From Peptostreptococcus porci (lineage in GTDB: Bacteria > Bacillota > Clostridia > Peptostreptococcales > Peptostreptococcaceae), in NCBI RefSeq assembly GCF_009695815.1, contig NZ_VUNE01000001.1, positions 434,001-498,000 on the forward strand: a DNA stretch of 64,000 nucleotides. Direction: 5' to 3'. Each line of letters begins with the position of its first letter. Positions within the stretch are counted from its first letter, which is position 1. Positions 1 through 64,000 of this stretch are shown here, in pieces. The translations under genes and the position numbers were made by a program. The notes under the pieces were generated by a model, which was given only the letters and a program-made list of their open reading frames with translations, was not told where the DNA came from and ran no database searches.

Positions 1-1262
1 ACATTGAATTTGTAGACCTATTTGGGAAAGCAGAAATATCAGGTGTATATGATAAATATATAAGAGTATTTAGAGAATACAACGAGATAAAACGTGAAAT
101 CTTAAAAATTAATGATAATAAGAGTGAGAAGGAAGTCCAAAGAGAAAAAGATTTGTTGAAATTTCAGATAGATGAAATTGAAAAGGCTAGGTTGGACAAA
201 AACGAATACGACGAACTGTTGAAGCGTAGAGATATATTTGTCAATGGTGAAAAGATATACAAGGCATTAAATGAGGTTTATTCGAATTTGAATTCCAGTG
301 ATTTCAATGCATTGGAATTAATTGGAAAGAGTGTATCGCTGCTGTCAGGAGTTTCTAAATACGATGATAAAATATTAGAAATCAATGAGGCAATAGAAAG
401 TATAATGTACGAATTGGAAGATAAATCAACGTCTATTAGACATTATATAGATTCAATTGAGTTTGAACCTCATGAGTTGGATGAGATTCAGGAGAGAATA
501 GATGTTTATAACACTATGAAAAGAAAGTATGGAGATTCTGTAGATGAAATACTCTCATATATGGAAAAGATGTCTAAACGATTAAGCGATATAGAAAATA
601 GAGATGAGGTTTTAAGTGCTTTGCAAGAAAAATTGTCTAGGAAATTTATTGAGCTTGAGAAGAGTGGAGCTGAATTGACAAATATGAGAATCAAGGTTTC
701 AGCAGAATTGGAGACTAGACTATTGGAAGAATTAAATAGTCTAAATATGAAAAATACGAGATTTAAGGTAAATTTCAAGAGTTTGGATTATAATGAAAGT
801 GGATGCGATGATATTGAATTTTTCGTTTCCTTCAATCTGGGAGAAGATCTTAATCCTCTGAGCAAGGTGGCTTCAGGTGGAGAGATGTCGAGGTTTATGT
901 TGGCGTTTAAGTCTATTCTGTCAGATGTAGATAGGATTGAGGCTTTGATTTTTGATGAGATAGATAGTGGAATAAGTGGTCGTGCAGCACAAATAGTTGG
1001 TGAAAAGCTGTCAAATATATCAGAAAAAAAACAAGTGATATGTATAACTCATCTTCCACAGATTGCATCGTTTGCAGATGATCACTTCCAGATAGAAAAA
1101 AATGTTGAAAATGATAGAACGTATACTAGAATTTCTAAGCTAGGAGATGGAGAAAAGAAAAATGAAATTGCAAGGTTGATTTCAGGAAAGGTTATTTCGC
1201 AAAAGACGATAGAGCACGCAGATGAAATAATAGAAAGTGCAAAAAGGATAAAGAATAACTAG
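1..1262 (+). CDS. recN: DNA repair ATPase RecN, C-terminal part (cut by the window edge)
   Basis: RecN is an SMC-like ATPase acting early in recombinational repair of double-strand breaks. The frame is already open at base 3, so the N-terminal Walker A half lies outside the window. What remains is the coiled-coil return arm and the C-terminal ATPase half: the ABC-type signature ASGGEMSRFML, Walker B with LIFDEIDSGISG, and the switch histidine in ICITHLPQIASFA. This motif order is diagnostic. It ends 20 bases before the SteA-like gene, suggesting cotranscription, as commonly seen for recN and the steA/steB block in Clostridia. Confidence 0.95.
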   Translation, partial: IEFVDLFGKAEISGVYDKYIRVFREYNEIKREILKINDNKSEKEVQREKDLLKFQIDEIEKARLDKNEYDELLKRRDIFVNGEKIYKALNEVYSNLNSSDFNALELIGKSVSLLSGVSKYDDKILEINEAIESIMYELEDKSTSIRHYIDSIEFEPHELDEIQERIDVYNTMKRKYGDSVDEILSYMEKMSKRLSDIENRDEVLSALQEKLSRKFIELEKSGAELTNMRIKVSAELETRLLEELNSLNMKNTRFKVNFKSLDYNESGCDDIEFFVSFNLGEDLNPLSKVASGGEMSRFMLAFKSILSDVDRIEALIFDEIDSGISGRAAQIVGEKLSNISEKKQVICITHLPQIASFADDHFQIEKNVENDRTYTRISKLGDGEKKNEIARLISGKVISQKTIEHADEIIESAKRIKNN

Positions 1263-1282
1263 ATGTTTACTAGGAGGAGGCT

Positions 1283-2404
1283 ATGCGAGTAGAGGCGAGA
1301 CTCAAAAAGGACAAAAAAACTAAAAAACTTGCAAAAAGAATTGAGCATGGTGAAATAGCGGTAATAAACCATATTGATATCGATGAAGTGGCTGCAAAAT
1401 CATTGGTTGAAGCAAAGATAAGATTGGTGATAAATGCGACGGAATCCATAAGCGGAAGGTATCCAAATATTGGTCCTACGATATTGGTCAGCAATAATAT
1501 ATTGATTGTAGACAATGTTGGTATGGATGTATTCGATAAGTTAAATGAAGATGACTTTATAGCTGTTGAGGATGGAAGGATATTCAGAGATGGGGAGCTA
1601 ATCGGTTCTGGTGAAGTAATGGATAAGTTTGTCGTCAACGAAAAAATAAAGAAAGCCTATGAAAATATTGAAGTTGAGCTAGATAGATTTATCGATAATA
1701 CAATTGAGTATGCAAAAAAAGAAAAGGGCATGATTTTAGGAGATCTGGAGATTCCTAAAATGAAAACCAAGTATGATGGAAAGCATGTTTTGGTTGTTGT
1801 AAGAGGTCATAATTATAAAGATGATCTGCAGGCTATGATATCATATATTGAAGAGGTAAAACCAATTTTGGTAGGTGTTGATGGCGGTGCTGACGCATTA
1901 TTAGAATTTGGATATAAGCCCGATGTCATAGTGGGAGATATGGATAGTGTCAGTGATGATGCACTAAAGTCGGCGAATGAAATCGTGGTTCACGCTTATA
2001 CTGACGGTAGAGCACCTGGTTTGAAAAGAGTTGAAGAATTGGGGCTTGAGGCTGTGGTATTTTCTGCTCCAGGTACTAGTGAAGATATCGCAATGTTGGC
2101 TGCATATGAGTATAACGCAAAATTGATAGTCGCACTTGGAACTCATTCAAATATGATAGATTTCTTGGAAAAAGGAAGAAAAGGAATGGCTTCTACATTT
2201 CTTGTCAGATTAAAAATAGGATCTAGATTGATCGATGCAAGAGGAGTTAGTATTTTATACCAAAGCAGGCTGAAAATAAAATATATATTTGCCTTGATAA
2301 TAACTGCTTTGTTCCCAATATTAATAGTTGCATCACTATCACCAAAGGTTCAGACTTTAATTCAATTGCTTCAGATTAAATTGAGGTTATTGATGAAGAT
2401 GTAA
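1283..2404 (+). CDS. SteA-like protein (thiamin-pyrophosphokinase-like fold, C-terminal membrane segment)
   Basis: 373 aa. The central part resembles the thiamin pyrophosphokinase catalytic fold (GVDGGADALLEFGYKPDVIVGDMDS), and the protein ends in a hydrophobic segment (about residues 335-352), the layout of the 'putative cytokinetic ring protein SteA' family. In Corynebacterium SteA and SteB act together in cell division and envelope integrity; the role in Firmicutes is not established. The next gene encodes a SteB/MctB-like membrane protein, which supports the assignment. AGGAGG precedes the ATG closely. The protein is unlikely to be a true thiamin kinase because it carries an extra N-terminal domain and a membrane anchor. 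Confidence 0.8.
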   Translation: MRVEARLKKDKKTKKLAKRIEHGEIAVINHIDIDEVAAKSLVEAKIRLVINATESISGRYPNIGPTILVSNNILIVDNVGMDVFDKLNEDDFIAVEDGRIFRDGELIGSGEVMDKFVVNEKIKKAYENIEVELDRFIDNTIEYAKKEKGMILGDLEIPKMKTKYDGKHVLVVVRGHNYKDDLQAMISYIEEVKPILVGVDGGADALLEFGYKPDVIVGDMDSVSDDALKSANEIVVHAYTDGRAPGLKRVEELGLEAVVFSAPGTSEDIAMLAAYEYNAKLIVALGTHSNMIDFLEKGRKGMASTFLVRLKIGSRLIDARGVSILYQSRLKIKYIFALIITALFPILIVASLSPKVQTLIQLLQIKLRLLMKM

Positions 2405-2445
2405 ATATTTCCACTAGAATTAAAAGATTGTTAGGAGGATTGGAA

Positions 2446-3309
2446 ATGCACATAAATTTTAAATATTTCATAGTATCGATAGGCTCGATTTTCATAGCTT
2501 TGGGAATAGGTATATTAATAGGATCTTCGCTTGGAACAAATGAGTCTATACAGAAACAAAATGCGTCAATCATAAAGGATATTGATTCAAAAGTTAATGA
2601 TCTTCAAGCCGTTAATGATGAATTGAGCATTGAAAACAAGCAGGCTCAGAAAAATATAGATGATTTTAAGTCTTATCTTTCAAATAACAATAAAACCTTG
2701 ATTCAATCAGGGCTTTCAAATAAGAAGATCGGGATAATATCGTTTGATGAGGATAGTACAAGCAATCTTGTTTCAAATGTTATTACATCAACTGGTGGTG
2801 AGGTTTCTTTTTACATAACTATTAAAAATTCAATAAATCAAGAGGATGCATTGCAGAAAATAAATGAAAAACTTGACAAAAAATTGGAAAAAAAGGAAGA
2901 TTTGGAGAACTTGATAGTCGATTCAATAAAGGTATCAAATACTGATGGTAGATTATCAGTGCTTCAAGATTTGGGATATGTTAAAATAAATGGATTTATA
3001 AATACTTTTGATAATGTGACGAACATAATTGTGAATAATACTATGGATGCCAAAAATACAAATGTCGAGGAATTTCAAGGTGGATTTATTGGAAAAATAA
3101 AGAGCCTTAAGCATACAATAGTTGCTCAAAAAAGCAGCTCGGAAGTAGACATGGCAAAGATTTTTTCTAAATATAGAATTTCGACTTTGTCAAATGTTGA
3201 CGAACAGTGGTCATATATTAATTTGGTAACTTTGATAAATGAGAAAGATTTAATCGGTAACTTTGGTAAGATTGACGATAACTCATCTTTGTTGGCGATT
3301 TCAAAATAA
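2446..3309 (+). CDS. SteB / MctB-like 'copper transporter' family membrane protein
   Basis: Starts with one transmembrane helix (FIVSIGSIFIALGIGILIGSS), followed by a coiled-coil stretch (about 33-70) and an extracytoplasmic alpha/beta domain, the layout of the MctB/DUF3186 family annotated as copper transporter. Its position directly after the SteA-like gene matches the SteA-SteB pair, so a division or envelope role is more likely than copper transport. The ATG at 2446 is chosen because AGGAGG at 2433-2438 is well spaced to it; an upstream in-frame TTG at 2428 has no such site. No metal-binding Cys/His cluster is visible. Confidence 0.75.
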   Translation: MHINFKYFIVSIGSIFIALGIGILIGSSLGTNESIQKQNASIIKDIDSKVNDLQAVNDELSIENKQAQKNIDDFKSYLSNNNKTLIQSGLSNKKIGIISFDEDSTSNLVSNVITSTGGEVSFYITIKNSINQEDALQKINEKLDKKLEKKEDLENLIVDSIKVSNTDGRLSVLQDLGYVKINGFINTFDNVTNIIVNNTMDAKNTNVEEFQGGFIGKIKSLKHTIVAQKSSSEVDMAKIFSKYRISTLSNVDEQWSYINLVTLINEKDLIGNFGKIDDNSSLLAISK

Positions 3310-3336
3310 AACATTTCTAAACTAAGGAGTGATTGA

Positions 3337-4026
3337 ATGATAACTAGTGTGATTATACCGGCATATAACGAATCAGAAAGAATTGTTGACACAATCAATG
3401 GAATAAACGATTTGGCTGAGGTTGATGAAATAGTAGTTGTGGATGACGGTTCAAGTGATAATACTGCACAGGTGGTAAAATCGATTGATATCGAAAAGCT
3501 AAAATTCTATATTCAAACGAAAAATTACGGAAAAGGAAAGGCTCTTGAAAAGGGGCTGGAAATTATGAGAAAAGACGCTGATATCGTTGTATTTCTTGAT
3601 GCAGATGTTGGAAAAACTTCCTCAGAAGTAATCAAAATCATTAGACCAGTTCTAGATGATGAGTGCGATGTTGCCATTGCAAGATTTAGACCAGCATCAA
3701 AAAAAGGCGGAATGGGATTTGTAAAGAGGCTGGCAAAGGATTCTGTATATGAAATGACAGGCGTAGAGCTAAACTCTACAATATCAGGGCAAAGAGCCTT
3801 TAAAAGAGAGGTTATTGATCGATTTGACTTTATGCCAGATGGTTATGGTGTGGAAGTAGGCATGACAGTAGATATTTTGAAATGGGGATATAGAGTAAAT
3901 GAATATTTAGTCGATATGACTCATAACGAAACAGGGAGAGATTTGAAGGGGTTTATTCACAGAGGAAAACAATACCTTCATATAAAAAAAATAGTAAAAC
4001 AAAAGAAAAAAGAATGGGGGGATTAG
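3337..4026 (+). CDS. Family 2 glycosyltransferase
   Basis: 229 aa GT-A fold transferase: SVIIPAYNESERI at the N-terminus, VVVDDGSSDNT for nucleotide-sugar binding, and VVFLDADVG as the DXD-type metal site. No transmembrane helices are evident, so it is probably cytoplasmic or peripheral. It resembles the dolichol/polyprenyl-phosphate sugar transferase-like proteins found beside DUF3866 and MraY-like genes in Clostridia. It sits one base before a polyprenyl-phosphate transferase homologue, which suggests a shared lipid-linked sugar pathway. Donor and acceptor cannot be told from sequence. AAGGAG precedes the ATG. Confidence 0.85.
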   Translation: MITSVIIPAYNESERIVDTINGINDLAEVDEIVVVDDGSSDNTAQVVKSIDIEKLKFYIQTKNYGKGKALEKGLEIMRKDADIVVFLDADVGKTSSEVIKIIRPVLDDECDVAIARFRPASKKGGMGFVKRLAKDSVYEMTGVELNSTISGQRAFKREVIDRFDFMPDGYGVEVGMTVDILKWGYRVNEYLVDMTHNETGRDLKGFIHRGKQYLHIKKIVKQKKKEWGD

Positions 4027-4027
4027 C

Positions 4028-4870
4028 TTGTACGATTATTTAATGTTGTTGATTTTATTCAGTCTGGGTATAAGTGTGACTTTGATTTCTATTCAATTCA
4101 TAAGACAGATGCTTGATAATTGTGGGTTGGTTAGGCAGAATTATAGAGGCAAAATGATTCCTGTGGGCATGGGAATTGTATTTATTCCACCATTGCTTTT
4201 AAACACAATAGTGCTTTTGTTTTCAAATGTAGCTCCTGAACGACTGATAAAAATACTTGTTGTTGCTCTTGGCATAATTTCGATGAGCTTTGTTGGAATA
4301 ATTGATGACGCAATTGGCAATCGTGATGTTACTGGCTTGAAAGGACATTTTTCAAATTTATTTAAGGGGGAATTGACGACAGGGGCGTTTAAGGCCTTGA
4401 TAGGAGGAATTGTAGGATTATTGATTTCGGTAACTATTTCAAAGGATATTTCGAGCATTATTTTGGGAATGCTAGTGATTGCTCTTTCTACTAACTTTAT
4501 GAATTTGCTAGATTTGAGACCTGGTAGAGCAATAAAAGTTTATTTGTTTGCAATTATTCTATGTTTATTCTTTTGCTCAGTTTTTGAAAGAGAATTGATG
4601 ATGTTAATAGTTCCAGCAGTGATAGCATATTTCTATTATGATATTAAAGCTATGGCGATGATGGGTGATGCTGGCTCCAACGTGTTGGGAATATCACTGG
4701 GAATATTTATTGTTATTTCCTTCAATATGTATGTGCAGATATTTGTGTTGATATTGTTGATACTTGTACATTTAGTTGCTGAAAAATATTCTATTACAAA
4801 GATTATCAGGAATAACAAGATTTTAAACTACATTGATGAATTTGGAAGGAACAAGGGTCATGATAAGTAA
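4028..4870 (+). CDS. MraY/WecA-like phospho-sugar polyprenyl transferase homologue
   Basis: 280 aa, rich in transmembrane helices, with the acidic motifs of the polyprenyl-phosphate N-acetylhexosamine-1-phosphate transferase superfamily: IIDDAIG (about residue 95), NFMNLLDLRPGRA and MMGDAGSN. It is shorter than typical MraY (about 320 aa), and it is not the peptidoglycan MraY of an mra operon by context. Translation appears to start at TTG 4028 with a G-rich site just upstream (gggggg). It overlaps the next gene by 11 bases, indicating coupling. The likely substrate is undecaprenyl phosphate, but the sugar is unknown. Confidence 0.75.
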   Translation: MYDYLMLLILFSLGISVTLISIQFIRQMLDNCGLVRQNYRGKMIPVGMGIVFIPPLLLNTIVLLFSNVAPERLIKILVVALGIISMSFVGIIDDAIGNRDVTGLKGHFSNLFKGELTTGAFKALIGGIVGLLISVTISKDISSIILGMLVIALSTNFMNLLDLRPGRAIKVYLFAIILCLFFCSVFERELMMLIVPAVIAYFYYDIKAMAMMGDAGSNVLGISLGIFIVISFNMYVQIFVLILLILVHLVAEKYSITKIIRNNKILNYIDEFGRNKGHDK

Positions 4871-5951
4871 AAAATGTGGGAAAATTGTTGATATTAGAAG
4901 TGAAAATAATTTAATACAAGACATTGTCGTAGATATCGATGGGAGCTTGGAAAGAGCCTATAATTACATTCAGATTACGGGAATTGCAAAAATTGGTGAT
5001 GAGGTTGCTTTGAATACAACCGCTGTTGAATTAAACCTTGGTACTGGTGGATTTCATTTTGTCATGTATAATCTGAATAACAAGAATTCCACGTTTACAC
5101 CTGGTGGACACATAATGAAACTAAGATATACTCCTATGCAAATAAAGGTGGATTCTGTTGAAGAACAGGGAAGTGAATACCATGATGTGTTCAATGATTT
5201 TATTTGCCTAGAAAAGCTACCAGTTGCTGTCGGAGCCTTGCATAGTATGCTACAGCCGTTTGCAGCAACCTTTAAAAGACATTACCCAGAAAAAAAATTG
5301 GTTTACATTATGACTGATGGTGCGGCGTTGCCAATTGCATTTAGCAAGAATGTCGATAATTTAAAAAAAATTGGTCTTATAGATAACACAATAACGTATG
5401 GTAATGCTTTTGGTGGAGATTTTGAATGTGTTAATATTTATACGGCTCTAATCACAGCAAAGGAAATTTGCAAGGCGGACTGCGTAATAGCATCGATGGG
5501 ACCTGGAATTGCAGGCACTGGTACAAAGTATGGCTTTAGTGGGATTGATCAGGGAGCAATAATTGATGCTGTCGAAAAGATGAATGGGACTTCCTTTGTC
5601 ATTCCAAGAATTAGCTTTGCAGATTTAAGACCAAGGCACAGAGGCATATCTCATCATACAATAACTATTTTGAGTGAAATTACAAATAAATCTACTAGGG
5701 TCGTTATTAATGACAACTACGAGCAAGGAAAACTTGACTTGATAATGGAGCAGCTAAATGACAATAGTATAAATGAAAAACATAGAATTATTTTCAATTC
5801 ATATGAAAAGGCAGAAGACGACTTGGAACACTTTGGACAAAAGGTGAGAAGCATGGGTAGAGGTTTCGAGGAGGACAAGGAGTTCTTTATTGCAGCATCA
5901 ACTGTTGCAAAGGAAATATGTGATTTTATAAAAAATGAGATCATATACTAA
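4860..5951 (+). CDS. DUF3866 family protein
   Basis: About 363 aa. It matches the DUF3866 family pattern: an N-terminal beta-rich part with ALNTTAVELNLGTGGFHFV, then an alpha/beta part with YIMTDGAALPIAFS and ASMGPGIAGTGTKYGFSG, which look like ligand-binding loops. The function is unknown. The family is usually found, as here, with recN/steA/glycosyltransferase genes and upstream of a nucleoside phosphorylase or NUDIX gene. The start at ATG 4860 is preferred because homologues begin with the short M-I-(R/S) stretch and it overlaps the upstream stop; the further-upstream TTG 4833 would lie deeper inside the previous gene. Confidence 0.8.
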   Translation: MISKKCGKIVDIRSENNLIQDIVVDIDGSLERAYNYIQITGIAKIGDEVALNTTAVELNLGTGGFHFVMYNLNNKNSTFTPGGHIMKLRYTPMQIKVDSVEEQGSEYHDVFNDFICLEKLPVAVGALHSMLQPFAATFKRHYPEKKLVYIMTDGAALPIAFSKNVDNLKKIGLIDNTITYGNAFGGDFECVNIYTALITAKEICKADCVIASMGPGIAGTGTKYGFSGIDQGAIIDAVEKMNGTSFVIPRISFADLRPRHRGISHHTITILSEITNKSTRVVINDNYEQGKLDLIMEQLNDNSINEKHRIIFNSYEKAEDDLEHFGQKVRSMGRGFEEDKEFFIAASTVAKEICDFIKNEIIY

Positions 5952-5978
5952 AGGGTGTATTTTTATAGAGGTGGATAT

Positions 5979-6791
5979 ATGGAAAATAAGATACAAAAAA
6001 GTGCAGAATTTATTTTGAACGCAACTGAATATCGTCCGGAGATTGCACTGATTTTAGGTTCGGGACTGGGATCTCTTGCAGATTGTATTGAAGATAAGGT
6101 TGTAATACCATATAGCTCAATACCGAATTTTATGGTTTCAGAGGTTGAAGGACATAAAAATCAATTGGTTATTGGAAAATTAAATGGAAGATATGTTCTT
6201 GCCATGCAGGGACGATTTCATTATTATGAAGGCTATACACAACAGGAAATCACGTATCCAATTAGAGTTTTTAAGAAAATTGGAATTAAAAAATTGATAG
6301 TTACCAATGCTGCAGGAGGATGTAATCTGTCAATGAATCCTGGAGATTTGATGATAATAAATGACCATATCAATTTTAGTGGATCAAATCCGCTTATCGG
6401 TAAAAATTTAGATGATTTCGGAGTTAGATTTCCAGATATGAGTAATGCTTATAATAAGAAATTGATTGAAGTTGCCAAAAAATGTGCAGACGAACTGAAG
6501 ATAAATATAAAAGAGGGGGTTTATATGTATTTTTCAGGGCCATCATACGAAACTCCATCAGAGGTCAAAATGGCTAGGCTATTAGGAGCAGATGCAGTGG
6601 GTATGTCTACTGTACCAGAGGTAATAATTTCAAATCATTCTGGAATTGATGTTCTGGGAATTTCGTGTATTACAAATATGGCGGCAGGTATATTAAATCA
6701 GCCGTTAAATCATGAAGAAGTAGTTGAAACATCTAATAGGGTAAAAAATGATTTTTCGTCACTTATCAAGGCAGTGATAGAAAAAATTTAG
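5979..6791 (+). CDS. Purine nucleoside phosphorylase (trimeric PNP type)
   Basis: Catalyses phosphorolysis of (deoxy)inosine and guanosine to base plus ribose-1-phosphate in purine salvage. It shows the family's LILGSGLGSLA phosphate loop, GRFHYYEGY, TNAAGG, the base-pocket GPSYETPSE and VGMSTVPEVI. Length (270 aa) is normal for the low-molecular-mass trimeric class. ATG 5979 follows AGAGGTGG with good spacing, better than the upstream in-frame GTG at 5955. It lies between DUF3866 and mltG in one tight same-strand series. Confidence 0.93.
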   Translation: MENKIQKSAEFILNATEYRPEIALILGSGLGSLADCIEDKVVIPYSSIPNFMVSEVEGHKNQLVIGKLNGRYVLAMQGRFHYYEGYTQQEITYPIRVFKKIGIKKLIVTNAAGGCNLSMNPGDLMIINDHINFSGSNPLIGKNLDDFGVRFPDMSNAYNKKLIEVAKKCADELKINIKEGVYMYFSGPSYETPSEVKMARLLGADAVGMSTVPEVIISNHSGIDVLGISCITNMAAGILNQPLNHEEVVETSNRVKNDFSSLIKAVIEKI

Positions 6792-6809
6792 TTTGAAGGG
6801 GATGAGTTA

Positions 6810-7961
6810 GTGAAGAAGAATAGTAACGTTTCTAAAATGAAAAAAAAGAGATCTAAGATCAGGGTTTACAGAATTATTATTGTGTTTTTCTTGTTTGTGT
6901 CGATACTAGGTATTGCAGGGAGCTTTTACTTCAAAAGAGCGTCAAAAGCAGTGGATGAGAATAGCACAAAGAACATAGTCGTTGAGATTCCGAATGGTTC
7001 ATCAGTTCCTCAAATTGCTGATATTTTGAAGGAAAAAAACTTAATTAGGGATAAGAGAGTATTTGTTCAGAATGCGAAAAACTCTGAGAAAGCTGAAAAA
7101 ATAAAGGCTGGTAAATATAAGTTGTCTCAAAATATGGACAATGAAGCTATAATAAAGAAAATGGTTGATGGTATGGTATATCAAGATGGTACGAAAATTA
7201 CTATACCGGAAGGAAGTATTTCTACAGATATTGTAAATATGCTGGTTAAAAATAAGCTTGGAGATAGAGCAACATTTGTAAAGTTATTTAGAAATCCAAA
7301 GGCATTTCAAAGTAAATTTTCATTTCTGAAGGATTCTAGAATCGTAACATTGGAAGGCTTCTTATATCCGGTAACATATCATTTTGAAAAAGGGATAACT
7401 GAAAAAGAAATTTTTGAGAGAATGTTATCAGAATTTGAGAAAAATTATAATAAAAGTGTGAAAAGCATAGCTGATAAAAATAAGTACAACTTCTATGATA
7501 CAGTTATTATGGCTTCCATTGTTGAAAAGGAAACTGTAAAGGATGAAGATAGAGGTTTGGTTGCCGGAGTATTTTACAACAGGTTGGCAAAGAAGATGAG
7601 ATTGCAATCTGACGCTGTGTTGCAGTATGGATTGCCAGAGAGAAAATCTAGAGTTTTGTATAAGGATTTAAAGGTGGAGACTCCATATAATCTTTATTTA
7701 CATGATGGATTGCCACCTACTCCGATAGCAAATCCTGGCATTAAATCGCTGATTGCTGCTGCCAGTCCAGAAAAGAGCGACTATCTATACTTCGTAACAG
7801 GAACAGACAACAAAAACTATTACAGCAAAACCTACGAAGAACATATGGTATATGCGAAGAAATACCATAAAGAGCTAGATGCCTTAGAAGGTAAGGATTC
7901 GTCAAAGAGCAGTAGTGATTCTAGTACATCGAGCACAAATAGTTCGAATAACGAACAATAA
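6810..7961 (+). CDS. mltG: Endolytic murein transglycosylase MltG
   Basis: A membrane-anchored lytic transglycosylase thought to cleave nascent glycan strands and terminate peptidoglycan polymerisation. One N-terminal transmembrane helix (about 20-41) is followed by a LysM-like region and the YceG catalytic domain with the conserved MASIVEKET (catalytic Glu) and GVFYNRL. The C-terminus is a Ser/Thr/Asn-rich low-complexity tail of about 20 residues, probably disordered. The start is GTG 6810 after GAAGGGG. The downstream neighbours (O-methyltransferase and U32 protein) match the Bacillus yrrL-yrrM-yrrN/yrrO order. Confidence 0.93.
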   Translation: MKKNSNVSKMKKKRSKIRVYRIIIVFFLFVSILGIAGSFYFKRASKAVDENSTKNIVVEIPNGSSVPQIADILKEKNLIRDKRVFVQNAKNSEKAEKIKAGKYKLSQNMDNEAIIKKMVDGMVYQDGTKITIPEGSISTDIVNMLVKNKLGDRATFVKLFRNPKAFQSKFSFLKDSRIVTLEGFLYPVTYHFEKGITEKEIFERMLSEFEKNYNKSVKSIADKNKYNFYDTVIMASIVEKETVKDEDRGLVAGVFYNRLAKKMRLQSDAVLQYGLPERKSRVLYKDLKVETPYNLYLHDGLPPTPIANPGIKSLIAAASPEKSDYLYFVTGTDNKNYYSKTYEEHMVYAKKYHKELDALEGKDSSKSSSDSSTSSTNSSNNEQ

Positions 7962-7980
7962 TTGATTATAAATAGATTGA

Positions 7981-8016
7981 ATACAGTTCCTAATGATTTA
8001 TTGTTAGGAACTGTAT
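7981..8016 (+). terminator. Perfect 13-bp hairpin after mltG
   Basis: Arms 7981-7993 and 8004-8016 are perfectly complementary around a 10-base loop. Only a short, G-interrupted T stretch follows, so this could be a weak terminator or an mRNA 3' stabiliser for the recN-mltG unit. Confidence 0.6.
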
Positions 8017-8044
8017 TGTTGGGATAAGATATTGTTGGGATAAG
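8015..8044. repeat. 14-nt direct repeat
   Basis: ATTGTTGGGATAAG occurs at 8015-8028 and again at 8031-8044, separated by two bases. It lies between the mltG hairpin and the methyltransferase gene. It probably arose by slippage; no function is evident. Confidence 0.7.
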
Positions 8045-8099
8045 GTTGAAAAATTGGGTTATCTGTTGAAAAATTTTATTGATTTTGAGAGGAAATAGT

Positions 8100-8753
8100 A
8101 TGAGTAATATTGTGAATGACCTAGTAGAGGATTACATTAGGAAGACTTTAAAAATGAATAACGGTCTTCTAGAAGAGATGGAAATATATGCTGAGGATAA
8201 CTCAGTTCCTATAATTCATAAAGAGGTATCCGAGCTATTGAAGGTCATATTGAAAATTCACAAGCCAAAGAGAATACTTGAAATTGGATGTGCAATTGGA
8301 TATTCTTCAATTTTTTTCGCAGACGTATTGAATAATGATGTGGAGATAATTACGACAGAGAGAAATCCAATAATGCTAGAAAAAGCATATGAAAATATAA
8401 AAAAAGCAGGGTTGTCAGATAAAATTAAAATATTGGTTGGAGACGCTGAAGAAACACTGAAGGACATTGATGGAGATTTCGATATGGTGTTTATCGATGC
8501 GGCAAAAGGGCAGTATAAATTGTTTTTTGATATCGTATTTGATAAGGTGAAAAATGGAGGAATTGTCATTTCGGACAATATTTTATATAAAGGTATGATT
8601 GCCAGTGATGATTTTGTGGTAAAAAGAAAGAAGACGATTGTAAAGAGAATGAGAGATTATTTGGACTATATATGCCATCAAGAATTTCTTGACACGTCGA
8701 TAATTCCTATTGGAGATGGTGTTGCAATTTCTTACAAGATGTCTGATAGATAG
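8100..8753 (+). CDS. SAM-dependent O-methyltransferase (YrrM type)
   Basis: 217 aa class I methyltransferase with motif I LEIGCAIGYSSIFFA (about residues 60-75), an acidic residue at the end of strand 2, and FIDAAKGQY as the post-II motif typical of the O-methyltransferase family 3 (COMT/CcoAOMT-like). In Bacillus the equivalent yrrM product (TrmR) methylates hydroxyuridine at tRNA position 34; the U32 gene immediately downstream, whose family makes that hydroxyuridine, supports the same role here. ATG 8100 is chosen after GAGAGG. Confidence 0.85.
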   Translation: MSNIVNDLVEDYIRKTLKMNNGLLEEMEIYAEDNSVPIIHKEVSELLKVILKIHKPKRILEIGCAIGYSSIFFADVLNNDVEIITTERNPIMLEKAYENIKKAGLSDKIKILVGDAEETLKDIDGDFDMVFIDAAKGQYKLFFDIVFDKVKNGGIVISDNILYKGMIASDDFVVKRKKTIVKRMRDYLDYICHQEFLDTSIIPIGDGVAISYKMSDR

Positions 8754-8777
8754 TTTTTTACTGTGAGAGGAGAGATT

Positions 8778-10016
8778 ATGGAAAAAGTTGAATTACTTGC
8801 TCCAGCAGGCGATCTTGAAAGACTAAAGATTGCTTTTGAATACGGAGCTGATGCTGTATATCTTGGCGGAGAAAGCTTTGGTATGAGATCTGCAGCGAAG
8901 AATTTTAGTATAGAGGATATTAAAGAGGGTGCTGATTTTGCACATGAGCGTGGGAAAAAAGTATTTGTTACGGTAAATATTATTCCACATAATGAGGATT
9001 TTATAGGATTTAAGGATTATTTGATCAATTTGGAAAAAGCTGGTGTAGATGCCTTGATAGCATCCGATCCCGGTGTTATAGAGGTCATTAAAGAAACAAT
9101 TCCAAAAATGGAGATACATTTGAGTACTCAAGCGAATACGACTAATTATCATAGTGCTAATTTTTGGTATAAGCAAGGGGTAAAAAGAGTAGTAGTCGCC
9201 AGAGAGATGTCGTTTGACGAAATAAGTGAAATAAGAAAAATGACTCCAAATAGCATGGACATTGAAGCATTTGTCCATGGAGCAATGTGTATCTCGTACT
9301 CGGGAAGATGTCTGATAAGCAACTATATGACGGGAAGAGATGCAAATAGAGGATCTTGTGCTCAATCATGTAGATGGAAATACAGCTTGGTTGAGGAAAA
9401 AAGACCAGGAGAGTATTTCCCAGTCTATGAGGATGAGGGAGGAACTTTTTTCTTTAACTCGAAGGATTTATGTATGATAGAATACATACCGGAATTGATT
9501 AGATCTGGAATTACTAGCTTGAAAATTGAAGGAAGAATGAAAACATCATACTATGTGGCAACTGTTGTAAGAGCGTATAGGATGGCAATAGATGAATATT
9601 ATAAAAACCCTGATTCTTGGAAATTTAATCCGATGTGGCTAGATGAATTGAAAAAGGGAAGTCACAGACATTTTACGACAGGCTTTTACAACGAAAAACC
9701 GAACCACGAGGAGCAAAACTACGAATCTGCTTCATATGTGAGAAATTATGATTTTGTCGGTATAGTCGTAAAGCCAGCTGATGAAAATGGCTTGGTAACT
9801 GTTGAACAGCGAAACAAAATGGTTGTTGGCGATGAGATAGAAATAATTGGTCCATATACTGAAACAATTGTTACGAAGATAGAGGAAATGTTTAATGAGG
9901 ATGGCGATGCTATAATGGAGGCACCACATCCAAGACAAATAGTGAAGATGAAGCTGCCTGTCAATATCGGTATGAACTTTATGCTTAGAAAACAAATTGA
10001 AGAAATAGGCGAATAA
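8778..10016 (+). CDS. Peptidase U32 family protein, probable tRNA hydroxylation protein TrhP
   Basis: 413 aa. The N-terminus KVELLAPAGDLERLKIAFEYGADAVYLGG-like stretch (written here in part), the central VHGAMCISYSGRCLISNYM and GSCAQSCRW, and LKIEGRMK are the U32 signature, with four conserved cysteines for an Fe-S cluster. Despite the name, members such as TrhP (YrrN/YrrO) are involved in prephenate-dependent 5-hydroxyuridine formation at tRNA position 34. The neighbouring YrrM-type methyltransferase would complete the modification to mo5U. Here one protein is present instead of the Bacillus pair. The start is ATG 8778 after AGAGGAGAG. Confidence 0.85.
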   Translation: MEKVELLAPAGDLERLKIAFEYGADAVYLGGESFGMRSAAKNFSIEDIKEGADFAHERGKKVFVTVNIIPHNEDFIGFKDYLINLEKAGVDALIASDPGVIEVIKETIPKMEIHLSTQANTTNYHSANFWYKQGVKRVVVAREMSFDEISEIRKMTPNSMDIEAFVHGAMCISYSGRCLISNYMTGRDANRGSCAQSCRWKYSLVEEKRPGEYFPVYEDEGGTFFFNSKDLCMIEYIPELIRSGITSLKIEGRMKTSYYVATVVRAYRMAIDEYYKNPDSWKFNPMWLDELKKGSHRHFTTGFYNEKPNHEEQNYESASYVRNYDFVGIVVKPADENGLVTVEQRNKMVVGDEIEIIGPYTETIVTKIEEMFNEDGDAIMEAPHPRQIVKMKLPVNIGMNFMLRKQIEEIGE

Positions 10017-10026
10017 AACAGTTAAA

Positions 10027-10058
10027 AAATAAACCAAAATTTTTTGGTTTATTTTTTT
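10027..10058 (+). terminator. Rho-independent terminator after trhP
   Basis: A 13-bp A/T-rich stem (10027-10039 with 10042-10054, core ACCAAAA/TTTTGGT) runs into a T tract. It separates the tRNA-modification genes from the pilin-like cluster. Confidence 0.85.
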
Positions 10059-10140
10059 TGTGAATGTCTATAATAATTTAAATGGTAATTGCATAATTAT
10101 ATACTCGAAAATACTAAATATAGAGGTGGGTGGATCATTT

Positions 10141-10521
10141 ATGGCAAGAAAAAGAACTGGCTACGTAATGATTGATGCAGTCATTTCACTTATAATATTA
10201 TCAATTGGAATATATGTTTTTTCATTTGGTATCACAAATATCACTTTATTGTTGAAAGGAAGATCTTATGACAACTATGTTCTGTCAAGTGTAGTTAAAA
10301 ACGAAAAGGAATACTTGGCAAACATTTCAGATGTGTCAATGTTACGAGAGATGGATGTATATGAAATCGAGAAAAAAGACGTTTACATAGTTAGAAAAGT
10401 GGTCGATGAAAAATTTGAAATGATAAACAGTCAGATTAGAATAGAGTCAGAGTATGCGGATAGAAACTTCAATATACTATCATTTTTGGGGGAAAGTGAT
10501 AAAAATGAAGATTTTGAGTAG
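10141..10521 (+). CDS. Type IV pilin-like minor (pseudo)pilin 1
   Basis: 126 aa. Short basic leader, then Gly followed by YVMIDAVISLIILSIG: the class III prepilin signal with a long hydrophobic helix, but Asp at position +5 where most pilins have Glu. The rest is polar with no recognised domain. It is the first of four consecutive genes with the same architecture, overlapping the second by 17 bases. It is probably a minor pilin (PilV/GspI-like) of a type IV pilus, competence or secretion filament whose assembly ATPase and peptidase are not in this window. ATG 10141 is preferred over an upstream ATG lacking a leader. Confidence 0.7.
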   Translation: MARKRTGYVMIDAVISLIILSIGIYVFSFGITNITLLLKGRSYDNYVLSSVVKNEKEYLANISDVSMLREMDVYEIEKKDVYIVRKVVDEKFEMINSQIRIESEYADRNFNILSFLGESDKNEDFE

Positions 10522-11041
10522 AAAAAAAGGCAATATTTCTATTTTTATTATTTTTATGGTTGCAATCATTTGCGCAATAGTGATTTCTTCAATGAATATG
10601 ATAAAAAGCTTTGGCAGAATGAAAAAAAGTGATTATATAAGACTCGAAAATGATTTTAAATCCTCTGTTGCAAAGGAGATGTTAAAATTAAATTTCTATT
10701 ATTCAATAGAGAATTCTGTTAGTAGGTCTAAGACAAAAGGTGAATTTGAAGCCAATTATACGGACTTTTATTCAGAAGGTATAAAAGATGTAATTGATGA
10801 AAAATATTATTCGGATAAAAAAATTTCGATTTCCATACCAGAAAGCAATTCACCATATAATTTTATTAGGAAAGAGAAAGGGTATACAGAATTTTATTTA
10901 AAGTTGACTTATAGTGAAGGAGATACAATAAGACAGAGCATACATAAGTGTAGAGTATATAATCCATATGAAAAATATGGTCCTGATAAAATCTATCTTG
11001 ATGAAAATAGAATAAAATCACTATTTACGATTATCAACTAG
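10505..11041 (+). CDS. Type IV pilin-like minor (pseudo)pilin 2, PilX/GspK-like
   Basis: 178 aa. Leader MKILSRKKG, then NISIFIIFMVAIICAIVIS, a hydrophobic helix after a possible Gly cleavage site but without Glu or any acidic residue at +5, as in GspK/PilX-like tip subunits. The C-terminal part is hydrophilic and not recognised. The start (ATG 10505) lies inside the end of the previous gene after GGGGGA, indicating translational coupling. Tip subunits generally cap a complex with the other minor pilins, which fits the cluster. Confidence 0.6.
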   Translation: MKILSRKKGNISIFIIFMVAIICAIVISSMNMIKSFGRMKKSDYIRLENDFKSSVAKEMLKLNFYYSIENSVSRSKTKGEFEANYTDFYSEGIKDVIDEKYYSDKKISISIPESNSPYNFIRKEKGYTEFYLKLTYSEGDTIRQSIHKCRVYNPYEKYGPDKIYLDENRIKSLFTIIN

Positions 11042-11135
11042 ATTTGAAAACACTAGGGTATTTTTTTAGATTTTACAAGTTTCGTAGCTTATAAGCTAAG
11101 TTTTTAGTGACATTAGGGAGGACGTCAGAGAAAAA

Positions 11136-11657
11136 ATGAAAAAAATACTTGATGATAATATCAAAAAAGATATAGGCGAAAATATCAAAAGAAAAGGATT
11201 TGGTACTTTGGAAATCATAGTGGCAGTTTCATTAATTGCAATAATTTTTTCAATTGCCTATCTTGGAATAAATTTTGACAGCAAAGAATTCCAAACTGCG
11301 GTCTTTGAAACAAAATCAGATTTAAGAGAATATCTGATAAAATCGTCTGATGAATACTATAAATATAGTATCCTATTAATGAGAAATGGCTATGAAATTT
11401 ATCAAAAAAACAAGTTGGTAAGAGAAAAAAAATTTCCCCTAAACATCTATATTTTATCTGGAGAAAGGAGCATAAACTATAATTCTACATCTAGATTTGG
11501 AGCGCCTGATAGGGGATTTACCATATATGTATTTGATGAAAAAAACAAGAAATTAGAGAGGATAACAATGATGTTGGGGAGTGGGCGAGTAGTATCATAT
11601 GAAGAAGATTATTTGGAGAAAAAGGCGGTTATTGATGGGCTTATTTCAAGATTATAA
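11136..11657 (+). CDS. Type IV pilin-like minor (pseudo)pilin 3, canonical E5
   Basis: 173 aa. A relatively long leader (about 22 residues) ends in KRKG, followed by FGTLEIIVAVSLIAIIFSIA, the standard prepilin cleavage context with Glu at +5. The downstream domain (about 130 aa) is unassigned and may be GspH/FimT-like from its size. GGGAGG at 11115-11120 is 15 bases upstream of the ATG, further than usual. It is separated from gene 2 by 94 bases containing a perfect 14-base palindrome (11085-11098). Confidence 0.7.
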   Translation: MKKILDDNIKKDIGENIKRKGFGTLEIIVAVSLIAIIFSIAYLGINFDSKEFQTAVFETKSDLREYLIKSSDEYYKYSILLMRNGYEIYQKNKLVREKKFPLNIYILSGERSINYNSTSRFGAPDRGFTIYVFDEKNKKLERITMMLGSGRVVSYEEDYLEKKAVIDGLISRL

Positions 11658-11703
11658 TTGTAAGAAATAGAAAAAGTAGGTATCAAATATTTTGGAGATG
11701 GAA

Positions 11704-12195
11704 ATGATGAATAAGTCAAAAAGAAGTGGGTTTATTCTTTTGAATATGTTGATTTACATAGCTGTTATTGCAGTTGTATTAGCAATTTCTGCTGTTCTGA
11801 TAAAAGAGAGCACATCTAAATATAATCATTTTAAAGATGAACTGGAATTGAGAGAAATTGCCTATTCTATTGAGGACACGATAAGAGTTGATTTGAATAA
11901 TTTGGTAGGAGTGATTTACCATTCTAAGGTTGGGGATAAGGATGACTATATTCAAATTAGGGAGCTTGTGTATGATGTTTATAGTAAGGACAACAAAGAG
12001 ACTGTTGTTAGAAGGAAAATTTCACTTGAGTATGGAATACTATATATTAGTCAAGTCGGCAAATATCAAATAGGAAACTATGTTGAAAAGATTTATTATA
12101 AAAAAAACGTAGCAAAATCCAACAAATATATGGAATTTTTTATAGTGCTAAAAAAAAATAAAACGAGAATTGAGCACAGGTTTATTATTTTTTAG
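11704..12195 (+). CDS. Type IV pilin-like minor (pseudo)pilin 4
   Basis: 163 aa. Leader MMNKSKRSG, then FILLNMLIYIAVIAVVLAIS: a prepilin-like helix with Asn at +5 instead of Glu. The remainder is polar, with a long helix spine and beta-rich C-terminus (IEHRFIIF end). GGAG at 11694-11697 fits the ATG at 11704 or 11707. It is the last of the four pilin-like genes; no prepilin peptidase, ATPase or platform protein follows, so the filament machinery must be encoded elsewhere if it is functional. Confidence 0.65.
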   Translation: MMNKSKRSGFILLNMLIYIAVIAVVLAISAVLIKESTSKYNHFKDELELREIAYSIEDTIRVDLNNLVGVIYHSKVGDKDDYIQIRELVYDVYSKDNKETVVRRKISLEYGILYISQVGKYQIGNYVEKIYYKKNVAKSNKYMEFFIVLKKNKTRIEHRFIIF

Positions 12196-12316
12196 AACAA
12201 CTTTAAATAGAACTAAATTTAATCGTTATTTTTGAACTATACAGATTTTATTTTATATTTATTTCTTAATAATACTCTTTTTTAGTAAAAAATTGATACT
12301 ATTTAAATAAAGAATA

Positions 12317-12358
12317 ATCATTACTAGATAATGATATTGTGTTATAATAAATCTAATA
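12317..12358 (+). promoter_or_regulatory. Palindrome and -10 upstream of the Crp/Fnr gene
   Basis: ATCATTA (12317-12323) and TAATGAT (12329-12335) form a perfect 7-bp inverted repeat with a 5-base spacer. A TATAAT lies at 12353-12358 with no good -35. The palindrome is centred near -40 from the likely start site, the position of an activator site, so autoregulation by the Crp/Fnr protein is a reasonable guess. Confidence 0.5.
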
Positions 12359-12379
12359 CTATTTATTGGAGGGGATATT

Positions 12380-13054
12380 ATGGATTTTGAATTTCTGACG
12401 AAGATAAAGGTTTTTAAAGGAATCGATGCTGAAGATTTGGAAAAATTGTTTGATTGGCTGGGCTATGAGATTAGACGATATTCAAAAGGTGACATAATCC
12501 TTATGGCTGGGGATAAAGTTTCATCTATGGGTATCGTGTTAACAGGCAGTGCAAATATTGAAAGCAACGATGTTTGGGGAAATAAGAGTATCTTTGATAA
12601 TGTTGTTTCTGGTCAAGTTTTTGCAGAGGTCTACGCATGTGCCAATGATGAAGAATTGATGGTAGACGTTGTAGCAAATGAGAGCTGTGAGATAGTTTTT
12701 CTAAAAATGTCGAAGATATTTGATTCAGAGGACTATACTGCTCATTATCAAGACAAGTTTGCTTCGAATTTATTGAAGATAATGTCCCTTAAAAATCTAA
12801 ATTTAAGCAGAAAAATATACCATGTATCGTCTAAATCGATAAGAGGCAGGATTGTGTCATATTTATCGTATTTATCTCGTAAGCTAGAGAGTAAAATAAT
12901 TGAAATTCCATACAATAGACAGCAATTATCTGACTATTTGTGTGTTGATAGAAGTGCATTGTCAAATGAATTGAGTAAGATGCAAAGAGAAGGATTAATA
13001 AAATATAATAAGAACAAATTTGAAATAATAAGCGAATATGACTTTGAAATATAA
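12380..13054 (+). CDS. Crp/Fnr family transcriptional regulator
   Basis: 224 aa with an N-terminal cyclic-nucleotide-binding-like beta-roll (about 1-120; YSKGDIILMAGDKV, GSANI) and a C-terminal winged HTH (about 145-220; IPYNRQQLSDYLCVDRSALSNELSKMQREG). No N-terminal Cys cluster, so it is not an Fnr-type Fe-S sensor, and the canonical cAMP-binding arginine motif is not evident. Similar proteins in Clostridia respond to unknown effectors. A palindrome sits at its promoter, and the folate genes follow within 30 bases on the same strand. SD GGAGGGG precedes ATG. Confidence 0.88.
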   Translation: MDFEFLTKIKVFKGIDAEDLEKLFDWLGYEIRRYSKGDIILMAGDKVSSMGIVLTGSANIESNDVWGNKSIFDNVVSGQVFAEVYACANDEELMVDVVANESCEIVFLKMSKIFDSEDYTAHYQDKFASNLLKIMSLKNLNLSRKIYHVSSKSIRGRIVSYLSYLSRKLESKIIEIPYNRQQLSDYLCVDRSALSNELSKMQREGLIKYNKNKFEIISEYDFEI

Positions 13055-13084
13055 GGGTCGTTTGTTTATTATCAAGGAGGAAAT

Positions 13085-13642
13085 ATGGTGGATTTTGATA
13101 AGGCAGAGAAGGCTGTTAGGCTATTGTTAGAAGCTATTGGCGAAGATCCCGACAGAGAGGGTTTAATTGAAACTCCAAAGAGAGTCGCAAAGATGTACGA
13201 GGAGGTTTTGCAGGGATACAATGATGATGCAAAAACTCATTTAAGTAAAGTTTTTAATTCAGAAAGATCCGATTTAGTGTTGGAAAAAGATATCACATTT
13301 TATTCTATGTGCGAGCATCATTTGTTGCCGTTTTTTGGAAAAGTTCATATAGCATATATTCCTAGTGACAAGGTTGTTGGCTTGAGTAAGTTAGGAAGAT
13401 TGGTCGATGTTTTTGCTAGGAGACTACAATTACAAGAGCAGATGACAGTTCAGATTGCAGATAGTATAGTTGAAGAATTATCTCCACAAGGTGTTATGGT
13501 AATTGTCGAAGGAGAGCACACTTGTATGACTATGAGAGGGGTAAAGAAGATAGGAAGTAAAACCGTCACTGTAGCTACAAGAGGTAAATTTGAAAATAAT
13601 TCTGATCTAAGAAACACTGTTCTTGGAATGGTTAAGGAATAA
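13085..13642 (+). CDS. folE: GTP cyclohydrolase I
   Basis: Converts GTP to 7,8-dihydroneopterin triphosphate, the first step of folate synthesis. 185 aa with the zinc site [10 protein letters not shown] and the partner Cys in [11 protein letters not shown], plus [20 protein letters not shown] and a C-terminal TRG. Full length and conserved. It follows the Crp/Fnr gene by 30 bases with a GGAGG site and heads the folE-HD-folP-folBK series. Confidence 0.97.
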
Positions 13643-13681
13643 AGTGTTTTCGATAAATTTCAAGTGGAAGGGTCAGATTAG

Positions 13682-14161
13682 ATGGATAGAATAAAAAAGA
13701 TTTTGAGCAATAGATTGTTTTTGGACATTAATAATGAGATAACCGAATTGGAACGGGATCGTATTTTTTGTAAGCATGGTATAGAACATTTAGCGAGTGT
13801 TGCAAGAATAATGTATATAAACAATCTAGAGAATGGCTTGGGTCTGGACAAAGAGTTGATTTATGCATCTGCGTTGTTACATGATATAGGAAGAGCCGAA
13901 CAGTACAAAAATGGAACAGAACATTCTATTGCAGGATTAGAAATATCAAAAAAAATTCTTTCGATGTGTGGATTTTCAAAAGACGAAATAGAGATAATTA
14001 ATAGTGCTATTGGAAGTCATAACAGTAATGAAGAATGCAATAATGAGCTTTCAAACTTACTGAAGTATGCTGATAAAAAAAGCAGAAACTGTTTTTTATG
14101 TTTGGCTAGTGCGGAATGCTATTGGTCAGACGAGAAGAAGAATAAGACGATTGAATACTAG
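13682..14161 (+). CDS. HD-domain phosphohydrolase in the folate cluster
   Basis: 159 aa HD-superfamily protein: His in GIEHLASVAR, the HD pair in ASALLHDIGRAEQY, and a later H-D-like metal site (GSHNSNEE, KYADKKSR). Genes of this type lie between folE and folP in several Clostridia, so it may act on a pterin phosphate, such as removing phosphate from dihydroneopterin triphosphate, a step otherwise missing here. That role is inferred from context only. Confidence 0.75.
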   Translation: MDRIKKILSNRLFLDINNEITELERDRIFCKHGIEHLASVARIMYINNLENGLGLDKELIYASALLHDIGRAEQYKNGTEHSIAGLEISKKILSMCGFSKDEIEIINSAIGSHNSNEECNNELSNLLKYADKKSRNCFLCLASAECYWSDEKKNKTIEY

Positions 14162-14263
14162 GATTAAATAAAAACTTTTGGAAAGTCGAGTACGTTCATA
14201 TTATGTAGCATAATGGAGTGCTTATATTGTATTGTTCGTAGTTGAGTATAGAGGAGGGAAGCT

Positions 14264-15082
14264 ATGAAGATAGGAAATAGAGAATTTGATATAAAAAATG
14301 GTGCTTATATAATGGGGATACTAAATGTTACCCCTGATTCTTTTTCAGATGGTGGAAAGTTTTATTCTGTAGATAATGCTTTGTTCCATGTAGAGAAAAT
14401 GATTGAAGCGGGTGTAGATATAATTGACGTTGGTGGCGAATCTACGAGACCTGGTCATATTCAGATATCGGATCAAGAAGAAATCGACAGAGTGTTGCCG
14501 GTCATTGAAAAAATAAAAAATAATTTTGATATTCCTGTGTCACTAGATAGCTATAAAAGTGATGTGATAAACGCATTGAAAACAAATATTGACCTTGTCA
14601 ACGATATTTGGGGATTAAAGTATGATCCTAAAATGGCGAGCCTGATATCTGAAACTGGATTGCCATGTTGTCTAATGCACAATAGGAAAAAACTTGATTA
14701 TACTGATTTTTGGAATGATTTTATTTCTGATATGAAAGAGACGATAGATATTGCGAAAAAAAATGGTATCAGTGACGATAAAATAATATTGGATGCCGGT
14801 GTGGGATTTCAAAAGGAATATGAGCATAATTTAATTGCGGTAAATAGGACTGATGAGTTATGTAAGCTTGGATATCCAGTATTGATTGCAACATCTAAAA
14901 AAAGATTTATAGGTGCATCGACTGGAAAGGAAACTGAAAATAGGACGGCTGGTACTCTTGCAACAACTGTAATAGGGCTGATGAAGGGTGCTACGTTTTT
15001 TAGAGTACATGATGTAGACGAGAATGTTGATGCAATAAAGGTTACCAAATCAGTTTTGGAGGAGAGACAATGGATTCGATAA
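14264..15082 (+). CDS. folP: Dihydropteroate synthase
   Basis: Joins 6-hydroxymethyl-dihydropterin diphosphate to p-aminobenzoate. 272 aa TIM barrel with the signatures MGILNVTPDSFSDGGKF and GGESTRPGH, a pterin-binding DAGVGFQK and a terminal RVHDV. This is the sulfonamide target enzyme; no unusual insertion is evident in the loops. GAGGAGGG precedes ATG 14264. It overlaps the next gene by 13 bases, so the two are translationally coupled. Confidence 0.96.
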   Translation: MKIGNREFDIKNGAYIMGILNVTPDSFSDGGKFYSVDNALFHVEKMIEAGVDIIDVGGESTRPGHIQISDQEEIDRVLPVIEKIKNNFDIPVSLDSYKSDVINALKTNIDLVNDIWGLKYDPKMASLISETGLPCCLMHNRKKLDYTDFWNDFISDMKETIDIAKKNGISDDKIILDAGVGFQKEYEHNLIAVNRTDELCKLGYPVLIATSKKRFIGASTGKETENRTAGTLATTVIGLMKGATFFRVHDVDENVDAIKVTKSVLEERQWIR

Positions 15083-15876
15083 AAATTGATGGAATTGAGT
15101 TTTATGGTTATCATGGAGTTTTGGAAAGTGAAAAAACTCTTGGTCAAATGTTTTCTGTTAATTGTGAGTTTTTTATGGATACCTCTAGGATTTATGATGA
15201 TATAGAAAACACAGTGAATTATGCTGATGTTGCAATTGATATAAGGGAGTTTTGCGAAAATAATAGATATGATTTACTAGAGGTGCTGTGCAATGATTTA
15301 TCGAAATATATTCTCTGCAAATACGATAAAATATGTGAATTGAAGCTGAGCATTGAGAAGCCTCATGCACCAATTCCTACAAAGTTTTCCAATGTATCTA
15401 TAAATATTCATAGAAAACGAGTTATCGCATATCTTGCAATAGGTTCAAATCTGGGGGATAGAGAAAATTTTTTGAGCATGGTTTTCGACGAAATACAAAA
15501 ATGTAGCTACATTAAGGAGATAAAAAGATCTAGCTTTATCGAAACTATTCCATATGGAGTTGAAGATCAGCCAGATTTTTTAAATGGAGCTGTAAAGGTA
15601 GAGACTATATTCACGCCATTTGAGCTGTTGGATTTTTGTAAAAATACGGAGAGATTAGCAGGAAGAAAAGCTACGAGAAGATGGGGAGAAAGAACTCTTG
15701 ATGTAGATATTATTTCATATGGTGATGAAGTGGTTAATGACGAAAATTTGAAAATACCTCATGTGGAGATGCATCTGAGAGATTTTGTTTTAAAGCCTCT
15801 ATTTGAAATTGAACCATACTACTATCATCCAGTGTCAAAAAAATATATCAGAGAAATGCTGATGGAGATAAAATAA
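15070..15876 (+). CDS. folBK: Fused dihydroneopterin aldolase / HPPK
   Basis: 268 aa bifunctional enzyme. Residues 1-116 are FolB (FYGYHGVLESEKTLGQMF, KPHAPIP), making 6-hydroxymethyl-dihydropterin. Residues 118-268 are FolK (YLAIGSNLGDRE, RWGERTLDVDIISYG, PHVEMHLRDFVLKPL), transferring pyrophosphate from ATP. Both catalytic regions look intact. The fusion channels two successive steps upstream of FolP, which precedes it and overlaps it. The GGAGGAGAG site lies within folP. Confidence 0.96.
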   Translation: MDSIKIDGIEFYGYHGVLESEKTLGQMFSVNCEFFMDTSRIYDDIENTVNYADVAIDIREFCENNRYDLLEVLCNDLSKYILCKYDKICELKLSIEKPHAPIPTKFSNVSINIHRKRVIAYLAIGSNLGDRENFLSMVFDEIQKCSYIKEIKRSSFIETIPYGVEDQPDFLNGAVKVETIFTPFELLDFCKNTERLAGRKATRRWGERTLDVDIISYGDEVVNDENLKIPHVEMHLRDFVLKPLFEIEPYYYHPVSKKYIREMLMEIK

Positions 15877-15945
15877 GAATTGGAAAAATTATTATAAAGT
15901 AAGTATGCGGCATTATATAGATTATTGAAAAGGGGGTTGATTGGA

Positions 15946-17721
15946 TTGGAAAATATAAAGAAGATGAAGGACCTCGTGGAAATTTCAAAGATAGTAACAG
16001 GCTCAGATAATTTCTATGAGATTAAAGATATAGTAATCAAGAAAATGTTGAGTGTTGTTCACCCTACAAAAGCATGTGTCAATCTATTCTATGGCGATGA
16101 TTATTCATATGCACATCTGGTTTGTTCTGCAACACTTGACTATATACCTACTCTTTTTCCTCAAAACGAGGAGTATGGATCAAAGATAGATTTCGATTTG
16201 TATCCGAAGTATATTCATGAAGCTGTCAGAGAAAAAAAGCAAGTTATCGTTGAAAATATATTTGAATACGAGGGTGCAAAGGGCGAAGAAATGATGGCAT
16301 TAAATGAAAAATATGTTGGTAGAGCAGTTTTTCCATTTGTACTAGAAAATAGAACTATCGGATTTATGTCATGCTATATAATGAAGGGTGAGAAACTGGA
16401 GCAGGATGACATAGATTTTATTTCGCAAGTTGCATCATTATTGACGCTGTCCATTTCGATTACCGAAAAAAATGACGGTATCAATAAGCTAGTAGATAAG
16501 CTGAGAAGCTCCATGAATAATATTAACAAAGCTTCAATGGAAATATATTCAACGAAAAATTTGGACTACTATTTGAATAAAATGACCTCTGTGCTTTTGG
16601 AATCATTAAATAGTGAGTTTACTTTCATTAGAATGGTAAAAAAGGATTCAGAGGATAATATTGAAGAAAATGTAATAGATGTTGTTAGACCGAATTCCGA
16701 AAAGGCTGAATTTTCAAGTCTGGTAACACATATTCTGAATTCAAAAAAGAATGTGGAGGTAAATAATAACGGGAATTTTTCTATGATAGATGGCGGTGTT
16801 GCCAAGTGCTATCTATACAAGAAGTTCATCATAGACTCAAAGACGGAATTGGTTGTGGGATGTATTGGCAGTGCTGAATACTCAAATGACGATAGAAAGA
16901 CAATCTCTATATTAGCAAGGCAGATTTACTTAAATATCCAGACTTATGAGCACATGAAGATTGAAGAAAAGCATAAGGATATTGAAAATGAATTGTCAAT
17001 ATTGAAGAAGCAGCAAAAATTGATAATGGATTGTTGTAGTGATGGGAATTTTGGCAATAAGGAAATGTATTTCTATCAAGAGTCGGCAAAGGTTGTTGGT
17101 GGAGATTTCTATAATGCAATTGATTTGGGTGACAAGGTCGTATTCATTGTAGCAGATGTTATGGGTCATGGGGTTGCATCAAATTATATTGTTGCACTTT
17201 TAAAGGGTGCTTTTAACATTTTGATAAGATATTCTGATTCACCAAAGGAAATTTTGAGAAATTTAAACCAGTATATCTATAAGGAATTTGATGAAATCGG
17301 AATGTATGCTACAGCTCTTGTTGGAATTTTCGATAAATACAATGAAAAAATGACCATTTCAAATGCCGGACATTACTATCCTATAGTCATTGATAAAAAA
17401 GGCAGAAGCGTAGACATATCGGATGGAAAGCAGGGATTGCCAGTAGGTGTGCTAGAAAATTCTTCATACAATGAGATAGAAATCAATTTGGATGATAAGG
17501 AGAGTATTTGCTTCTTCACAGACGGTATCTTGGAGATGAAAAATAATTTGGGCAAGGAATTTGGTCTTGAAAGATTGGAAAGATTTTTGTTAAAAAATAT
17601 TAATAAAAACAAGGAGAATGTCATTAGAAAAATTAAAGATGAGATTCAGAATTACAGTTCAAATCGTGAAAAGCAAGATGATATTTTGGTTGTGTTTTTT
17701 AAAAATAAAACCGAGAATTAG
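15946..17721 (+). CDS. GAF-domain PP2C (SpoIIE-type) protein phosphatase
   Basis: About 591 aa and soluble. Two GAF-like sensor modules (about 1-165 and 185-325) are joined by a coiled coil to a C-terminal PP2C/SpoIIE domain (about 350-590) with VVGGDFYNAIDL, VADVMGHGVASNYIVALL, NAGHYYP and ELRFFTDGILE-like/DDILVV acidic metal motifs. RsbU-like proteins of this form dephosphorylate anti-anti-sigma factors; no partner STAS or kinase gene is adjacent. TTG 15946 is chosen because AGGGGG at 15931-15936 is 9 bases upstream. Confidence 0.88.
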   Translation: MENIKKMKDLVEISKIVTGSDNFYEIKDIVIKKMLSVVHPTKACVNLFYGDDYSYAHLVCSATLDYIPTLFPQNEEYGSKIDFDLYPKYIHEAVREKKQVIVENIFEYEGAKGEEMMALNEKYVGRAVFPFVLENRTIGFMSCYIMKGEKLEQDDIDFISQVASLLTLSISITEKNDGINKLVDKLRSSMNNINKASMEIYSTKNLDYYLNKMTSVLLESLNSEFTFIRMVKKDSEDNIEENVIDVVRPNSEKAEFSSLVTHILNSKKNVEVNNNGNFSMIDGGVAKCYLYKKFIIDSKTELVVGCIGSAEYSNDDRKTISILARQIYLNIQTYEHMKIEEKHKDIENELSILKKQQKLIMDCCSDGNFGNKEMYFYQESAKVVGGDFYNAIDLGDKVVFIVADVMGHGVASNYIVALLKGAFNILIRYSDSPKEILRNLNQYIYKEFDEIGMYATALVGIFDKYNEKMTISNAGHYYPIVIDKKGRSVDISDGKQGLPVGVLENSSYNEIEINLDDKESICFFTDGILEMKNNLGKEFGLERLERFLLKNINKNKENVIRKIKDEIQNYSSNREKQDDILVVFFKNKTEN

Positions 17722-18046
17722 TTAAATTAATTACATATACACAATAAAGATAATGATTTAACAAAGAAAACAGAATATTAAAAAAATATGTTTTGTATAA
17801 GTTGATTTTTTAGTTTTTTTTTAGTATAATTAAGTTTGATAATTGATGGGTTTTCATTTTAAAAGAGAGAATAACTCCACCAATTTCATGAACTAATACA
17901 AATATCGAGTATTATCAATTGAAAAATCCAAGAATTCAAGGATGTCGTGTGCTTGTTTTTAATTTTTGAATAAGTTTCGATTTGATGCTCAGTATTTTAT
18001 AAAAATTATAGTTTATATTTGTTATTCTTTAAGGAGGAATAAAGTC
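17722..18046 (+). promoter_or_regulatory. PFOR promoter and long leader
   Basis: A 325-base gap. TTGATT (17802-17807), a 17-base spacer and TATAAT (17825-17830) make a good sigma-A promoter. It leaves an unusually long 5' leader of about 210 bases before the PFOR gene. No known riboswitch consensus or strong terminator hairpin is visible in it, and I see no gene. Confidence 0.65.
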
Positions 18047-21000
18047 ATGGCTAAATTTATGAAAACAGTTGATGGTAATACTGCTGCAGCGCATGTATCT
18101 TATGCGTTTACTGATGTTGCGGCAATATATCCAATCACTCCATCTTCAACAATGGCTGAAGTTGTTGACGAATGGGCTTCACAGGAAAGAAAAAATATTT
18201 TCGGTCAGGTTGTAAAAGTTGTTGAAATGCAATCTGAAGGTGGTGCTGCAGGTGCATTCCACGGTTCATTAGCCGCTGGTGCTCTTACTTCTACATACAC
18301 AGCATCTCAGGGTCTACTTTTAATGTTACCAAATATGTATAAGTGTGCTGGTGAGTTATTACCAGGTGTATTCCACGTTTCTGCACGTGCTCTTGCATCT
18401 CAAGCACTTTCTATATTTGGAGATCATCAGGACGTTATGTCAGCAAGAATGACTGGTTGTTGTCTATTGGCTTCTGGTTCAGTACAGGAAGTTGCAGATA
18501 TCGCTCCAGTTGCTCATTATGCTGCAATTGAAGGAAGACTTCCATTCATTCATTTCTTTGATGGATTTAGAACTTCTCATGAAATTCAGAAGGTTGAATT
18601 GTTAGAAAATGAAGATTATGCAAAGCTATTAAACTTTGATGCTGTAAAATCTTTCAGAGATAATTCATTATCTCCTAACCATCCTGTAACTAGAGGTACT
18701 GCTCAGAATCCTGATATCTACTTCCAGACAAGAGAAGCTTCAAACAAATTCTACAATGATATGATAGGAATTGTTGAAAAATACATGGATAAGATGTCAG
18801 AAGTTACTGGTAGAAAGCACTCATTGTTTGATTACTATGGAGCAGAGGATGCAAAATATGTAATGGTAGCTATGGGTTCTGTTACGGAAGCTGCTGAAGA
18901 ATTAATAGATGTATTAAACGCAAAGGGTGGAAAATACGGTTTAGTTAAAGTTCATCTTTACAGACCTTTCTCAACTGAACATTTCTTAAAAGTAATGCCT
19001 AGCACTGTTGAAAGAATAGTTGTTCTTGATAGAACAAAAGAACCAGGTGCAAATGGAGAACCTCTATACCTTGACGTTAGAGATATATACTACGGACAGG
19101 AAAATGCTCCAATGATAATTGGTGGTAGATATGGATTAGGATCAAAAGATACTATACCAACTGATCTAAATGCTGCATTCCAGAACCTAGTTTCTGATGC
19201 TCCAAAGAATAGATTTGTATTAAGCATAGTTGATGATGTAACTAATCATTCACTAGAAATAACAGAAGAAGTTAAGATAGCTCAGCCAGGTACAGTTAGA
19301 TGTAAATTCTGGGGACTTGGTTCAGATGGTACTGTTGGTGCTAACAAGCAGGCTATCAAGATTATAGGTGATCACACTGATAAGTATGTTCAGGCTTACT
19401 TTGATTATGATTCAAAGAAATCTGGTGGTGTAACTATGTCACACTTGAGATTTGGTGATACTCCAATCAGATCTACATACCTATTGGACGAAGCTGACTA
19501 TATAGCATGTCATAAGCAGAGCTATGTATACCAGTATGATGTAATCAAGGGCTTAAGAAAAGGTGGTACTTTTGTATTAAATACAATATGGTCTCCTGAA
19601 GAACTTGATGTTCATCTTCCAGCTTCATTGAAGAGATATATAGCAAGAAATGATATCAAATTCTATACTTTAGATGCTGTTAACATAGCAAAGGAAATAG
19701 GATTAGGAAATAGAATAAATATGGTTTGTCAGGCTGCCTTCTTTAAGCTAGCTGAAATAATTCCAACAGAAGATGCTGTTAAGTACTTAAAAGATTCTAT
19801 TGTTAAGACTTATGGTAAGAAGGGTGACAAGATTATCAACATGAACTATGCTGCTGTTGATAAGGGAATAGATGCTCTTGTTAAAATAGATGTTCCTGCT
19901 TCTTGGGCTGATGCTGTTGATAGCAATGTTGAAGCAAGCAACGAACCAGAATTCATCAAAAATATATTAAGACCTATGACTGCAGTTGAAGGTAATGGAT
20001 TACCAGTATCAGCTTTCAACGGTAGAGAAGATGGTCACTTCCCAGCTGGTACAGCTGCGTACGAAAAGAGATGTATAGCAGTTGACGTTCCTGAATGGCA
20101 GATAGATAACTGTATTCAGTGTAACCAGTGTTCATTAGTATGTCCTCATGCTGCAATCAGACCATTCTTGTTGACTGAAGAAGAATTGAAGAATGCTCCA
20201 GAAGGATTTACAACTAAGAAGGCTGTTGGTAAGGGATTAGAAGGCTTACATTACAGAATTCAGGTTTCTGCTATGGATTGTACAGGTTGTGGAAACTGTG
20301 CAGATATCTGTCCAGCAAAGAATAAAGCATTAATTATGATGCCGATGGAAGAACAGAAAGAGCAACAAGAAGCTAATTGGTATTTTGCAACTGATTTCAG
20401 CAAGGTTTCTGCTAAACCAAGCGTGATGCCAGCTACAACTATTAAGGGATCTCAGTTCAAACAGCCACTTCTTGAATTCTCAGGTGCTTGTGCAGGTTGT
20501 GGTGAAACAGCTTATATCAAGTTGGCTACTCAGCTATTTGGTGATAGAATGATGATAGCAAATGCTACAGGTTGTTCTTCAATCTGGGGTGCTTCAGCTC
20601 CATCAACTCCTTACACAGTGAACCACGAAGGTAAGGGTCCATCATGGGCAAACTCATTATTTGAAGACAATGCTGAATACGGATATGGTATGTATTTGGC
20701 TGTTAAGCAGTTAAGAGAAAAGGTTAGAGATCTAGCTGTAGAATTAGCTGCAGTTGTTCCAGAAGCTGACAAGGCAGTTGTTACTGAGTTCGTTGAAAAT
20801 ATGAAGAATGGTGAAACTACTGTTGCAACAAGTGCTGCGTTTGAAGCATTGGTTGATAAATATGCTGCTGAAGGAAACTTCGCTGAATTAGTAAAAGAAT
20901 TAGTTGAATTAAAAGATTACTTCGTTAAGAGATCTCACTGGATTCTTGGTGGAGACGGTTGGGCTTATGATATCGGATACGGTGGACTTGACCATGTTCT

Positions 21001-21580
21001 TGCATCAGGAGAAGATGTGAATGTACTTGTATTTGATACAGAAGTTTACTCTAATACAGGTGGACAGTCTTCAAAGGCTACTCCAGTTGCTGCTATGGCT
21101 AAGTTTGCTGCTGCTGGTAAGAGATCTAAGAAGAAAGATCTTGGTATGATGGCTGCTACTTACGGTAACGTATATGTTGCTCAGGTTGCTATTGGTGCTG
21201 ACAAGAACCACTTCTTAAAAGCAATGATAGAAGCTGAAAAGCATGACGGTCCATCATTAATAATAGCTTATGCTCCATGTATCAACCACGGATTAAAGAA
21301 GGGTATGGGTAAGACAGTTGAAAATGAAGATGATGCTGTTAAGAGTGGATACTGGCATCTATACAGATTCAATCCAAGCTTGAAAGAAGAAGGAAAGAAT
21401 CCATTTACACTTGATTCTAAGGAACCAACTGAATCATTCAGAGAGTTTATCATGGCACAGAACAGATATGCTTCTATAGCTAAGATGTTCCCAGAAGAAA
21501 GTGAAGAATTATTCGCTTTAGCTGAAAAGAACGCTAAGGAAAGATATGAAGGATACAAGAGAATGGCTGAAATGTATTAA
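18047..21580 (+). CDS. nifJ: Pyruvate:ferredoxin (flavodoxin) oxidoreductase, single-chain
   Basis: 1177 aa homodimeric-type PFOR, oxidising pyruvate to acetyl-CoA and CO2 while reducing ferredoxin, the central energy step of anaerobic metabolism. The N-terminal domain begins with TVDGNTAAAHVSYAFTDVAAIYPITPSS. Two [4Fe-4S] ferredoxin motifs (CIQCNQCSLVCP and CTGCGNCADICP), a third cluster and TPP-binding region (CAGCGETAYIKL; GGDGWAYDIGYGGLDH) follow in the expected order. Codon use is more biased than in neighbours (many GCT, GGT, CCA), in keeping with high expression. The start is ATG 18047 after AAGGAGG. Confidence 0.97.
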   Translation: MAKFMKTVDGNTAAAHVSYAFTDVAAIYPITPSSTMAEVVDEWASQERKNIFGQVVKVVEMQSEGGAAGAFHGSLAAGALTSTYTASQGLLLMLPNMYKCAGELLPGVFHVSARALASQALSIFGDHQDVMSARMTGCCLLASGSVQEVADIAPVAHYAAIEGRLPFIHFFDGFRTSHEIQKVELLENEDYAKLLNFDAVKSFRDNSLSPNHPVTRGTAQNPDIYFQTREASNKFYNDMIGIVEKYMDKMSEVTGRKHSLFDYYGAEDAKYVMVAMGSVTEAAEELIDVLNAKGGKYGLVKVHLYRPFSTEHFLKVMPSTVERIVVLDRTKEPGANGEPLYLDVRDIYYGQENAPMIIGGRYGLGSKDTIPTDLNAAFQNLVSDAPKNRFVLSIVDDVTNHSLEITEEVKIAQPGTVRCKFWGLGSDGTVGANKQAIKIIGDHTDKYVQAYFDYDSKKSGGVTMSHLRFGDTPIRSTYLLDEADYIACHKQSYVYQYDVIKGLRKGGTFVLNTIWSPEELDVHLPASLKRYIARNDIKFYTLDAVNIAKEIGLGNRINMVCQAAFFKLAEIIPTEDAVKYLKDSIVKTYGKKGDKIINMNYAAVDKGIDALVKIDVPASWADAVDSNVEASNEPEFIKNILRPMTAVEGNGLPVSAFNGREDGHFPAGTAAYEKRCIAVDVPEWQIDNCIQCNQCSLVCPHAAIRPFLLTEEELKNAPEGFTTKKAVGKGLEGLHYRIQVSAMDCTGCGNCADICPAKNKALIMMPMEEQKEQQEANWYFATDFSKVSAKPSVMPATTIKGSQFKQPLLEFSGACAGCGETAYIKLATQLFGDRMMIANATGCSSIWGASAPSTPYTVNHEGKGPSWANSLFEDNAEYGYGMYLAVKQLREKVRDLAVELAAVVPEADKAVVTEFVENMKNGETTVATSAAFEALVDKYAAEGNFAELVKELVELKDYFVKRSHWILGGDGWAYDIGYGGLDHVLASGEDVNVLVFDTEVYSNTGGQSSKATPVAAMAKFAAAGKRSKKKDLGMMAATYGNVYVAQVAIGADKNHFLKAMIEAEKHDGPSLIIAYAPCINHGLKKGMGKTVENEDDAVKSGYWHLYRFNPSLKEEGKNPFTLDSKEPTESFREFIMAQNRYASIAKMFPEESEELFALAEKNAKERYEGYKRMAEMY

Positions 21581-21656
21581 TATTTTGTTCCTGTATGGGA
21601 TAGAGTATTGATATGACATTCTACTAGTCTTGAATATATAATATTTAACAGAAACG

Positions 21657-21677
21657 GGCTGACCTTTTAGGTCAGCC
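21657..21677 (+). terminator. Terminator after PFOR
   Basis: GGCTGACC (21657-21664) pairs with GGTCAGCC (21670-21677) around a 5-base loop, followed by a T-rich stretch. Confidence 0.85.
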
Positions 21678-21697
21678 TATTTTGGTTGCATAATATT

Positions 21698-21739
21698 GGT
21701 TGTATAATATTTAGCGTTGATGGTAAAAATTATACAACC
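21698..21739. repeat. Hairpin carrying a 24-nt repeat (copy 1)
   Basis: 11-bp perfect arms at 21698-21708 and 21729-21739 enclose most of the 24-base sequence 21705-21728 (core TTAGCGTTGATGGTAAAA), which recurs exactly at 34371-34394 in the thrS terminator. This is a short intergenic repeat of unknown origin. Confidence 0.75.
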
Positions 21740-21755
21740 ATTTTAATTGTAGTTC

Positions 21756-21764
21756 TGATATAAT
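21756..21764 (+). promoter_or_regulatory. Extended -10 promoter for the two-component genes
   Basis: TGATATAAT is an extended -10 (TGnTATAAT). No consensus -35 is present at 17 bases. It precedes the histidine kinase start by about 137 bases. Confidence 0.45.
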
Positions 21765-21900
21765 TAAAAGTATATTATTAATGAAAGTACACATAGATAA
21801 TAGAGTTATATTTGAAACTAAGTGAAAGGTTTGAAAAAGATAAAAATTAGGATTTGATGCAGATAAATTATCTGATAGTAAGTTTATTGGAGATTTGACA

Positions 21901-23487
21901 ATGAAAAAAATGATAAAAAAGAATAAAAATAATATAATATTATATCTTCATATTTTACTACAAATAGTTTTAGTAATGACAACTATTTACTTTGCTCAAA
22001 ATATATCTAAAACAAATTTTTATGTTTTTGCATTGATAATTATGTCTTTAGGAAATGCGATGAATTATTATTTGTTTTTGGCAAATAGAAGGAGTAAATT
22101 TATTGAGCAAGGAAGTTTTATTAGTATAATATCGTGCTTTTATATTTTTACAAATATATTAATTCTCAGTCGCCTTAGCAATTGGGACATCAATATTGTA
22201 TATTGTTTTTTATTTATGATAATAATAGTGTTTTACACGAAACTATATACAGAAAATTTGGTATTCTTGAATAAATATTATAAGTTAATAGTAGTTTATA
22301 CATTATTTTTATATGTTTCAAAGTTATTTTCTTTAAATATATTTATAACTATTTATCAAGGTACCTATTTTTTTATTGGAATTTTTCCTATTTATATAAT
22401 TACAAAGAATAAGGAAAAATTAAAAAAGTTTGGGAAATATAGCTATAAATGTTTGTTTATAATGGTTTTGATTTTTTTAGCGATCATAATATCACAATAT
22501 TTTATACCTATAGTAGATTTTAGTGCAACAAATATTGATGTATACATGACATTATTTTTCTTAGAATTAATTAAATTATTCTTAGAATTTAGTTATTTAA
22601 AAAAAATAAACCATTTACACTTAAATGAATGTAGCCGATGGTATATAATATTTTGGTTTATGTTATTAAATATAATATCATTTGTGTTAACTAAAGATGT
22701 GCTTATGACTCTTATTTTCTCAACAGAAATTGTACTATTATTCGTAATGACAAATAAATTAAGAGTTGTTGAAAATAATAAAGATTCTATAAATTTATCT
22801 ACTGCGTACTTCAATTTAAATGAGATTATCGACAAACAAGAAGACCTGTACAATGAAAGAATTATTAGTTTTTTACATGATGAAATTTTACAATATATAA
22901 TTGTTTCACTAAGACAAGTAAAGGAGGAAAATATTATAGAAAATAGAAAAAATATTATTAACTTATTGCAAGAAACGATAAATAAAATTAGGGGGGAAAT
23001 AAATCTATATAAGCCAAAAATTAAAGGAGGAGAATATTTGTGTGATACTTATATTACTTTAATTGATGAGTTGAAAGATAGATTTAAAAATGATGAAATC
23101 TTAATTGACTTTAATTGTTATAAGTCATTAGATTTAGTTGAACCTTATGCCTCAGTTATTTACAAGTGTATTCATGAAATAGTTATTAATATTTTCAAGC
23201 ATTCAAAAGGATTTTATTCTGAGATAAATCTTCATCAAAGTGAAGATAAGATATTTTTAACCTCAGTTAATTATGGAGACTATATGGATATAGAAGCTAA
23301 TAAAAATATAAAAAATGTTGGACTAAGGATTCTAGAATTAGAAGTTAAAAAACTAGGTGGAAAAATAGATATAAAAATGAATCCAAATAATTTTTTGGAG
23401 GAGGGGGAATCTAGTGTATCTATTGGAATAGAGATACCAATGAAAAGAGAGGTGATTTATGAAGATTTTATTAATCGAAGATCATAA
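21901..23487 (+). CDS. Multi-pass membrane sensor histidine kinase
   Basis: 528 aa. The first 290 residues are strongly hydrophobic with roughly 8-10 predicted helices and short loops, so it probably senses a membrane-associated or intramembrane signal. The cytoplasmic part has SFLHDEILQYI (phospho-accepting His about 326), an N-box in IYKCIHEIVINIFKHSKG, and a glycine-poor ATPase end (NVGLRILELEVKKLGG), as in NarX/DesK-type HPK7 kinases. The response regulator gene overlaps its 3' end by 29 bases, and an ABC exporter follows. The DNA is notably A/T-rich. ATG 21901 fits GGAG at 21889. Confidence 0.85.
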   Translation: MKKMIKKNKNNIILYLHILLQIVLVMTTIYFAQNISKTNFYVFALIIMSLGNAMNYYLFLANRRSKFIEQGSFISIISCFYIFTNILILSRLSNWDINIVYCFLFMIIIVFYTKLYTENLVFLNKYYKLIVVYTLFLYVSKLFSLNIFITIYQGTYFFIGIFPIYIITKNKEKLKKFGKYSYKCLFIMVLIFLAIIISQYFIPIVDFSATNIDVYMTLFFLELIKLFLEFSYLKKINHLHLNECSRWYIIFWFMLLNIISFVLTKDVLMTLIFSTEIVLLFVMTNKLRVVENNKDSINLSTAYFNLNEIIDKQEDLYNERIISFLHDEILQYIIVSLRQVKEENIIENRKNIINLLQETINKIRGEINLYKPKIKGGEYLCDTYITLIDELKDRFKNDEILIDFNCYKSLDLVEPYASVIYKCIHEIVINIFKHSKGFYSEINLHQSEDKIFLTSVNYGDYMDIEANKNIKNVGLRILELEVKKLGGKIDIKMNPNNFLEEGESSVSIGIEIPMKREVIYEDFINRRS

Positions 23488-24064
23488 ACTGTTAGCAGAT
23501 AGCTTGAAAGATAGTTTGGCAAAAACAAAAGGATTTGAGGTCCTTGTATTAAAAGATATTAGGGAGCTTGACTATATCTTAAGAAAGGATGCGTTTGATG
23601 TAGTTCTCATGGATATAAACTTAAAAGGACTTACAAAAAAAGAACAGGGGCTGGAAATTAGCGAAAGATTAATTAAAGAGTATCCTGGTATCAAAATAGT
23701 TATTTTGACAGGCTATAATTTAAAGTACTATCAAGATTTAGCAAAAAGTATTGGCTGCTATGGATTCATCTCTAAGGAGGTTGACACACAGGTATTAATA
23801 AAGAAACTTGAGGTTATTGTTGATAATGATAAAAAGGTATTTCCAATAAGTTATAGTAAGATAGAAGAATTAAGTCCGAATGAAATAAATATCATTCGAT
23901 TATATTCTAGTGGACTTACCAGAGAAGATGTAGCTAAAGAATGTTTTATATCTCTTAGATCTTTGGCTGTAAGTTTAAATAGGATTTATAGAAAATTAGA
24001 TGTGAAAAATTATCAAGAAATGACAAAGAAGGCTAGAGAACTAGGATATATAGATAGTTTTTAA
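23459..24064 (+). CDS. NarL/FixJ-type response regulator
   Basis: 201 aa. The receiver domain (1-125) has acidic residues ED at 7-8, the phospho-acceptor Asp52 in VVLMDINLKG, and Lys in FISKEV. The C-terminal LuxR-type HTH (about 138-198) reads LSPNEINIIRLYSSGLTREDVA. It is the cognate partner of the overlapping kinase gene and most likely controls the adjacent ABC exporter. AGAGGTG lies within the kinase 3' end. Confidence 0.9.
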   Translation: MKILLIEDHKLLADSLKDSLAKTKGFEVLVLKDIRELDYILRKDAFDVVLMDINLKGLTKKEQGLEISERLIKEYPGIKIVILTGYNLKYYQDLAKSIGCYGFISKEVDTQVLIKKLEVIVDNDKKVFPISYSKIEELSPNEINIIRLYSSGLTREDVAKECFISLRSLAVSLNRIYRKLDVKNYQEMTKKARELGYIDSF

Positions 24065-24111
24065 TTAGTAAAAGGATGAATAAATAGGGGCTGACTCATA
24101 AGAGCCCTAAA

Positions 24112-24168
24112 TAAAATACACGCCCACATTCTCCTTGCATGGAAATGAATGTGTAGCGTGTATTTTTA
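24112..24168 (+). terminator. Strong terminator after the two-component pair
   Basis: Nested stem: the outer arms AAATACACGC/GCGTGTATTT and inner CACATTC/GAATGTG enclose a loop, followed by TTTTTATT. It separates the regulators from the ABC genes. Confidence 0.85.
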
Positions 24169-24181
24169 TTATGCACAAAAG

Positions 24182-24422
24182 TTAGCAGATTTTTTTATTT
24201 AAATCTGTTATTATTGCCTTGTGAGGTCTATATGTTTAGGTAACTTTGTTTAAAATAAAAAGGGGGAGAAAATGGAGTTTAGAAGGGATCGAAGAAAATA
24301 TTTCTCCAGTCGCTTGAAGAGTTATTGGAGACGGATTTATTAATTATTACAGGTTACTAGAAAACGATGAAAAGTTGTTGAGAGAGTATATAGAAAAATA
24401 TGAGTTTGAGTAGGTGAAAAAA
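24182..24422 (+). other. Intergenic stretch with a possible decayed small ORF
   Basis: AGGGGGAGA precedes an ATG at 24272 that opens only 23 codons (ending 24343). Other frames of the same stretch stay open further but carry stops; one ends at the TAG at 24411-24413 with a helical-looking acidic tail (RLLENDEKLLREYIEKYEFE). This looks like a frameshifted or truncated small gene between the regulators and the exporter. I do not recognise it. Confidence 0.3.
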
Positions 24423-25280
24423 ATGAATATGTATATCAAGAACTTAAGTAAGTCATATGGTGAAAATTTTGTTTTAAAAAATATTTCTACAGAGATAGGC
24501 AACGGAATTTATGGATTTTTGGGAGCGAATGGGGTAGGAAAAAGCACTCTTTTTAATATCATCTCAGGATATATAAAAGCTACGTCAGGTGAAATTTCTT
24601 TCAATGGAGAAAAACCACGAGTTGGATTTTTGCCTCAGCAATTTGAAGGTTATCCAGAGATGACAGTCCAAGAATTTTTGCAATATATGGGATTTGTTAA
24701 AATGGGTAAAGAATCTAAAGGTATATTATCAGACATAAATAAACAACTAAAGATTTTTGAACTTGAGGATAAAAAAAAAGTTAAATTAAAAAATCTATCT
24801 GGTGGTCAAGTTCGAAGAGTTGGTTTAGCACAGGCATTTTTAGCAGATCCACATCTAATACTTTTAGATGAACCAACAGCAGGCTTAGATCCATCTCAAA
24901 GGAATTATTTCAAAAATTATCTTGTAGAAAAATCACAAGAGAAAACGATTTTGCTATCTACTCATATAGTGAGTGATTTAGAATTTATAACTAAAAAGTT
25001 GTATGTGTTAAAAAATGGATCTTTTGTTATGGAAGGAAAAGAAGAGGAGTTAATTTCTCGAGTAGATGGTAATGTTTGGGAAGTAAAAATCAACAAACAA
25101 GATGTATATACAAAACTCAAACATATTACTATATCAGAAAGTTATGAACAAGAGGATTACTATGTTATTAGATATATTAATAGTAAAGATATTATAGAGG
25201 GGTCAAAACAAGTTAAACCAACTTTGAATGACGTTTATTTATATAATTTTAAAGAAGAAGGTTTTACAAATGAAATATGA
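24423..25280 (+). CDS. ABC transporter ATP-binding protein
   Basis: 285 aa ATPase with Walker A GANGVGKST, Q-loop FLPQQFEG, signature LSGGQVRRVGLAQA, Walker B LILLDEPTAGLD and the switch His in STHIVSDL. The C-terminal 60 residues resemble the accessory end of ABC-2 drug/lantibiotic exporters (CcmA class). It is followed by two homologous permeases, the first overlapping by 11 bases. Regulation by the upstream two-component pair is likely from context. ATG 24423 follows AGGTG. Confidence 0.92.
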   Translation: MNMYIKNLSKSYGENFVLKNISTEIGNGIYGFLGANGVGKSTLFNIISGYIKATSGEISFNGEKPRVGFLPQQFEGYPEMTVQEFLQYMGFVKMGKESKGILSDINKQLKIFELEDKKKVKLKNLSGGQVRRVGLAQAFLADPHLILLDEPTAGLDPSQRNYFKNYLVEKSQEKTILLSTHIVSDLEFITKKLYVLKNGSFVMEGKEEELISRVDGNVWEVKINKQDVYTKLKHITISESYEQEDYYVIRYINSKDIIEGSKQVKPTLNDVYLYNFKEEGFTNEI

Positions 25281-26460
25281 AATTAAAAAAATTCTTACAA
25301 GAAAATATAATAAAATAATTTGGGCTATACTTTGTATTGTAGTTATTTTTGTTGGAGTCATACCTGTTACAACAGTTTCAACGATAGTGGATGTTAATAG
25401 TTCTAATTTAGTCAAAGGTAGAAAAGCTGTTCAGTTGGAACAAGAGCGTTATAAAAATTCTGAAGGAGAGTTAACGGTTGAAAAGATTAGTGCATTTATT
25501 GATAAGATAGATGATTTTCCGAGTGATGAACAAGCTTATTCTAATTTGTCGATTAGTGAACCAGCGATTTTGAAAGTTTTATCATACGCTTATTCAACTT
25601 CTGATGGAAGTTTTATGGCTGAAGCTAAAAAAACAAGAGGAAGAGATTTTTATGAGAAAAATAAAGATCAAATAAAAGGCTTAATATCAATTAATGAGGA
25701 TAATTATAAGACAGATGAAAAACAAATTATCATGGATAAAGCACAAAATTTAAAAACTCCTTATAACATTACTTATGCGAAACAATGGAATCTATTATAC
25801 AAAAGCTTTGGTTTGCTATATATGATTATGACATTTATCATCATAGTACAAATTTCTTCTGTATTTTCCTATGAAAAAGAAATATCAATGGATAAGATTC
25901 TAATGTCGAGTGCTAGAAATAGAGGGCAAATAGTAAATAATAAGATAAAAGCAACAGTTTTATTTATTTCGATCCAGTGGTTGATATCATCATTTATTCT
26001 TGTTGCTATTTTTGGGGTTAATTTTGGATTTTCTGGATTTTTCTCTCAAATACAAATAGAATATTTTACAAGTATATATAACTTGACCTTTGGGGAAGCT
26101 CTTATTTTAGAAATAATATTAGGTCTTTTGACACTGATGTCTATAGGATTATTAACTATAGTAATTAACTATTTTAATGAGAATACTGTTAAAACATTGT
26201 TGATTTCAATTGTAATTACATTTGTACCAGTAATAGTGTTAAGATTCCCTAATCTTAGCTATACATTACGTCGTTTCATTGAGACATTACCTATATTTGG
26301 AGGCAATATCCACAGCAACATACTGACACTAAATGTATATCAAGTGTTAAATATTCCAGTATTACGTACAACAAAGATATTATTGAATACTCTTATTATA
26401 TCGATTGCCATATTCTTAGTTCTACAGTTTAAGGCTAAATCTTTGAGGAGGAAGAAATGA
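25270..26460 (+). CDS. ABC-2 type permease 1
   Basis: 396 aa. One N-terminal helix (IIWAILCIVVIFVGVIPV), an extracytoplasmic domain of about 150 residues, then five or more helices from about residue 175 on. This is the ABC-2 permease plan with a large first loop. It is paralogous in layout to the next gene, so the exporter is probably a heterodimer. The substrate is unknown; peptide antibiotics or lipids are typical for such kinase-linked exporters. ATG 25270 overlaps the ATPase end and has GAAGAAGG upstream. Confidence 0.8.
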   Translation: MKYEIKKILTRKYNKIIWAILCIVVIFVGVIPVTTVSTIVDVNSSNLVKGRKAVQLEQERYKNSEGELTVEKISAFIDKIDDFPSDEQAYSNLSISEPAILKVLSYAYSTSDGSFMAEAKKTRGRDFYEKNKDQIKGLISINEDNYKTDEKQIIMDKAQNLKTPYNITYAKQWNLLYKSFGLLYMIMTFIIIVQISSVFSYEKEISMDKILMSSARNRGQIVNNKIKATVLFISIQWLISSFILVAIFGVNFGFSGFFSQIQIEYFTSIYNLTFGEALILEIILGLLTLMSIGLLTIVINYFNENTVKTLLISIVITFVPVIVLRFPNLSYTLRRFIETLPIFGGNIHSNILTLNVYQVLNIPVLRTTKILLNTLIISIAIFLVLQFKAKSLRRKK

Positions 26461-27656
26461 TTAGTGAGTTCAAAAAAATCAATCAAAATCAAATCATAAT
26501 AGTTTTATCTTTGTTTTGTATTTTGATATCTATTGTATTACCTCTTTTCTTTATAAATGGTTATGAGACATATGGTTATTCGTCGGGAAAAGAAGTGAAT
26601 ATTGTTGGATTAGAGGGATTAAAGTATAAGAAGAATCAAGTAAGAAAAATATCTGGCTATATAGATCAAGAAAATATTCAAGAAATTCTTGAATATGCCA
26701 ATAAATTTTCGTCAGATAACGATACGGACTATATGAAAACAGAACAAAAATATCCTGGCATGTATTATTTTTTACAAAATGCCTATTCATCATATGGTGA
26801 AGAGAACTCTTTTTCCATTAAAGATATAGATTCAAATGAAACATTAAAAGAGGCTCAAAAGAATAAGGTGAAAACAAAGATGTATGCATCTGGGGAGTCT
26901 TTACAACCTTCTGAAGAAGAAGTGAAAATCTTTGAGCTTTTAGAGAAAAATGACAATCCTATAAGATTTGACTTTGTAGATCAATGGCCGATTATTATCA
27001 AAAGCTTGATATTTACTTATGGTGCTATAATTTTTTTGGCAATTATAATGGCAAGTCGTTTGTTTTCTGTTGAGAAAAATACAAAAATGGATAAAATAAT
27101 TAATCAACGAAACGTAGAAGTGAAACAAAGGATCATTGTCAATAAATTAAAAATGTTTTATGGGTATATTTTACTGGTATTTTTGTTATGTACACTTACA
27201 ATTTTTGCAATAGTTCTTATTCCTTTAGGTATTCAAGGGATAGAAAGTCAAATTCAAGTTATTCCAGATTTATTTTCTTCAATATATTTATGGAGTATTG
27301 GCGAAATGATAAGTAAGTATATATTAGGTGCTTTTTTGTCTATATGTGCAATAGGAGGATTTGGAATTTTAATTAACTATATCACTAAGAATGATTTAAG
27401 TACATTCATGCTGACAATTTGTTTTTCAGTTTTTCCAATAATACTTAAATCTTCTTTATTAAATTCGTATAAATTAAGTAAAATTATACAGATTTTTCCT
27501 GTACATGGAGTTAATGTTTTAAGTTATATGGATAGTTTGTCCATATATTCTTTAGGAGACAAAGTATTTCTTCCATATTATTTGATTTGCCTAGTCTCCA
27601 TTGTTATATTTATTATGTCAAATTATATTATACTAAGAAAATCGAAAATGAACTGA
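26457..27656 (+). CDS. ABC-2 type permease 2
   Basis: 399 aa with the same architecture as permease 1: an N-terminal helix (IIIVLSLFCILISIVLPLFF), a long extracytoplasmic loop, then a cluster of helices from about 180. It overlaps permease 1 by 4 bases (ATGA) and has GAGGAGG upstream, so translation is coupled. Together with the ATPase it forms a complete exporter. The gene is followed by a weak hairpin (about 27750-27774) and a 600-base gene-poor stretch. Confidence 0.8.
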   Translation: MISEFKKINQNQIIIVLSLFCILISIVLPLFFINGYETYGYSSGKEVNIVGLEGLKYKKNQVRKISGYIDQENIQEILEYANKFSSDNDTDYMKTEQKYPGMYYFLQNAYSSYGEENSFSIKDIDSNETLKEAQKNKVKTKMYASGESLQPSEEEVKIFELLEKNDNPIRFDFVDQWPIIIKSLIFTYGAIIFLAIIMASRLFSVEKNTKMDKIINQRNVEVKQRIIVNKLKMFYGYILLVFLLCTLTIFAIVLIPLGIQGIESQIQVIPDLFSSIYLWSIGEMISKYILGAFLSICAIGGFGILINYITKNDLSTFMLTICFSVFPIILKSSLLNSYKLSKIIQIFPVHGVNVLSYMDSLSIYSLGDKVFLPYYLICLVSIVIFIMSNYIILRKSKMN

Positions 27657-28058
27657 AGTAACTTATGTTGGTAACCCAAATAGTTCAGTGCTATATTTGT
27701 ATATACAGGGTGTTATAAGTGTGATTTTTATAATTGTAACAGGTTATCTTAAGACTAAAAGTCCTTATTTTTTACAGGCAATTAGAAAGATTTGATTTAA
27801 CATTTAGTTGTGATATATTTCTGCATACATATGATTTCTAAAGTTATATTTTGTGTAAAATAATATGGTGTATGAGCGAAAACTTTTAATGATAGAAAAG
27901 TATTTCGCTCTTTTTATGATATCTCTCTTTTTCTTGTTGTAATTTACAATTAAACATTAATTTGATATTATAGTTATAGCTACAATACAAAGGCAGTAAT
28001 CTGGCAATCAAATATGTAAACGAGAATGAAATAATCCCCAATATTTTTGCCGTAATGA
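27657..28058. other. Gene-poor stretch after the exporter
   Basis: This part of the 630-base gap holds a bulged hairpin with T tract near 27750-27774, a good terminator at 27874-27915, and a short open fragment ending at 28075 that reads NEIIPNIFAVMNERI near its end with no start codon. The fragment may be another scrap of the lost helicase or of a second gene. No intact gene is seen. Confidence 0.5.
27874..27915 (+). terminator. Terminator in the gene-poor stretch
   Basis: GAGCGAAA (27874-27881) pairs with TTTCGCTC (27903-27910), with inner CTTTT/AAAAG pairing, followed by TTTTT. Confidence 0.85.
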
Positions 28059-28265
28059 ACGAAAGAATATTATAAATTAACCAGAATTGGTCAAGAAAAT
28101 AATGTGCAGGTTTTCAACTTTATAACAAAGAATACAATTGAAGAAAAGATATTGAAAATGCAAGATGCGAAAAAAGAGTTAAGCGATTTATTTGTAGAAA
28201 ATTCTTCTGGTGGATTTGCTAGCCTGAGTAAGGATGAGCTGTTAGGATTGTTTAGCTTGGATTAA
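28059..28265 (+). pseudogene. SNF2-family helicase, C-terminal remnant
   Basis: An open stretch of about 68 codons with no start codon reads RIGQENNVQVFNFITKNTIEEKIL, given here in two parts: RIGQENNVQVFNFI and TKNTIEEKILKMQDAKKEL, ending KDELLGLFSLD. RIGQ, VQVF and NTIEEKI are the hallmark last motif and tail of SWI2/SNF2 ATPases. All upstream helicase motifs are missing, and stops precede it at 28053-28058. It is therefore the surviving 3' end of a helicase of perhaps 1000 aa, truncated by a deletion or by arrival of the exporter block. Confidence 0.85.
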
Positions 28266-28286
28266 TTAATATAGTTTGGAGTAAAA

Positions 28287-29159
28287 ATGAATTATAAAAT
28301 AAAGGATCTGGTAGCATTATGCACATCAGGCTCAAATATTCACAATGAAGATGCGTGTGGATTCAAGGAGAATATTGCTTGGGTAATCGATGGTGCTACT
28401 GGTTTAAATGGGAAAAATTTTATGCCATCAGAGACCGATGCCAGATGGTATTCGCTCTGGTGGGATAAATATTTGAGAGATAATATTACAGACAATATTT
28501 CTCTAGAATTGTTGATAAAAAGAGGAATACGAGAAATAAGAGCTGAGTTTGAGCGAAATTTAAGTGATAGCCATGGGTTGGGCTTTGAGGATATTTTAAA
28601 ACTAGATTATCCGTCAGCTTCGATTGCCTTAATAAGACTAAATGAGGACAATATGGAATATTTTGTACTTGGAGATTGCAGAATTTACACAGATAACTCT
28701 TGTATTCCTAAAATCGCTGATGAAACAATTTCAAATTTTGATAGTCAAGTTTTTGAGTCGATGAGAAATCTAAATGACTTTGGTTATATTAATTTTGCCG
28801 AAATCAAAGAGAGGGTAATGGATCAAATAATTGAAAATAGACTCAAAAATAATATAGAGGGCGGATATTGGATTCTAAGTTTTGATGAAAAGGCTGTTGA
28901 CAATGCTGTATGTGGAATTTGTAAAATCAGTGAGAATATGAAAGTGTTGATGGCTAGTGATGGATATTATGCCATTTGTGACAAGTATGGAATCTTTGAA
29001 GAGAAAGATTTGTTGAAATTGTCTTTTGATAGAGGTATAGTATCATTGTTTGATGCACTGAGAAAGTTTGAAAATAATGAAGATAAGGTGAGATTTATCC
29101 CAAGATTTAAAAAAATGGATGATTGTACGTGTCTGATGTTTAAAATAGATAAGGAATAG
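28287..29159 (+). CDS. PP2C-like protein phosphatase
   Basis: 290 aa. PP2C-type motifs: SGSNIHNEDACGF (Asp metal ligand), WVIDGATGLNG, YFVLGDCRIY, VLMASDGYY and DDCTCLMF. This fits the serine/threonine phosphatase superfamily with a divergent N-terminal motif (NEDA in place of NQDS/NEDR) as in uncharacterised clostridial members. No kinase is adjacent. It lies 21 bases after the helicase remnant and joins directly to the glycosyltransferase gene (12 bases between the coding regions), suggesting one transcript. GGAG precedes ATG. Confidence 0.8.
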   Translation: MNYKIKDLVALCTSGSNIHNEDACGFKENIAWVIDGATGLNGKNFMPSETDARWYSLWWDKYLRDNITDNISLELLIKRGIREIRAEFERNLSDSHGLGFEDILKLDYPSASIALIRLNEDNMEYFVLGDCRIYTDNSCIPKIADETISNFDSQVFESMRNLNDFGYINFAEIKERVMDQIIENRLKNNIEGGYWILSFDEKAVDNAVCGICKISENMKVLMASDGYYAICDKYGIFEEKDLLKLSFDRGIVSLFDALRKFENNEDKVRFIPRFKKMDDCTCLMFKIDKE

Positions 29160-29171
29160 ATGGAGGTTGAT

Positions 29172-30404
29172 ATGAAAGTATTACATATTAGTGCTCAAAA
29201 GCCAGATTCAACCGGAAGTGGCATCTATATGAGTGGAATAATAAATGGATTTAGAAAGAAAAATATAGATCAGGCATTGATAGTGGGGATAGATATAGCT
29301 GATAGCGAGCAGGCAATATTAGAAAAATTCGATGGAGAGGTTTCTCTATATCCATTAAAATATAATAGTGAGGTGCTTGATTTCAATGTACCTGGAATGA
29401 GCGATAATATGCCGTATCCTAGTACCAGATATAGAGATATAACAAGTTATCAGGCAGCTAAAATGAGAGAGGAATTTTCCAAGCTATTGATGGATGCTGT
29501 TGATAAGGAAAATCCAGATGTGATTATATGTCATCATTTATATTATATTTCCGCAATAACAAGAGAGCTATTGCCGAATAAAAAAATCTATGCAATTTGC
29601 CATGGAACCTGTATCAGGCAATTAATGAGTAATGATTTTATGAGAGATTACGTCATTGAAAAAATTGGGCAATTAGATGGCGTATTTGCACTTCATAATG
29701 AGCAGAAAAGAACTATAGAGAAGCTATTTGTAATTGATGAATCAAAGGTAAAGATAATTGGAAGTGGATATGACAGTTCTATTTTCAATAATAAAATGAT
29801 AAAAAAATCTGGGAACATCAAAATATCTTATGCTGGTAAAATATCTTGTAGCAAGGGGTTGATTCCGTTTATTAATGCTTTGAACAAAATTGATATTTCA
29901 GAAGATTATATTGATATTGTCTTTGCAGGTGGTGCCAGCGATTGTGATGAATTAGAAGAAATAGTAAATTTGGCAAAAAAGTCATGTCATAAAATTGATT
30001 TTGTCGGAAAAATTGACCAGCAAGAGTTGGCGGATTTATTCAACTCAAGTGATATTTTTGTTTTGCCATCGTATTATGAAGGTTTACCTCTCGTTATTCT
30101 TGAAGCATTGGCATGTGGATGCTATGTTATTTGTACCAACACTGATGGACTGGAAGAATGGTTGAGTGATGATATTAAACGCAGTGGGATGTTTGACTTG
30201 GTAGAATTACCTGAAATGCTTGATATTCAAACTCCAGTTCTTGAACAGGTGGAAGGCTTTGAAAATAGATTGAAATTCGCATTGGAAAAAGCTGTTGATT
30301 ATAGAAAAAGTAGCAGAGATAAGTTTTTGGATATAAGCAATCTGTCGTGGGATGGTTTGTCCGAGAGATTATTGGTTTTGATAACTGAAGATCAATTGTT
30401 ATAA
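29172..30404 (+). CDS. Group 1 (GT4) glycosyltransferase
   Basis: 410 aa GT-B fold. The N-terminus KVLHISAQKPDSTGSGIYMSG is acceptor-side (given up to the 20-residue limit: KVLHISAQKPDSTGSGIYM), the C-terminal half has YAGKISCSKGLIPFINAL and the donor-binding LPSYYEGLPLVILEALACG with the E-x7-E arrangement. Probably uses a nucleotide-sugar donor for a surface or lipid glycoside; the acceptor is unknown. ATG 29172 is chosen because GGAGG sits at 29162-29166. The last 30 bases of the gene are partly duplicated downstream. Confidence 0.85.
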   Translation: MKVLHISAQKPDSTGSGIYMSGIINGFRKKNIDQALIVGIDIADSEQAILEKFDGEVSLYPLKYNSEVLDFNVPGMSDNMPYPSTRYRDITSYQAAKMREEFSKLLMDAVDKENPDVIICHHLYYISAITRELLPNKKIYAICHGTCIRQLMSNDFMRDYVIEKIGQLDGVFALHNEQKRTIEKLFVIDESKVKIIGSGYDSSIFNNKMIKKSGNIKISYAGKISCSKGLIPFINALNKIDISEDYIDIVFAGGASDCDELEEIVNLAKKSCHKIDFVGKIDQQELADLFNSSDIFVLPSYYEGLPLVILEALACGCYVICTNTDGLEEWLSDDIKRSGMFDLVELPEMLDIQTPVLEQVEGFENRLKFALEKAVDYRKSSRDKFLDISNLSWDGLSERLLVLITEDQLL

Positions 30405-30480
30405 TAAGTGACTTGATTACGAAGAATTAGTAGTAAAATATTATTTTTAGTAACTGACAATCAATTGTTATAAAAAAGTG
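30375..30480. repeat. Imperfect duplication of the glycosyltransferase 3' end
   Basis: The gene end around 30379-30409 (TAACTGAAGATCAATTGTTA then TAATAAGTG) recurs imperfectly at about 30450-30480 (TAACTGACAATCAATTGTTA then TAAAAAAGTG), suggesting a local duplication followed by drift. Confidence 0.65.
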
Positions 30481-30550
30481 GTTGTAGTTTGAAAAAATGT
30501 GGTTGTAGTTTGAAAAAAGTTGTTGTAGTTCGAAAAAAAGTTGTTATAGA
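30478..30550. repeat. Tandem repeat of about 20-21 bp, 3.5 copies
   Basis: Units begin at 30478, 30499, 30519 and 30540 (partial), each of the form GTGGTTGTAGTTTGAAAAAA with small changes. It lies just before the DUF6873 gene, where an in-frame TTG would translate it into a short K/V-rich leader. Confidence 0.8.
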
Positions 30551-30563
30551 ATTGGGTGTTATA

Positions 30564-31310
30564 ATGAGTAATGGTATTTTTAATAGAAATACATTTTGTA
30601 TTGTGGATTACAGAATGGATGAAAAAATAAAACAGACTTTATTTGATTGTGGAATTTCCAAAATAATACCATCCTTTAGGAATGATAAGGTGTATGATGC
30701 TATAAATGGACATGTAGATATTTCACTTTATTATGATGGAAGTGTATTCATATCTGCTCCAGAGGCGTTTGATTATTACGATAGCTTTTTTATCGAGCTT
30801 GGCATAAAAAAACCACTGCTAATGGGAAGAAAAACTCTCTCAGAGAAATATCCAAACAACGTTTTTTACAATGTTTGTAGCGTGGGCGGTGTTCATATTG
30901 GAAACTTTGATTTTACAGATGAATCCATTTCTGATAGAATAAATAAGGTAAATTGCGATTCGAAAGTAATAAATGTCAAACAAGGATATGCGAATTGTTC
31001 AATTCTTGCAGTAGACGAAAGATCATTTATTACAGCAGACAATGGAATCTACAAAAAATTGGTTGAAGAAAATTTTGATGTTCTAAAGATATCTAGTGGT
31101 GGTATATCTCTATTCGATATGGATTACGGATTTATTGGAGGTGCTAGTGCAACCTACAAAGAGTATGTATTTTTCTTTGGAGATTTGGACGAACATCCAG
31201 ACCACGCTAGAATAAAGGAATTTGTAACTGAAAGGGGGAAAAAAATAATTTCATTGGGTAAAGGGAATTTGGTTGATTACGGTAGTATGTATATATTTGA
31301 TAATATCTAG
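30564..31310 (+). CDS. DUF6873 family (GME-fold) protein
   Basis: 248 aa. It resembles the DUF6873 / GME-fold proteins of Clostridia, which share the guanidino-group modifying enzyme fold: VGGVHIGNFDF, NVKQGYANCSILAVDE, GYGFIGGASAT and GDLDEHPDHARI (here DYGFIGGASA). The typical catalytic Cys/His/Asp triad is not obvious, so enzyme activity is uncertain. ATG 30564 is the best start; an upstream TTG would add 25 residues coded by the tandem repeat. It is preceded by the glycosyltransferase on the same strand. Confidence 0.65.
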   Translation: MSNGIFNRNTFCIVDYRMDEKIKQTLFDCGISKIIPSFRNDKVYDAINGHVDISLYYDGSVFISAPEAFDYYDSFFIELGIKKPLLMGRKTLSEKYPNNVFYNVCSVGGVHIGNFDFTDESISDRINKVNCDSKVINVKQGYANCSILAVDERSFITADNGIYKKLVEENFDVLKISSGGISLFDMDYGFIGGASATYKEYVFFFGDLDEHPDHARIKEFVTERGKKIISLGKGNLVDYGSMYIFDNI

Positions 31311-31453
31311 CAAGATAAATAATTGTTAGAAAACTAAATCAGAAATTCGTGCCACTATATTATGATGAACTAGATAAAATATGGGCTAGATAAAATATAA
31401 GCTAAATAAAAAACAAACTTCTCTAAAAAGATGGCAATGGAATTATTAATAAT

Positions 31454-32062
31454 ATGGATACAAGAATAATTATAAAAATATTAACAATGGCAGTTGTTGG
31501 AGGTATTATTGGTTATGTGACAAATGTCTTGGCTGTAAAGATGCTTTTTAGACCATTAAAACCGTTCAAAATGCCTATTTTTGGTTTTGAAATTGTGGGG
31601 TTGATTCCCAAGAGAAGAGCTGATATAGCAAAAAGCATCGGAACTACAGTTGGGGAGCAATTAATCGACTATGATGAGCTGATAAACAGTATGTTGAAGG
31701 AAGAAGACAAAAAAAATTTAAAGCGAGTCCTAAAAGAGAGGATTGCAGTGATAATCGAGGAAAAAGCTAGCTTTATTCCATTTTTATTTAGATCAAAGGT
31801 GGCTGAATTTGTCGATCAAGTGATCGAAAGTGAGTTCGATTCCGGAATTGATTCTTTGTTAGAAGTTGCAAAGGAAAAGGCGATTTCAAGAATTGATGTT
31901 GGAAAGATGGTAGAGGAAAAAATCAACGAGTTAGATTTGGTGGAATTGGAAAAAATAATTCTTGTGATTGCAAGTAAGGAATTAAAGCACATTGAGAATC
32001 TAGGCTTGTTACTTGGGTTTGTTATTGGTGTTGTTCAAGGTATTATTTCGGTAACTTTTTAG
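31454..32062 (+). CDS. DUF445 family membrane protein
   Basis: 202 aa. N-terminal helix with the family motif GGIIGYVTNVLAVKMLFRPL, then PIFGFEIVGLIPKRRADIAKSIG, a long helical middle region and a C-terminal helix with GFVIGVVQGIISV. This is the short YheB-like DUF445 form; the function is not known. No clear ribosome binding site is close to the ATG, which lies after a spacer of about 140 bases with no hairpin of note. Confidence 0.8.
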   Translation: MDTRIIIKILTMAVVGGIIGYVTNVLAVKMLFRPLKPFKMPIFGFEIVGLIPKRRADIAKSIGTTVGEQLIDYDELINSMLKEEDKKNLKRVLKERIAVIIEEKASFIPFLFRSKVAEFVDQVIESEFDSGIDSLLEVAKEKAISRIDVGKMVEEKINELDLVELEKIILVIASKELKHIENLGLLLGFVIGVVQGIISVTF

Positions 32063-32085
32063 TAAAAAACTTAAATAAAAAACTA

Positions 32086-32114
32086 TTGCAATCGAAAAAA
32101 ATATGTGATAGAAT
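32086..32114 (+). promoter_or_regulatory. thrS promoter
   Basis: TTGCAA (32086-32091), a 17-base spacer and TAGAAT (32109-32114). Confidence 0.7.
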
Positions 32115-32119
32115 TATAA

Positions 32120-32366
32120 AAAATAAAAATTTGCTATGAAAAAGGACAAGTAGAATGGAATACAGCTGACAGAGAGATGGGCCTTGGCTGGAAGTTCATT
32201 AGTATGATCTATTTGAAAACTACCTTTGAGCAGGACTTAGTAGCTATAGTGAAAGTGTCCGGTTGACTGCCTTAAAGTCTTTCGAGAGGGTATAATGTTA
32301 ATTATGCCAACTTGGGTGGAACCGCGAGTATATCGTCCCAATTTTTTCGGGGCGATTTTTTTGTTG
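32120..32366 (+). promoter_or_regulatory. T-box riboswitch (threonine) with attenuator
   Basis: Contains the invariant T-box GGGTGGAACCGCG (32314-32326), the stem I landmarks GAGAGATGGGCC and GGCTGGAAG, and threonine codons ACT ACC at 32219-32224 as the candidate specifier. An intrinsic terminator follows (ATCGTCCC 32332-32339 with GGGGCGAT 32349-32356, then seven T). Uncharged tRNA-Thr would pair with the T-box and favour read-through into thrS. Confidence 0.93.
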
Positions 32367-32426
32367 AAAAAAATCCCCTACATATAATGTATTAGAACAA
32401 ATAAAATATAGTATGGAGGTAAGGTT

Positions 32427-34352
32427 ATGTTAAAGATTGAATTAAGAGATGGCAATTTTGTAGAAGTAGAAGATGGCTCTTCACTATTTGATATTGCAAA
32501 GGGAATTAGTGACGGATTTGCTAGAAGTGTTTTAGTAGGTTCTATTGATGGTAAGCTTGAAAGCTTGAATAAAAAAGTTGAAAAAGACTGCAAGGTAAAC
32601 TTTTTTAAATTCGATGATCCAGAAGGTAAAGAAGTATTTAGACATACTTCAGCACATATATTTGCTCAGGCGGTAAAAAGACTTTGGCCAGAAGCAAAAT
32701 TGGCGATAGGACCAGCGATAGAAAATGGATTCTATTACGATTTTGATTTGGATTACAGACTAGTTCCAGAAGATTTGGAAAAAATAGAATCTGAAATGAA
32801 AAAAATTGTAAAAGAAGACCTAGCAATTGAAGGATTTGAAGTTTCTAGAGAAGAAGCAATCAAATTGATGAAGGAAAAAGGTGAAGACTACAAGGTTGAG
32901 ATGATAGAGGAGCTTCCAGATGGAGAAGTGATATCTATGTATAGACAAGGTGAATTCGTTGACCTATGTAGAGGACCACATCTACAGAGTACTAAGAAGA
33001 TAAAGGCGTTTAAGCTTCAAAGTATTGCTGGTGCATACTGGAGAGGTGACGAAAACAATAAAATGCTTCAAAGAGTATATGGTACTTCTTTTGAGAAGAA
33101 CAAGGACTTGGAAGAATATCTAAAGATGCTGGAAGAAGCAAAGAAAAGAGATCACAGAAAAATAGGTAAAGAATTAGATCTATTTATGATTCCAGAGGAA
33201 GGACCTGGCTTCCCTCTATTTTTACCAAGAGGTATGGAGCTGAAAAAATCTCTAATGAAGTATTGGGAAGAAATTCATAGAGAAGACGGATATGTGGAAA
33301 TAGAAACTCCAATTATCTTGAATAGAAAATTATGGGAAACTTCTGGTCACTGGTTCCATTATAAAGAAAATATGTATACTGTTCAAATAGATGAAGAGGA
33401 TTATGCTATCAAGCCGATGAACTGTCCGGGTGCAATGATATTTTACAAGAGCAAGCCTCATTCATACAGAGATTTCCCTATGAGAGTTGCTGAAAGAGGT
33501 CGTGTACATAGACATGAGTTATCTGGAGCATTACATGGATTGATGAGGGTTAGAGCATTTACTCAGGACGATGCTCATATATTCATGCTACCTGAACAAA
33601 TAAGAGATGAAATCAAGGGTGTCGTTAAGCTAATTGATAAGGTATATACAAAATTTGGATTTACTTACCATGTTGAATTGTCTACTAGACCTGAAGATTC
33701 AATGGGAACTGACGAAGAATGGGCAGTAGCAGAGGATGGATTAAGAGGTGCTTTGGAAGAGCTTGGTATGGACTATATAGTAAATGAAGGCGATGGTGCT
33801 TTCTATGGACCAAAAATTGACTTCCATCTAAGAGACTGTATAGGTAGAACTTGGCAGTGTGGAACAATTCAGTTGGATATGCAGCTTCCTCAGAGATTTG
33901 ATGCTACTTACGTTGGAAAAGATGGCGAAAAGCATAGACCAGTAATGATTCATAGAGTATGCTTGGGATCTATTGAAAGATTTATAGGAATATTGATAGA
34001 AAACTATGCTGGAAAATTCCCAGTATGGTTGGCTCCATGTCAGGTTAAGGTGATTTCAGTTTCTGATAAATACAATGATTATGCAGAAAAAGTTAGAGAG
34101 GAATTATTCGCCAACAATATAAGAGTTGAATTGGACGATAGAGCAGAAAAGGTTGGTTTCAAAATTAGAGAGGCTCAGCTTGAAAAGATTCCTTATATGA
34201 TAGTTGTAGGAGAAAAAGAAAGTGAAAATGGTTCAATATCTGTTAGATCTAGAGAAGAGGGCGAGTTAGGTTCAATGAATATAGCTGAATTTTTGGAAAA
34301 GGTCAATAAGCAGGTAGAAGATAGAGAAAATGTGAATTTTGACTTATTATAG
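32427..34352 (+). CDS. thrS: Threonyl-tRNA synthetase
   Basis: 641 aa class II synthetase: TGS domain (1-60), the editing/SAD domain with HTSAHIFAQAVKRL and the zinc ligand set, catalytic core with motif 2 (MRVAERGRVHRHE), MNCPGAMIF, and motif 3 ending IHRVCLGSIERFIG; then a C-terminal anticodon-binding domain (PCQVKVISVSD). The motif 3 lead 'HRVCLGS' differs from the common HRAILGS, but overall length and zinc ligands are normal. It is controlled by the T-box upstream and ends in a wobble-rich terminator. Confidence 0.98.
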   Translation: MLKIELRDGNFVEVEDGSSLFDIAKGISDGFARSVLVGSIDGKLESLNKKVEKDCKVNFFKFDDPEGKEVFRHTSAHIFAQAVKRLWPEAKLAIGPAIENGFYYDFDLDYRLVPEDLEKIESEMKKIVKEDLAIEGFEVSREEAIKLMKEKGEDYKVEMIEELPDGEVISMYRQGEFVDLCRGPHLQSTKKIKAFKLQSIAGAYWRGDENNKMLQRVYGTSFEKNKDLEEYLKMLEEAKKRDHRKIGKELDLFMIPEEGPGFPLFLPRGMELKKSLMKYWEEIHREDGYVEIETPIILNRKLWETSGHWFHYKENMYTVQIDEEDYAIKPMNCPGAMIFYKSKPHSYRDFPMRVAERGRVHRHELSGALHGLMRVRAFTQDDAHIFMLPEQIRDEIKGVVKLIDKVYTKFGFTYHVELSTRPEDSMGTDEEWAVAEDGLRGALEELGMDYIVNEGDGAFYGPKIDFHLRDCIGRTWQCGTIQLDMQLPQRFDATYVGKDGEKHRPVMIHRVCLGSIERFIGILIENYAGKFPVWLAPCQVKVISVSDKYNDYAEKVREELFANNIRVELDDRAEKVGFKIREAQLEKIPYMIVVGEKESENGSISVRSREEGELGSMNIAEFLEKVNKQVEDRENVNFDLL

Positions 34353-34370
34353 AATATAGTATGTAAAAAT

Positions 34371-34446
34371 TAATATTTAGCGTTGATGGTAAAATTTTCG
34401 ATATTTATTATAAGATGAATTCGAAAGCCATTGACGCTATTTTTTT
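34371..34446 (+). terminator. thrS terminator that contains repeat copy 2
   Basis: TAGCGTTGATGG (34378-34389) pairs over 12 bp with CCATTGACGCTA (34428-34439), using two G-U pairs, and is followed by a T run. The 5' arm lies in the 24-base repeat 34371-34394 shared with 21705-21728. Confidence 0.8.
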
Positions 34447-34543
34447 CTGAAAAATTGAAAATATATAATCGACATTGTTACTGTATAGAAGAAAATTTAA
34501 ATAGAAAATTATCAATAACATACATATTGAAAATAAATATCTA

Positions 34544-34573
34544 TTGACAATCGTTCTCCTCCTGCGTTAAAAT
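34544..34573 (+). promoter_or_regulatory. Promoter of the 67-aa membrane protein gene
   Basis: TTGACA (34544-34549), an 18-base spacer and TAAAAT (34568-34573). It is among the closest to consensus in the window. Confidence 0.7.
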
Positions 34574-34623
34574 ATAATAAAAAAAGAGGGGTTTTTTATC
34601 TAAAAAAGGATTGAGAGGGGTTT

Positions 34624-34827
34624 ATGCTAAATAGTTTTATAAAAAAAGAAATACTTGCTACAATATTGTTGCTTATAACAGTTCTATATAACACTATTAT
34701 AAGTGATAATATAAATAATGTAATATTTTGTGTAATTCTATTCCTAATTTTTACAATTGGAAATTACATAACTTACAAAAAAACAAAAATGACTAAAAAC
34801 ATGGAGGGAACAACCCAAAAGTTTTAA
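34624..34827 (+). CDS. Small two-helix membrane protein
   Basis: 67 aa. Two hydrophobic segments (about 10-27 and 32-50) joined by a short polar turn, then a basic, polar tail. I do not recognise the family. It has its own promoter, GAGAGGGG before the ATG, and a strong terminator, so it is a free-standing transcription unit between thrS and a minus-strand MutS-like gene. It could be a toxin-like or regulatory membrane peptide, but nothing in the sequence proves it. Confidence 0.65.
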   Translation: MLNSFIKKEILATILLLITVLYNTIISDNINNVIFCVILFLIFTIGNYITYKKTKMTKNMEGTTQKF

Positions 34828-34850
34828 AATCTAGAACAAATAAAAAATTA

Positions 34851-34894
34851 GGCAGCATCTATAGCACATTAAGTGTTATGGATGTTGCCTTTTT
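34851..34894 (+). terminator. Strong terminator
   Basis: A 17-bp stem with G-U pairs (34851-34867 and 34873-34889, outer GGCAGCATC/GATGTTGCC), a 5-base loop and TTTTT. It also faces the 3' end of the minus-strand MutS-like gene. Confidence 0.85.
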
Positions 34895-34946
34895 GAAAAA
34901 AATGATATTTTAGTATATCATATAGCAATTTTTATTTTAAATAATT

Positions 34947-36626
34947 CTAATAGTCTCGTGATTTTACAACAGGCTCACTTAGTGCTTCCAAGTAAATTTC
35001 TTTTGGGAATCCTACAATTCTAATTATTTCAAGCGCATTTGTGCTTCTAGCAGGACCTTTTTTTAGCTTGTAATCAAACTTCATATCGTCATTTTCAATC
35101 AGCTCACTAAAGTGATAGTTTTCAAAATGCTTTAGTGAAGAAATAAGCTCCAAGTCATGTGTGGCAATAAACATTGATGTGTCGTGTTTAGATAGGTAAT
35201 TAAGGAGTGCAAATGTCGAGTTAATTCTTTCAACAGTATTTGTTCCTCTAAACAGCTCGTCCATTATTATCAAGTGTTTAATATCATTATTTTTTACAGA
35301 ATCCACGATTCTTTTTACAGCTTTTGCTTCGGACATAAAGTAACTATCGCCGCTTGAAATATCATCTTCACTATTCATTGAACTTGTGATTTTATGTATA
35401 CAACATCTAGCTGATTCCGCAAAGCATATTCCAAAAGTTTGGGCAAATATCTGATTGATGCCAATTAATTTTAGAAATGTTGATTTCCCAGAGGCATTTG
35501 ATCCAGATAATATTATTTTGGGGTCACGCACAGTGATACTGTTCGGTACCGGTGATTTTAAGAGAGGATGGTATGTATTTTCGTAGTGAATTATGTCGCT
35601 ATCCCATTTAACCTTGCAATGATTTTTGTTATAATCAAGGTAACTTGCCATGCCCAAAACAGCATCGAGTTTTCCGAGTTCCTCAACCAATATCCTGATA
35701 TCATTTAAATGGTTATTAACCAAATCTCTAACAAGGAAGAAATTAATCGGTTCACTTAGAAAAAACATTGAAACCAAAGTAGATAACATAGACATTTCAG
35801 AGGTCATATCATCAAATGAAGCATATCTATATAGTTTAGAATTTAATTTATTGATATTATCTATAGTATTTGTTATTTTATTTATTCTATTGCAAAGAAT
35901 GTCTGGTTTCAAGGTCTTTATTCTATTTGCGACTTGTATAATCTTTCCAATTTCTTTAAAGTTTTTCAAATGTGAGTAGATTTCTTTTTTTATTTTTTCA
36001 CTTAGTACAATATTTGTCAATAATGAAATTATTAGCAATATTAGTGCAAATTCTTTTTCGAAAAAAAATAGTAATATGGAAAGGAGTGGAAGCGATCCTA
36101 ATAAAATATATATTTTTGGATTAAATTCGCTTGGATCAATTCCATTTTCCAGAAATAGTGAAATATCTGTTTTTAAGTTTTCTCCAATGCTTGCAAGACT
36201 TTGTTTGATTCTTTTTGCTGTTGGTATATTTGATTTTATTTCACATATCTCATCAAATGTTGTTTCAATATCATCAATATTGTATTTGGGATTCTTAAGA
36301 AGATATTTAAGCATAACCGTTCCCAAATATGACTCGGTGTGATCTATTTCTGAAAGTAATAAATCCATATTAAAATCATTCCAAGTTTTATCATTGATTT
36401 CTGAGTTTTTTGATATATAATTTGACAACAAAATAACATTACGATTCTGTTCCTTCTCTTCTTTCTTTGTTCCCCAATTTGTATCTATAGATTTTTTTAT
36501 ATAGTTTGAATATCGTATTTTTAAGACTAAATTGTATATGGCAATGGAAATGAATAATATAAATGCGAAAAAAATAATCTCATACAATTTATCAATATTA
36601 GCAAAAAGTGAATCAAAATCTTTCAT
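34947..36626 (-). CDS. Membrane-anchored MutS-like ATPase (MutS domain V only)
   Basis: 559 aa. A transmembrane helix near the N-terminus (about 16-36) and a hairpin pair (about 172-208) precede a helical lever region and a C-terminal MutS ATPase domain: Walker A GSNASGKST (375-383), SSGDSYFMSEAKAV, Walker B LIIMDELFRGTNTVERINS, and TATHDLEL-like FIATHDLELI. It lacks the mismatch-binding and connector domains, so it is not classical MutS; such membrane-bound homologues are uncharacterised. AGGAGG lies 7 bases before the start. It is transcribed on its own from an extended -10 promoter. Confidence 0.85.
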   Translation of the reverse strand: MKDFDSLFANIDKLYEIIFFAFILFISIAIYNLVLKIRYSNYIKKSIDTNWGTKKEEKEQNRNVILLSNYISKNSEINDKTWNDFNMDLLLSEIDHTESYLGTVMLKYLLKNPKYNIDDIETTFDEICEIKSNIPTAKRIKQSLASIGENLKTDISLFLENGIDPSEFNPKIYILLGSLPLLSILLFFFEKEFALILLIISLLTNIVLSEKIKKEIYSHLKNFKEIGKIIQVANRIKTLKPDILCNRINKITNTIDNINKLNSKLYRYASFDDMTSEMSMLSTLVSMFFLSEPINFFLVRDLVNNHLNDIRILVEELGKLDAVLGMASYLDYNKNHCKVKWDSDIIHYENTYHPLLKSPVPNSITVRDPKIILSGSNASGKSTFLKLIGINQIFAQTFGICFAESARCCIHKITSSMNSEDDISSGDSYFMSEAKAVKRIVDSVKNNDIKHLIIMDELFRGTNTVERINSTFALLNYLSKHDTSMFIATHDLELISSLKHFENYHFSELIENDDMKFDYKLKKGPARSTNALEIIRIVGFPKEIYLEALSEPVVKSRDY

Positions 36627-36673
36627 AAAATATCCTCCTATAATTCAGTTAGAAATATGTTAAAAAACAAAAG

Positions 36674-36696
36674 TATTCTCTGAGAATATTATATCA
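36674..36696 (-). promoter_or_regulatory. Promoter and palindrome of the MutS-like gene
   Basis: On the minus strand TGATATAAT (36688-36696) is an extended -10. Just downstream, TATTCTC-T-GAGAATA (36674-36688) is a perfect 7-bp palindrome with a 1-base centre, overlapping the likely transcription start. It is a candidate repressor site. Confidence 0.5.
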
Positions 36697-36799
36697 TAAT
36701 AATTTACTGGATACTACAATAGGTGAAATAATAGAGTATTATAGCGTGGTAGCTGTAAAAAATTATTATGCTAGATATTATTTATTTCAACAAAAAATG

Positions 36800-36869
36800 A
36801 AAATAGAAGCATCATATTATAGTAAATGACAAAACCTTTTAGTGGGGTATAATAATGGTACTTCTATTT
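36800..36869 (-). terminator. Long hairpin after the ECF gene
   Basis: Arms of about 21 bases (36800-36821 and 36848-36869) pair with a few mismatches (outer CTTCTATTT/AAATAGAAG) and are followed on the minus strand by CATTTTTTG. It probably terminates the ECF S-component transcript. Confidence 0.6.
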
Positions 36870-36919
36870 CAAATTAAGTATTTTATGATAATTCCTATTT
36901 TTATAATTAATTATAAGTA

Positions 36920-37525
36920 TTATGCTGCTTTTTTACTTTTTTGATAGTTAACCAACAAATTAGATTTAATTAGAATTGGTCTTAATGATACATATATCAA
37001 ATTGGCTATTACAACTGTTGTTATTGCATTGAAGAATGTAACTCCTGCACTCAATTTTGCCAAAATTGTAGCCACATCTGCTGGTTGACCTATTATGTAG
37101 ACTTTGTAAAAATAGCCAACAATTGGATCTGCTACAACATTAAAGCTCATCCCTACTATTGAAGCAATAATTGCCCATTTAATAATATATTTTTTGTCGT
37201 CGCTTTCATTTATTTTTGCGTATTTATGAGCAATTGCTCCAACAATAAGTCCTATACAAAGCTTTAAAATAAATGTTTTTGGAGCAACAATAATATATAC
37301 TGGATCTAGTATATCGGCGATAGTCATACCGATAGCACCCGCTAAACCACCGTATACGCCACCTATTAATAATGCTGCCAACACCAAGAATACATTTCCA
37401 AAATGTATTGAAGTTGCGTCGCCACCTGGAACTGGAATCTTTATTTGCAAAAATGTGAAAGTCACAAAACAAAGTGCAGCTAATATTGCTGTTTGAGTAA
37501 TCAAAGTAAGTTTTTCGTTTCTCAT
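36920..37525 (-). CDS. ECF transporter S component
   Basis: 201 aa integral membrane protein with about six helices. The N-terminus LTLITQTAILAALCFVTFTF is typical of S components that carry the conserved small-residue face for the EcfT subunit, and GGVYGGLAGAIGMTIADIL matches the vitamin-transporter family. The substrate cannot be assigned: no riboswitch is seen upstream and no biosynthetic gene is adjacent. The energising EcfA/EcfT genes are not in the window. AAGGAGG precedes the ATG. A sigma-A promoter lies at 37619-37647. Confidence 0.8.
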   Translation of the reverse strand: MRNEKLTLITQTAILAALCFVTFTFLQIKIPVPGGDATSIHFGNVFLVLAALLIGGVYGGLAGAIGMTIADILDPVYIIVAPKTFILKLCIGLIVGAIAHKYAKINESDDKKYIIKWAIIASIVGMSFNVVADPIVGYFYKVYIIGQPADVATILAKLSAGVTFFNAITTVVIANLIYVSLRPILIKSNLLVNYQKSKKAA

Positions 37526-37618
37526 GTAATCCTCCTTATCAATTTTTTATTATCAATCTATAATTGTTGATGTGTTTTTTTAAAAACAAAACAATTACTA
37601 CTTCATGATACAGATACA

Positions 37619-37647
37619 ATTTTATATATTATTTCAAATAAAGTCAA
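37619..37647 (-). promoter_or_regulatory. Promoter of the ECF gene
   Basis: On the minus strand TTGACT (37642-37647), 17 bases, TAAAAT (37619-37624). The leader is about 85 bases with no clear riboswitch. Confidence 0.65.
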
Positions 37648-37795
37648 TTATAATGGTATTTTTAATGAAAAAAACAATATCGTATCGATACAATTTTCGG
37701 CTAATCATAACTTTAAAAAAAATGTTATAGAACCACACAAAATGTGGTATCATTAAATATATAAGAGAAATGTAGCTTAGAGAAAAGGAAGGGGA

Positions 37796-37822
37796 ATGTG
37801 GTGTAAAGTTGCACCATGGTAG
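37796..37822 (+). CDS. Possible 8-codon leader peptide upstream of map
   Basis: AAGGAA (37785-37790) is well placed for the ATG at 37796, which encodes MWCKVAPW and stops at TAG 37820-37822, just 4 bases before the map ATG. The best ribosome site in the region therefore serves this mini-ORF rather than map. Two Trp codons in eight stand out, but without a visible attenuator the role is uncertain. It may simply deliver ribosomes to map by re-initiation. Confidence 0.35.
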   Translation: MWCKVAPW

Positions 37823-37826
37823 GTTT

Positions 37827-38693
37827 ATGCAAAATAGAAATGATAAGTGCTGGTGTGGCAGCGAAAAAAAGTATAAGAAGTGCCACATGGAAATTGATGA
37901 AAAAATAAGAGAATTTGAGCTAAAAGGACATATCGTTCCTGATAGAGGTATAATAAAAACGCCTAGAGAAATAGAGATGATCAAGGCTAGTGCTATAGTA
38001 AACACAGGTGTATTGGACCATGTGTCTAAAAATATAAAGGTTGGTATGAGTACTGAGGATATCGATAAGCTGGTTTATGATTTTACAACTGAGAATGGTG
38101 CTATTCCAGCACCTCTTGATTATGAAGGATTTCCAAAGAGTTGTTGTACTTCGATTAATAATGAAGTTTGTCACGGTATTCCTGACAAGAACATTATTTT
38201 AAAGGAAGGCGATATTATTAACGTTGATGTTTCGACTATCAAGGATGGATATTTTTCCGATGCATCGAGAATGTTTGTAATGGAAGGTGCATCTGATGAA
38301 GCGAAAAAATTAGTTGATATTACTAAAGAGTGTTTGGAAGTAGGGATTGAACAGGTTAAGCCGTGGGGACATATAGGTGATATTGGAGCTGCCATTCAAG
38401 AATATGCGGAATCTAGAGGGTACTCTGTAGTAACTATGTTTGGTGGGCATGGAATTGGTAATGAATTCCACGAAGAACCTTTTGTTTCTCATGTGGGAGT
38501 GAAAGACACAGGTATGCTGATGGTTCCAGGAATGATTTTTACGATTGAGCCGATGATAAATATCGGAAAGCCTCAGGTTTATGTTGATAAGAAAAATGGT
38601 TGGACTTCGTACACAAAAGATGGAAGTCTTTCTGCACAGTGGGAACATCAGATATTGGTAACTGAGGATGGTTATGAAATAATCTCTTATTAA
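37827..38693 (+). CDS. map: Methionine aminopeptidase with N-terminal SEC-C zinc motif
   Basis: 288 aa. Removes N-terminal Met from new proteins. Residues about 1-25 are a SEC-C motif (NDKCWCGSEKKYKKCH), a zinc-binding tail seen on clostridial MetAPs that probably contacts the ribosome. The M24 core follows, with CHGIPD, VDVSTIKDGYFSDASRMF (metal Asp pair), GGHGIGNEFHEEPFV and TIEPMI. Start choice: ATG 37827 with a weak TAGG site; TTG 37809 is the only other in-frame option. It is not in a ribosomal-protein operon, so it may be a second MetAP. Confidence 0.93.
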   Translation: MQNRNDKCWCGSEKKYKKCHMEIDEKIREFELKGHIVPDRGIIKTPREIEMIKASAIVNTGVLDHVSKNIKVGMSTEDIDKLVYDFTTENGAIPAPLDYEGFPKSCCTSINNEVCHGIPDKNIILKEGDIINVDVSTIKDGYFSDASRMFVMEGASDEAKKLVDITKECLEVGIEQVKPWGHIGDIGAAIQEYAESRGYSVVTMFGGHGIGNEFHEEPFVSHVGVKDTGMLMVPGMIFTIEPMINIGKPQVYVDKKNGWTSYTKDGSLSAQWEHQILVTEDGYEIISY

Positions 38694-38725
38694 GAGAATT
38701 TAATCAATGAATCGGAGGTGTTGAT

Positions 38726-39361
38726 ATGGACTATAGTAAAATTAATCCGTACTCGAGAAACGGTAAAACATTGCTATTTACTAGCCAAGATGAGAGATCG
38801 TTAAAAGTACTGGAAGAAAAAGGAAGATTTATCAATAGAAAAATATACATTAAGGAACATATGGATGATATTTCTCCATTGATACTGATGTGTTATGATT
38901 GGTTTGTTGATGCTGCAAAGGAGAGAGTCTCAAAACCTGATGATGTGGAATATCAGATTTGGTGCTCTGTCAGCGCTAGGAATTGTATGAGACCATATGA
39001 AGGTGAAGTTGCCTACGTTCTTGAGGTTCCGAACGAGGAGATAATATATTTTGATGGATTGAAATGGGACTATGTTCTGAATTTACACTATGTTCCGACG
39101 AACGATGATGATTTGGAAAAATACAGGGCTGAAATCAAGGCAAAAGGATATAAAAATTCTTTTGAATTTATTCAAGGTCGCTATGCCAGACAGTACCCAT
39201 TGGAAGAAAAACGAATAAAGGATAGTTGGGTTAGAGTATTCGATGTGGATAGCTGGAATATTTTTGGTGTTCAAGCAAATATCTGGGAAATAAAAAAAGA
39301 GTGGATTAAACATATTGTAAGACCAGGAGAATCAATACCTGAAGAATATATATTGGATTAG
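38726..39361 (+). CDS. DUF3841 domain protein
   Basis: 211 aa cytosolic protein resembling DUF3841: TLLFTSQDERSLKVLEEKGR, LILMCYDWFVDAAKERVSKP, YVLEVPNEEIIYFDGLKWDYVLN and a conserved tail with WIKHIVRPGE. The function is unknown. It may be a nucleotide or ligand-binding fold, but no catalytic motif is plain. It has CGGAGG before ATG and lies 32 bases after map on the same strand. Confidence 0.65.
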   Translation: MDYSKINPYSRNGKTLLFTSQDERSLKVLEEKGRFINRKIYIKEHMDDISPLILMCYDWFVDAAKERVSKPDDVEYQIWCSVSARNCMRPYEGEVAYVLEVPNEEIIYFDGLKWDYVLNLHYVPTNDDDLEKYRAEIKAKGYKNSFEFIQGRYARQYPLEEKRIKDSWVRVFDVDSWNIFGVQANIWEIKKEWIKHIVRPGESIPEEYILD

Positions 39362-39507
39362 GAATGGCAATTTAATGCAATACCATAATTTGTATAGTAG
39401 TGTTTGATTAAAGCCTTATTGCTGTATTTGTTTAAATCTACGGACGATGAAATATATAGATAAATTTATTTTAGAGTGATTATTAGAGAAGATGTGAGAG
39501 GTTAAAA

Positions 39508-40524
39508 ATGGAACAATTGTGTAAAAATATTTATTCCTTTCCTGTTGTATTGCCAAACAGCCCATTGAAGGCTATTCATATTTACGTGATAACAGGTGAA
39601 AATGGTAGCTATGTATTGGATACAGGGTACAATATGAAAGAGTCCAAAGAAAGTATGATTGCTGGTCTAAAGGAGCTTGGATTACAGATTAAAGATGTCT
39701 CACTGATAGTTACACATCTTCACTCTGATCATTCAGGCTTGATATCTGATTTTTACGAAGAAGGCTGCGATATTTATACGAGTGATGAAGATGGAAAATT
39801 GCTTGAAATTACAGCCACTGGAGAATATTGGAACAAATCGTTGGATTTGATAACAAAATATGGGATAGAAGAAGAGTTTGATGTTACAGATAATCCGGGA
39901 TACAAATATCAGTTATCAAGTCAGTTTGAGTACACAGCTCTAAAAGAGGGTGATACTATTGATATTGGAGAGTATTGCTTTGAAGTTCTGGATTTGGTTG
40001 GTCACACTCCGGGACATATAGGCTTATATGAAAGAAAACATAAGATATTATTTTGTGCAGATACTATTCTAAACACAATCACCCCCAATATTACTTTTTG
40101 GGGATTTGAGTACAAAAATATGCTAGAAAGGTATCTAAATACAATACATAAATTGAAAAAACTAGATGTAGATTATTGTTTTTCAACACATAGAGATCAG
40201 GTGACAGACCATAAAGTAAGAATTGATGAAATTACAGAGCATCATTTTGAGAGATTGGCTGAGGTGTTTAATTCACTAGAGGATGGAAAAGAATACACTA
40301 TTAGGAATATTGCGTCTAATATTACATGGAGAATCAGGGCAAATAGCTGGGATGATTTTCCGCCAGCTCAGAAATACTTTGCCTCAGGTGAAACAATGGC
40401 TCATGTGGAGCTATTGGTGAATTATGGATATGTCAATATGAGGGAAATCAATGGAGTGTTATATTTTTCGAAAAAGAAGAGTAATATTGACGATATAAGA
40501 GATAAGATTAATATTCAATCATAG
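39508..40524 (+). CDS. Metallo-beta-lactamase fold hydrolase
   Basis: 338 aa MBL-fold enzyme with THLHSDHSG (HxHxDH metal motif), GHTPGHIGLY (third His), FCADTIL (bridging Asp) and FSTHRDQ (final His), so both zinc sites are present. The C-terminal 100 residues contain a winged-helix-like segment. This resembles the glyoxalase II / thioesterase or RNase-unlike MBL group; the substrate is not known. GAGAGG precedes ATG. No neighbour points to a pathway. Confidence 0.88.
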   Translation: MEQLCKNIYSFPVVLPNSPLKAIHIYVITGENGSYVLDTGYNMKESKESMIAGLKELGLQIKDVSLIVTHLHSDHSGLISDFYEEGCDIYTSDEDGKLLEITATGEYWNKSLDLITKYGIEEEFDVTDNPGYKYQLSSQFEYTALKEGDTIDIGEYCFEVLDLVGHTPGHIGLYERKHKILFCADTILNTITPNITFWGFEYKNMLERYLNTIHKLKKLDVDYCFSTHRDQVTDHKVRIDEITEHHFERLAEVFNSLEDGKEYTIRNIASNITWRIRANSWDDFPPAQKYFASGETMAHVELLVNYGYVNMREINGVLYFSKKKSNIDDIRDKINIQS

Positions 40525-40875
40525 TAAGTTTGTTATTGTAGCTTAGTTAATATGATATTTTAATTATAATTATTTAAATATGATATTTTTAAAATCATAT
40601 TTTGAAAAAACATTGTGTTTAACGAATTTTATAAAAAATTCGCATAATAGCGAAAAAAACTATTGACATATATGTATAATATACTGTATAGTAGATTGGT
40701 AGAGAAAAACAAGTAGAATCCGTTCTCACCTTACGGCAATGCTTAGTAAGGTTAATAAGTTTATGCGTACAATATTTTTTTGTCGCTCAATTTGAACTTA
40801 TGGCGGATTTTATAATCCGTCTTTTTTTATTTTAGTAAGTGTATTTTAAACGACAAGAAAGTAGAGGTGTTCTGT
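40525..40875 (+). promoter_or_regulatory. infC operon promoter and leader with terminator
   Basis: 351-base gap. Two A/T-rich hairpins (about 40576-40602 and 40623-40642) end the previous unit. TTGACA (40663-40668), an 18-base spacer and TATAGT (40687-40692) form the promoter. The leader ends in an intrinsic terminator: GGCGGATT (40802-40809) with AATCCGTC (40814-40821), then TTTTTTT. This arrangement suggests attenuation by a ribosomal protein (L20 type), as in other Firmicutes infC-rpmI-rplT leaders. Confidence 0.75.
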
Positions 40876-41385
40876 ATTAGTAAGGAATTAGCAATCAATG
40901 AGGAAATCAATGTAAAGGAAGTAAGAGTATTATCTGAAACTGGTGAACAGTTGGGGATTATGCCTACGAAAGAAGCTTTGAATATCGCAAATTCAAAGAA
41001 TTTGGACCTTGCAATGATATCGCCAAATGCTGAACCACCTGTTTGTAAAATGATGGACTATGGAAAGTTCAAATATGAGCAGGCAAGGAAGGAAAAAGAA
41101 GCGAAGAAAAAACAGAAGACTATTAATATCAAAGAAGTAAGACTTAGACCAGGTATTGGTGACAATGATTTGAAGACAAAGGCAAACCAAGCTGTTAAGT
41201 TCCTACAAAAGGGAGACAAAGTTAAGGTTGAACTGAGATTTAGAGGTAGGGAATTAGGTCACAAAGATATTGGTAAAGAAGTCATGCATAAGTTTATTGA
41301 AATGTTAAATGAGTTTGGAGAACCAGGAAAGCCCCCAAAATTTGAAGGGAATAATATGGTTGCAATAATAGATCCAAAGAAATAG
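40876..41385 (+). CDS. infC: Translation initiation factor IF-3 (AUU start)
   Basis: 169 aa. The protein ISKELAINEEINVKEVRVL... shows the IF-3 N-terminal domain with GEQLGIMPTKEAL, then a C-terminal domain with KTINIKEVRLRPGIGDNDL. AGAGGTG (40864-40869) is spaced 6 bases from ATT at 40876, which gives the family start (M)ISKELAIN. AUU initiation is the known autoregulatory feature of infC in E. coli and B. subtilis. A GTG at 40867 overlaps the ribosome site and is unlikely. It heads infC-rpmI-rplT. Confidence 0.96.
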   Translation: MSKELAINEEINVKEVRVLSETGEQLGIMPTKEALNIANSKNLDLAMISPNAEPPVCKMMDYGKFKYEQARKEKEAKKKQKTINIKEVRLRPGIGDNDLKTKANQAVKFLQKGDKVKVELRFRGRELGHKDIGKEVMHKFIEMLNEFGEPGKPPKFEGNNMVAIIDPKK

Positions 41386-41411
41386 ATAATAATTGAGAGG
41401 AGGACTTTGTT

Positions 41412-41609
41412 ATGCCAAAGATGAAGACACATAGAGGTGCAGCAAAAAGATTAAAAAGAACAGGAAGCGGTAAGTTGAAAAGAGCGAAGGCTTATAAGAG
41501 TCACATACTTACAAAAAAATCAGCTAAGACTAAAATGAACTTGAGACAATCTACATTAGTTAGTGATGGAGATGCAAGAAGAATAGCACAGTTATTACCA
41601 TACAAGTAA
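41412..41609 (+). CDS. rpmI: 50S ribosomal protein L35
   Basis: 65 aa, very basic. [20 protein letters not shown] is the L35 signature, with [18 protein letters not shown] following. It lies between infC and rplT with 26- and 24-base gaps and GAGGAGG before ATG. Confidence 0.98.
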
Positions 41610-41633
41610 GATTAAGGATACGGAGGATTTAAA

Positions 41634-41987
41634 ATGGCAAGAGTAAAGAAGGGTATGAACGCCCATAAGAGACATAAAAAAGTATTAAAGCTTGCAAAGG
41701 GATACCAGGGATCAAGAAGTAAGCTTTACAAGACTTCAAACCAGTTCGTAATGAAGGCATTGAAGAATGCTTATATCGGTAGAAAGCAGAAAAAGAGAGA
41801 TTTCAGAAAGCTTTGGATTCAGAGAATCAATGCCGCTTGTAGAATGAATGATATGTCATATTCTAAGTTCATGAACGGTCTAAAGAAAGCTGGAATAGAA
41901 GTAAATAGAAAGATGCTTTCAGAATTAGCTATTGCTGATCCAAATGGGTTTGCACAGTTAGTAGATGTAGCTAAGAAGAGCCTATAA
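41634..41987 (+). CDS. rplT: 50S ribosomal protein L20
   Basis: 117 aa, basic, beginning [20 protein letters not shown] with [20 protein letters not shown] and the C-terminal [15 protein letters not shown] domain. Early 50S assembly protein. In several bacteria L20 also binds its operon leader to repress rpmI/rplT or infC; the leader before infC could serve that here. Ends the operon before a clear terminator. Confidence 0.98.
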
Positions 41988-42006
41988 TTAGATATTTTGA
42001 TTATTG

Positions 42007-42044
42007 ACCTTGTAAATTTGGTTTCAAATTTACGAGGTTTTTTT
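42007..42044 (+). terminator. Terminator of infC-rpmI-rplT
   Basis: ACCTTGTAAATTT (42007-42019) pairs with AAATTTACGAGGT (42026-42038) with one G-U pair, followed by TTTTTTATTTTT. Confidence 0.9.
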
Positions 42045-42122
42045 ATTTTTTAAAGTTCTAAACGAATTATTTTGTTTTTTAAATCTCTAAACATATATTG
42101 TAAAAACATATAATAAGTATAG

Positions 42123-42219
42123 ATAATAACCATGATTATTATAGTTAAAAATCTTGCAAAGATAATCGCGATATGATAAGATTTCTATTAATAACAATAA
42201 TGTATATTAATTTATTGTT
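42123..42219 (+). promoter_or_regulatory. Promoter and two palindromes upstream of the betaine reductase genes
   Basis: TTGCAA (42154-42159), a 17-base spacer and TAAGAT (42177-42182) make a likely promoter. Upstream, 42123-42142 is a 20-base palindrome with 9 of 10 pairs (ATAATAACCATGATTATTAT). Downstream, AACAATAA (42193-42200) and TTATTGTT (42212-42219) form a perfect inverted repeat over the 5' leader. Both are candidate operators for the nearby TetR protein or another regulator. Confidence 0.55.
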
Positions 42220-42255
42220 TCTAATATGCAATTAAAATACAAACGGAGGTGCGTC

Positions 42256-43581
42256 ATGTTATTAGAAATTGGAAATTTTTATGTCAAGGATGTCAAATTT
42301 GGAGAAAAAACTTCATTTAAAGATGGAGTACTGTTTATCAATAAAGATGAGGCAATTGATTTCATCGCAAAAGATGAGCATATAACAGATATTGATATTG
42401 AAATTGCGAAACCGGGTGAAGATATTAGAATAGTACCAATCAAAGAAGCTGTTGAGCCAAGAGTTAGGTTGGATGGAAAATCGTTATTTCCAGGTGTTAC
42501 AGGTAATCTAAGAAGAGCAGGCGAAGGTCGTATTCATGCTCTTAAGGGATGCTCTGTAATGGGGGTAGGAATGCATTGGGGAAGCTTTGGTGATGGATTA
42601 GTGGATATGTCTGGAGAAGGGGCAAAATATTCATATTATTCAAATCTAATTAATATTTGTTTGGTAATAGATACCGATGAAGAGTTCGAAAGATATGAAC
42701 AACAGAAGAAAAATCATGCCATTAGATGGGCTTGTCATTATTTCGCTGAATATTTGGGAGAAACTGTTAAATCTCTTGAACCTGAAGATCTTGAAACTTT
42801 TGAGTTTGAAGGTGTTACGAAGCGAAGTGACTCTGTTAATGAATTGCCTTCTGTAGTGTTGGTTATGCAGCCTCAGTCTCAGATGGAAGAGCTGGGATAT
42901 AACGATCTTGTATATGGATGGGATATGAATAAATATTTACCTAGCTTTATGAATCCAAATGAAGTTCTTGATGGTTCTATTATTGGAGGTAGCTTTATGC
43001 CATGCTCTTCGAAATGGTCTACATACGATATGCAAAATTTCCCTATAATAAAGGAATTGTATAAAGAGCATGGGAAAACATTAAACTTCCTTGGTGTAAT
43101 AATGTCAAACTTAAATGTATCTCTTGAGCAAAAAGAAAGAGCGGCAATTTTTGTTTCAAATATGGCCAGAACCTTGGGTGCTGATGGGGCGATAGTTGTA
43201 GAAGAAGGGTATGGTAACCCTGATGCCGATTATGTAAGATGTATTTGCGCATTGGAGGAAGTCGGTGTTAAGGTTGTAGGTATTAGCAATGAATGTACTG
43301 GTCGTGATGGAAAATCACAGCCACTAGTTGTTATGGACGAAGGTACGACAGCTTTGGTTTCAACTGGCAATGTTTCTGAATTAATCGAGCTTCCACCTGC
43401 GAAAAAAGTAATTGGAGAACTTCAGGCATTGGCTAGAGATGGTTTATCTGGAGGATGGTCAGGAGATGAAATACTTGGACCTTCTGTTAGAGAAGACGGA
43501 TCTATAATTATGGAAAATAACGCTATGTTCTGTGGCGATCAGGTTGCTGGTTGGGCTACAAAAATCATGAGAGAGTTTTAA
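42256..43581 (+). CDS. grdI: Betaine reductase component B, alpha/beta proprotein
   Basis: 441 aa. Glycine/sarcosine/betaine reductase substrate-specific protein B proprotein (GrdE/GrdG/GrdI family), e.g. PGVTGNLRRAGEGRIHALKG, VMGVGMHWGSFGDGLVDMSG and the C-terminal GDQVAGWATKIMREF. In this family the chain is cut at an internal Cys that becomes a pyruvoyl group; the likely site is Cys250 in GGSFMPCSSKWSTYD, by comparison with the Cys242 region of GrdE. The betaine assignment rests on the BCCT transporter downstream; sarcosine (GrdG) is the main alternative. It is followed 14 bases later by the selenoprotein gene. Confidence 0.9.
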   Translation: MLLEIGNFYVKDVKFGEKTSFKDGVLFINKDEAIDFIAKDEHITDIDIEIAKPGEDIRIVPIKEAVEPRVRLDGKSLFPGVTGNLRRAGEGRIHALKGCSVMGVGMHWGSFGDGLVDMSGEGAKYSYYSNLINICLVIDTDEEFERYEQQKKNHAIRWACHYFAEYLGETVKSLEPEDLETFEFEGVTKRSDSVNELPSVVLVMQPQSQMEELGYNDLVYGWDMNKYLPSFMNPNEVLDGSIIGGSFMPCSSKWSTYDMQNFPIIKELYKEHGKTLNFLGVIMSNLNVSLEQKERAAIFVSNMARTLGADGAIVVEEGYGNPDADYVRCICALEEVGVKVVGISNECTGRDGKSQPLVVMDEGTTALVSTGNVSELIELPPAKKVIGELQALARDGLSGGWSGDEILGPSVREDGSIIMENNAMFCGDQVAGWATKIMREF

Positions 43582-43595
43582 GGAGGTAAATAGCG

Positions 43596-44903
43596 ATGAC
43601 TAAGTGTATTCATTATATAAATCAATTTTTTGCAGGAATAGGTGGAGAAGAACTTGCAGATTATGAGCCTGAAATCAGAGAAGGAGTTGTGGGACCCGGA
43701 TTGGCGTTGGAAAAAGCACTTGATGCAGATGTCACTCATACAATAATATGTGGAGATAATTTTATGGCAACTCATGAAGATGAAGCTGTCGGTAGAATTA
43801 TTGATATGTTGAAAGATAAAGATTTTGAGATTTTTATTGCTGGACCAACCTTCCAAGCTGGTAGATATGGCTTTGCAGCAGGAAGAATCTGTAAGGCTGT
43901 ACAAGAAAATTTTAAAAATGTAAAGGTATATTCATCTATGCACGAAGAAAATCCAGGTGTAGAAATGTATAAGAGTGAGATGATTATTTTTAAAGGTGGA
44001 AAATCTGCTGCTAGTATGAGATCAGATGTGAAAGCAATTGCAAAATATGTAAATAAAGTTTTTTCAGGTGAGCCATTACTTCCAGCAGAAGAAGAGGGCT
44101 ATTACGGTAGAGGAATAAGACATCAATATTGGCCAGAGGAGATTAAACCTGCTGCCAAGAGGGGTGTTGAGATGCTGATCAAAAAATTAAATGGAGAAGC
44201 CTATGAAACAGAGTTGCCTGTTCCAAAGAAAGATGTCGTTCCTATTGCAGAGCCTATTAAGGATTTAAAAACAGCAAAAATTGCGATATTGACTACTGGG
44301 GGAATTGTTCCAGTCGACAATCCTGATAGAATACAGTCTGCTTCAGCAACTAGATGGGGAAGATACGATATCTCTAACATGGAAAGATTGGAAGGTGGCG
44401 TATTCAAAACAATACACGCAGGATTTGATCCAGCAGCAGCAAATGCAGATCCTAATGTAATAGTTCCACTTGATGCACTAAATAAACTTTTGGAAGATGG
44501 TGTATACGGATCATTACATAATTACTTTTACTCAACTGTAGGTACAGGAACGACTCAGGCAGAGGCTGAAAGAATGGCTAGAGAAATACTGGATTACCTA
44601 GTTGCAGATGGAGTAGATGGTGTGATTATGACTTCCACATGAGGTACTTGTACTCGTTGCGGTGCAGCGATGGTAAAAGTAATAGAAAGAGCAGGATTAC
44701 CGATTGTACAAATGTGTAACTTAGTTCCAGTTTCAAGCTCATTAGGTATAAATAAAATTGTTCCGACAATTTCAATTCCATACCCTCTAGGAGATCCTTC
44801 TACGCCAAGAGAAGTTCAATGGAATTTGAGGTACAATAGAACGAAGAAAGCGATAGAGGCTCTGGCAGAAAAGATTGAAGAACCAACAATTTTTAGCGTT
44901 TAA
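43596..44903 (+). CDS. grdH: Betaine reductase component B selenoprotein (Sec at in-frame UGA)
   Basis: 435 aa when the TGA at 44640-44642 is read as selenocysteine. The frame is open on both sides: ...VDGVIMTST, U349, GTCTRCGAAMVKVIERAGLP..., matching the GrdB/GrdF/GrdH active-site motif UxxCxxC. Ends at TAA 44901-44903. Sec349 is close to Sec350 of characterised GrdB. The enzyme forms the substrate Schiff-base complex that passes a carboxymethyl group to selenoprotein A (GrdA), which is not in the window. AAGGAGG precedes ATG. Automated pipelines would likely split it at the UGA. Confidence 0.95.
44640..44669 (+). other. SECIS-like element after the UGA
   Basis: Immediately after the TGA, CGTTGC (44655-44660) and GCAGCG (44664-44669) form a 6-bp stem (one G-U) around the loop GGT. 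It sits 14 bases after the UGA, the spacing and G-containing apical loop expected for a bacterial SECIS bound by SelB. Confidence 0.75.
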
Positions 44904-44928
44904 TTACCAATGAAAGGTTGCGATAATT

Positions 44929-46410
44929 ATGAAGAATAAAAATACTGTATATATTGTGTCGGTTGTTATATCTCTGGTAATTTCATTATGGGGGATTTTT
45001 GGGAGTGAGAGCTTCGGCAAGGTTGCGCAATCACTTATGTCATGGGTAACAGTTAATACTGGATGGTTATACCTTTTGTCAATGCTTGTGTTTGTTATAT
45101 TTGCCTTGGCGATAGCATTTAGCAAATATGGAAGTATCAAGCTGGGCTCAGATGATTCAAAGCCTGAGTTTAAAACTATTTCTTGGTTTGGGATGCTTTT
45201 TGGAGCTGGAATGGGAATTGGCTTGGTGTTTTATGGTATTGCAGAGCCGATATCGCATTTTGTATCACCGATGGCTGGTATTCAACCAGGAAGTGAAGAA
45301 GCAGCAAGGTTTGCAATGAGAGCGTCTTTTGTACATTGGGGAGTACACCCTTGGGCAGGATATTCGATAGTAGGATTGGGGTTGGCTTATATTCAATTCA
45401 GAAAAGGAAAGCCAGGTCTTATCAGTAGTCTATTCATACCTCTTATTGGAGAAGAAAGAGCAAGCGGTGGATTTGGTAAGCTTATTGATATATTTGCGGT
45501 AATTGCAACTATTGCGGGTGTTGCGACATCATTGGGAATGGGAACAATGCAGATAAATTCAGGATTAAATTATCTATTTAAAATTCCGAATAATGTGACA
45601 TCTTGGCTTATTATCATAGTTATTATTACAGTAATATATACTTGGACAGCGGTATCAGGCATAGATAAGGGGATAAACCTGATATCCAATCTTAATTTGA
45701 TTCTCGCATTTTCTTGTATGCTTATAGCGGTGCTAGTTGGACCAAAGGTTATGATGGCAGATACATTCGTTGGAACTACGGGTGACTATATAAACCAATT
45801 CTTTAAAGATAGTTTAAATATCAACCCTTTTGGTGACAATGCTTGGATGCAAGGTTGGAGAATATTTTACTGGGCATGGTGGATAGCTTGGGCTCCATTT
45901 GTCGGTACTTTTATTGCAAGGATATCAAAGGGTAGAACGGTGAGAGAATTTATAGTGGGTGTTACTTTGGCTCCCGCAATCGGTTCACTTATTTGGTTTT
46001 CGATATTTGGAAGTATGGGATTAAATTTAAGATCAGTATTTGGTATAGAAAAACTAACGCAATTGTCAGGACAGCCTGAAACTGCACTATTTGAGGTGTT
46101 TTCAAAGTACCCATTTGGAATAGTTCTTTCTATTATTACGATAGTGTTGCTTTGTACATTTTTCATTACATCGGCAAATTCAGCTACATTTGTGCTTAGT
46201 ATGTTTTCGCAAAATGGAGACCTAAACCCATCAAAAAAGAAAATGTTGGTTTGGGGGATTTTACAGGCATTAATAGCATTTGCACTGATGATATCTGGAG
46301 GCCTAAAAGCATTACAGACAGCATCTATTGCAGCGGCATTTCCATTTATATTTATTATGCTGGCTATTTGTGTTAGTATTATTAAGGCGTTTAGAGAAGA
46401 AAGAAAATAG
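44929..46410 (+). CDS. BCCT-family betaine/choline/carnitine transporter
   Basis: 493 aa with about 12 helices. It has GAGMGIGLVFYGIAEP, the GMGIG type of motif found in Na+-coupled BetP, and YWAWWIAWAPFVGTFIARISKG, the family signature with aromatic-box tryptophans. It lacks a long osmosensing C-terminal tail, so its role is more likely substrate uptake for the reductase than osmotic protection. It starts 25 bases after the selenoprotein, on the same strand, and ends in a terminator. Confidence 0.9.
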   Translation: MKNKNTVYIVSVVISLVISLWGIFGSESFGKVAQSLMSWVTVNTGWLYLLSMLVFVIFALAIAFSKYGSIKLGSDDSKPEFKTISWFGMLFGAGMGIGLVFYGIAEPISHFVSPMAGIQPGSEEAARFAMRASFVHWGVHPWAGYSIVGLGLAYIQFRKGKPGLISSLFIPLIGEERASGGFGKLIDIFAVIATIAGVATSLGMGTMQINSGLNYLFKIPNNVTSWLIIIVIITVIYTWTAVSGIDKGINLISNLNLILAFSCMLIAVLVGPKVMMADTFVGTTGDYINQFFKDSLNINPFGDNAWMQGWRIFYWAWWIAWAPFVGTFIARISKGRTVREFIVGVTLAPAIGSLIWFSIFGSMGLNLRSVFGIEKLTQLSGQPETALFEVFSKYPFGIVLSIITIVLLCTFFITSANSATFVLSMFSQNGDLNPSKKKMLVWGILQALIAFALMISGGLKALQTASIAAAFPFIFIMLAICVSIIKAFREERK

Positions 46411-46433
46411 TAGTGTTTTCAAAATACTTTTGT

Positions 46434-46472
46434 AAAAATAAGGGGTGATTTATTTCGACCCTTATTTTTTTT
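46434..46472 (+). terminator. Terminator of the grd-BCCT unit
   Basis: Arms 46434-46444 and 46459-46469 (AATAAGGG/CCCTTATT) with TTTTTT after. Confidence 0.9.
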
Positions 46473-46597
46473 GAATATTCTAATGTATGTTAAACATTTG
46501 ATATTTGTGTAGAAAGATTTCTAATATATTTTTCTTTAATTATTTGAGATTTCGTTGTATACTATTTCTATTAAAGTTATTTTATGGGAGGTTTTGA

Positions 46598-47254
46598 ATG
46601 AAAGAATTGAATTCTTACAAGATTATGAGTATGAAAAATCTGATAAATTCTGCTAGGACAATTCTTGAAAAAGAAGGTATAGATGCGATAACAATCAGAA
46701 AAGTTGGCGATTTATCTGGATTTAACAGTGCGACAATGTATAATTATTTTGAAAACTTGGAACATTTAAAAGTTTTTGTGTGCCTTTTTTCGTTTGAGGA
46801 GTATTTAGATGATATAAAGAATTATATCAAGAAATCTGATGATGAGATAATGTATAATTATTTTGCTGTATGGGAGTGTTTTCTTCTACATACTATGAAA
46901 AACGTAGATGTGTTCTATACTCTGTTTTTCAATCAATTAAATAGAAGTATTTCCGAATATGTCGACGAGTATTATAGTGTTTTCCCTAGAGAAGAAAAAG
47001 ACTATGGTGATGTAATTAACTCAATGTTAAAAAACTATTCCATAGAAAGTAGAAACATACTTATGGTAAAAGACATTGCAAAAAAAGGTTATATTGAAGA
47101 AAACTCGATTGATTTCATCAATGATCTTACATCGTTCACATATGAGTCTATTTTGTTTAGAGTGTATAAAGGCTTTATGAGTCCTGAGGAAGGAAAAACT
47201 CAAATTATGAAGTATGTAAGGTCGATACTTGAATCCAAGCTAATAGAAAAATAA
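46598..47254 (+). CDS. TetR/AcrR family regulator
   Basis: 218 aa. The N-terminal HTH (about 8-55) reads NLINSARTILEKEGIDAITIRKVGDLSGFN (only the key stretches: ARTILEKEGIDAITIRKVG and SATMYNYFENL). The C-terminal helical ligand-binding domain is divergent with many aromatic residues. It sits after the grd-BCCT terminator on the same strand with its own gap and GGGAGG site, so it could control the betaine genes; that is unproven. No known subfamily is recognised. Confidence 0.85.
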   Translation: MKELNSYKIMSMKNLINSARTILEKEGIDAITIRKVGDLSGFNSATMYNYFENLEHLKVFVCLFSFEEYLDDIKNYIKKSDDEIMYNYFAVWECFLLHTMKNVDVFYTLFFNQLNRSISEYVDEYYSVFPREEKDYGDVINSMLKNYSIESRNILMVKDIAKKGYIEENSIDFINDLTSFTYESILFRVYKGFMSPEEGKTQIMKYVRSILESKLIEK

Positions 47255-47351
47255 AGCGAACATTTTGTGGTGTTAATAGATTGACTTATATATTACATTT
47301 TTTGTTTGTAAGTATTATCAAAGAAATTGATAAAATAATTGTTTTAACTTT

Positions 47352-47392
47352 AAAATACCGTCGGTGAAGCTATTTCGCCAACGGTATTTTTT
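47352..47392. terminator. Bidirectional terminator
   Basis: AAAATACCG.../...CGGTATTTT outer arms (47352-47361, 47381-47390) with an inner GGTGAA/TTCGCC stem. It is flanked by T on the right and A-rich sequence on the left, so it can serve both the TetR gene and the convergent minus-strand genes. Confidence 0.85.
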
Positions 47393-47422
47393 ATAAAATT
47401 ATATGAATAAGTGTAGTACTTT

Positions 47423-47764
47423 TTATTTTTTCTTCATAACATCCTTAACTATTCCAGCGACATCGATTGATGTTTTTATTCCACTTTTAATTTTTTCCTT
47501 TGCCACCAGTACATCGGATGAAACATCGACTGCCACATCTGTAATATCTTTTGCATTGTCTACCACATCATCAACACTTGATACGATAGAAGGCAATTTT
47601 GCTATGGTAAGACCAACATTTGTACTATTTCTTACTATTAGATCATCAATGCTGGAAATTAGATTTGCCAACTTTTTCAGCACGATAATTAGAAAAACTA
47701 GAGCAATACAGCCTAGGATTGCCAATATAAATAAAATTGTCTGGGTATTTACTGTAACTGTCAT
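47423..47764 (-). CDS. DUF948-like membrane-anchored protein
   Basis: 113 aa: one N-terminal transmembrane helix (about 9-29, ILFILAILGCIALVFLIIVL), then a helical/coiled-coil tail rich in Ser/Asp/Val (LANLISSIDDLIVRNS...). This resembles the DUF948/general-stress type that is usually paired with YtxH, the gene just upstream here (16 bases). Start ATG 47764; an AGGAG lies about 13 bases before it. Long antisense frames on the other strand are without ribosome sites and are rejected. Confidence 0.6.
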   Translation of the reverse strand: MTVTVNTQTILFILAILGCIALVFLIIVLKKLANLISSIDDLIVRNSTNVGLTIAKLPSIVSSVDDVVDNAKDITDVAVDVSSDVLVAKEKIKSGIKTSIDVAGIVKDVMKKK

Positions 47765-47780
47765 CTTAAACTTTCAACTC

Positions 47781-48188
47781 CTATTTGTTATCTTTCAATT
47801 CAGATTCATCAGGCTCCGAATTAGATTTTTCGATTTCATCTGGTTCTTTTACGAATGAGGCCTTAATTTCGATTAAATCATTATTTTTATCGAAGTATTC
47901 TTTGATTCTCTTTTTTGATTCTGCTATTTTGGCTCTTTTATTCTCGATTGAGCTTCCGACACTTTTTACTATTTTTTTTGATTTGTTTTCTAAATTTTCT
48001 TTGGTATTTCCTACATCAGATTTAATTTTTTGGATGGTTTCTTTTCCAGATTTTGGTGCAAGAAGCAGTCCGCAGCCCACTCCAATGACCAAACCTGGTA
48101 AGGAATACTTTGCAATATTAGCAATTTTCCTTCTTCTTCTCGAACGTATAATTTCTTGCCTTTTTCTTTTAATTGCATTTATTATCAT
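47781..48188 (-). CDS. YtxH domain protein
   Basis: 135 aa. A basic N-terminus (IKRKRQEIIRSRRRRK) is followed by a membrane segment (YSLPGLVIGVGCGLLLAPKSG), the YtxH signature with the GLLLAPKSGKE tail, then a lysine-rich coiled coil and acidic end. YtxH proteins are envelope-associated and stress-linked in Bacillus, with unknown activity. ATG 48188 is chosen because AAAGGAG lies about 10 bases upstream; a GTG 21 bases further upstream overlaps that site. Confidence 0.8.
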   Translation of the reverse strand: MIINAIKRKRQEIIRSRRRRKIANIAKYSLPGLVIGVGCGLLLAPKSGKETIQKIKSDVGNTKENLENKSKKIVKSVGSSIENKRAKIAESKKRIKEYFDKNNDLIEIKASFVKEPDEIEKSNSEPDESELKDNK

Positions 48189-48668
48189 ATCTACGCATCT
48201 CCTTTTCACCAGATTGTGTATTGAAAAAACATATTTTATTAATTGTTTTTTCTAAATATTACTGTTATATATAATGATATACTTTATGGATTAGTATGTC
48301 AATTGAAAGCTGTACACTGATTGATTTTATTGAGAAGGTTAAAATGGGAAGATATAAAAAAACAAAAGTTACAAAAATGTAATTTTTTTGCGTGCAAAAA
48401 ACGTTGAAAAATCAGTGGATTCTAGATGTGATGAAAAAGTGAGTCAAAAAAAGGTTGCATTTTTGTAAAAAATATAATAGAATATAAAAGTATTGTAAAT
48501 AAAAATGTCAAAAATGTTACTATAAAAATCTAAGGATTTGATTTTAAGTAACAAAATAGAAACTATCCAAAAAAGAGAAGCTTGCAGAAAAAGAGGATGA
48601 ATAAGCTCTTGGCATTTTTGTCATCTTCGTTAAGCAAATTTCATTTTGGATATCAAATGGAGGTTAAT
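48189..48668 (+). promoter_or_regulatory. Intergenic stretch before the 3D-domain protein
   Basis: 480 bases, very A/T-rich. A candidate promoter is TTGCAT, 17 bases, TAGAAT (about 48455-48483). A small hairpin with GTTACA/TGTAAT and a T run is near 48366-48388. I see no gene and no recognisable riboswitch, in particular no c-di-AMP consensus. Confidence 0.45.
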
Positions 48669-49343
48669 ATGATTAAAAATATTAAATTGAAAGTATGTGT
48701 TTTATTTACTGTATTGTTAGTGGGAATTGCAGTGCTTATATCAGAAAGGTCAATTTCTTTTGCTGAAACTACAAGCAATGCTCAAGCAACTATTTCAAGA
48801 GGATGGAAAAAAGAAAATAACAAATATGTATATATTAATTCAAAAGGAAAAAAGCTTGTAGGCTGGAATAAGCTAAATGGGCTTATGTATTATTTTAGTA
48901 CTAAAGGTGAGATGGTTACAGGGGTGCAGGTAATCGCTGGAAAACAACATTTATTTGCTGATGACGGTGTCTATAAGGGGGTACTGTCTGTGAAAACAAC
49001 ACAAAATGGTGCTAATTATGCCACAACAGGAAATAAGACTTATTATTATGACAAAAAGGGAAATAAGTTAGGTACCGGTAAGAAGTATATTTCTAATGCG
49101 AGTGCCTATACAGGAGATACTACTACTGCTTCAGGACAGAGACCAAGATGGGGAACTATAGCTGTTGATCCAAAGGTAATTCCTCTTGGTTCTAGGGTTT
49201 ATGTTCCATATTTTGATAAAGTATTTATAGCAAATGATACTGGTGGAATCATCAAGGGAACGATGATAGATATATTTATGAATTCTGCATCACAAATGAA
49301 TAATTTTGGTAGAAGAAATTTGGAAATAATCGTTCTTGACTAG
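48669..49343 (+). CDS. Secreted 3D-domain cell-wall protein with CW-binding repeats
   Basis: 224 aa. Signal peptide (about 1-34: MIKNIKLKVCVLFTVLLVG...FAE), then about two and a half choline/glucan-type CW repeats (GWKKENNKYVYINSKGKKLVG and similar), and a C-terminal 3D domain (about 140-224) with the three Asp: AVDP, ANDTGG and KGTMIDIFM. The 3D fold is the catalytic part of MltA-like lytic transglycosylases, so it may trim peptidoglycan. ATG 48669 is chosen after GGAGG; an in-frame start 87 bases upstream would spoil the signal peptide. Confidence 0.88.
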   Translation: MIKNIKLKVCVLFTVLLVGIAVLISERSISFAETTSNAQATISRGWKKENNKYVYINSKGKKLVGWNKLNGLMYYFSTKGEMVTGVQVIAGKQHLFADDGVYKGVLSVKTTQNGANYATTGNKTYYYDKKGNKLGTGKKYISNASAYTGDTTTASGQRPRWGTIAVDPKVIPLGSRVYVPYFDKVFIANDTGGIIKGTMIDIFMNSASQMNNFGRRNLEIIVLD

Positions 49344-49365
49344 ACTAGGCAGTGACATATTTAAC

Positions 49366-49439
49366 ATTAATAGAGAATGTTAAAATTAATAGAGAATGTG
49401 TTGTACGCATGCACTTATGTGTACAATACATTCTCTATT
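49366..49439 (+). terminator. Long 19-bp terminator with internal direct repeat
   Basis: Arms 49388-49406 and 49421-49439 are fully paired (one G-U), loop 14 bases containing GCATGC. ATTAATAGAGAATGT occurs twice (49366-49380 and 49386-49400). T-rich flank follows. Confidence 0.8.
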
Positions 49440-49578
49440 TAATTAATAATAGAATAATCTTCGAGTCTATCGGAAATGATTTTCAATAATCTTAAAACAA
49501 TGTACGTATTTAATTTTTGTATAATGATGATTGTCTAATTCTTTTATCACAAGAGACATAGAATAAGACGTTTGTTCT

Positions 49579-50148
49579 TCATAATACTTCCTTTGTATTA
49601 CTTGCGAAGTAAAGCACTGAAACATTGTGAGCTGAGTTGTTTTCAAGCTTATAACTCATCCTTGGAATAAATCTTATTGTATCACCCTTTTTTAAGACAA
49701 CGGATTCTTTGTTTTCAGTACATACTGTTAACGTGCCCTTTTCTACCAGAATTAACTCCTCAAGTTCATTTACACCGAATGGTACTAATGGTGTTTCTGT
49801 GTGAGGATATAAAGTTATTCTAAACAAGTCGGCACTAAGGTTGGTAGACTTTTTTGTCAGCAATTGAAATTCAATATTGCTTTTTCTTGAGTCTTTGATA
49901 TACCCTTGATCTTCAACTCGTTTTACAAGCTTTTCTAGACTAACTTGGTCCTCAAATAATGTAGAAATGGAAATATTCATAGTTCTTGCTATCGAGTCTA
50001 ATACGCTTAGACTCGGGTTTCCGATTCCTCTTTCTAGCTGACTTAGTAGAGCTGTACTAATGCCAGAGACTTTCGAAAAATCTTTTATAGTCAAATTTTT
50101 CATTTTTCTATAATTTGTTAAGCGTGTTCCTATCTGTTCAATATCCAT
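49579..50148 (-). CDS. XRE-family regulator with cupin domain
   Basis: 189 aa. HTH (about 8-62) with RLTNYRKMKNLTIKDFSKVSG and ALLSQLERGIGNPSLSVL, then a C-terminal cupin (about 110-185; LEELILVEKGTLTVC, LKKGDTIRF). Such HTH-cupin regulators often control amino-acid, polyamine or osmolyte genes. No target is adjacent on its strand. GGGGGT precedes ATG. Its promoter overlaps an inverted repeat, suggesting autoregulation. Confidence 0.88.
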   Translation of the reverse strand: MDIEQIGTRLTNYRKMKNLTIKDFSKVSGISTALLSQLERGIGNPSLSVLDSIARTMNISISTLFEDQVSLEKLVKRVEDQGYIKDSRKSNIEFQLLTKKSTNLSADLFRITLYPHTETPLVPFGVNELEELILVEKGTLTVCTENKESVVLKKGDTIRFIPRMSYKLENNSAHNVSVLYFASNTKEVL

Positions 50149-50209
50149 CGAATAACCCCCTTACTAACATAAAGTAATTTTTTTCCAAACAACAAAACAA
50201 TGAAATCAA

Positions 50210-50252
50210 TGCGATTAATTGGCATTATAACAGGTTAAATGACTAATCGCAA
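50210..50252 (-). promoter_or_regulatory. Promoter and inverted repeat of the XRE-cupin gene
   Basis: On the minus strand TTGCGA (50247-50252), 17 bases, TATAAT (50224-50229): a consensus-like promoter. TGCGATTA (50210-50217) and TAATCGCA (50244-50251) form a perfect 8-bp inverted repeat that brackets the -10 and overlaps the -35, as expected for a repressor site. Confidence 0.65.
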
Positions 50253-50433
50253 AACAATTATATCATTTTTTTATAATAAATGATAGCTATTATTGTAAAA
50301 TTTTTTAAATTTAAATAGTTAATTTTAATGCATTATTGTTTTTTCAACAAAAAACAATAACGCACTATTTTACTATATTAAATTATTTTTTATAATAATA
50401 TTTATCAAACTTAAATTTATGAAATTTTTGTTA

Positions 50434-50521
50434 TTGAAAGTAAGGAAATTATGGTATAATTATTTAACAGTGTTTTAGATTTATGAAATTCTATTTTTAT
50501 TTAACAGTTGAATTTCATAAA
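50434..50521 (+). promoter_or_regulatory. ruv promoter and 5' hairpin
   Basis: TATAAT at 50455-50460 with a possible TTGAAA (50434-50439, short 15-base spacer). A perfect 12-bp inverted repeat follows: TTTATGAAATTC (50480-50491) and GAATTTCATAAA (50510-50521). TTTAACAG also repeats at 50463 and 50500. This is the leader of the ruv operon; the remainder of the 395-base gap (50149-50543) holds only the XRE promoter. Confidence 0.5.
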
Positions 50522-50543
50522 ATGAATAAATTTGAGGAGTAGA

Positions 50544-51053
50544 TTGACAATTTTTATGATAATATTAGGAATTGATCCTGGACTAGCAATAATTGGTTAC
50601 GGGGTTGTTGAATACAAAAATAATAGATTTAGAACTTTAGATTATGGGGCAATTACTACTCCAGCCAAAATGGATAACGTTGATAGATTGGAACTCATCT
50701 ATAAGGGTATGGATGAGCTATTCAAAATATACGACATTGATGAGGTCGGTATCGAAGAATTATTCTTCAACAAAAATGTTAAGACTGCGATAACAGTTGC
50801 TCAGGCGAGAGGAGTAATTCTATTATCATGCAAACATAATAACAAGCCTGTGTTTGAGTACACTCCTTTGCAGATTAAGCAAGGGGTTTGTGGTTATGGT
50901 AGAGCTGATAAATCGCAAGTTCAAAAAATGGTCACATCTTTTTTGGGACTAAAATCTGTACCAAAACCAGATGATGTGGCTGATGCTTTAGCTGTAGGTA
51001 TTTGCCATGCTCATGCGAATAGACTTGGGAAAGAACTAAGCAAGTATTATTAA
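50544..51053 (+). CDS. ruvC: Crossover junction endodeoxyribonuclease RuvC
   Basis: About 169 aa. Resolves Holliday junctions together with RuvAB. MIILGIDPGLAIIGYGVVEY has the first catalytic Asp, EELFF the Glu, and KPDDVADALAVG the C-terminal Asp pair. GAGGAG (50534-50539) is 4 bases from TTG 50544; ATG 50556 gives the family-typical MIILGIDPG but is 16 bases from the site, so the start is uncertain. First of ruvC-ruvA-ruvB. RuvC is absent in Bacillus but usual in Clostridia. Confidence 0.95.
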   Translation: MTIFMIILGIDPGLAIIGYGVVEYKNNRFRTLDYGAITTPAKMDNVDRLELIYKGMDELFKIYDIDEVGIEELFFNKNVKTAITVAQARGVILLSCKHNNKPVFEYTPLQIKQGVCGYGRADKSQVQKMVTSFLGLKSVPKPDDVADALAVGICHAHANRLGKELSKYY

Positions 51054-51076
51054 TAAAGGACGGTAGTGATAAAATT

Positions 51077-51688
51077 ATGATTGCGTATATTAAGGGAACA
51101 ATTGAAGAAATAGGAATAGACTCCTTGGTTATTGAGAATAATGGGATGGGATACAAGCTTTTGGTATCCACGAACACAGTTTCTAGAGTTGCCATTGGAG
51201 AAAAGCATAAAATATATTCAAAAATGATAGTGAGAGAAGATGATATTAGTCTTTGTGGATTTTATTCCAAAGAGGAGTTGGAAATGTTTGAGCTTTTGAC
51301 ATCGGTCTCAAAAATTGGAACGAAGGTAGGTTTGGGGATTCTTTCATTTGCTTCTCCAAATGTGATAAATGGATATATTTTAAATGCCGATATTGCTGCT
51401 CTGTCAAAGGCACCAGGTGTGGGTAAAAAAACAGCAGAGAGAATGGTTCTAGAATTAAAAGACAAGGTATCCAAATTGGTTGTTGATGAAGCCGATTCTA
51501 TTGAGATTACTGACAGTAGAATTGGTGACGTAGTTGCTAGCGAGGCTATTGAAGCATTAATTGGATTAGGATATACTAGAATTGAGTCCGAAAGTGCTGT
51601 CAATTTTGTGAAGCAACCTGGGATGAGTGTTGAAGATGTCATAAGAAAAGGCTTGGAATATATTATGAAAACGGGAATAAAGTTTTAG
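51077..51688 (+). CDS. ruvA: Holliday junction helicase subunit RuvA
   Basis: 203 aa. N-terminal OB-fold (MIAYIKGTIEEIGIDSLVIE), helix-hairpin-helix repeats (KAPGVGKKTAERMVLELKDK) and the C-terminal RuvB-binding domain (ASEAIEALIGLGYTRIE). Targets RuvB to the junction. Upstream ruvC is 23 bases away; there is only a weak ribosome site near the ATG, so coupling is likely. Confidence 0.98.
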   Translation: MIAYIKGTIEEIGIDSLVIENNGMGYKLLVSTNTVSRVAIGEKHKIYSKMIVREDDISLCGFYSKEELEMFELLTSVSKIGTKVGLGILSFASPNVINGYILNADIAALSKAPGVGKKTAERMVLELKDKVSKLVVDEADSIEITDSRIGDVVASEAIEALIGLGYTRIESESAVNFVKQPGMSVEDVIRKGLEYIMKTGIKF

Positions 51689-51702
51689 GGGGTAGATTAT
51701 AA

Positions 51703-52728
51703 TTGGAAAATATCGACAGTGAAAGAATTATTACCTCAACTATGAAGGATGAAGATTTTGATATCGAGAATAATTTGCGACCAAAATCTCTTGATGAATA
51801 TTTGGGACAGGAAAAATCGAAGGAGCAGCTTAGGATTTTTATTGATGCTGCATTGAATAGAAATGAACCACTTGATCACGTGTTACTGTATGGACCACCT
51901 GGTCTTGGAAAAACGACTTTGGCTGGAATTATAGCAAGTGAAATGGGTGTTAATTTGAGAGTAACATCTGGACCTGCAATTGAAAGAGCTGGTGACTTGG
52001 CTGCAATTTTGACCAATTTACAAGAAAATGATGTTCTATTTATTGACGAGATACATAGAATAAATAGAAGTGTTGAGGAAGTTCTATATCCAGCAATGGA
52101 GGATTTCTCTCTCGATATAATTATCGGTAAGGGTCCGTCAGCTAGGAGTATAAGGCTTGATTTGCCAAAGTTTACACTTATAGGTGCGACGACAAGGGCT
52201 GGTATGCTGACAAATCCATTAAGAGACAGGTTTGGCGTTATTTGCAAGTTGGATTATTACAATGTCGACGAGTTGTCGAAGATTGTAAAAAGATCATCGA
52301 AAATATTAAATGCAGAGATTTTGGATGATGGAGCAATTCAAATTGCGAGACGTTCACGTGGAACGCCTAGAATTGCCAACAGACTGTTAAAAAGAGTAAG
52401 AGATTATGCACAGGTTAAATTTGACGGCAATATTACAGATGAAGTCGCCAATGATGCCTTGGAGTTGATTGGAGTAGATTCTTTGGGGCTTGATTTTGTT
52501 GACAAAAAGCTACTTCAAACGATTATCGAAAAATTTAGAGGTGGACCGGTTGGTCTTGACACACTTGCTGCCTCAATAGGAGAGGATAGAAATACCATCG
52601 AGGATGTATATGAGCCATACTTGTTACAGCTTGGTTTCATAAATAGAGCTCCGAGAGGTAGAATAGCCATGCCATTGGCATACGAGCATCTAGGCATACC
52701 TTATGATGCAAACAGTAAAAAAGGGTAA
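51703..52728 (+). CDS. ruvB: Holliday junction branch-migration helicase RuvB
   Basis: 341 aa AAA+ motor: [18 protein letters not shown] (Walker A), [11 protein letters not shown] (Walker B), [19 protein letters not shown] (sensor 1/arginine finger) and a C-terminal winged helix with [16 protein letters not shown]. Length is normal. Start TTG 51703 with AGGGGGT 9 bases upstream. Follows ruvA by 14 bases. Confidence 0.98.
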
Positions 52729-52751
52729 AAATAACAAAGGAAGAATTTTAA

Positions 52752-53777
52752 ATGAAAACGAGTGATTTTTATTATGATTTACCGGAAGAGCTTATTGCTC
52801 AGGTGCCAATAGAGGACAGATCTAGCTCCAAATTGCTGGTACTAAATAAGTCTACTGGTGAAATAAAGCATGATATATTTAAAAATATAGTTTCGTACTT
52901 AAAGGAAGGGGATTGTTTGGTATTAAATGATACCAGAGTTATTCCAGCCAGACTGATAGGCGAAAAAAAAGATACTGGTGGAAGGGTTGAGTTTTTGCTC
53001 TTGAAGAGAAATGAGGACGATACTTGGGAGACATTGGTCAAGCCAGGAAAAAAAGCTAGAATAGGAAGTGAGATATCCTTTGGCAATGGTAAATTGATAG
53101 CTGAGGTTGTAGATATTGTCGAGGATGGAAAGAGAATAGTAAAGTTTGATTATGATGGTATTTTTGAAGAGGTGCTTTACGAGCTTGGTAAGATGCCACT
53201 ACCACCTTATATTACAGAAACATTGCAGGACAACGAACGATATCAGACCGTTTATTCGAAAACCTCTGGGTCTGCAGCAGCTCCAACAGCAGGACTTCAC
53301 TTTACTGAAGAATTATTGGATGACATAAGACGCAAAGGTATAAATATAGCTTTTGTGACACTTCATGTGGGATTGGGTACTTTTAGACCTGTGAAGGTTG
53401 ATGATGTCAATGATCACAAGATGCATTCAGAATTTTATATGGTATCGGATGAGTCGGCAGAATTAATCAATTCAGTTAAAAAAAGCGGTGGCAGAGTCAT
53501 TTGTGTTGGAACGACGAGCTGTAGAACTATTGAATCGGCTTGTGACGATCAGGGAAACGTGATGTCAGGATCTGGTTGGACTGATATTTTCATTTATCCA
53601 GGTTATAAGTTCAAAATTGTGGATAATTTAATAACAAATTTTCATTTGCCAGAATCGACATTGATAATGCTGGTGAGTGCTTTGTCATCTAGAAAAATTA
53701 TTTTGAATGCCTATAAAGAAGCTGTGAAGGAAAAATATAGATTTTTTAGTTTTGGCGATGCCATGTTTTTGGAATAA
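52752..53777 (+). CDS. queA: tRNA preQ1(34) S-adenosylmethionine ribosyltransferase-isomerase
   Basis: 341 aa. Transfers and isomerises the ribosyl part of SAM onto preQ1 at tRNA position 34, a step of queuosine synthesis. Shows [58 protein letters not shown] and [16 protein letters not shown]. In the ruvAB-queA-tgt-yajC order usual for Firmicutes. Confidence 0.98.
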
Positions 53778-53787
53778 TGTTTTTTAA

Positions 53788-54918
<1,131 letters not shown>

Positions 54919-55014
54919 AATTTGCAACAAAATTCGAATTAGTTTATAATGTTAGTGAAAATATAAATTATTTTGAGCATAATATTTTTTAAATTTGAAT
55001 AGGGAGGAAATGCC

Positions 55015-55332
55015 ATGCCAAAGAATCAAGTGATAATGAGTATAGGCTTGTGGATTGTAATCTTTGTAGCGTTCTATTTCATATTGATTAGACCTCAAAA
55101 GAAAAAAGACCAAAAGCTTAGAGAAATGAGAGATTCAATCGAAAAAGGAGATACTGTAGTAACAATCGGAGGAATTATCGCAAAGGTTACCAGAGTAGAA
55201 GAAGACAAGATAATATTGGAGCTTGGACCTAATAGAACAAAGGTACCATTTGAAAAATGGGCTATAGGAAGGGTTGTAGAAAAAGTTTCCAAGGATGAAG
55301 TCGTAGAAGTGGAAGAAAAAATCGAAGAATAA
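55015..55332 (+). CDS. yajC: Preprotein translocase subunit YajC
   Basis: 105 aa. One N-terminal transmembrane helix (IGLWIVIFVAFYFILIRPQ) with the family motif RPQKKKDQK, then a small domain with GDTVVTIGGIIAKVTRVEEDKI. Associates with SecDF-YidC. secD and secF, usually downstream, do not follow here: the next gene is the SCIFF precursor from its own promoter. GGGAGG precedes ATG. Confidence 0.95.
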   Translation: MPKNQVIMSIGLWIVIFVAFYFILIRPQKKKDQKLREMRDSIEKGDTVVTIGGIIAKVTRVEEDKIILELGPNRTKVPFEKWAIGRVVEKVSKDEVVEVEEKIEE

Positions 55333-55354
55333 ATCAATTAATATGACAAAACTG

Positions 55355-55383
55355 TTACAAAATATTACAATATGTGGTATAAT
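55355..55383 (+). promoter_or_regulatory. Promoter of the SCIFF gene
   Basis: TTACAA (55355-55360), a 17-base spacer and TATAAT (55378-55383). This gives the SCIFF gene its own short transcript independent of yajC. Confidence 0.75.
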
Positions 55384-55416
55384 GAAACATATATTATTTT
55401 TAATAGGGGGATTACG

Positions 55417-55560
55417 ATGGAAAAGAAGCATGTAAAAACTCTTTCTAAGGCTACTTTAAAGGAAAGTGCAGCTAAGGGTGGATGTGGTGAATGTCAAACT
55501 TCATGTCAGTCTGCTTGTAAAACTTCTTGTACAGTTGCTAACCAAGAGTGTGAAAGATAG
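55417..55560 (+). CDS. scfA: SCIFF peptide precursor (six-cysteine ribosomal peptide)
   Basis: 47 aa. MEKKHVKTLSKATLKESAAK leads into GGCGECQTSCQSACKTSCTV and ANQECER, with Cys at 23, 26, 30, 34, 38 and 45: the SCIFF family (six cysteines in about forty-five residues). In known systems a radical-SAM enzyme (ScfB/CteB type) encoded next door makes Cys-to-Thr thioether links. No such gene is in this window. Start ATG 55417 after AGGGGG. Flanked by its own promoter and terminator, so it is a monocistronic unit. The function of SCIFF peptides remains unknown. Confidence 0.95.
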   Translation: MEKKHVKTLSKATLKESAAKGGCGECQTSCQSACKTSCTVANQECER

Positions 55561-55572
55561 TATTCTTTACTT

Positions 55573-55602
55573 AAACAGCCTTTTTTGGCTGTTTATTTTT
55601 TT
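55573..55602 (+). terminator. Terminator after the SCIFF gene
   Basis: AAACAGCC (55573-55580) pairs with GGCTGTTT (55587-55594), then ATTTTTTT. It isolates the SCIFF transcript from the CWB2 gene. Confidence 0.92.
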
Positions 55603-55635
55603 AAAAATAATATTTTATTATTGGAGGTGCAGTTT

Positions 55636-56595
55636 ATGAAATTAAAAAATAAAGCGATAGCGATGATGTTGGCATTGACGACTATAGTGTTTACTGGAGT
55701 ATCATCAAATGCCATAACAATTCAACAAATACAGCAGATTAAAGGCTCAGATAGATATTCGACGGCTAGTTCAATTGCGGGTGAAATGGGAAGCTACGAT
55801 TCAGTTATTCTTGTCAATGCTGACAACAACAAATTGTCAGATGGTTTGAGTGCGAGTGGATTATCAGGTGTTTTAAAAGCTCCGATATTGTTAGTGAGCA
55901 AAAATAGCATACCAAATGAAACTCAATTAAGGCTTGAAATAGCAAAAAACATCTATATTATAGGCTCTGAAAACTCTATCAGTAGTTCATTGGAGCAGAA
56001 GCTAAAGGACTCTGAAAAGGGGGGATTTTCTGTTACTAGAATTGGTGGAAGAGATAGATTTGAAACGAGTAGTAATGTTGCCAAAATGATTTTGAGCATT
56101 AAGGGAAGTGTTGGAAAAGCATTTGTGGCCAATGGATATAAAGGAGATGCAGATGCGATGAGTATTTCTTCTGTTGCTGCAAGAGACGGTGAGCCGGTAT
56201 TGCTTACTGATGGCACAAGAATTGATGCGACTACTTCTAAGATTTTGGAATCAACTAGTAAAGTCTATGCAATAGGTGGTACCAACTCAATTTCAACAAG
56301 CCTAATTAGAAGCATAGGTGCAAATAGATTGAGCGGAAACGATAGATTTGAAACAAACGCACAGGTTATCAATGCTTTTTACTCTGAAAAACCACAGCAG
56401 TATTTTTTGAGTGATGGATATAAATTGGTTGATGCGTTGACTGGAGGTCCTTTGGCAGGTAAGTCTTTGAGTCCAATCGTTTTGGTTAATGGATATAGCA
56501 ATAAGTCGGTATTGAGTGGTGCACAGAGAATGATATCTTTGGGTGGCATAAGTACATCTGTACTTAACGCATGTGTTGCGGCTGCGAATAAGTAA
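55636..56595 (+). CDS. Secreted protein with three CWB2 cell-wall-binding repeats
   Basis: 319 aa. Signal peptide (MKLKNKAIAMMLALTTIVFT, cleaved near SSNA), then three CWB2-type modules, each marked by a G-(S/N/R)-D-R-(Y/F)-x-T motif: KGSDRYSTAS, GGRDRFETSS and SGNDRFETNA, and by a YIIGSENSIS/YAIGGTNSIS/ISLGGISTS ending. Trimeric CWB2 sets anchor proteins to anionic wall polymers in Clostridioides. The protein has nothing but the anchor modules, so the partner activity is not here. ATG 55636 follows GGAGGTG. Confidence 0.9.
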   Translation: MKLKNKAIAMMLALTTIVFTGVSSNAITIQQIQQIKGSDRYSTASSIAGEMGSYDSVILVNADNNKLSDGLSASGLSGVLKAPILLVSKNSIPNETQLRLEIAKNIYIIGSENSISSSLEQKLKDSEKGGFSVTRIGGRDRFETSSNVAKMILSIKGSVGKAFVANGYKGDADAMSISSVAARDGEPVLLTDGTRIDATTSKILESTSKVYAIGGTNSISTSLIRSIGANRLSGNDRFETNAQVINAFYSEKPQQYFLSDGYKLVDALTGGPLAGKSLSPIVLVNGYSNKSVLSGAQRMISLGGISTSVLNACVAAANK

Positions 56596-56613
56596 TATTG
56601 ACAAGTAAGAAAA

Positions 56614-58602
56614 ATGAAGAAAAATAACAAATTTGAAAACTATGAATTGATTTCCATATTGGGCTTATCTATTATACTTTTCATAGTTATTGAAATAATT
56701 TCGAGAAAGAGCGTTTTGGATTTTCTTGATTTCGTCATAGAGAGTCCTCTTAACGCTGTAGTCAACATATTTGTGTTGCTGAGTATTTTTGGTGTGACTG
56801 TGTTCATCAAAAGAAAGAGATTTTCATATTTTATAATTTCGTTTATTTTGATATCTCTTTCAGTTGTAAGCTCTTTTCTAATGAGTATTAGAGGAATGCC
56901 TCTTTCTCCATACGATTTTATGAGCTACAAGGAGGCCGCAAATGTAGCGAATGCCTTTTTTGATATCAAGGTTGAGATTATGGCTGTAGCACTGATAGCT
57001 CTATTTTTGCTTATTTGTGTTTGGATATTCAGACAGGATAAAAAGAGTATTTGGATAACTGGAGTTAGGAATATATTTATATACGTTTCTGTTGTGCTGT
57101 TGTCGATCATCGTCATTCCACAGCTCAAGACCAATAAGATAATAAATGTCATTGCGTGGGATGTTGGATTATCATTTAAAAACAATGGTTTTGCTTATTC
57201 ATTTGCAGATGAGACATTGTCCATCATAAGAACAAAGCCAGAAGGATACAGTGAAGAAGCTATCAAAGCTATTAGAGCAGAGGCAGAAAGACTCGCCAAA
57301 GAAAGTAAAAAAAATGAGTCTTCTTCAAAAGTAACTCCTAATATAATTATGGTACAGTTGGAGTCATTTATGGATCCGACCAGAATAGAGGGAATTACGT
57401 TTGACAAAGATCCTATGCCGAATATGAGGAAATTGATGAAAAAATACACATCTGGTTTTATGAATGTTCCAGTTATAGGTGGAGGAACGGCAAGAACTGA
57501 GTATGAGGTGTTGAGTGGAAGTAATTTTGATTTCCTTCAGCAGGGTGAGATTCCATACCATACTTTTCTATCTGAAAAGCCATCGCTTTCTATTGCGAGT
57601 AATCTGGATAGTATTGGGTACAAAACTGTGGCAATACACAATTTTGAAAAAAATTTTTACAATAGAGCTGGTGGATTAGAGCATTTGGGCTTTGGTAAAT
57701 TTATTCCTTTAGAAGTGATGACAAATATCGAATATACACCCGTAGGATGGCCAAAAGACAATGGCTTGACAAAATATATTACTCAAGAAATTGAAAATAA
57801 GGACGGAAAGCCAAGTTTTATTTTTACCGTTTCTACTGAGGGACATGGTAGATATCCTACCAAGGATATGCAAAATAGTAATTACGATATCAGCATAGCA
57901 AAATCAACCTTGCCAAAATCAGATCAAAATCAAATTCTTTTCTATGCAAATTTGGTATATAATATGGATAAATTTGTGGGAGATTTGGTAAAGGAAATAA
58001 ATAAATTAAAAAAGCCGACGGTTCTTGTATTGTATGGTGATCATTTGCCAGCCTTGAATGTTATTACTGAAAAGAAATCGAATATAGATAAATTCGCATC
58101 TATTTTCACCATAGTGAATAATTTCGGTGTTCCGAAAAAGTCAGTTCCAAGTGATTTTCAAGCATATCAGTTGAGTACCTTGACACTTGATACGGCAGGA
58201 CAAAATCTAGGTCCTATGAATCTAATTCATAAATATTTGAAAAATGACAAAGAATATATGAAAAAATTGGAGATGGTCCAATATGATATTCTATTTGGAA
58301 AACAATATTTTTTAAAGTCAGATGAATTGCCGAAAAATACGGTAATGAAAATAGGAAATGATGAAATGAAGCTAGACAATGTTGAAAATGTAGGTGGAGA
58401 ATTTTATCTTAAAGGCTCTGGATTTAACAGACAGGTAACCGTATTTTTAGACGGAAAAAAGGTTGATTCCGATTACGAAAATGAAACTACTATCAAGCTT
58501 TATGACAACTTCTACACTGGAGAGAAGGAGATAATGCTGAGACTGATAGATAAGGAAGGAAACGTAATTCAGGAGTCCAACAAGTTTAAATATAATTTTT
58601 AG
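56614..58602 (+). CDS. Lipoteichoic-acid-synthase-like sulfatase-fold membrane enzyme
   Basis: 662 aa. Five N-terminal transmembrane helices (about 12-165), then an extracytoplasmic sulfatase-fold domain with MVQLESFMD (metal Glu), GGGTARTEYEVLSG (Thr nucleophile), FTVSTEGHGRYP and LYGDHLPAL. This is the LtaS/alkaline phosphatase layout that adds glycerol phosphate to membrane or wall glycans. It differs from B. subtilis LtaS in a C-terminal extension of about 100 residues. The start has only a weak ribosome site; it lies 18 bases after the CWB2 gene. Confidence 0.88.
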   Translation: MKKNNKFENYELISILGLSIILFIVIEIISRKSVLDFLDFVIESPLNAVVNIFVLLSIFGVTVFIKRKRFSYFIISFILISLSVVSSFLMSIRGMPLSPYDFMSYKEAANVANAFFDIKVEIMAVALIALFLLICVWIFRQDKKSIWITGVRNIFIYVSVVLLSIIVIPQLKTNKIINVIAWDVGLSFKNNGFAYSFADETLSIIRTKPEGYSEEAIKAIRAEAERLAKESKKNESSSKVTPNIIMVQLESFMDPTRIEGITFDKDPMPNMRKLMKKYTSGFMNVPVIGGGTARTEYEVLSGSNFDFLQQGEIPYHTFLSEKPSLSIASNLDSIGYKTVAIHNFEKNFYNRAGGLEHLGFGKFIPLEVMTNIEYTPVGWPKDNGLTKYITQEIENKDGKPSFIFTVSTEGHGRYPTKDMQNSNYDISIAKSTLPKSDQNQILFYANLVYNMDKFVGDLVKEINKLKKPTVLVLYGDHLPALNVITEKKSNIDKFASIFTIVNNFGVPKKSVPSDFQAYQLSTLTLDTAGQNLGPMNLIHKYLKNDKEYMKKLEMVQYDILFGKQYFLKSDELPKNTVMKIGNDEMKLDNVENVGGEFYLKGSGFNRQVTVFLDGKKVDSDYENETTIKLYDNFYTGEKEIMLRLIDKEGNVIQESNKFKYNF

Positions 58603-58607
58603 TACAT

Positions 58608-58656
58608 ACCAAACAAAAAAATAAAGTAAATTTATTGCTTTATTTTTTTGTTTGGT
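58608..58656 (+). terminator. Perfect 19-bp terminator
   Basis: ACCAAACAAAAAAATAAAG (58608-58626) pairs completely with 58638-58656 around an 11-base loop, with a T run inside the 3' arm. Confidence 0.85.
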
Positions 58657-58674
58657 TGATTTTTCGGAGGAAAA

Positions 58675-60051
58675 ATGGACAGTTTTAAGAAACGCAAAAA
58701 ATCATTTTTATATAAATATAAACCTGGACAAATAATGGTATTGGGCTTTGCAGGGGTGATTTTGGCAGGAACACTTATTTTGATGCTTCCAATATCTTCA
58801 AATAGTGGAGAGATAACTAATTTTTTTGACTGTCTTTTTACTGCAACGTCTTCTGTGTGTGTTACTGGGCTGGTTGTTCTTGATACCAGTCTGCATTGGA
58901 GTGTTTTCGGCAAGACGGTTATTATTTTACTAATACAGATTGGTGGAATGGGATTTATGTCTATTGGAGCGTTGATTTCATTCATTTTTGGAACCAAAAT
59001 AAATATTAGAAAAAGAATTTTGCTTCAAGAATCTTTAAATCAAAATCAACTTTCAGGTGTTGTTAGATTGATTAGACGAGTGCTTATATTTACTGTCAGC
59101 ATTGAGTTTGTCGGAGCTTTACTGCTTTCAATTGTATTTATACCGCAGTTTGGATTGATAGATGGGATTGGATATAGCATTTTTCATTCTATATCGGCAT
59201 TTTGTAATGCTGGGTTTGACTTGATGGGAAGGCATAGTGGTGAGTTTTCGTCTATGCTGATGTTTTATAATAATTCCATTGTCGTTTTAACTTTATCGGT
59301 ACTTGTAATTTTGGGCGGTATTGGTTTTCCTGTATTGATTTGCATAAAATACAACAAGCTTAAGTTTAAAAAATATGATTTAAGTTCTAAATTGGCAATA
59401 ATTACGACTATTATATTGCTGATAATAGGTACAATGGTCATATTTTGTGGCGAGTTTTCAAATGCGAGTAGCATCGGTACAATGAGCATTGTAGACAAAT
59501 TAAAGGTTGCATTCTTTCAATCAATGACTGCTAGAACAGCAGGATTTGCAACGATTGACTTCAATAGCTTTAGAGCTAATACTCTTTTTGTTTTAATTGT
59601 ATTGATGTTTATTGGAGCTTCTCCTGCATCTACAGGAGGGGGGATTAAAACTACAACGCTTGCTGTAATATTTATATCTGTGATATCTTTCTTAAGGAAT
59701 GAGAACGATATAAATGTATTTAAGAGAAGGGTCGATGTATTGACGTTTAGAAAGGCACTAGGAGTGTTTTTCATTGCTATAGCAATATTTGTAGTTGGTA
59801 CATACGTTTTGACTATAACTCAGAATGAAAAATTTGGATTGATGCAAAGTGCATTTGAGGTATCATCATCACTGGCTACAGTTGGATTATCGATGGCTGG
59901 ATCTTCAAACCTAAACCTGTTTGGCAAGGTTTTTATATCGCTGCTGATGTTTTTGGGGAGAGTAGGATCTTTGACTGTATTCACGTATTTTATGAATGAT
60001 ACTGTTCAAAATAAAATTAGATATCCCGAAGAAAAAATATTGATTGGATAA
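58675..60051 (+). CDS. ktrB: K+ uptake channel subunit KtrB/TrkH
   Basis: 458 aa, eight or more helices arranged in four M1-P-M2 repeats with selectivity-filter glycines: SSVCVTGLVV, SAFCNAGFDL, ARTAGFATID and SSLATVGLSMAG. The N-terminus has PGQIMVLGFAGVILAGT. The channel needs the KtrA/TrkA nucleotide-gated ring, encoded 26 bases downstream. GGAGG precedes ATG. Confidence 0.96.
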   Translation: MDSFKKRKKSFLYKYKPGQIMVLGFAGVILAGTLILMLPISSNSGEITNFFDCLFTATSSVCVTGLVVLDTSLHWSVFGKTVIILLIQIGGMGFMSIGALISFIFGTKINIRKRILLQESLNQNQLSGVVRLIRRVLIFTVSIEFVGALLLSIVFIPQFGLIDGIGYSIFHSISAFCNAGFDLMGRHSGEFSSMLMFYNNSIVVLTLSVLVILGGIGFPVLICIKYNKLKFKKYDLSSKLAIITTIILLIIGTMVIFCGEFSNASSIGTMSIVDKLKVAFFQSMTARTAGFATIDFNSFRANTLFVLIVLMFIGASPASTGGGIKTTTLAVIFISVISFLRNENDINVFKRRVDVLTFRKALGVFFIAIAIFVVGTYVLTITQNEKFGLMQSAFEVSSSLATVGLSMAGSSNLNLFGKVFISLLMFLGRVGSLTVFTYFMNDTVQNKIRYPEEKILIG

Positions 60052-60077
60052 ATTTAAATTAGGTTAAGAGGTAAGAT

Positions 60078-60746
60078 ATGAAACAATATATTGTAATTGG
60101 GGCTGGAAGATTTGGTAAGTCTTTAGCGATGACTTTGTACGAATCAGGTCAAGATGTCTTGGTTGTTGATAATAATAAAGAGGTTGTGCAAAATTTATCT
60201 GAGGTTTTGGACAATGTCGTAGTTGCTGACGCCTCAGATGAATATACGATTAAAAAAATAGGACTTAGTAATTTTGATGTTGCGATTATTGCGATTGGAA
60301 CAAATCTTAGAGCATCGATAATGGCTACACTTTTGGCAAAGGAATCTGGAATACCGATGATTATCAGCAAAGCTACAGATAATCTTCAAGCCGAAGTTTT
60401 AAGAAAAATTGGTGCGAATAGAGTTGTATTTCCAGAACATGATATGGGAGTAAAAGTGGCAAAATCCCTGACTATTAACAATCTGGTGGATTATATGGAA
60501 TTGGACAGCAAGCATTCCATATTTGAGATGAAGGTTCCTCACAGTTGGATTGGAAAATCCTTGATAGACTTGGATGTGAGAGGAAAGTATTCATTGACTG
60601 TAATCGGTGTCAAAAACAAGGATATTTTTGATGTTCCTGCAAATCCTATTCAGGTTTTTGGAGAAGATGATATCGTTGTAGTTGCAGGTAAAAAGGATGT
60701 CATTGAAAAATTGGTGATTAAAGAGTCTAATATGAGTAGTTTCTAA
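60078..60746 (+). CDS. ktrA: K+ uptake regulatory subunit KtrA/TrkA
   Basis: 222 aa. RCK N-domain with the Rossmann GAGRFGKSLAMTL and D-V-V-D end, then a C-domain (about 140-222; FEMKVPHSWIGKSLIDLDVR) that binds nucleotides or c-di-AMP in homologues. Forms the octameric ring under KtrB. AAGAGGT precedes ATG. Confidence 0.96.
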   Translation: MKQYIVIGAGRFGKSLAMTLYESGQDVLVVDNNKEVVQNLSEVLDNVVVADASDEYTIKKIGLSNFDVAIIAIGTNLRASIMATLLAKESGIPMIISKATDNLQAEVLRKIGANRVVFPEHDMGVKVAKSLTINNLVDYMELDSKHSIFEMKVPHSWIGKSLIDLDVRGKYSLTVIGVKNKDIFDVPANPIQVFGEDDIVVVAGKKDVIEKLVIKESNMSSF

Positions 60747-60757
60747 AGGAGAATTTT

Positions 60758-61540
60758 ATGAAGACTATCAAGAGCAAGGACAACGAAAAAATTAAGCTAG
60801 TAAAATCTTTACATAAGGCGAAGTACAGAAATAGGGAGAAAAAGTTTTTTTCTGAGGGATTGAGGTCTGTAGAATTGGCGATTGAGCATAATGCAGATAT
60901 CGTATTTTCAATAATCAGTGAGAGCTTTTTTCAGGATGTCAAAAATAAGGCGTTTATAGATACTTTGGATAGTAGGACAAATGTGTTTATAGTGAGTGAT
61001 TCGCTGTTTGACTCGATTTGCACGACTGAAAATACACAGGGAATACTGGCTGTTTTTGATATTGATGATATGTCGGTGAATATCTTTAATGGAGAAATTC
61101 ATAAAAAAATAATTCTTTTGGATAGAGTGCAAGATCCTGGAAATGTTGGGACAATAATCAGAACTGCTGATGCCGCTGGATTTGATTTGGTTATCCTGAC
61201 CAAAGGTTGCGTTGATATATTCAACCCAAAAGTTGTCAGATCTACAATGGGATCTCTATTTTACATGGACGTAATAGTAGATGACGAAAATGATATACTA
61301 AAAAAATTGAGAGATTCAAATGTTCAGATAGTGTCCAGTTCTCTTGATGCCAATAGCTATTTTGATGAGGTTTCATATGATGAGTCTGTGGCATTGGTAG
61401 TTGGTAATGAGGCAAATGGTGTAAATCAGTTTTGGTATGATAATTCGGATATTCTCGTTAAGATTCCCATGTTTGGAAAAGCAGAATCTCTAAATGTGGC
61501 TATATCCTCTGCCATATTGATGTATAAGATTGTTAGGTGA
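60758..61540 (+). CDS. TrmH/SpoU family RNA 2'-O-methyltransferase
   Basis: 260 aa SPOUT methyltransferase with an N-terminal substrate-binding domain (KFFSEGLRSVELAIEH) and the C-terminal knot: LLDRVQDPGNVGTIIRTADA (motif 1), VRSTMGSLFYMD, VALVVGNEANG (motif 2) and IPMFGKAESLNVAISSAILMY (motif 3). A TrmH-like rRNA or tRNA methylase; the target is undetermined. It follows ktrA by 11 bases and is the last + strand gene before the convergent cassette. Confidence 0.92.
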   Translation: MKTIKSKDNEKIKLVKSLHKAKYRNREKKFFSEGLRSVELAIEHNADIVFSIISESFFQDVKNKAFIDTLDSRTNVFIVSDSLFDSICTTENTQGILAVFDIDDMSVNIFNGEIHKKIILLDRVQDPGNVGTIIRTADAAGFDLVILTKGCVDIFNPKVVRSTMGSLFYMDVIVDDENDILKKLRDSNVQIVSSSLDANSYFDEVSYDESVALVVGNEANGVNQFWYDNSDILVKIPMFGKAESLNVAISSAILMYKIVR

Positions 61541-61553
61541 GTAATATTGATAT

Positions 61554-61675
61554 AAAGCTCGCATTATCCGTTTTATTTTGTTTATCGTGATTTAGAAGTA
61601 TATTGTTCTAGACTATTACTAATTTAGACTATACTGATTTGAATCACGATGGTTTATTGATTATGCGAGCTTTTT
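61554..61675. terminator. Large nested hairpin between convergent units
   Basis: Outer arms AAAGCTCGCAT (61554-61564) and ATGCGAGCTTT (61663-61673) are perfect; a middle stem pairs ATCGTGATT (from about 61584) with AATCACGAT (ending 61650); an inner AGTATA/TATACT is also present. T tracts lie on the right, A on the left, so it can terminate both strands, but it is far larger than the usual terminator. Confidence 0.65.
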
Positions 61676-61684
61676 GTAATATTA

Positions 61685-61990
61685 TCATATATTACCCCTA
61701 TTGTTTTTTATCGAATATCTATGACCCACATATTCATACATTTTGACAGACTCATTTTCATTATGTGGGTGTTCTTTAAATATAAAATAATGGTCTAACC
61801 CGTCTTTGGAGTTGCCACCATTTAATCTAAAATAACTTTTATTAGTAGAAACCATTAATTTGAGTATATCATCTGTAATAAAGGTTAATGGAATGTTAAA
61901 ATCAGCAAATTTGTAGAAATCATCCTCAAATTTTTTGTAGTTGCTACTAAAGTAGTCAAACTGAATACTATTTTTTTCTAATTTATCCAT
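61685..61990 (-). CDS. Unknown small protein in the SOS-type cassette
   Basis: 101 aa, MDKLEKNSIQFDYFSSNYKKF..., no transmembrane helix, Tyr/Phe-rich and acidic. I do not recognise it. GGAGG lies 8 bases before the ATG inside the previous gene's end (overlap 8 bases), so it is co-translated with the YolD-like and polymerase genes. Possible role: accessory to the translesion polymerase, by position only. Confidence 0.6.
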   Translation of the reverse strand: MDKLEKNSIQFDYFSSNYKKFEDDFYKFADFNIPLTFITDDILKLMVSTNKSYFRLNGGNSKDGLDHYFIFKEHPHNENESVKMYEYVGHRYSIKNNRGNI

Positions 61991-62336
61991 TGTCTTCCTC
62001 CGCAATATCTAATCTAAGTATTTGAGAAAACAAAAAACTTCGTGTTTTATCATCTGTCCTAAAGTATATTTTTTCGCAGTCTATATCACAAATAGTACCT
62101 ATGTAAGGATCTTTTCTATCGGACGTGAACAGTAAAATAGTTACACCGTACTGGTACATTTGGTATATTATTATCATCTTTTCTTCTGGGTCCATTTCCT
62201 CAGAAAAGCTGGATTCATTTTTCAATTTAGTTAGAGCAGTCGTATGTTCGGATATAAAGAAGCTCATCCATTTTGCCATACCTCTATCAACGTATTCTCT
62301 TGCAACCTTATAAGGTAGGTAAGATCTATCTATCAT
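61983..62336 (-). CDS. YolD-like protein
   Basis: 117 aa. The first part EYVDRGMAKWMSFFISEHTTAL matches the YolD pattern (DRGMxKWxxFxxxEH), given here as DRGMAKWMSFFISEH, and the rest is an Sm-like beta domain (TICDIDCEKIYFRTDDKTRSF). YolD-family proteins accompany UmuC/UvrX-type Y-family polymerases in Firmicutes and may act as UmuD-like partners. Its ATG overlaps the polymerase stop (ATGA), so the start is certain. Confidence 0.75.
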   Translation of the reverse strand: MIDRSYLPYKVAREYVDRGMAKWMSFFISEHTTALTKLKNESSFSEEMDPEEKMIIIYQMYQYGVTILLFTSDRKDPYIGTICDIDCEKIYFRTDDKTRSFLFSQILRLDIAEEDNG

Positions 62337-63745
62337 TTTGTACCATCCATTCCACCGCAATGGCCACCTATCAATTTGCTCCTTTGACGGACTCTGGATC
62401 CTTCCATCAAGGATGTACCTTTTTGTATTGCTAGGTAACCAAACTTGTCTCTTATACCGTCTATTGCATTTTCCAGATTTTCTTTTTTTTGCATTTCAAT
62501 TGGATCGTCAAAAAGCGAAAAAACCTGATATTCTCTTTTTTGAAGCTGTTCATACCTCACTCCAATTCTTCTGACAGAGCCACCATTAAACTTGCATCTA
62601 AACAAATCTATAACGTGTTTTATCAAATCTTCTGTGTGATGAGTTGGCTTAATTTTTTTGCTCGCATTTATAGATTTATGATCGTCGTTATGGCTAAATC
62701 CGATATAGATTGATACTACACAGGCATCTTTATCTATTCTTCTCAGGCGTATGGCAACTTGTTCTGCAATCTCTTTTAGAACTATTTCTATTTCGGATTG
62801 CTTTGTATAATTTCTAGGAAGAACCTGAGAATTACCCAATCCCTTTGATTGTGGCTTATAGGGGACTGTGACCTTGCTCTCATCTACACCATTTGCATGA
62901 AACCATAGCTGGACACCCATCACACCAAATTCCTTTTTAAGGTATTCTGGGTTAAAGTTTGCAAGCTCTTTTATCGAGTATATTCCGATTTTGTTTAGTC
63001 TTTTTGCTGTCCTACTTCCGATTCCCCAAAAATCTACGAGATTATCGATTCCCCAAACCTTTGTCTCAATATCTTCGTATGACCAATTTGCCCTCATACT
63101 TTTTGTTTTTTTTGCCTCGTTGTCGAGGGCTAGTTTTGCTAATAGTGGATTGGCGTTACTCATTCCTATTGCAGAATAGATTCCTATTTCTCTCCAAATA
63201 TCATTTTGAATCCTTGAACATACTATATCTAATTTGTCTTTTCTACTGATGGTGCTGTCTCCAACAAAATAGTTTATGGATGTTGTGAGGTCTATGAATG
63301 CCTCGTCGATTGAATATGGGCAAATTTCGCTTGGGGAGGCAAAGTTTTGGAATATTTTTTGAATTTTTATGTTTTCCTGTATATACAGCGACATACGAGG
63401 TGGTACTATAAAGGTTTTTTCTGCCCATTGTTCTACAAATTCGATGTATTTTTTTGTCACATTAATATTTTGTCTGGATGCATTTTCAAAGCTGAATTTG
63501 CGTGTGTTTATATCAAATGGCAAATCTCTGGCTCTACCTACATTGCTTCTTCCGAATACTTCTTTGAATATTGGTGAGCTAGCTAATATTAGACCATTGT
63601 GGTTGTCGAAATTACTCATTACGCACAGAGATGTGTTTAGAGGGTGAAGTCCTCTTTGAACACACTCAACACTAGCATAAAAAGATTTCATATCTACAAA
63701 AGCGATATCTGAACGAGGTTCTCTGGAATAGTCAATAATTGTCAT
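62333..63745 (-). CDS. Y-family DNA polymerase (UmuC/UvrX type)
   Basis: 470 aa translesion polymerase. IAFVDMKSFYASVECVQ (metal Asp), SIDEAFIDLT (catalytic acidic pair), helix-hairpin-helix GIGSRTAKRLNKIGIYSIKELA and the little-finger domain. The C-terminal QVFSLFDDP resembles a sliding-clamp binding motif. The UmuC-like N-terminus and S24 partner upstream point to an SOS role rather than housekeeping DinB. It lies 4 bases after the S24 gene and overlaps the YolD-like gene. Confidence 0.93.
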   Translation of the reverse strand: MTIIDYSREPRSDIAFVDMKSFYASVECVQRGLHPLNTSLCVMSNFDNHNGLILASSPIFKEVFGRSNVGRARDLPFDINTRKFSFENASRQNINVTKKYIEFVEQWAEKTFIVPPRMSLYIQENIKIQKIFQNFASPSEICPYSIDEAFIDLTTSINYFVGDSTISRKDKLDIVCSRIQNDIWREIGIYSAIGMSNANPLLAKLALDNEAKKTKSMRANWSYEDIETKVWGIDNLVDFWGIGSRTAKRLNKIGIYSIKELANFNPEYLKKEFGVMGVQLWFHANGVDESKVTVPYKPQSKGLGNSQVLPRNYTKQSEIEIVLKEIAEQVAIRLRRIDKDACVVSIYIGFSHNDDHKSINASKKIKPTHHTEDLIKHVIDLFRCKFNGGSVRRIGVRYEQLQKREYQVFSLFDDPIEMQKKENLENAIDGIRDKFGYLAIQKGTSLMEGSRVRQRSKLIGGHCGGMDGTK

Positions 63746-63749
63746 GATA

Positions 63750-64000
63750 CTATTTCTCCATAGGTCTGAAGCTATCCACGACCAAGCCTACTACTCTGAC
63801 TTCATCTATTGAGGCTAGAATGTCGTCATATTTTTTATTTATTGAAACCAGTCTTATTTTTTCGCTTTCCAGATAAACCTTTTTGATGTAGGTATTTTCT
63901 CTGTACACGACAGCATAGACCTGTCCATCAAAATCAAATCCAGTATTTTTTATTAGGGCGACGTCGCCATCTCTATATTTTGGCTCCATAGAGTCACCCT
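63750..64000 (-). CDS. S24 family peptidase / repressor, C-terminal part (cut by the window edge)
   Basis: On the minus strand the frame continues past the internal Met to the window end, where it reads GDSMEPKYRDGDVALI: the S24 nucleophile serine motif (GDSM). The downstream Lys in NTYIKKVYLES is the general base, and the end resembles UmuD or LexA-like repressors. The protein starts to the right of the window, probably with an HTH. With the polymerase it forms a UmuDC-like pair, self-cleaved on RecA activation by analogy. Confidence 0.85.
   Translation of the reverse strand, partial: GDSMEPKYRDGDVALIKNTGFDFDGQVYAVVYRENTYIKKVYLESEKIRLVSINKKYDDILASIDEVRVVGLVVDSFRPMEK

Follow-up and report, generated by a model that had tools for sequence, protein, structure and literature searches.

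Precursor and maturase genes of a SCIFF (ranthipeptide) system lie far apart in Peptostreptococcus porci and related genera

The six-cysteine peptide gene scfA of Peptostreptococcus porci belongs to a system of a known kind whose split layout is unusual and conserved, and the claim of the initial annotation that it is an orphan is refuted. With a probability of about 90 %, it forms an ordinary SCIFF (ranthipeptide) system together with a maturase gene that has become widely separated from it. The gene was found in a stretch of 64,000 nucleotides (hereafter the window; G000:C1:434001-498000, G000 denoting the genome and g1 its genus, Peptostreptococcus), and the gene for the maturase (scfB) resides further downstream on the same contig and strand, about 55.5 kb past the window end. 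The relevant features are as follows (positions of the window, except for scfB).

55015..55332, + strand: yajC, last gene of the upstream half of a conserved gene block (TIGR00739, 82.9 bits; order in relatives)
55354..55383, + strand: promoter-like site of scfA, GTTACA-18-TATAAT with extended -10 (TGG TATAAT), from a motif scan
55417..55560, + strand: scfA, 47-aa SCIFF precursor (six-cysteine ranthipeptide), ATG to TAG (TIGR03973)
55572..55602, + strand: predicted intrinsic terminator of scfA, 9-bp stem, 6-base loop and T7, from a hairpin scan
55606..64000, no strand: left end of the stretch separating scfA from scfB, continuing past the window to scfB (63.9 kb in total)
55636..56595, + strand: CWB2 cell-wall protein gene, first gene of the separating stretch (NF033435, 113.9 bits, below the cut-off of 650)
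G000:C1:553483-554856, + strand: scfB ORF (TIGR03974, alignment to CteB)

The product of scfA (MEKKHVKTLSKATLKESAAKGGCGECQTSCQSACKTSCTVANQECER, translated from the window ORF) carries cysteines at positions 23, 26, 30, 34, 38 and 45, i.e. six cysteines with conserved spacing in about 45 residues, and is a member of the family TIGR03973 ("six-cysteine ranthipeptide SCIFF"; 82.8 bits, cut-off 50). The initial annotation had described the peptide correctly, and its placement between yajC and a CWB2 protein gene was confirmed by the family matches, the latter gene containing a PF04122 match (G000:C1:490038-490301). The promoter and terminator that had been attributed to the gene were recovered as a promoter-like site, one of nine in 54900-55700 (3.5 in shuffled sequences), and as a hairpin (55572-55595) followed by T7, the sole terminator-like hairpin in this interval (mean of 0.2 in shuffles). 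Likewise, the radical-SAM motif CxxxCxxC was absent from the kept non-overlapping window ORFs of at least 60 aa, as had been noted before.

The conclusion that the peptide is without its maturase, however, holds within the window but is incorrect for the genome. A profile search of the P. porci genome, as had been proposed, revealed the SCIFF maturase ScfB at G000:C1:553492-554832 (+ strand; TIGR03974, 721.5 bits, cut-off 425; 721.9 bits for the protein), so that the reading without a maturase is rejected, and the relocation considered as one option in the initial annotation holds. The protein aligns with CteB (PDB 5wgg) over residues 1-451 (E 1e-184), its CNLKCKYC motif and C-terminal cysteines being in register with those of CteB, and it matches the SPASM family TIGR04085 with 77.4 bits, thus combining CxxxCxxC and SPASM as radical-SAM/SPASM maturases do. 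The cognate maturase of a SCIFF system is accordingly present in the genome, at a distance of 63,937 bases between the two matches rather than within 500 bp of the precursor. Named records matching the maturase are from Peptostreptococcus sp. D1 (98 % identity), followed by P. canis, P. anaerobius, P. russellii, P. faecalis and Peptostreptococcus sp. MV1 (82-85 %).

Comparison of gene order in relatives showed one conserved block in which scfA ends the upstream half and scfB opens the downstream half. According to tblastn searches of fetched stretches with the block proteins, the upstream half of this block comprises ruvA-ruvB-queA-tgt-yajC-(small membrane protein gene)-scfA, and the downstream half scfB-(gamma-carbonic-anhydrase-like)-(secD-secF)-aarF-recJ-apt-relA-dtd-mbl-hemZ; individual genes of the block are absent from some genera. 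The names tgt and yajC derive from family searches (TIGR), while ruvA, ruvB, queA, the genes from aarF to hemZ, the gamma-carbonic anhydrase (gCA), secD and secF are what we take these genes to be from the look of their sequences. The tblastn table holds one best match per gene, and the position it gives for CWB2 need not be that of the nearest CWB2 gene. In P. porci, the first half-block ends at scfA and the second starts at scfB 64 kb on. Among 41 loci with both genes in one fetched stretch, the gap is below 1 kb in 32 and 3-7 kb in nine. Overall, 68 of the 71 family genomes encode scfA and 68 encode scfB, the same three genomes (G031, G047 and G048, of which G047 is 99 % complete) being devoid of both; linked or not, the two genes are retained or lost jointly.

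The loci of scfA were read in 56 of the 68 family genomes possessing the gene, the 12 left out being split ones. In all 56, TGnTATAAT occurs in the 110 bases preceding scfA, at a distance of 27-55 bases from its start (dinucleotide shuffles, 47/2800), including G040, in which another site scores best as promoter. A hairpin with T-rich tail was found within 90 bases downstream of the gene in 52 of the 56 loci (shuffles, 8/280); this search yielded no match in G020, G021, G024 and G056, two of which are split g9 genomes. These predicted signals indicate that scfA forms its own transcription unit throughout the family and that an isolated transcript is its normal state. The view that such a transcript marks an orphan is therefore rejected, since relatives with an adjacent scfB have the promoter and mostly also the terminator. 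Upstream of scfB in P. porci, TGG TATAAT is located 34 bases before the aligned start together with a poor -35 (TAGTAA), a finding made without shuffle control; the strict scan listed no + strand promoter before scfB, and the gene upstream of it is encoded on the opposite strand.

The presumed status of scfA as a transcription unit of its own is also a likely reason why the junction between scfA and scfB accepts insertions. Inserts of more than 1 kb occur at this junction in eight genera, the four split ones described below included, and are of four kinds; among them are transporter-like genes in g6, two genes in g15, and a MurJ-like gene with others in g14 and g18. No probability is attached to this count, as the insertions had been noticed before counting. 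Elsewhere in the block, gaps of more than 1 kb were observed between ruvB and queA in six genera (1.6-1.9 kb, possibly due to a single old gene), between tgt and yajC (g8), between yajC and the next gene (g18), between aarF and recJ (one g1 genome) and between gCA and recJ (g6). In g14 and g18 (L094, L111 and L115), genes for a MurJ-like flippase and a 169-aa protein are positioned between scfA and scfB; the large separating stretch of g1, g4 and g9 likewise contains a MurJ-like gene.

Large separations are found in four genera, namely Peptostreptococcus (g1), g4 (probably Clostridioides, judged in part from its SlpA equivalog), g9 and Peptacetobacter (g11). Where both genes share a contig, they are 60.7-83.7 kb apart in g1 (7/9 genomes; on different contigs in G038 and G044), 66.1-95.8 kb in g4 (5/8) and 63.3-67.1 kb in g9 (3/5), and in all 15 of these cases scfB is located downstream on the same strand. 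In one of the three g11 genomes the genes are 1.3 Mb apart on opposite strands of a single contig, and in the other two they reside on different contigs. An erroneous join in a single assembly does not explain the layout, as seven of nine genus genomes show it on one contig and on the same strand.

A tree calculated from nine concatenated block proteins unites g1, g4, g9 and g11 in one group with a support of 1.0, Acidaminobacter being outside; this tree includes five of the eight g4 genomes and is effectively unrooted, since Finegoldia and Lagierella, like G016, were dropped for too few columns. Moreover, reciprocal best matches link the separating stretch of P. porci to those of G010 (g4) and G021 (g9), and their order is largely preserved. 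Common to the three are genes for a SecA-type ATPase, an amidase-CWB2 protein, a sugar transferase, glycosyltransferases, a polysaccharide synthase, a MurJ-like protein and an LCP protein, of which MurJ and some glycosyltransferases are in a different order in g1. A single event is the simplest reading: the two genes would have been separated one time only, in a common ancestor of the four genera, a reading for which the partial collinearity in g1, g4 and g9 carries the argument. Alternatively, the genes could have been separated several times independently in g1, g4, g9 and g11, at a junction that accepts insertions. The inserts in g6, g14, g15 and g18 and the occurrence of separated genes in unrelated families of the class fit such a course; in view of the fully supported group and of the reciprocal matches between the g1, g4 and g9 stretches, we regard it as unlikely.

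The separating stretch varies between genera. In P. porci and G040 it includes a further block of trk, rlmB and pheST-like genes without reciprocal match in G010 and G021. Except for TrkH, which derives from family search, these names are presumed ones; the designations UDP-glucose dehydrogenase, rlmB, pheST, recG, transporter, AbgT, peptidase and Y-family polymerase, wherever applied, are likewise our assumptions. On the minus strand of the window (61685-64000), presumed Y-family-polymerase-like and helix-turn-helix-like genes have no reciprocal match in the G040 stretch and may represent a later insertion inside the separating stretch.

This stretch resembles the S-layer and anionic-polymer (AP) loci of Clostridioides difficile in harbouring CWB2, SecA-type ATPase, polymer and LCP genes. 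A passage in PMC4973711 places the C. difficile AP locus directly downstream of the SlpA, SecA2 and Cwp84 locus. The SecA gene of G010 directly follows a gene for a SlpA equivalog (722.6 bits, cut-off 650). In contrast to C. difficile, the CWB2 gene beside scfA in P. porci reaches only the sub-threshold score listed above, and no SlpA equivalog was seen there, the SlpA model having been run on this gene and on the SecA gene; furthermore, the SecA genes of P. porci and G010 pass the SecA models (NCBIfam) and remain below the cut-offs of the SecA2 models.

If scfA headed a wall locus, SCIFF might be co-regulated with, or act on, S-layer or wall assembly. A CWB2 gene indeed follows scfA at 69-143 bases in all five g1 loci with both genes and at 76-698 bases in all three g11 loci, and in G010 a gene whose SlpA match stays below the threshold (298 bits) starts about 0.3 kb after scfA. 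However, the promoter-like site of scfA and the terminator ahead of the CWB2 gene set the peptide gene apart, two other genes intervene in G021 before the best CWB2 match about 1.9 kb on, and SCIFF is kept in G030 (g10, Paraclostridium) and G014 (g6), where no CWB2 match (E <= 1e-8) was found among the matches listed. Nor are wall genes confined to split genomes, since linked genomes also carry CWB2: G002 has at least eight matches at 1545-1595 kb (among the matches listed), a region distant from its scfA at 517 kb, and G051 has a CWB2 gene 2.4 kb before ruvA. A functional layout thus appears very improbable. The envelope context hinted at in the initial annotation and there termed only positional stands as regards position, a wall locus lying between scfA and scfB in four genera; as an indication of envelope function it is weak.

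The ordinary SCIFF system with separated genes agrees with the conservation of the peptide. All 56 family peptides read have six cysteines with the spacing 3-4-4-4-7 and threonines two and five residues after the fourth cysteine (Cys4+2 and Cys4+5), and at the level of sequence the SCIFF core is unchanged by the separation. In a wider sample, Thr is present at Cys4+2 in 46 of 46 peptides, and Cys4+5 is Gly in seven of 28 genomes with adjacent maturase. The closest known systems are CteA-CteB of Clostridium thermocellum and Tte1186a-Tte1186, which belong to the same precursor (TIGR03973) and maturase (TIGR03974) families and have the same Thr positions; part of PMC8326336 reports acceptor threonines for CteA/Tte1186a at +2 and +5 after the fourth cysteine. 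ScfB would act on ScfA in trans and, by analogy, join Cys34 to Thr36 or Thr39, so that ScfA has the acceptor positions for the non-alpha-carbon thioether expected of a ranthipeptide; of these, Thr36 is favoured as the putative acceptor because Thr at +2 is invariant and +5 can be Gly. Regulation, a role reported for SCIFFs of clostridia, would probably be the function of the product, which is then not an envelope component: according to a passage reviewing Chen et al. 2020 (PMC8102284), disruption of precursor and maturase in C. beijerinckii lowered expression of sporulation genes and raised that of agr. That ScfA is unmodified or modified by another enzyme, with ScfB serving something else, is scarcely credible, for despite one more SPASM radical-SAM protein in the genome (G000:C5:56196, 62.9 bits to TIGR04085) and another family that keeps SCIFF with no ScfB above cut-off, making a maturase-free role possible in principle, ScfB is intact and ranks as an equivalog (TIGR03974, CteB), presence or absence of scfA and scfB agrees in 71 of 71 family genomes, and both threonines are kept throughout the family peptides read.

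Orphan maturases of the type NF040492 ("not_ScfB") are related to the P. porci enzyme, which as a radical-SAM/SPASM protein scores 610 bits against this model. Unlike them, it remains below the cut-off of 855, exceeds the ScfB cut-off and has a SCIFF gene in its genome. The ScfA-ScfB system is usually adjacent, unlike the pair in P. porci; a passage in PMC5300114 uses a 500-bp neighbourhood and states that every ScfA should have an ScfB. No split SCIFF loci were described in the literature searched (titles, abstract starts and some passages), which is no proof of their absence from print.

The initial annotation had assumed the maturase to adjoin the precursor in known SCIFF loci, which applies to most and not to all genomes of the class. 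In a sample of 195 genomes, the precursor was detected in 170 and the maturase in 168, the best 150 of each being listed; distances were counted for 145 of the 150 listed rows (five from the genus itself left out), with both genes in 135 genomes. Among the matches listed, the genes are adjacent in 123 of these (14-350 bases between model ends, median 103) and not adjacent in 12, i.e. six genomes of f19 (G113, G136, G157, G175, G192 and G208), three of f39 (G119, G162 and G180), two of f25 (G092 and G142) and one of f35 (G126). The last is probably a contig break, with scfA 252 bases from the contig end; the other 11 have at least 3.6 kb of contig after scfA. As non-adjacent pairs occur in unrelated families, separation arose in several lineages of Clostridia, and adjacency is usual, not defining. 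In the draft genome G086 (C189; L144 and L146), the maturase is read in two pieces (model positions 1-220 and 217-449), and although no ScfB passes the strict threshold there, this genome is therefore not clearly devoid of the enzyme. Additional ScfB-related proteins below the cut-off of 425 (217-248 bits) were seen in G054 (C5, three places) and G013 (C18).

The other family that keeps SCIFF is f33, in which the precursor scores above cut-off in six of 32 genomes (completeness at least 90 %) and ScfB in none of the 32.

L187-L192: SCIFF carriers of f33, in the genomes G285, G147, G282, G244, G276 and G284

CGECQTSCQSACKTSC is retained in each of the six cores, the residue at Cys4+5 being Gly or Ala in G282 and G244. 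Radical-SAM matches to the ScfB model (E <= 1e-20) are present in ten of the 32 genomes with up to 147.6 bits, including G285 (125 bits), and four of the six carriers have one SPASM match each, G244 and G282 having none. No neighbour gene is common to the six SCIFF loci, among the neighbours seen. The f33 leaders, the region to which a maturase would bind, are less alike and have a mean pairwise identity of 0.377, compared with 0.531 in random sixes from 27 maturase-bearing genomes (28 adjacent peptides without G127, which has a shifted register); none of 20000 draws was as low (pooled, 0.006), this being a comparison of one family with 27 genomes of other families. The recG-like gene (a presumed name) beside SCIFF in G276 is 60-68 % identical to those of nine genomes of its own genus, 54-58 % to those of three other f33 genera and at most 48 % to those of nine genomes outside, and the contig is probably no binning error, as judged by sequence for G276 alone of the six. 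The f33 peptides are thus candidates for maturase-free SCIFF, a state that the initial annotation had envisaged for the peptide of the window. A second, maturase-independent function of the SCIFF core is rather doubtful; if it were true, the separation of scfA and scfB would be a step letting the peptide be made independently of the maturase. f33 makes a maturase-free role testable and is a lead worth following.

For the Peptostreptococcaceae, the present findings correct a false orphan: genome mining based on neighbourhood would call such SCIFF genes orphans or miss them. The split may have been tolerated because scfA already was a separate transcription unit, and this would account for the retention of both genes despite the whole wall locus between them.
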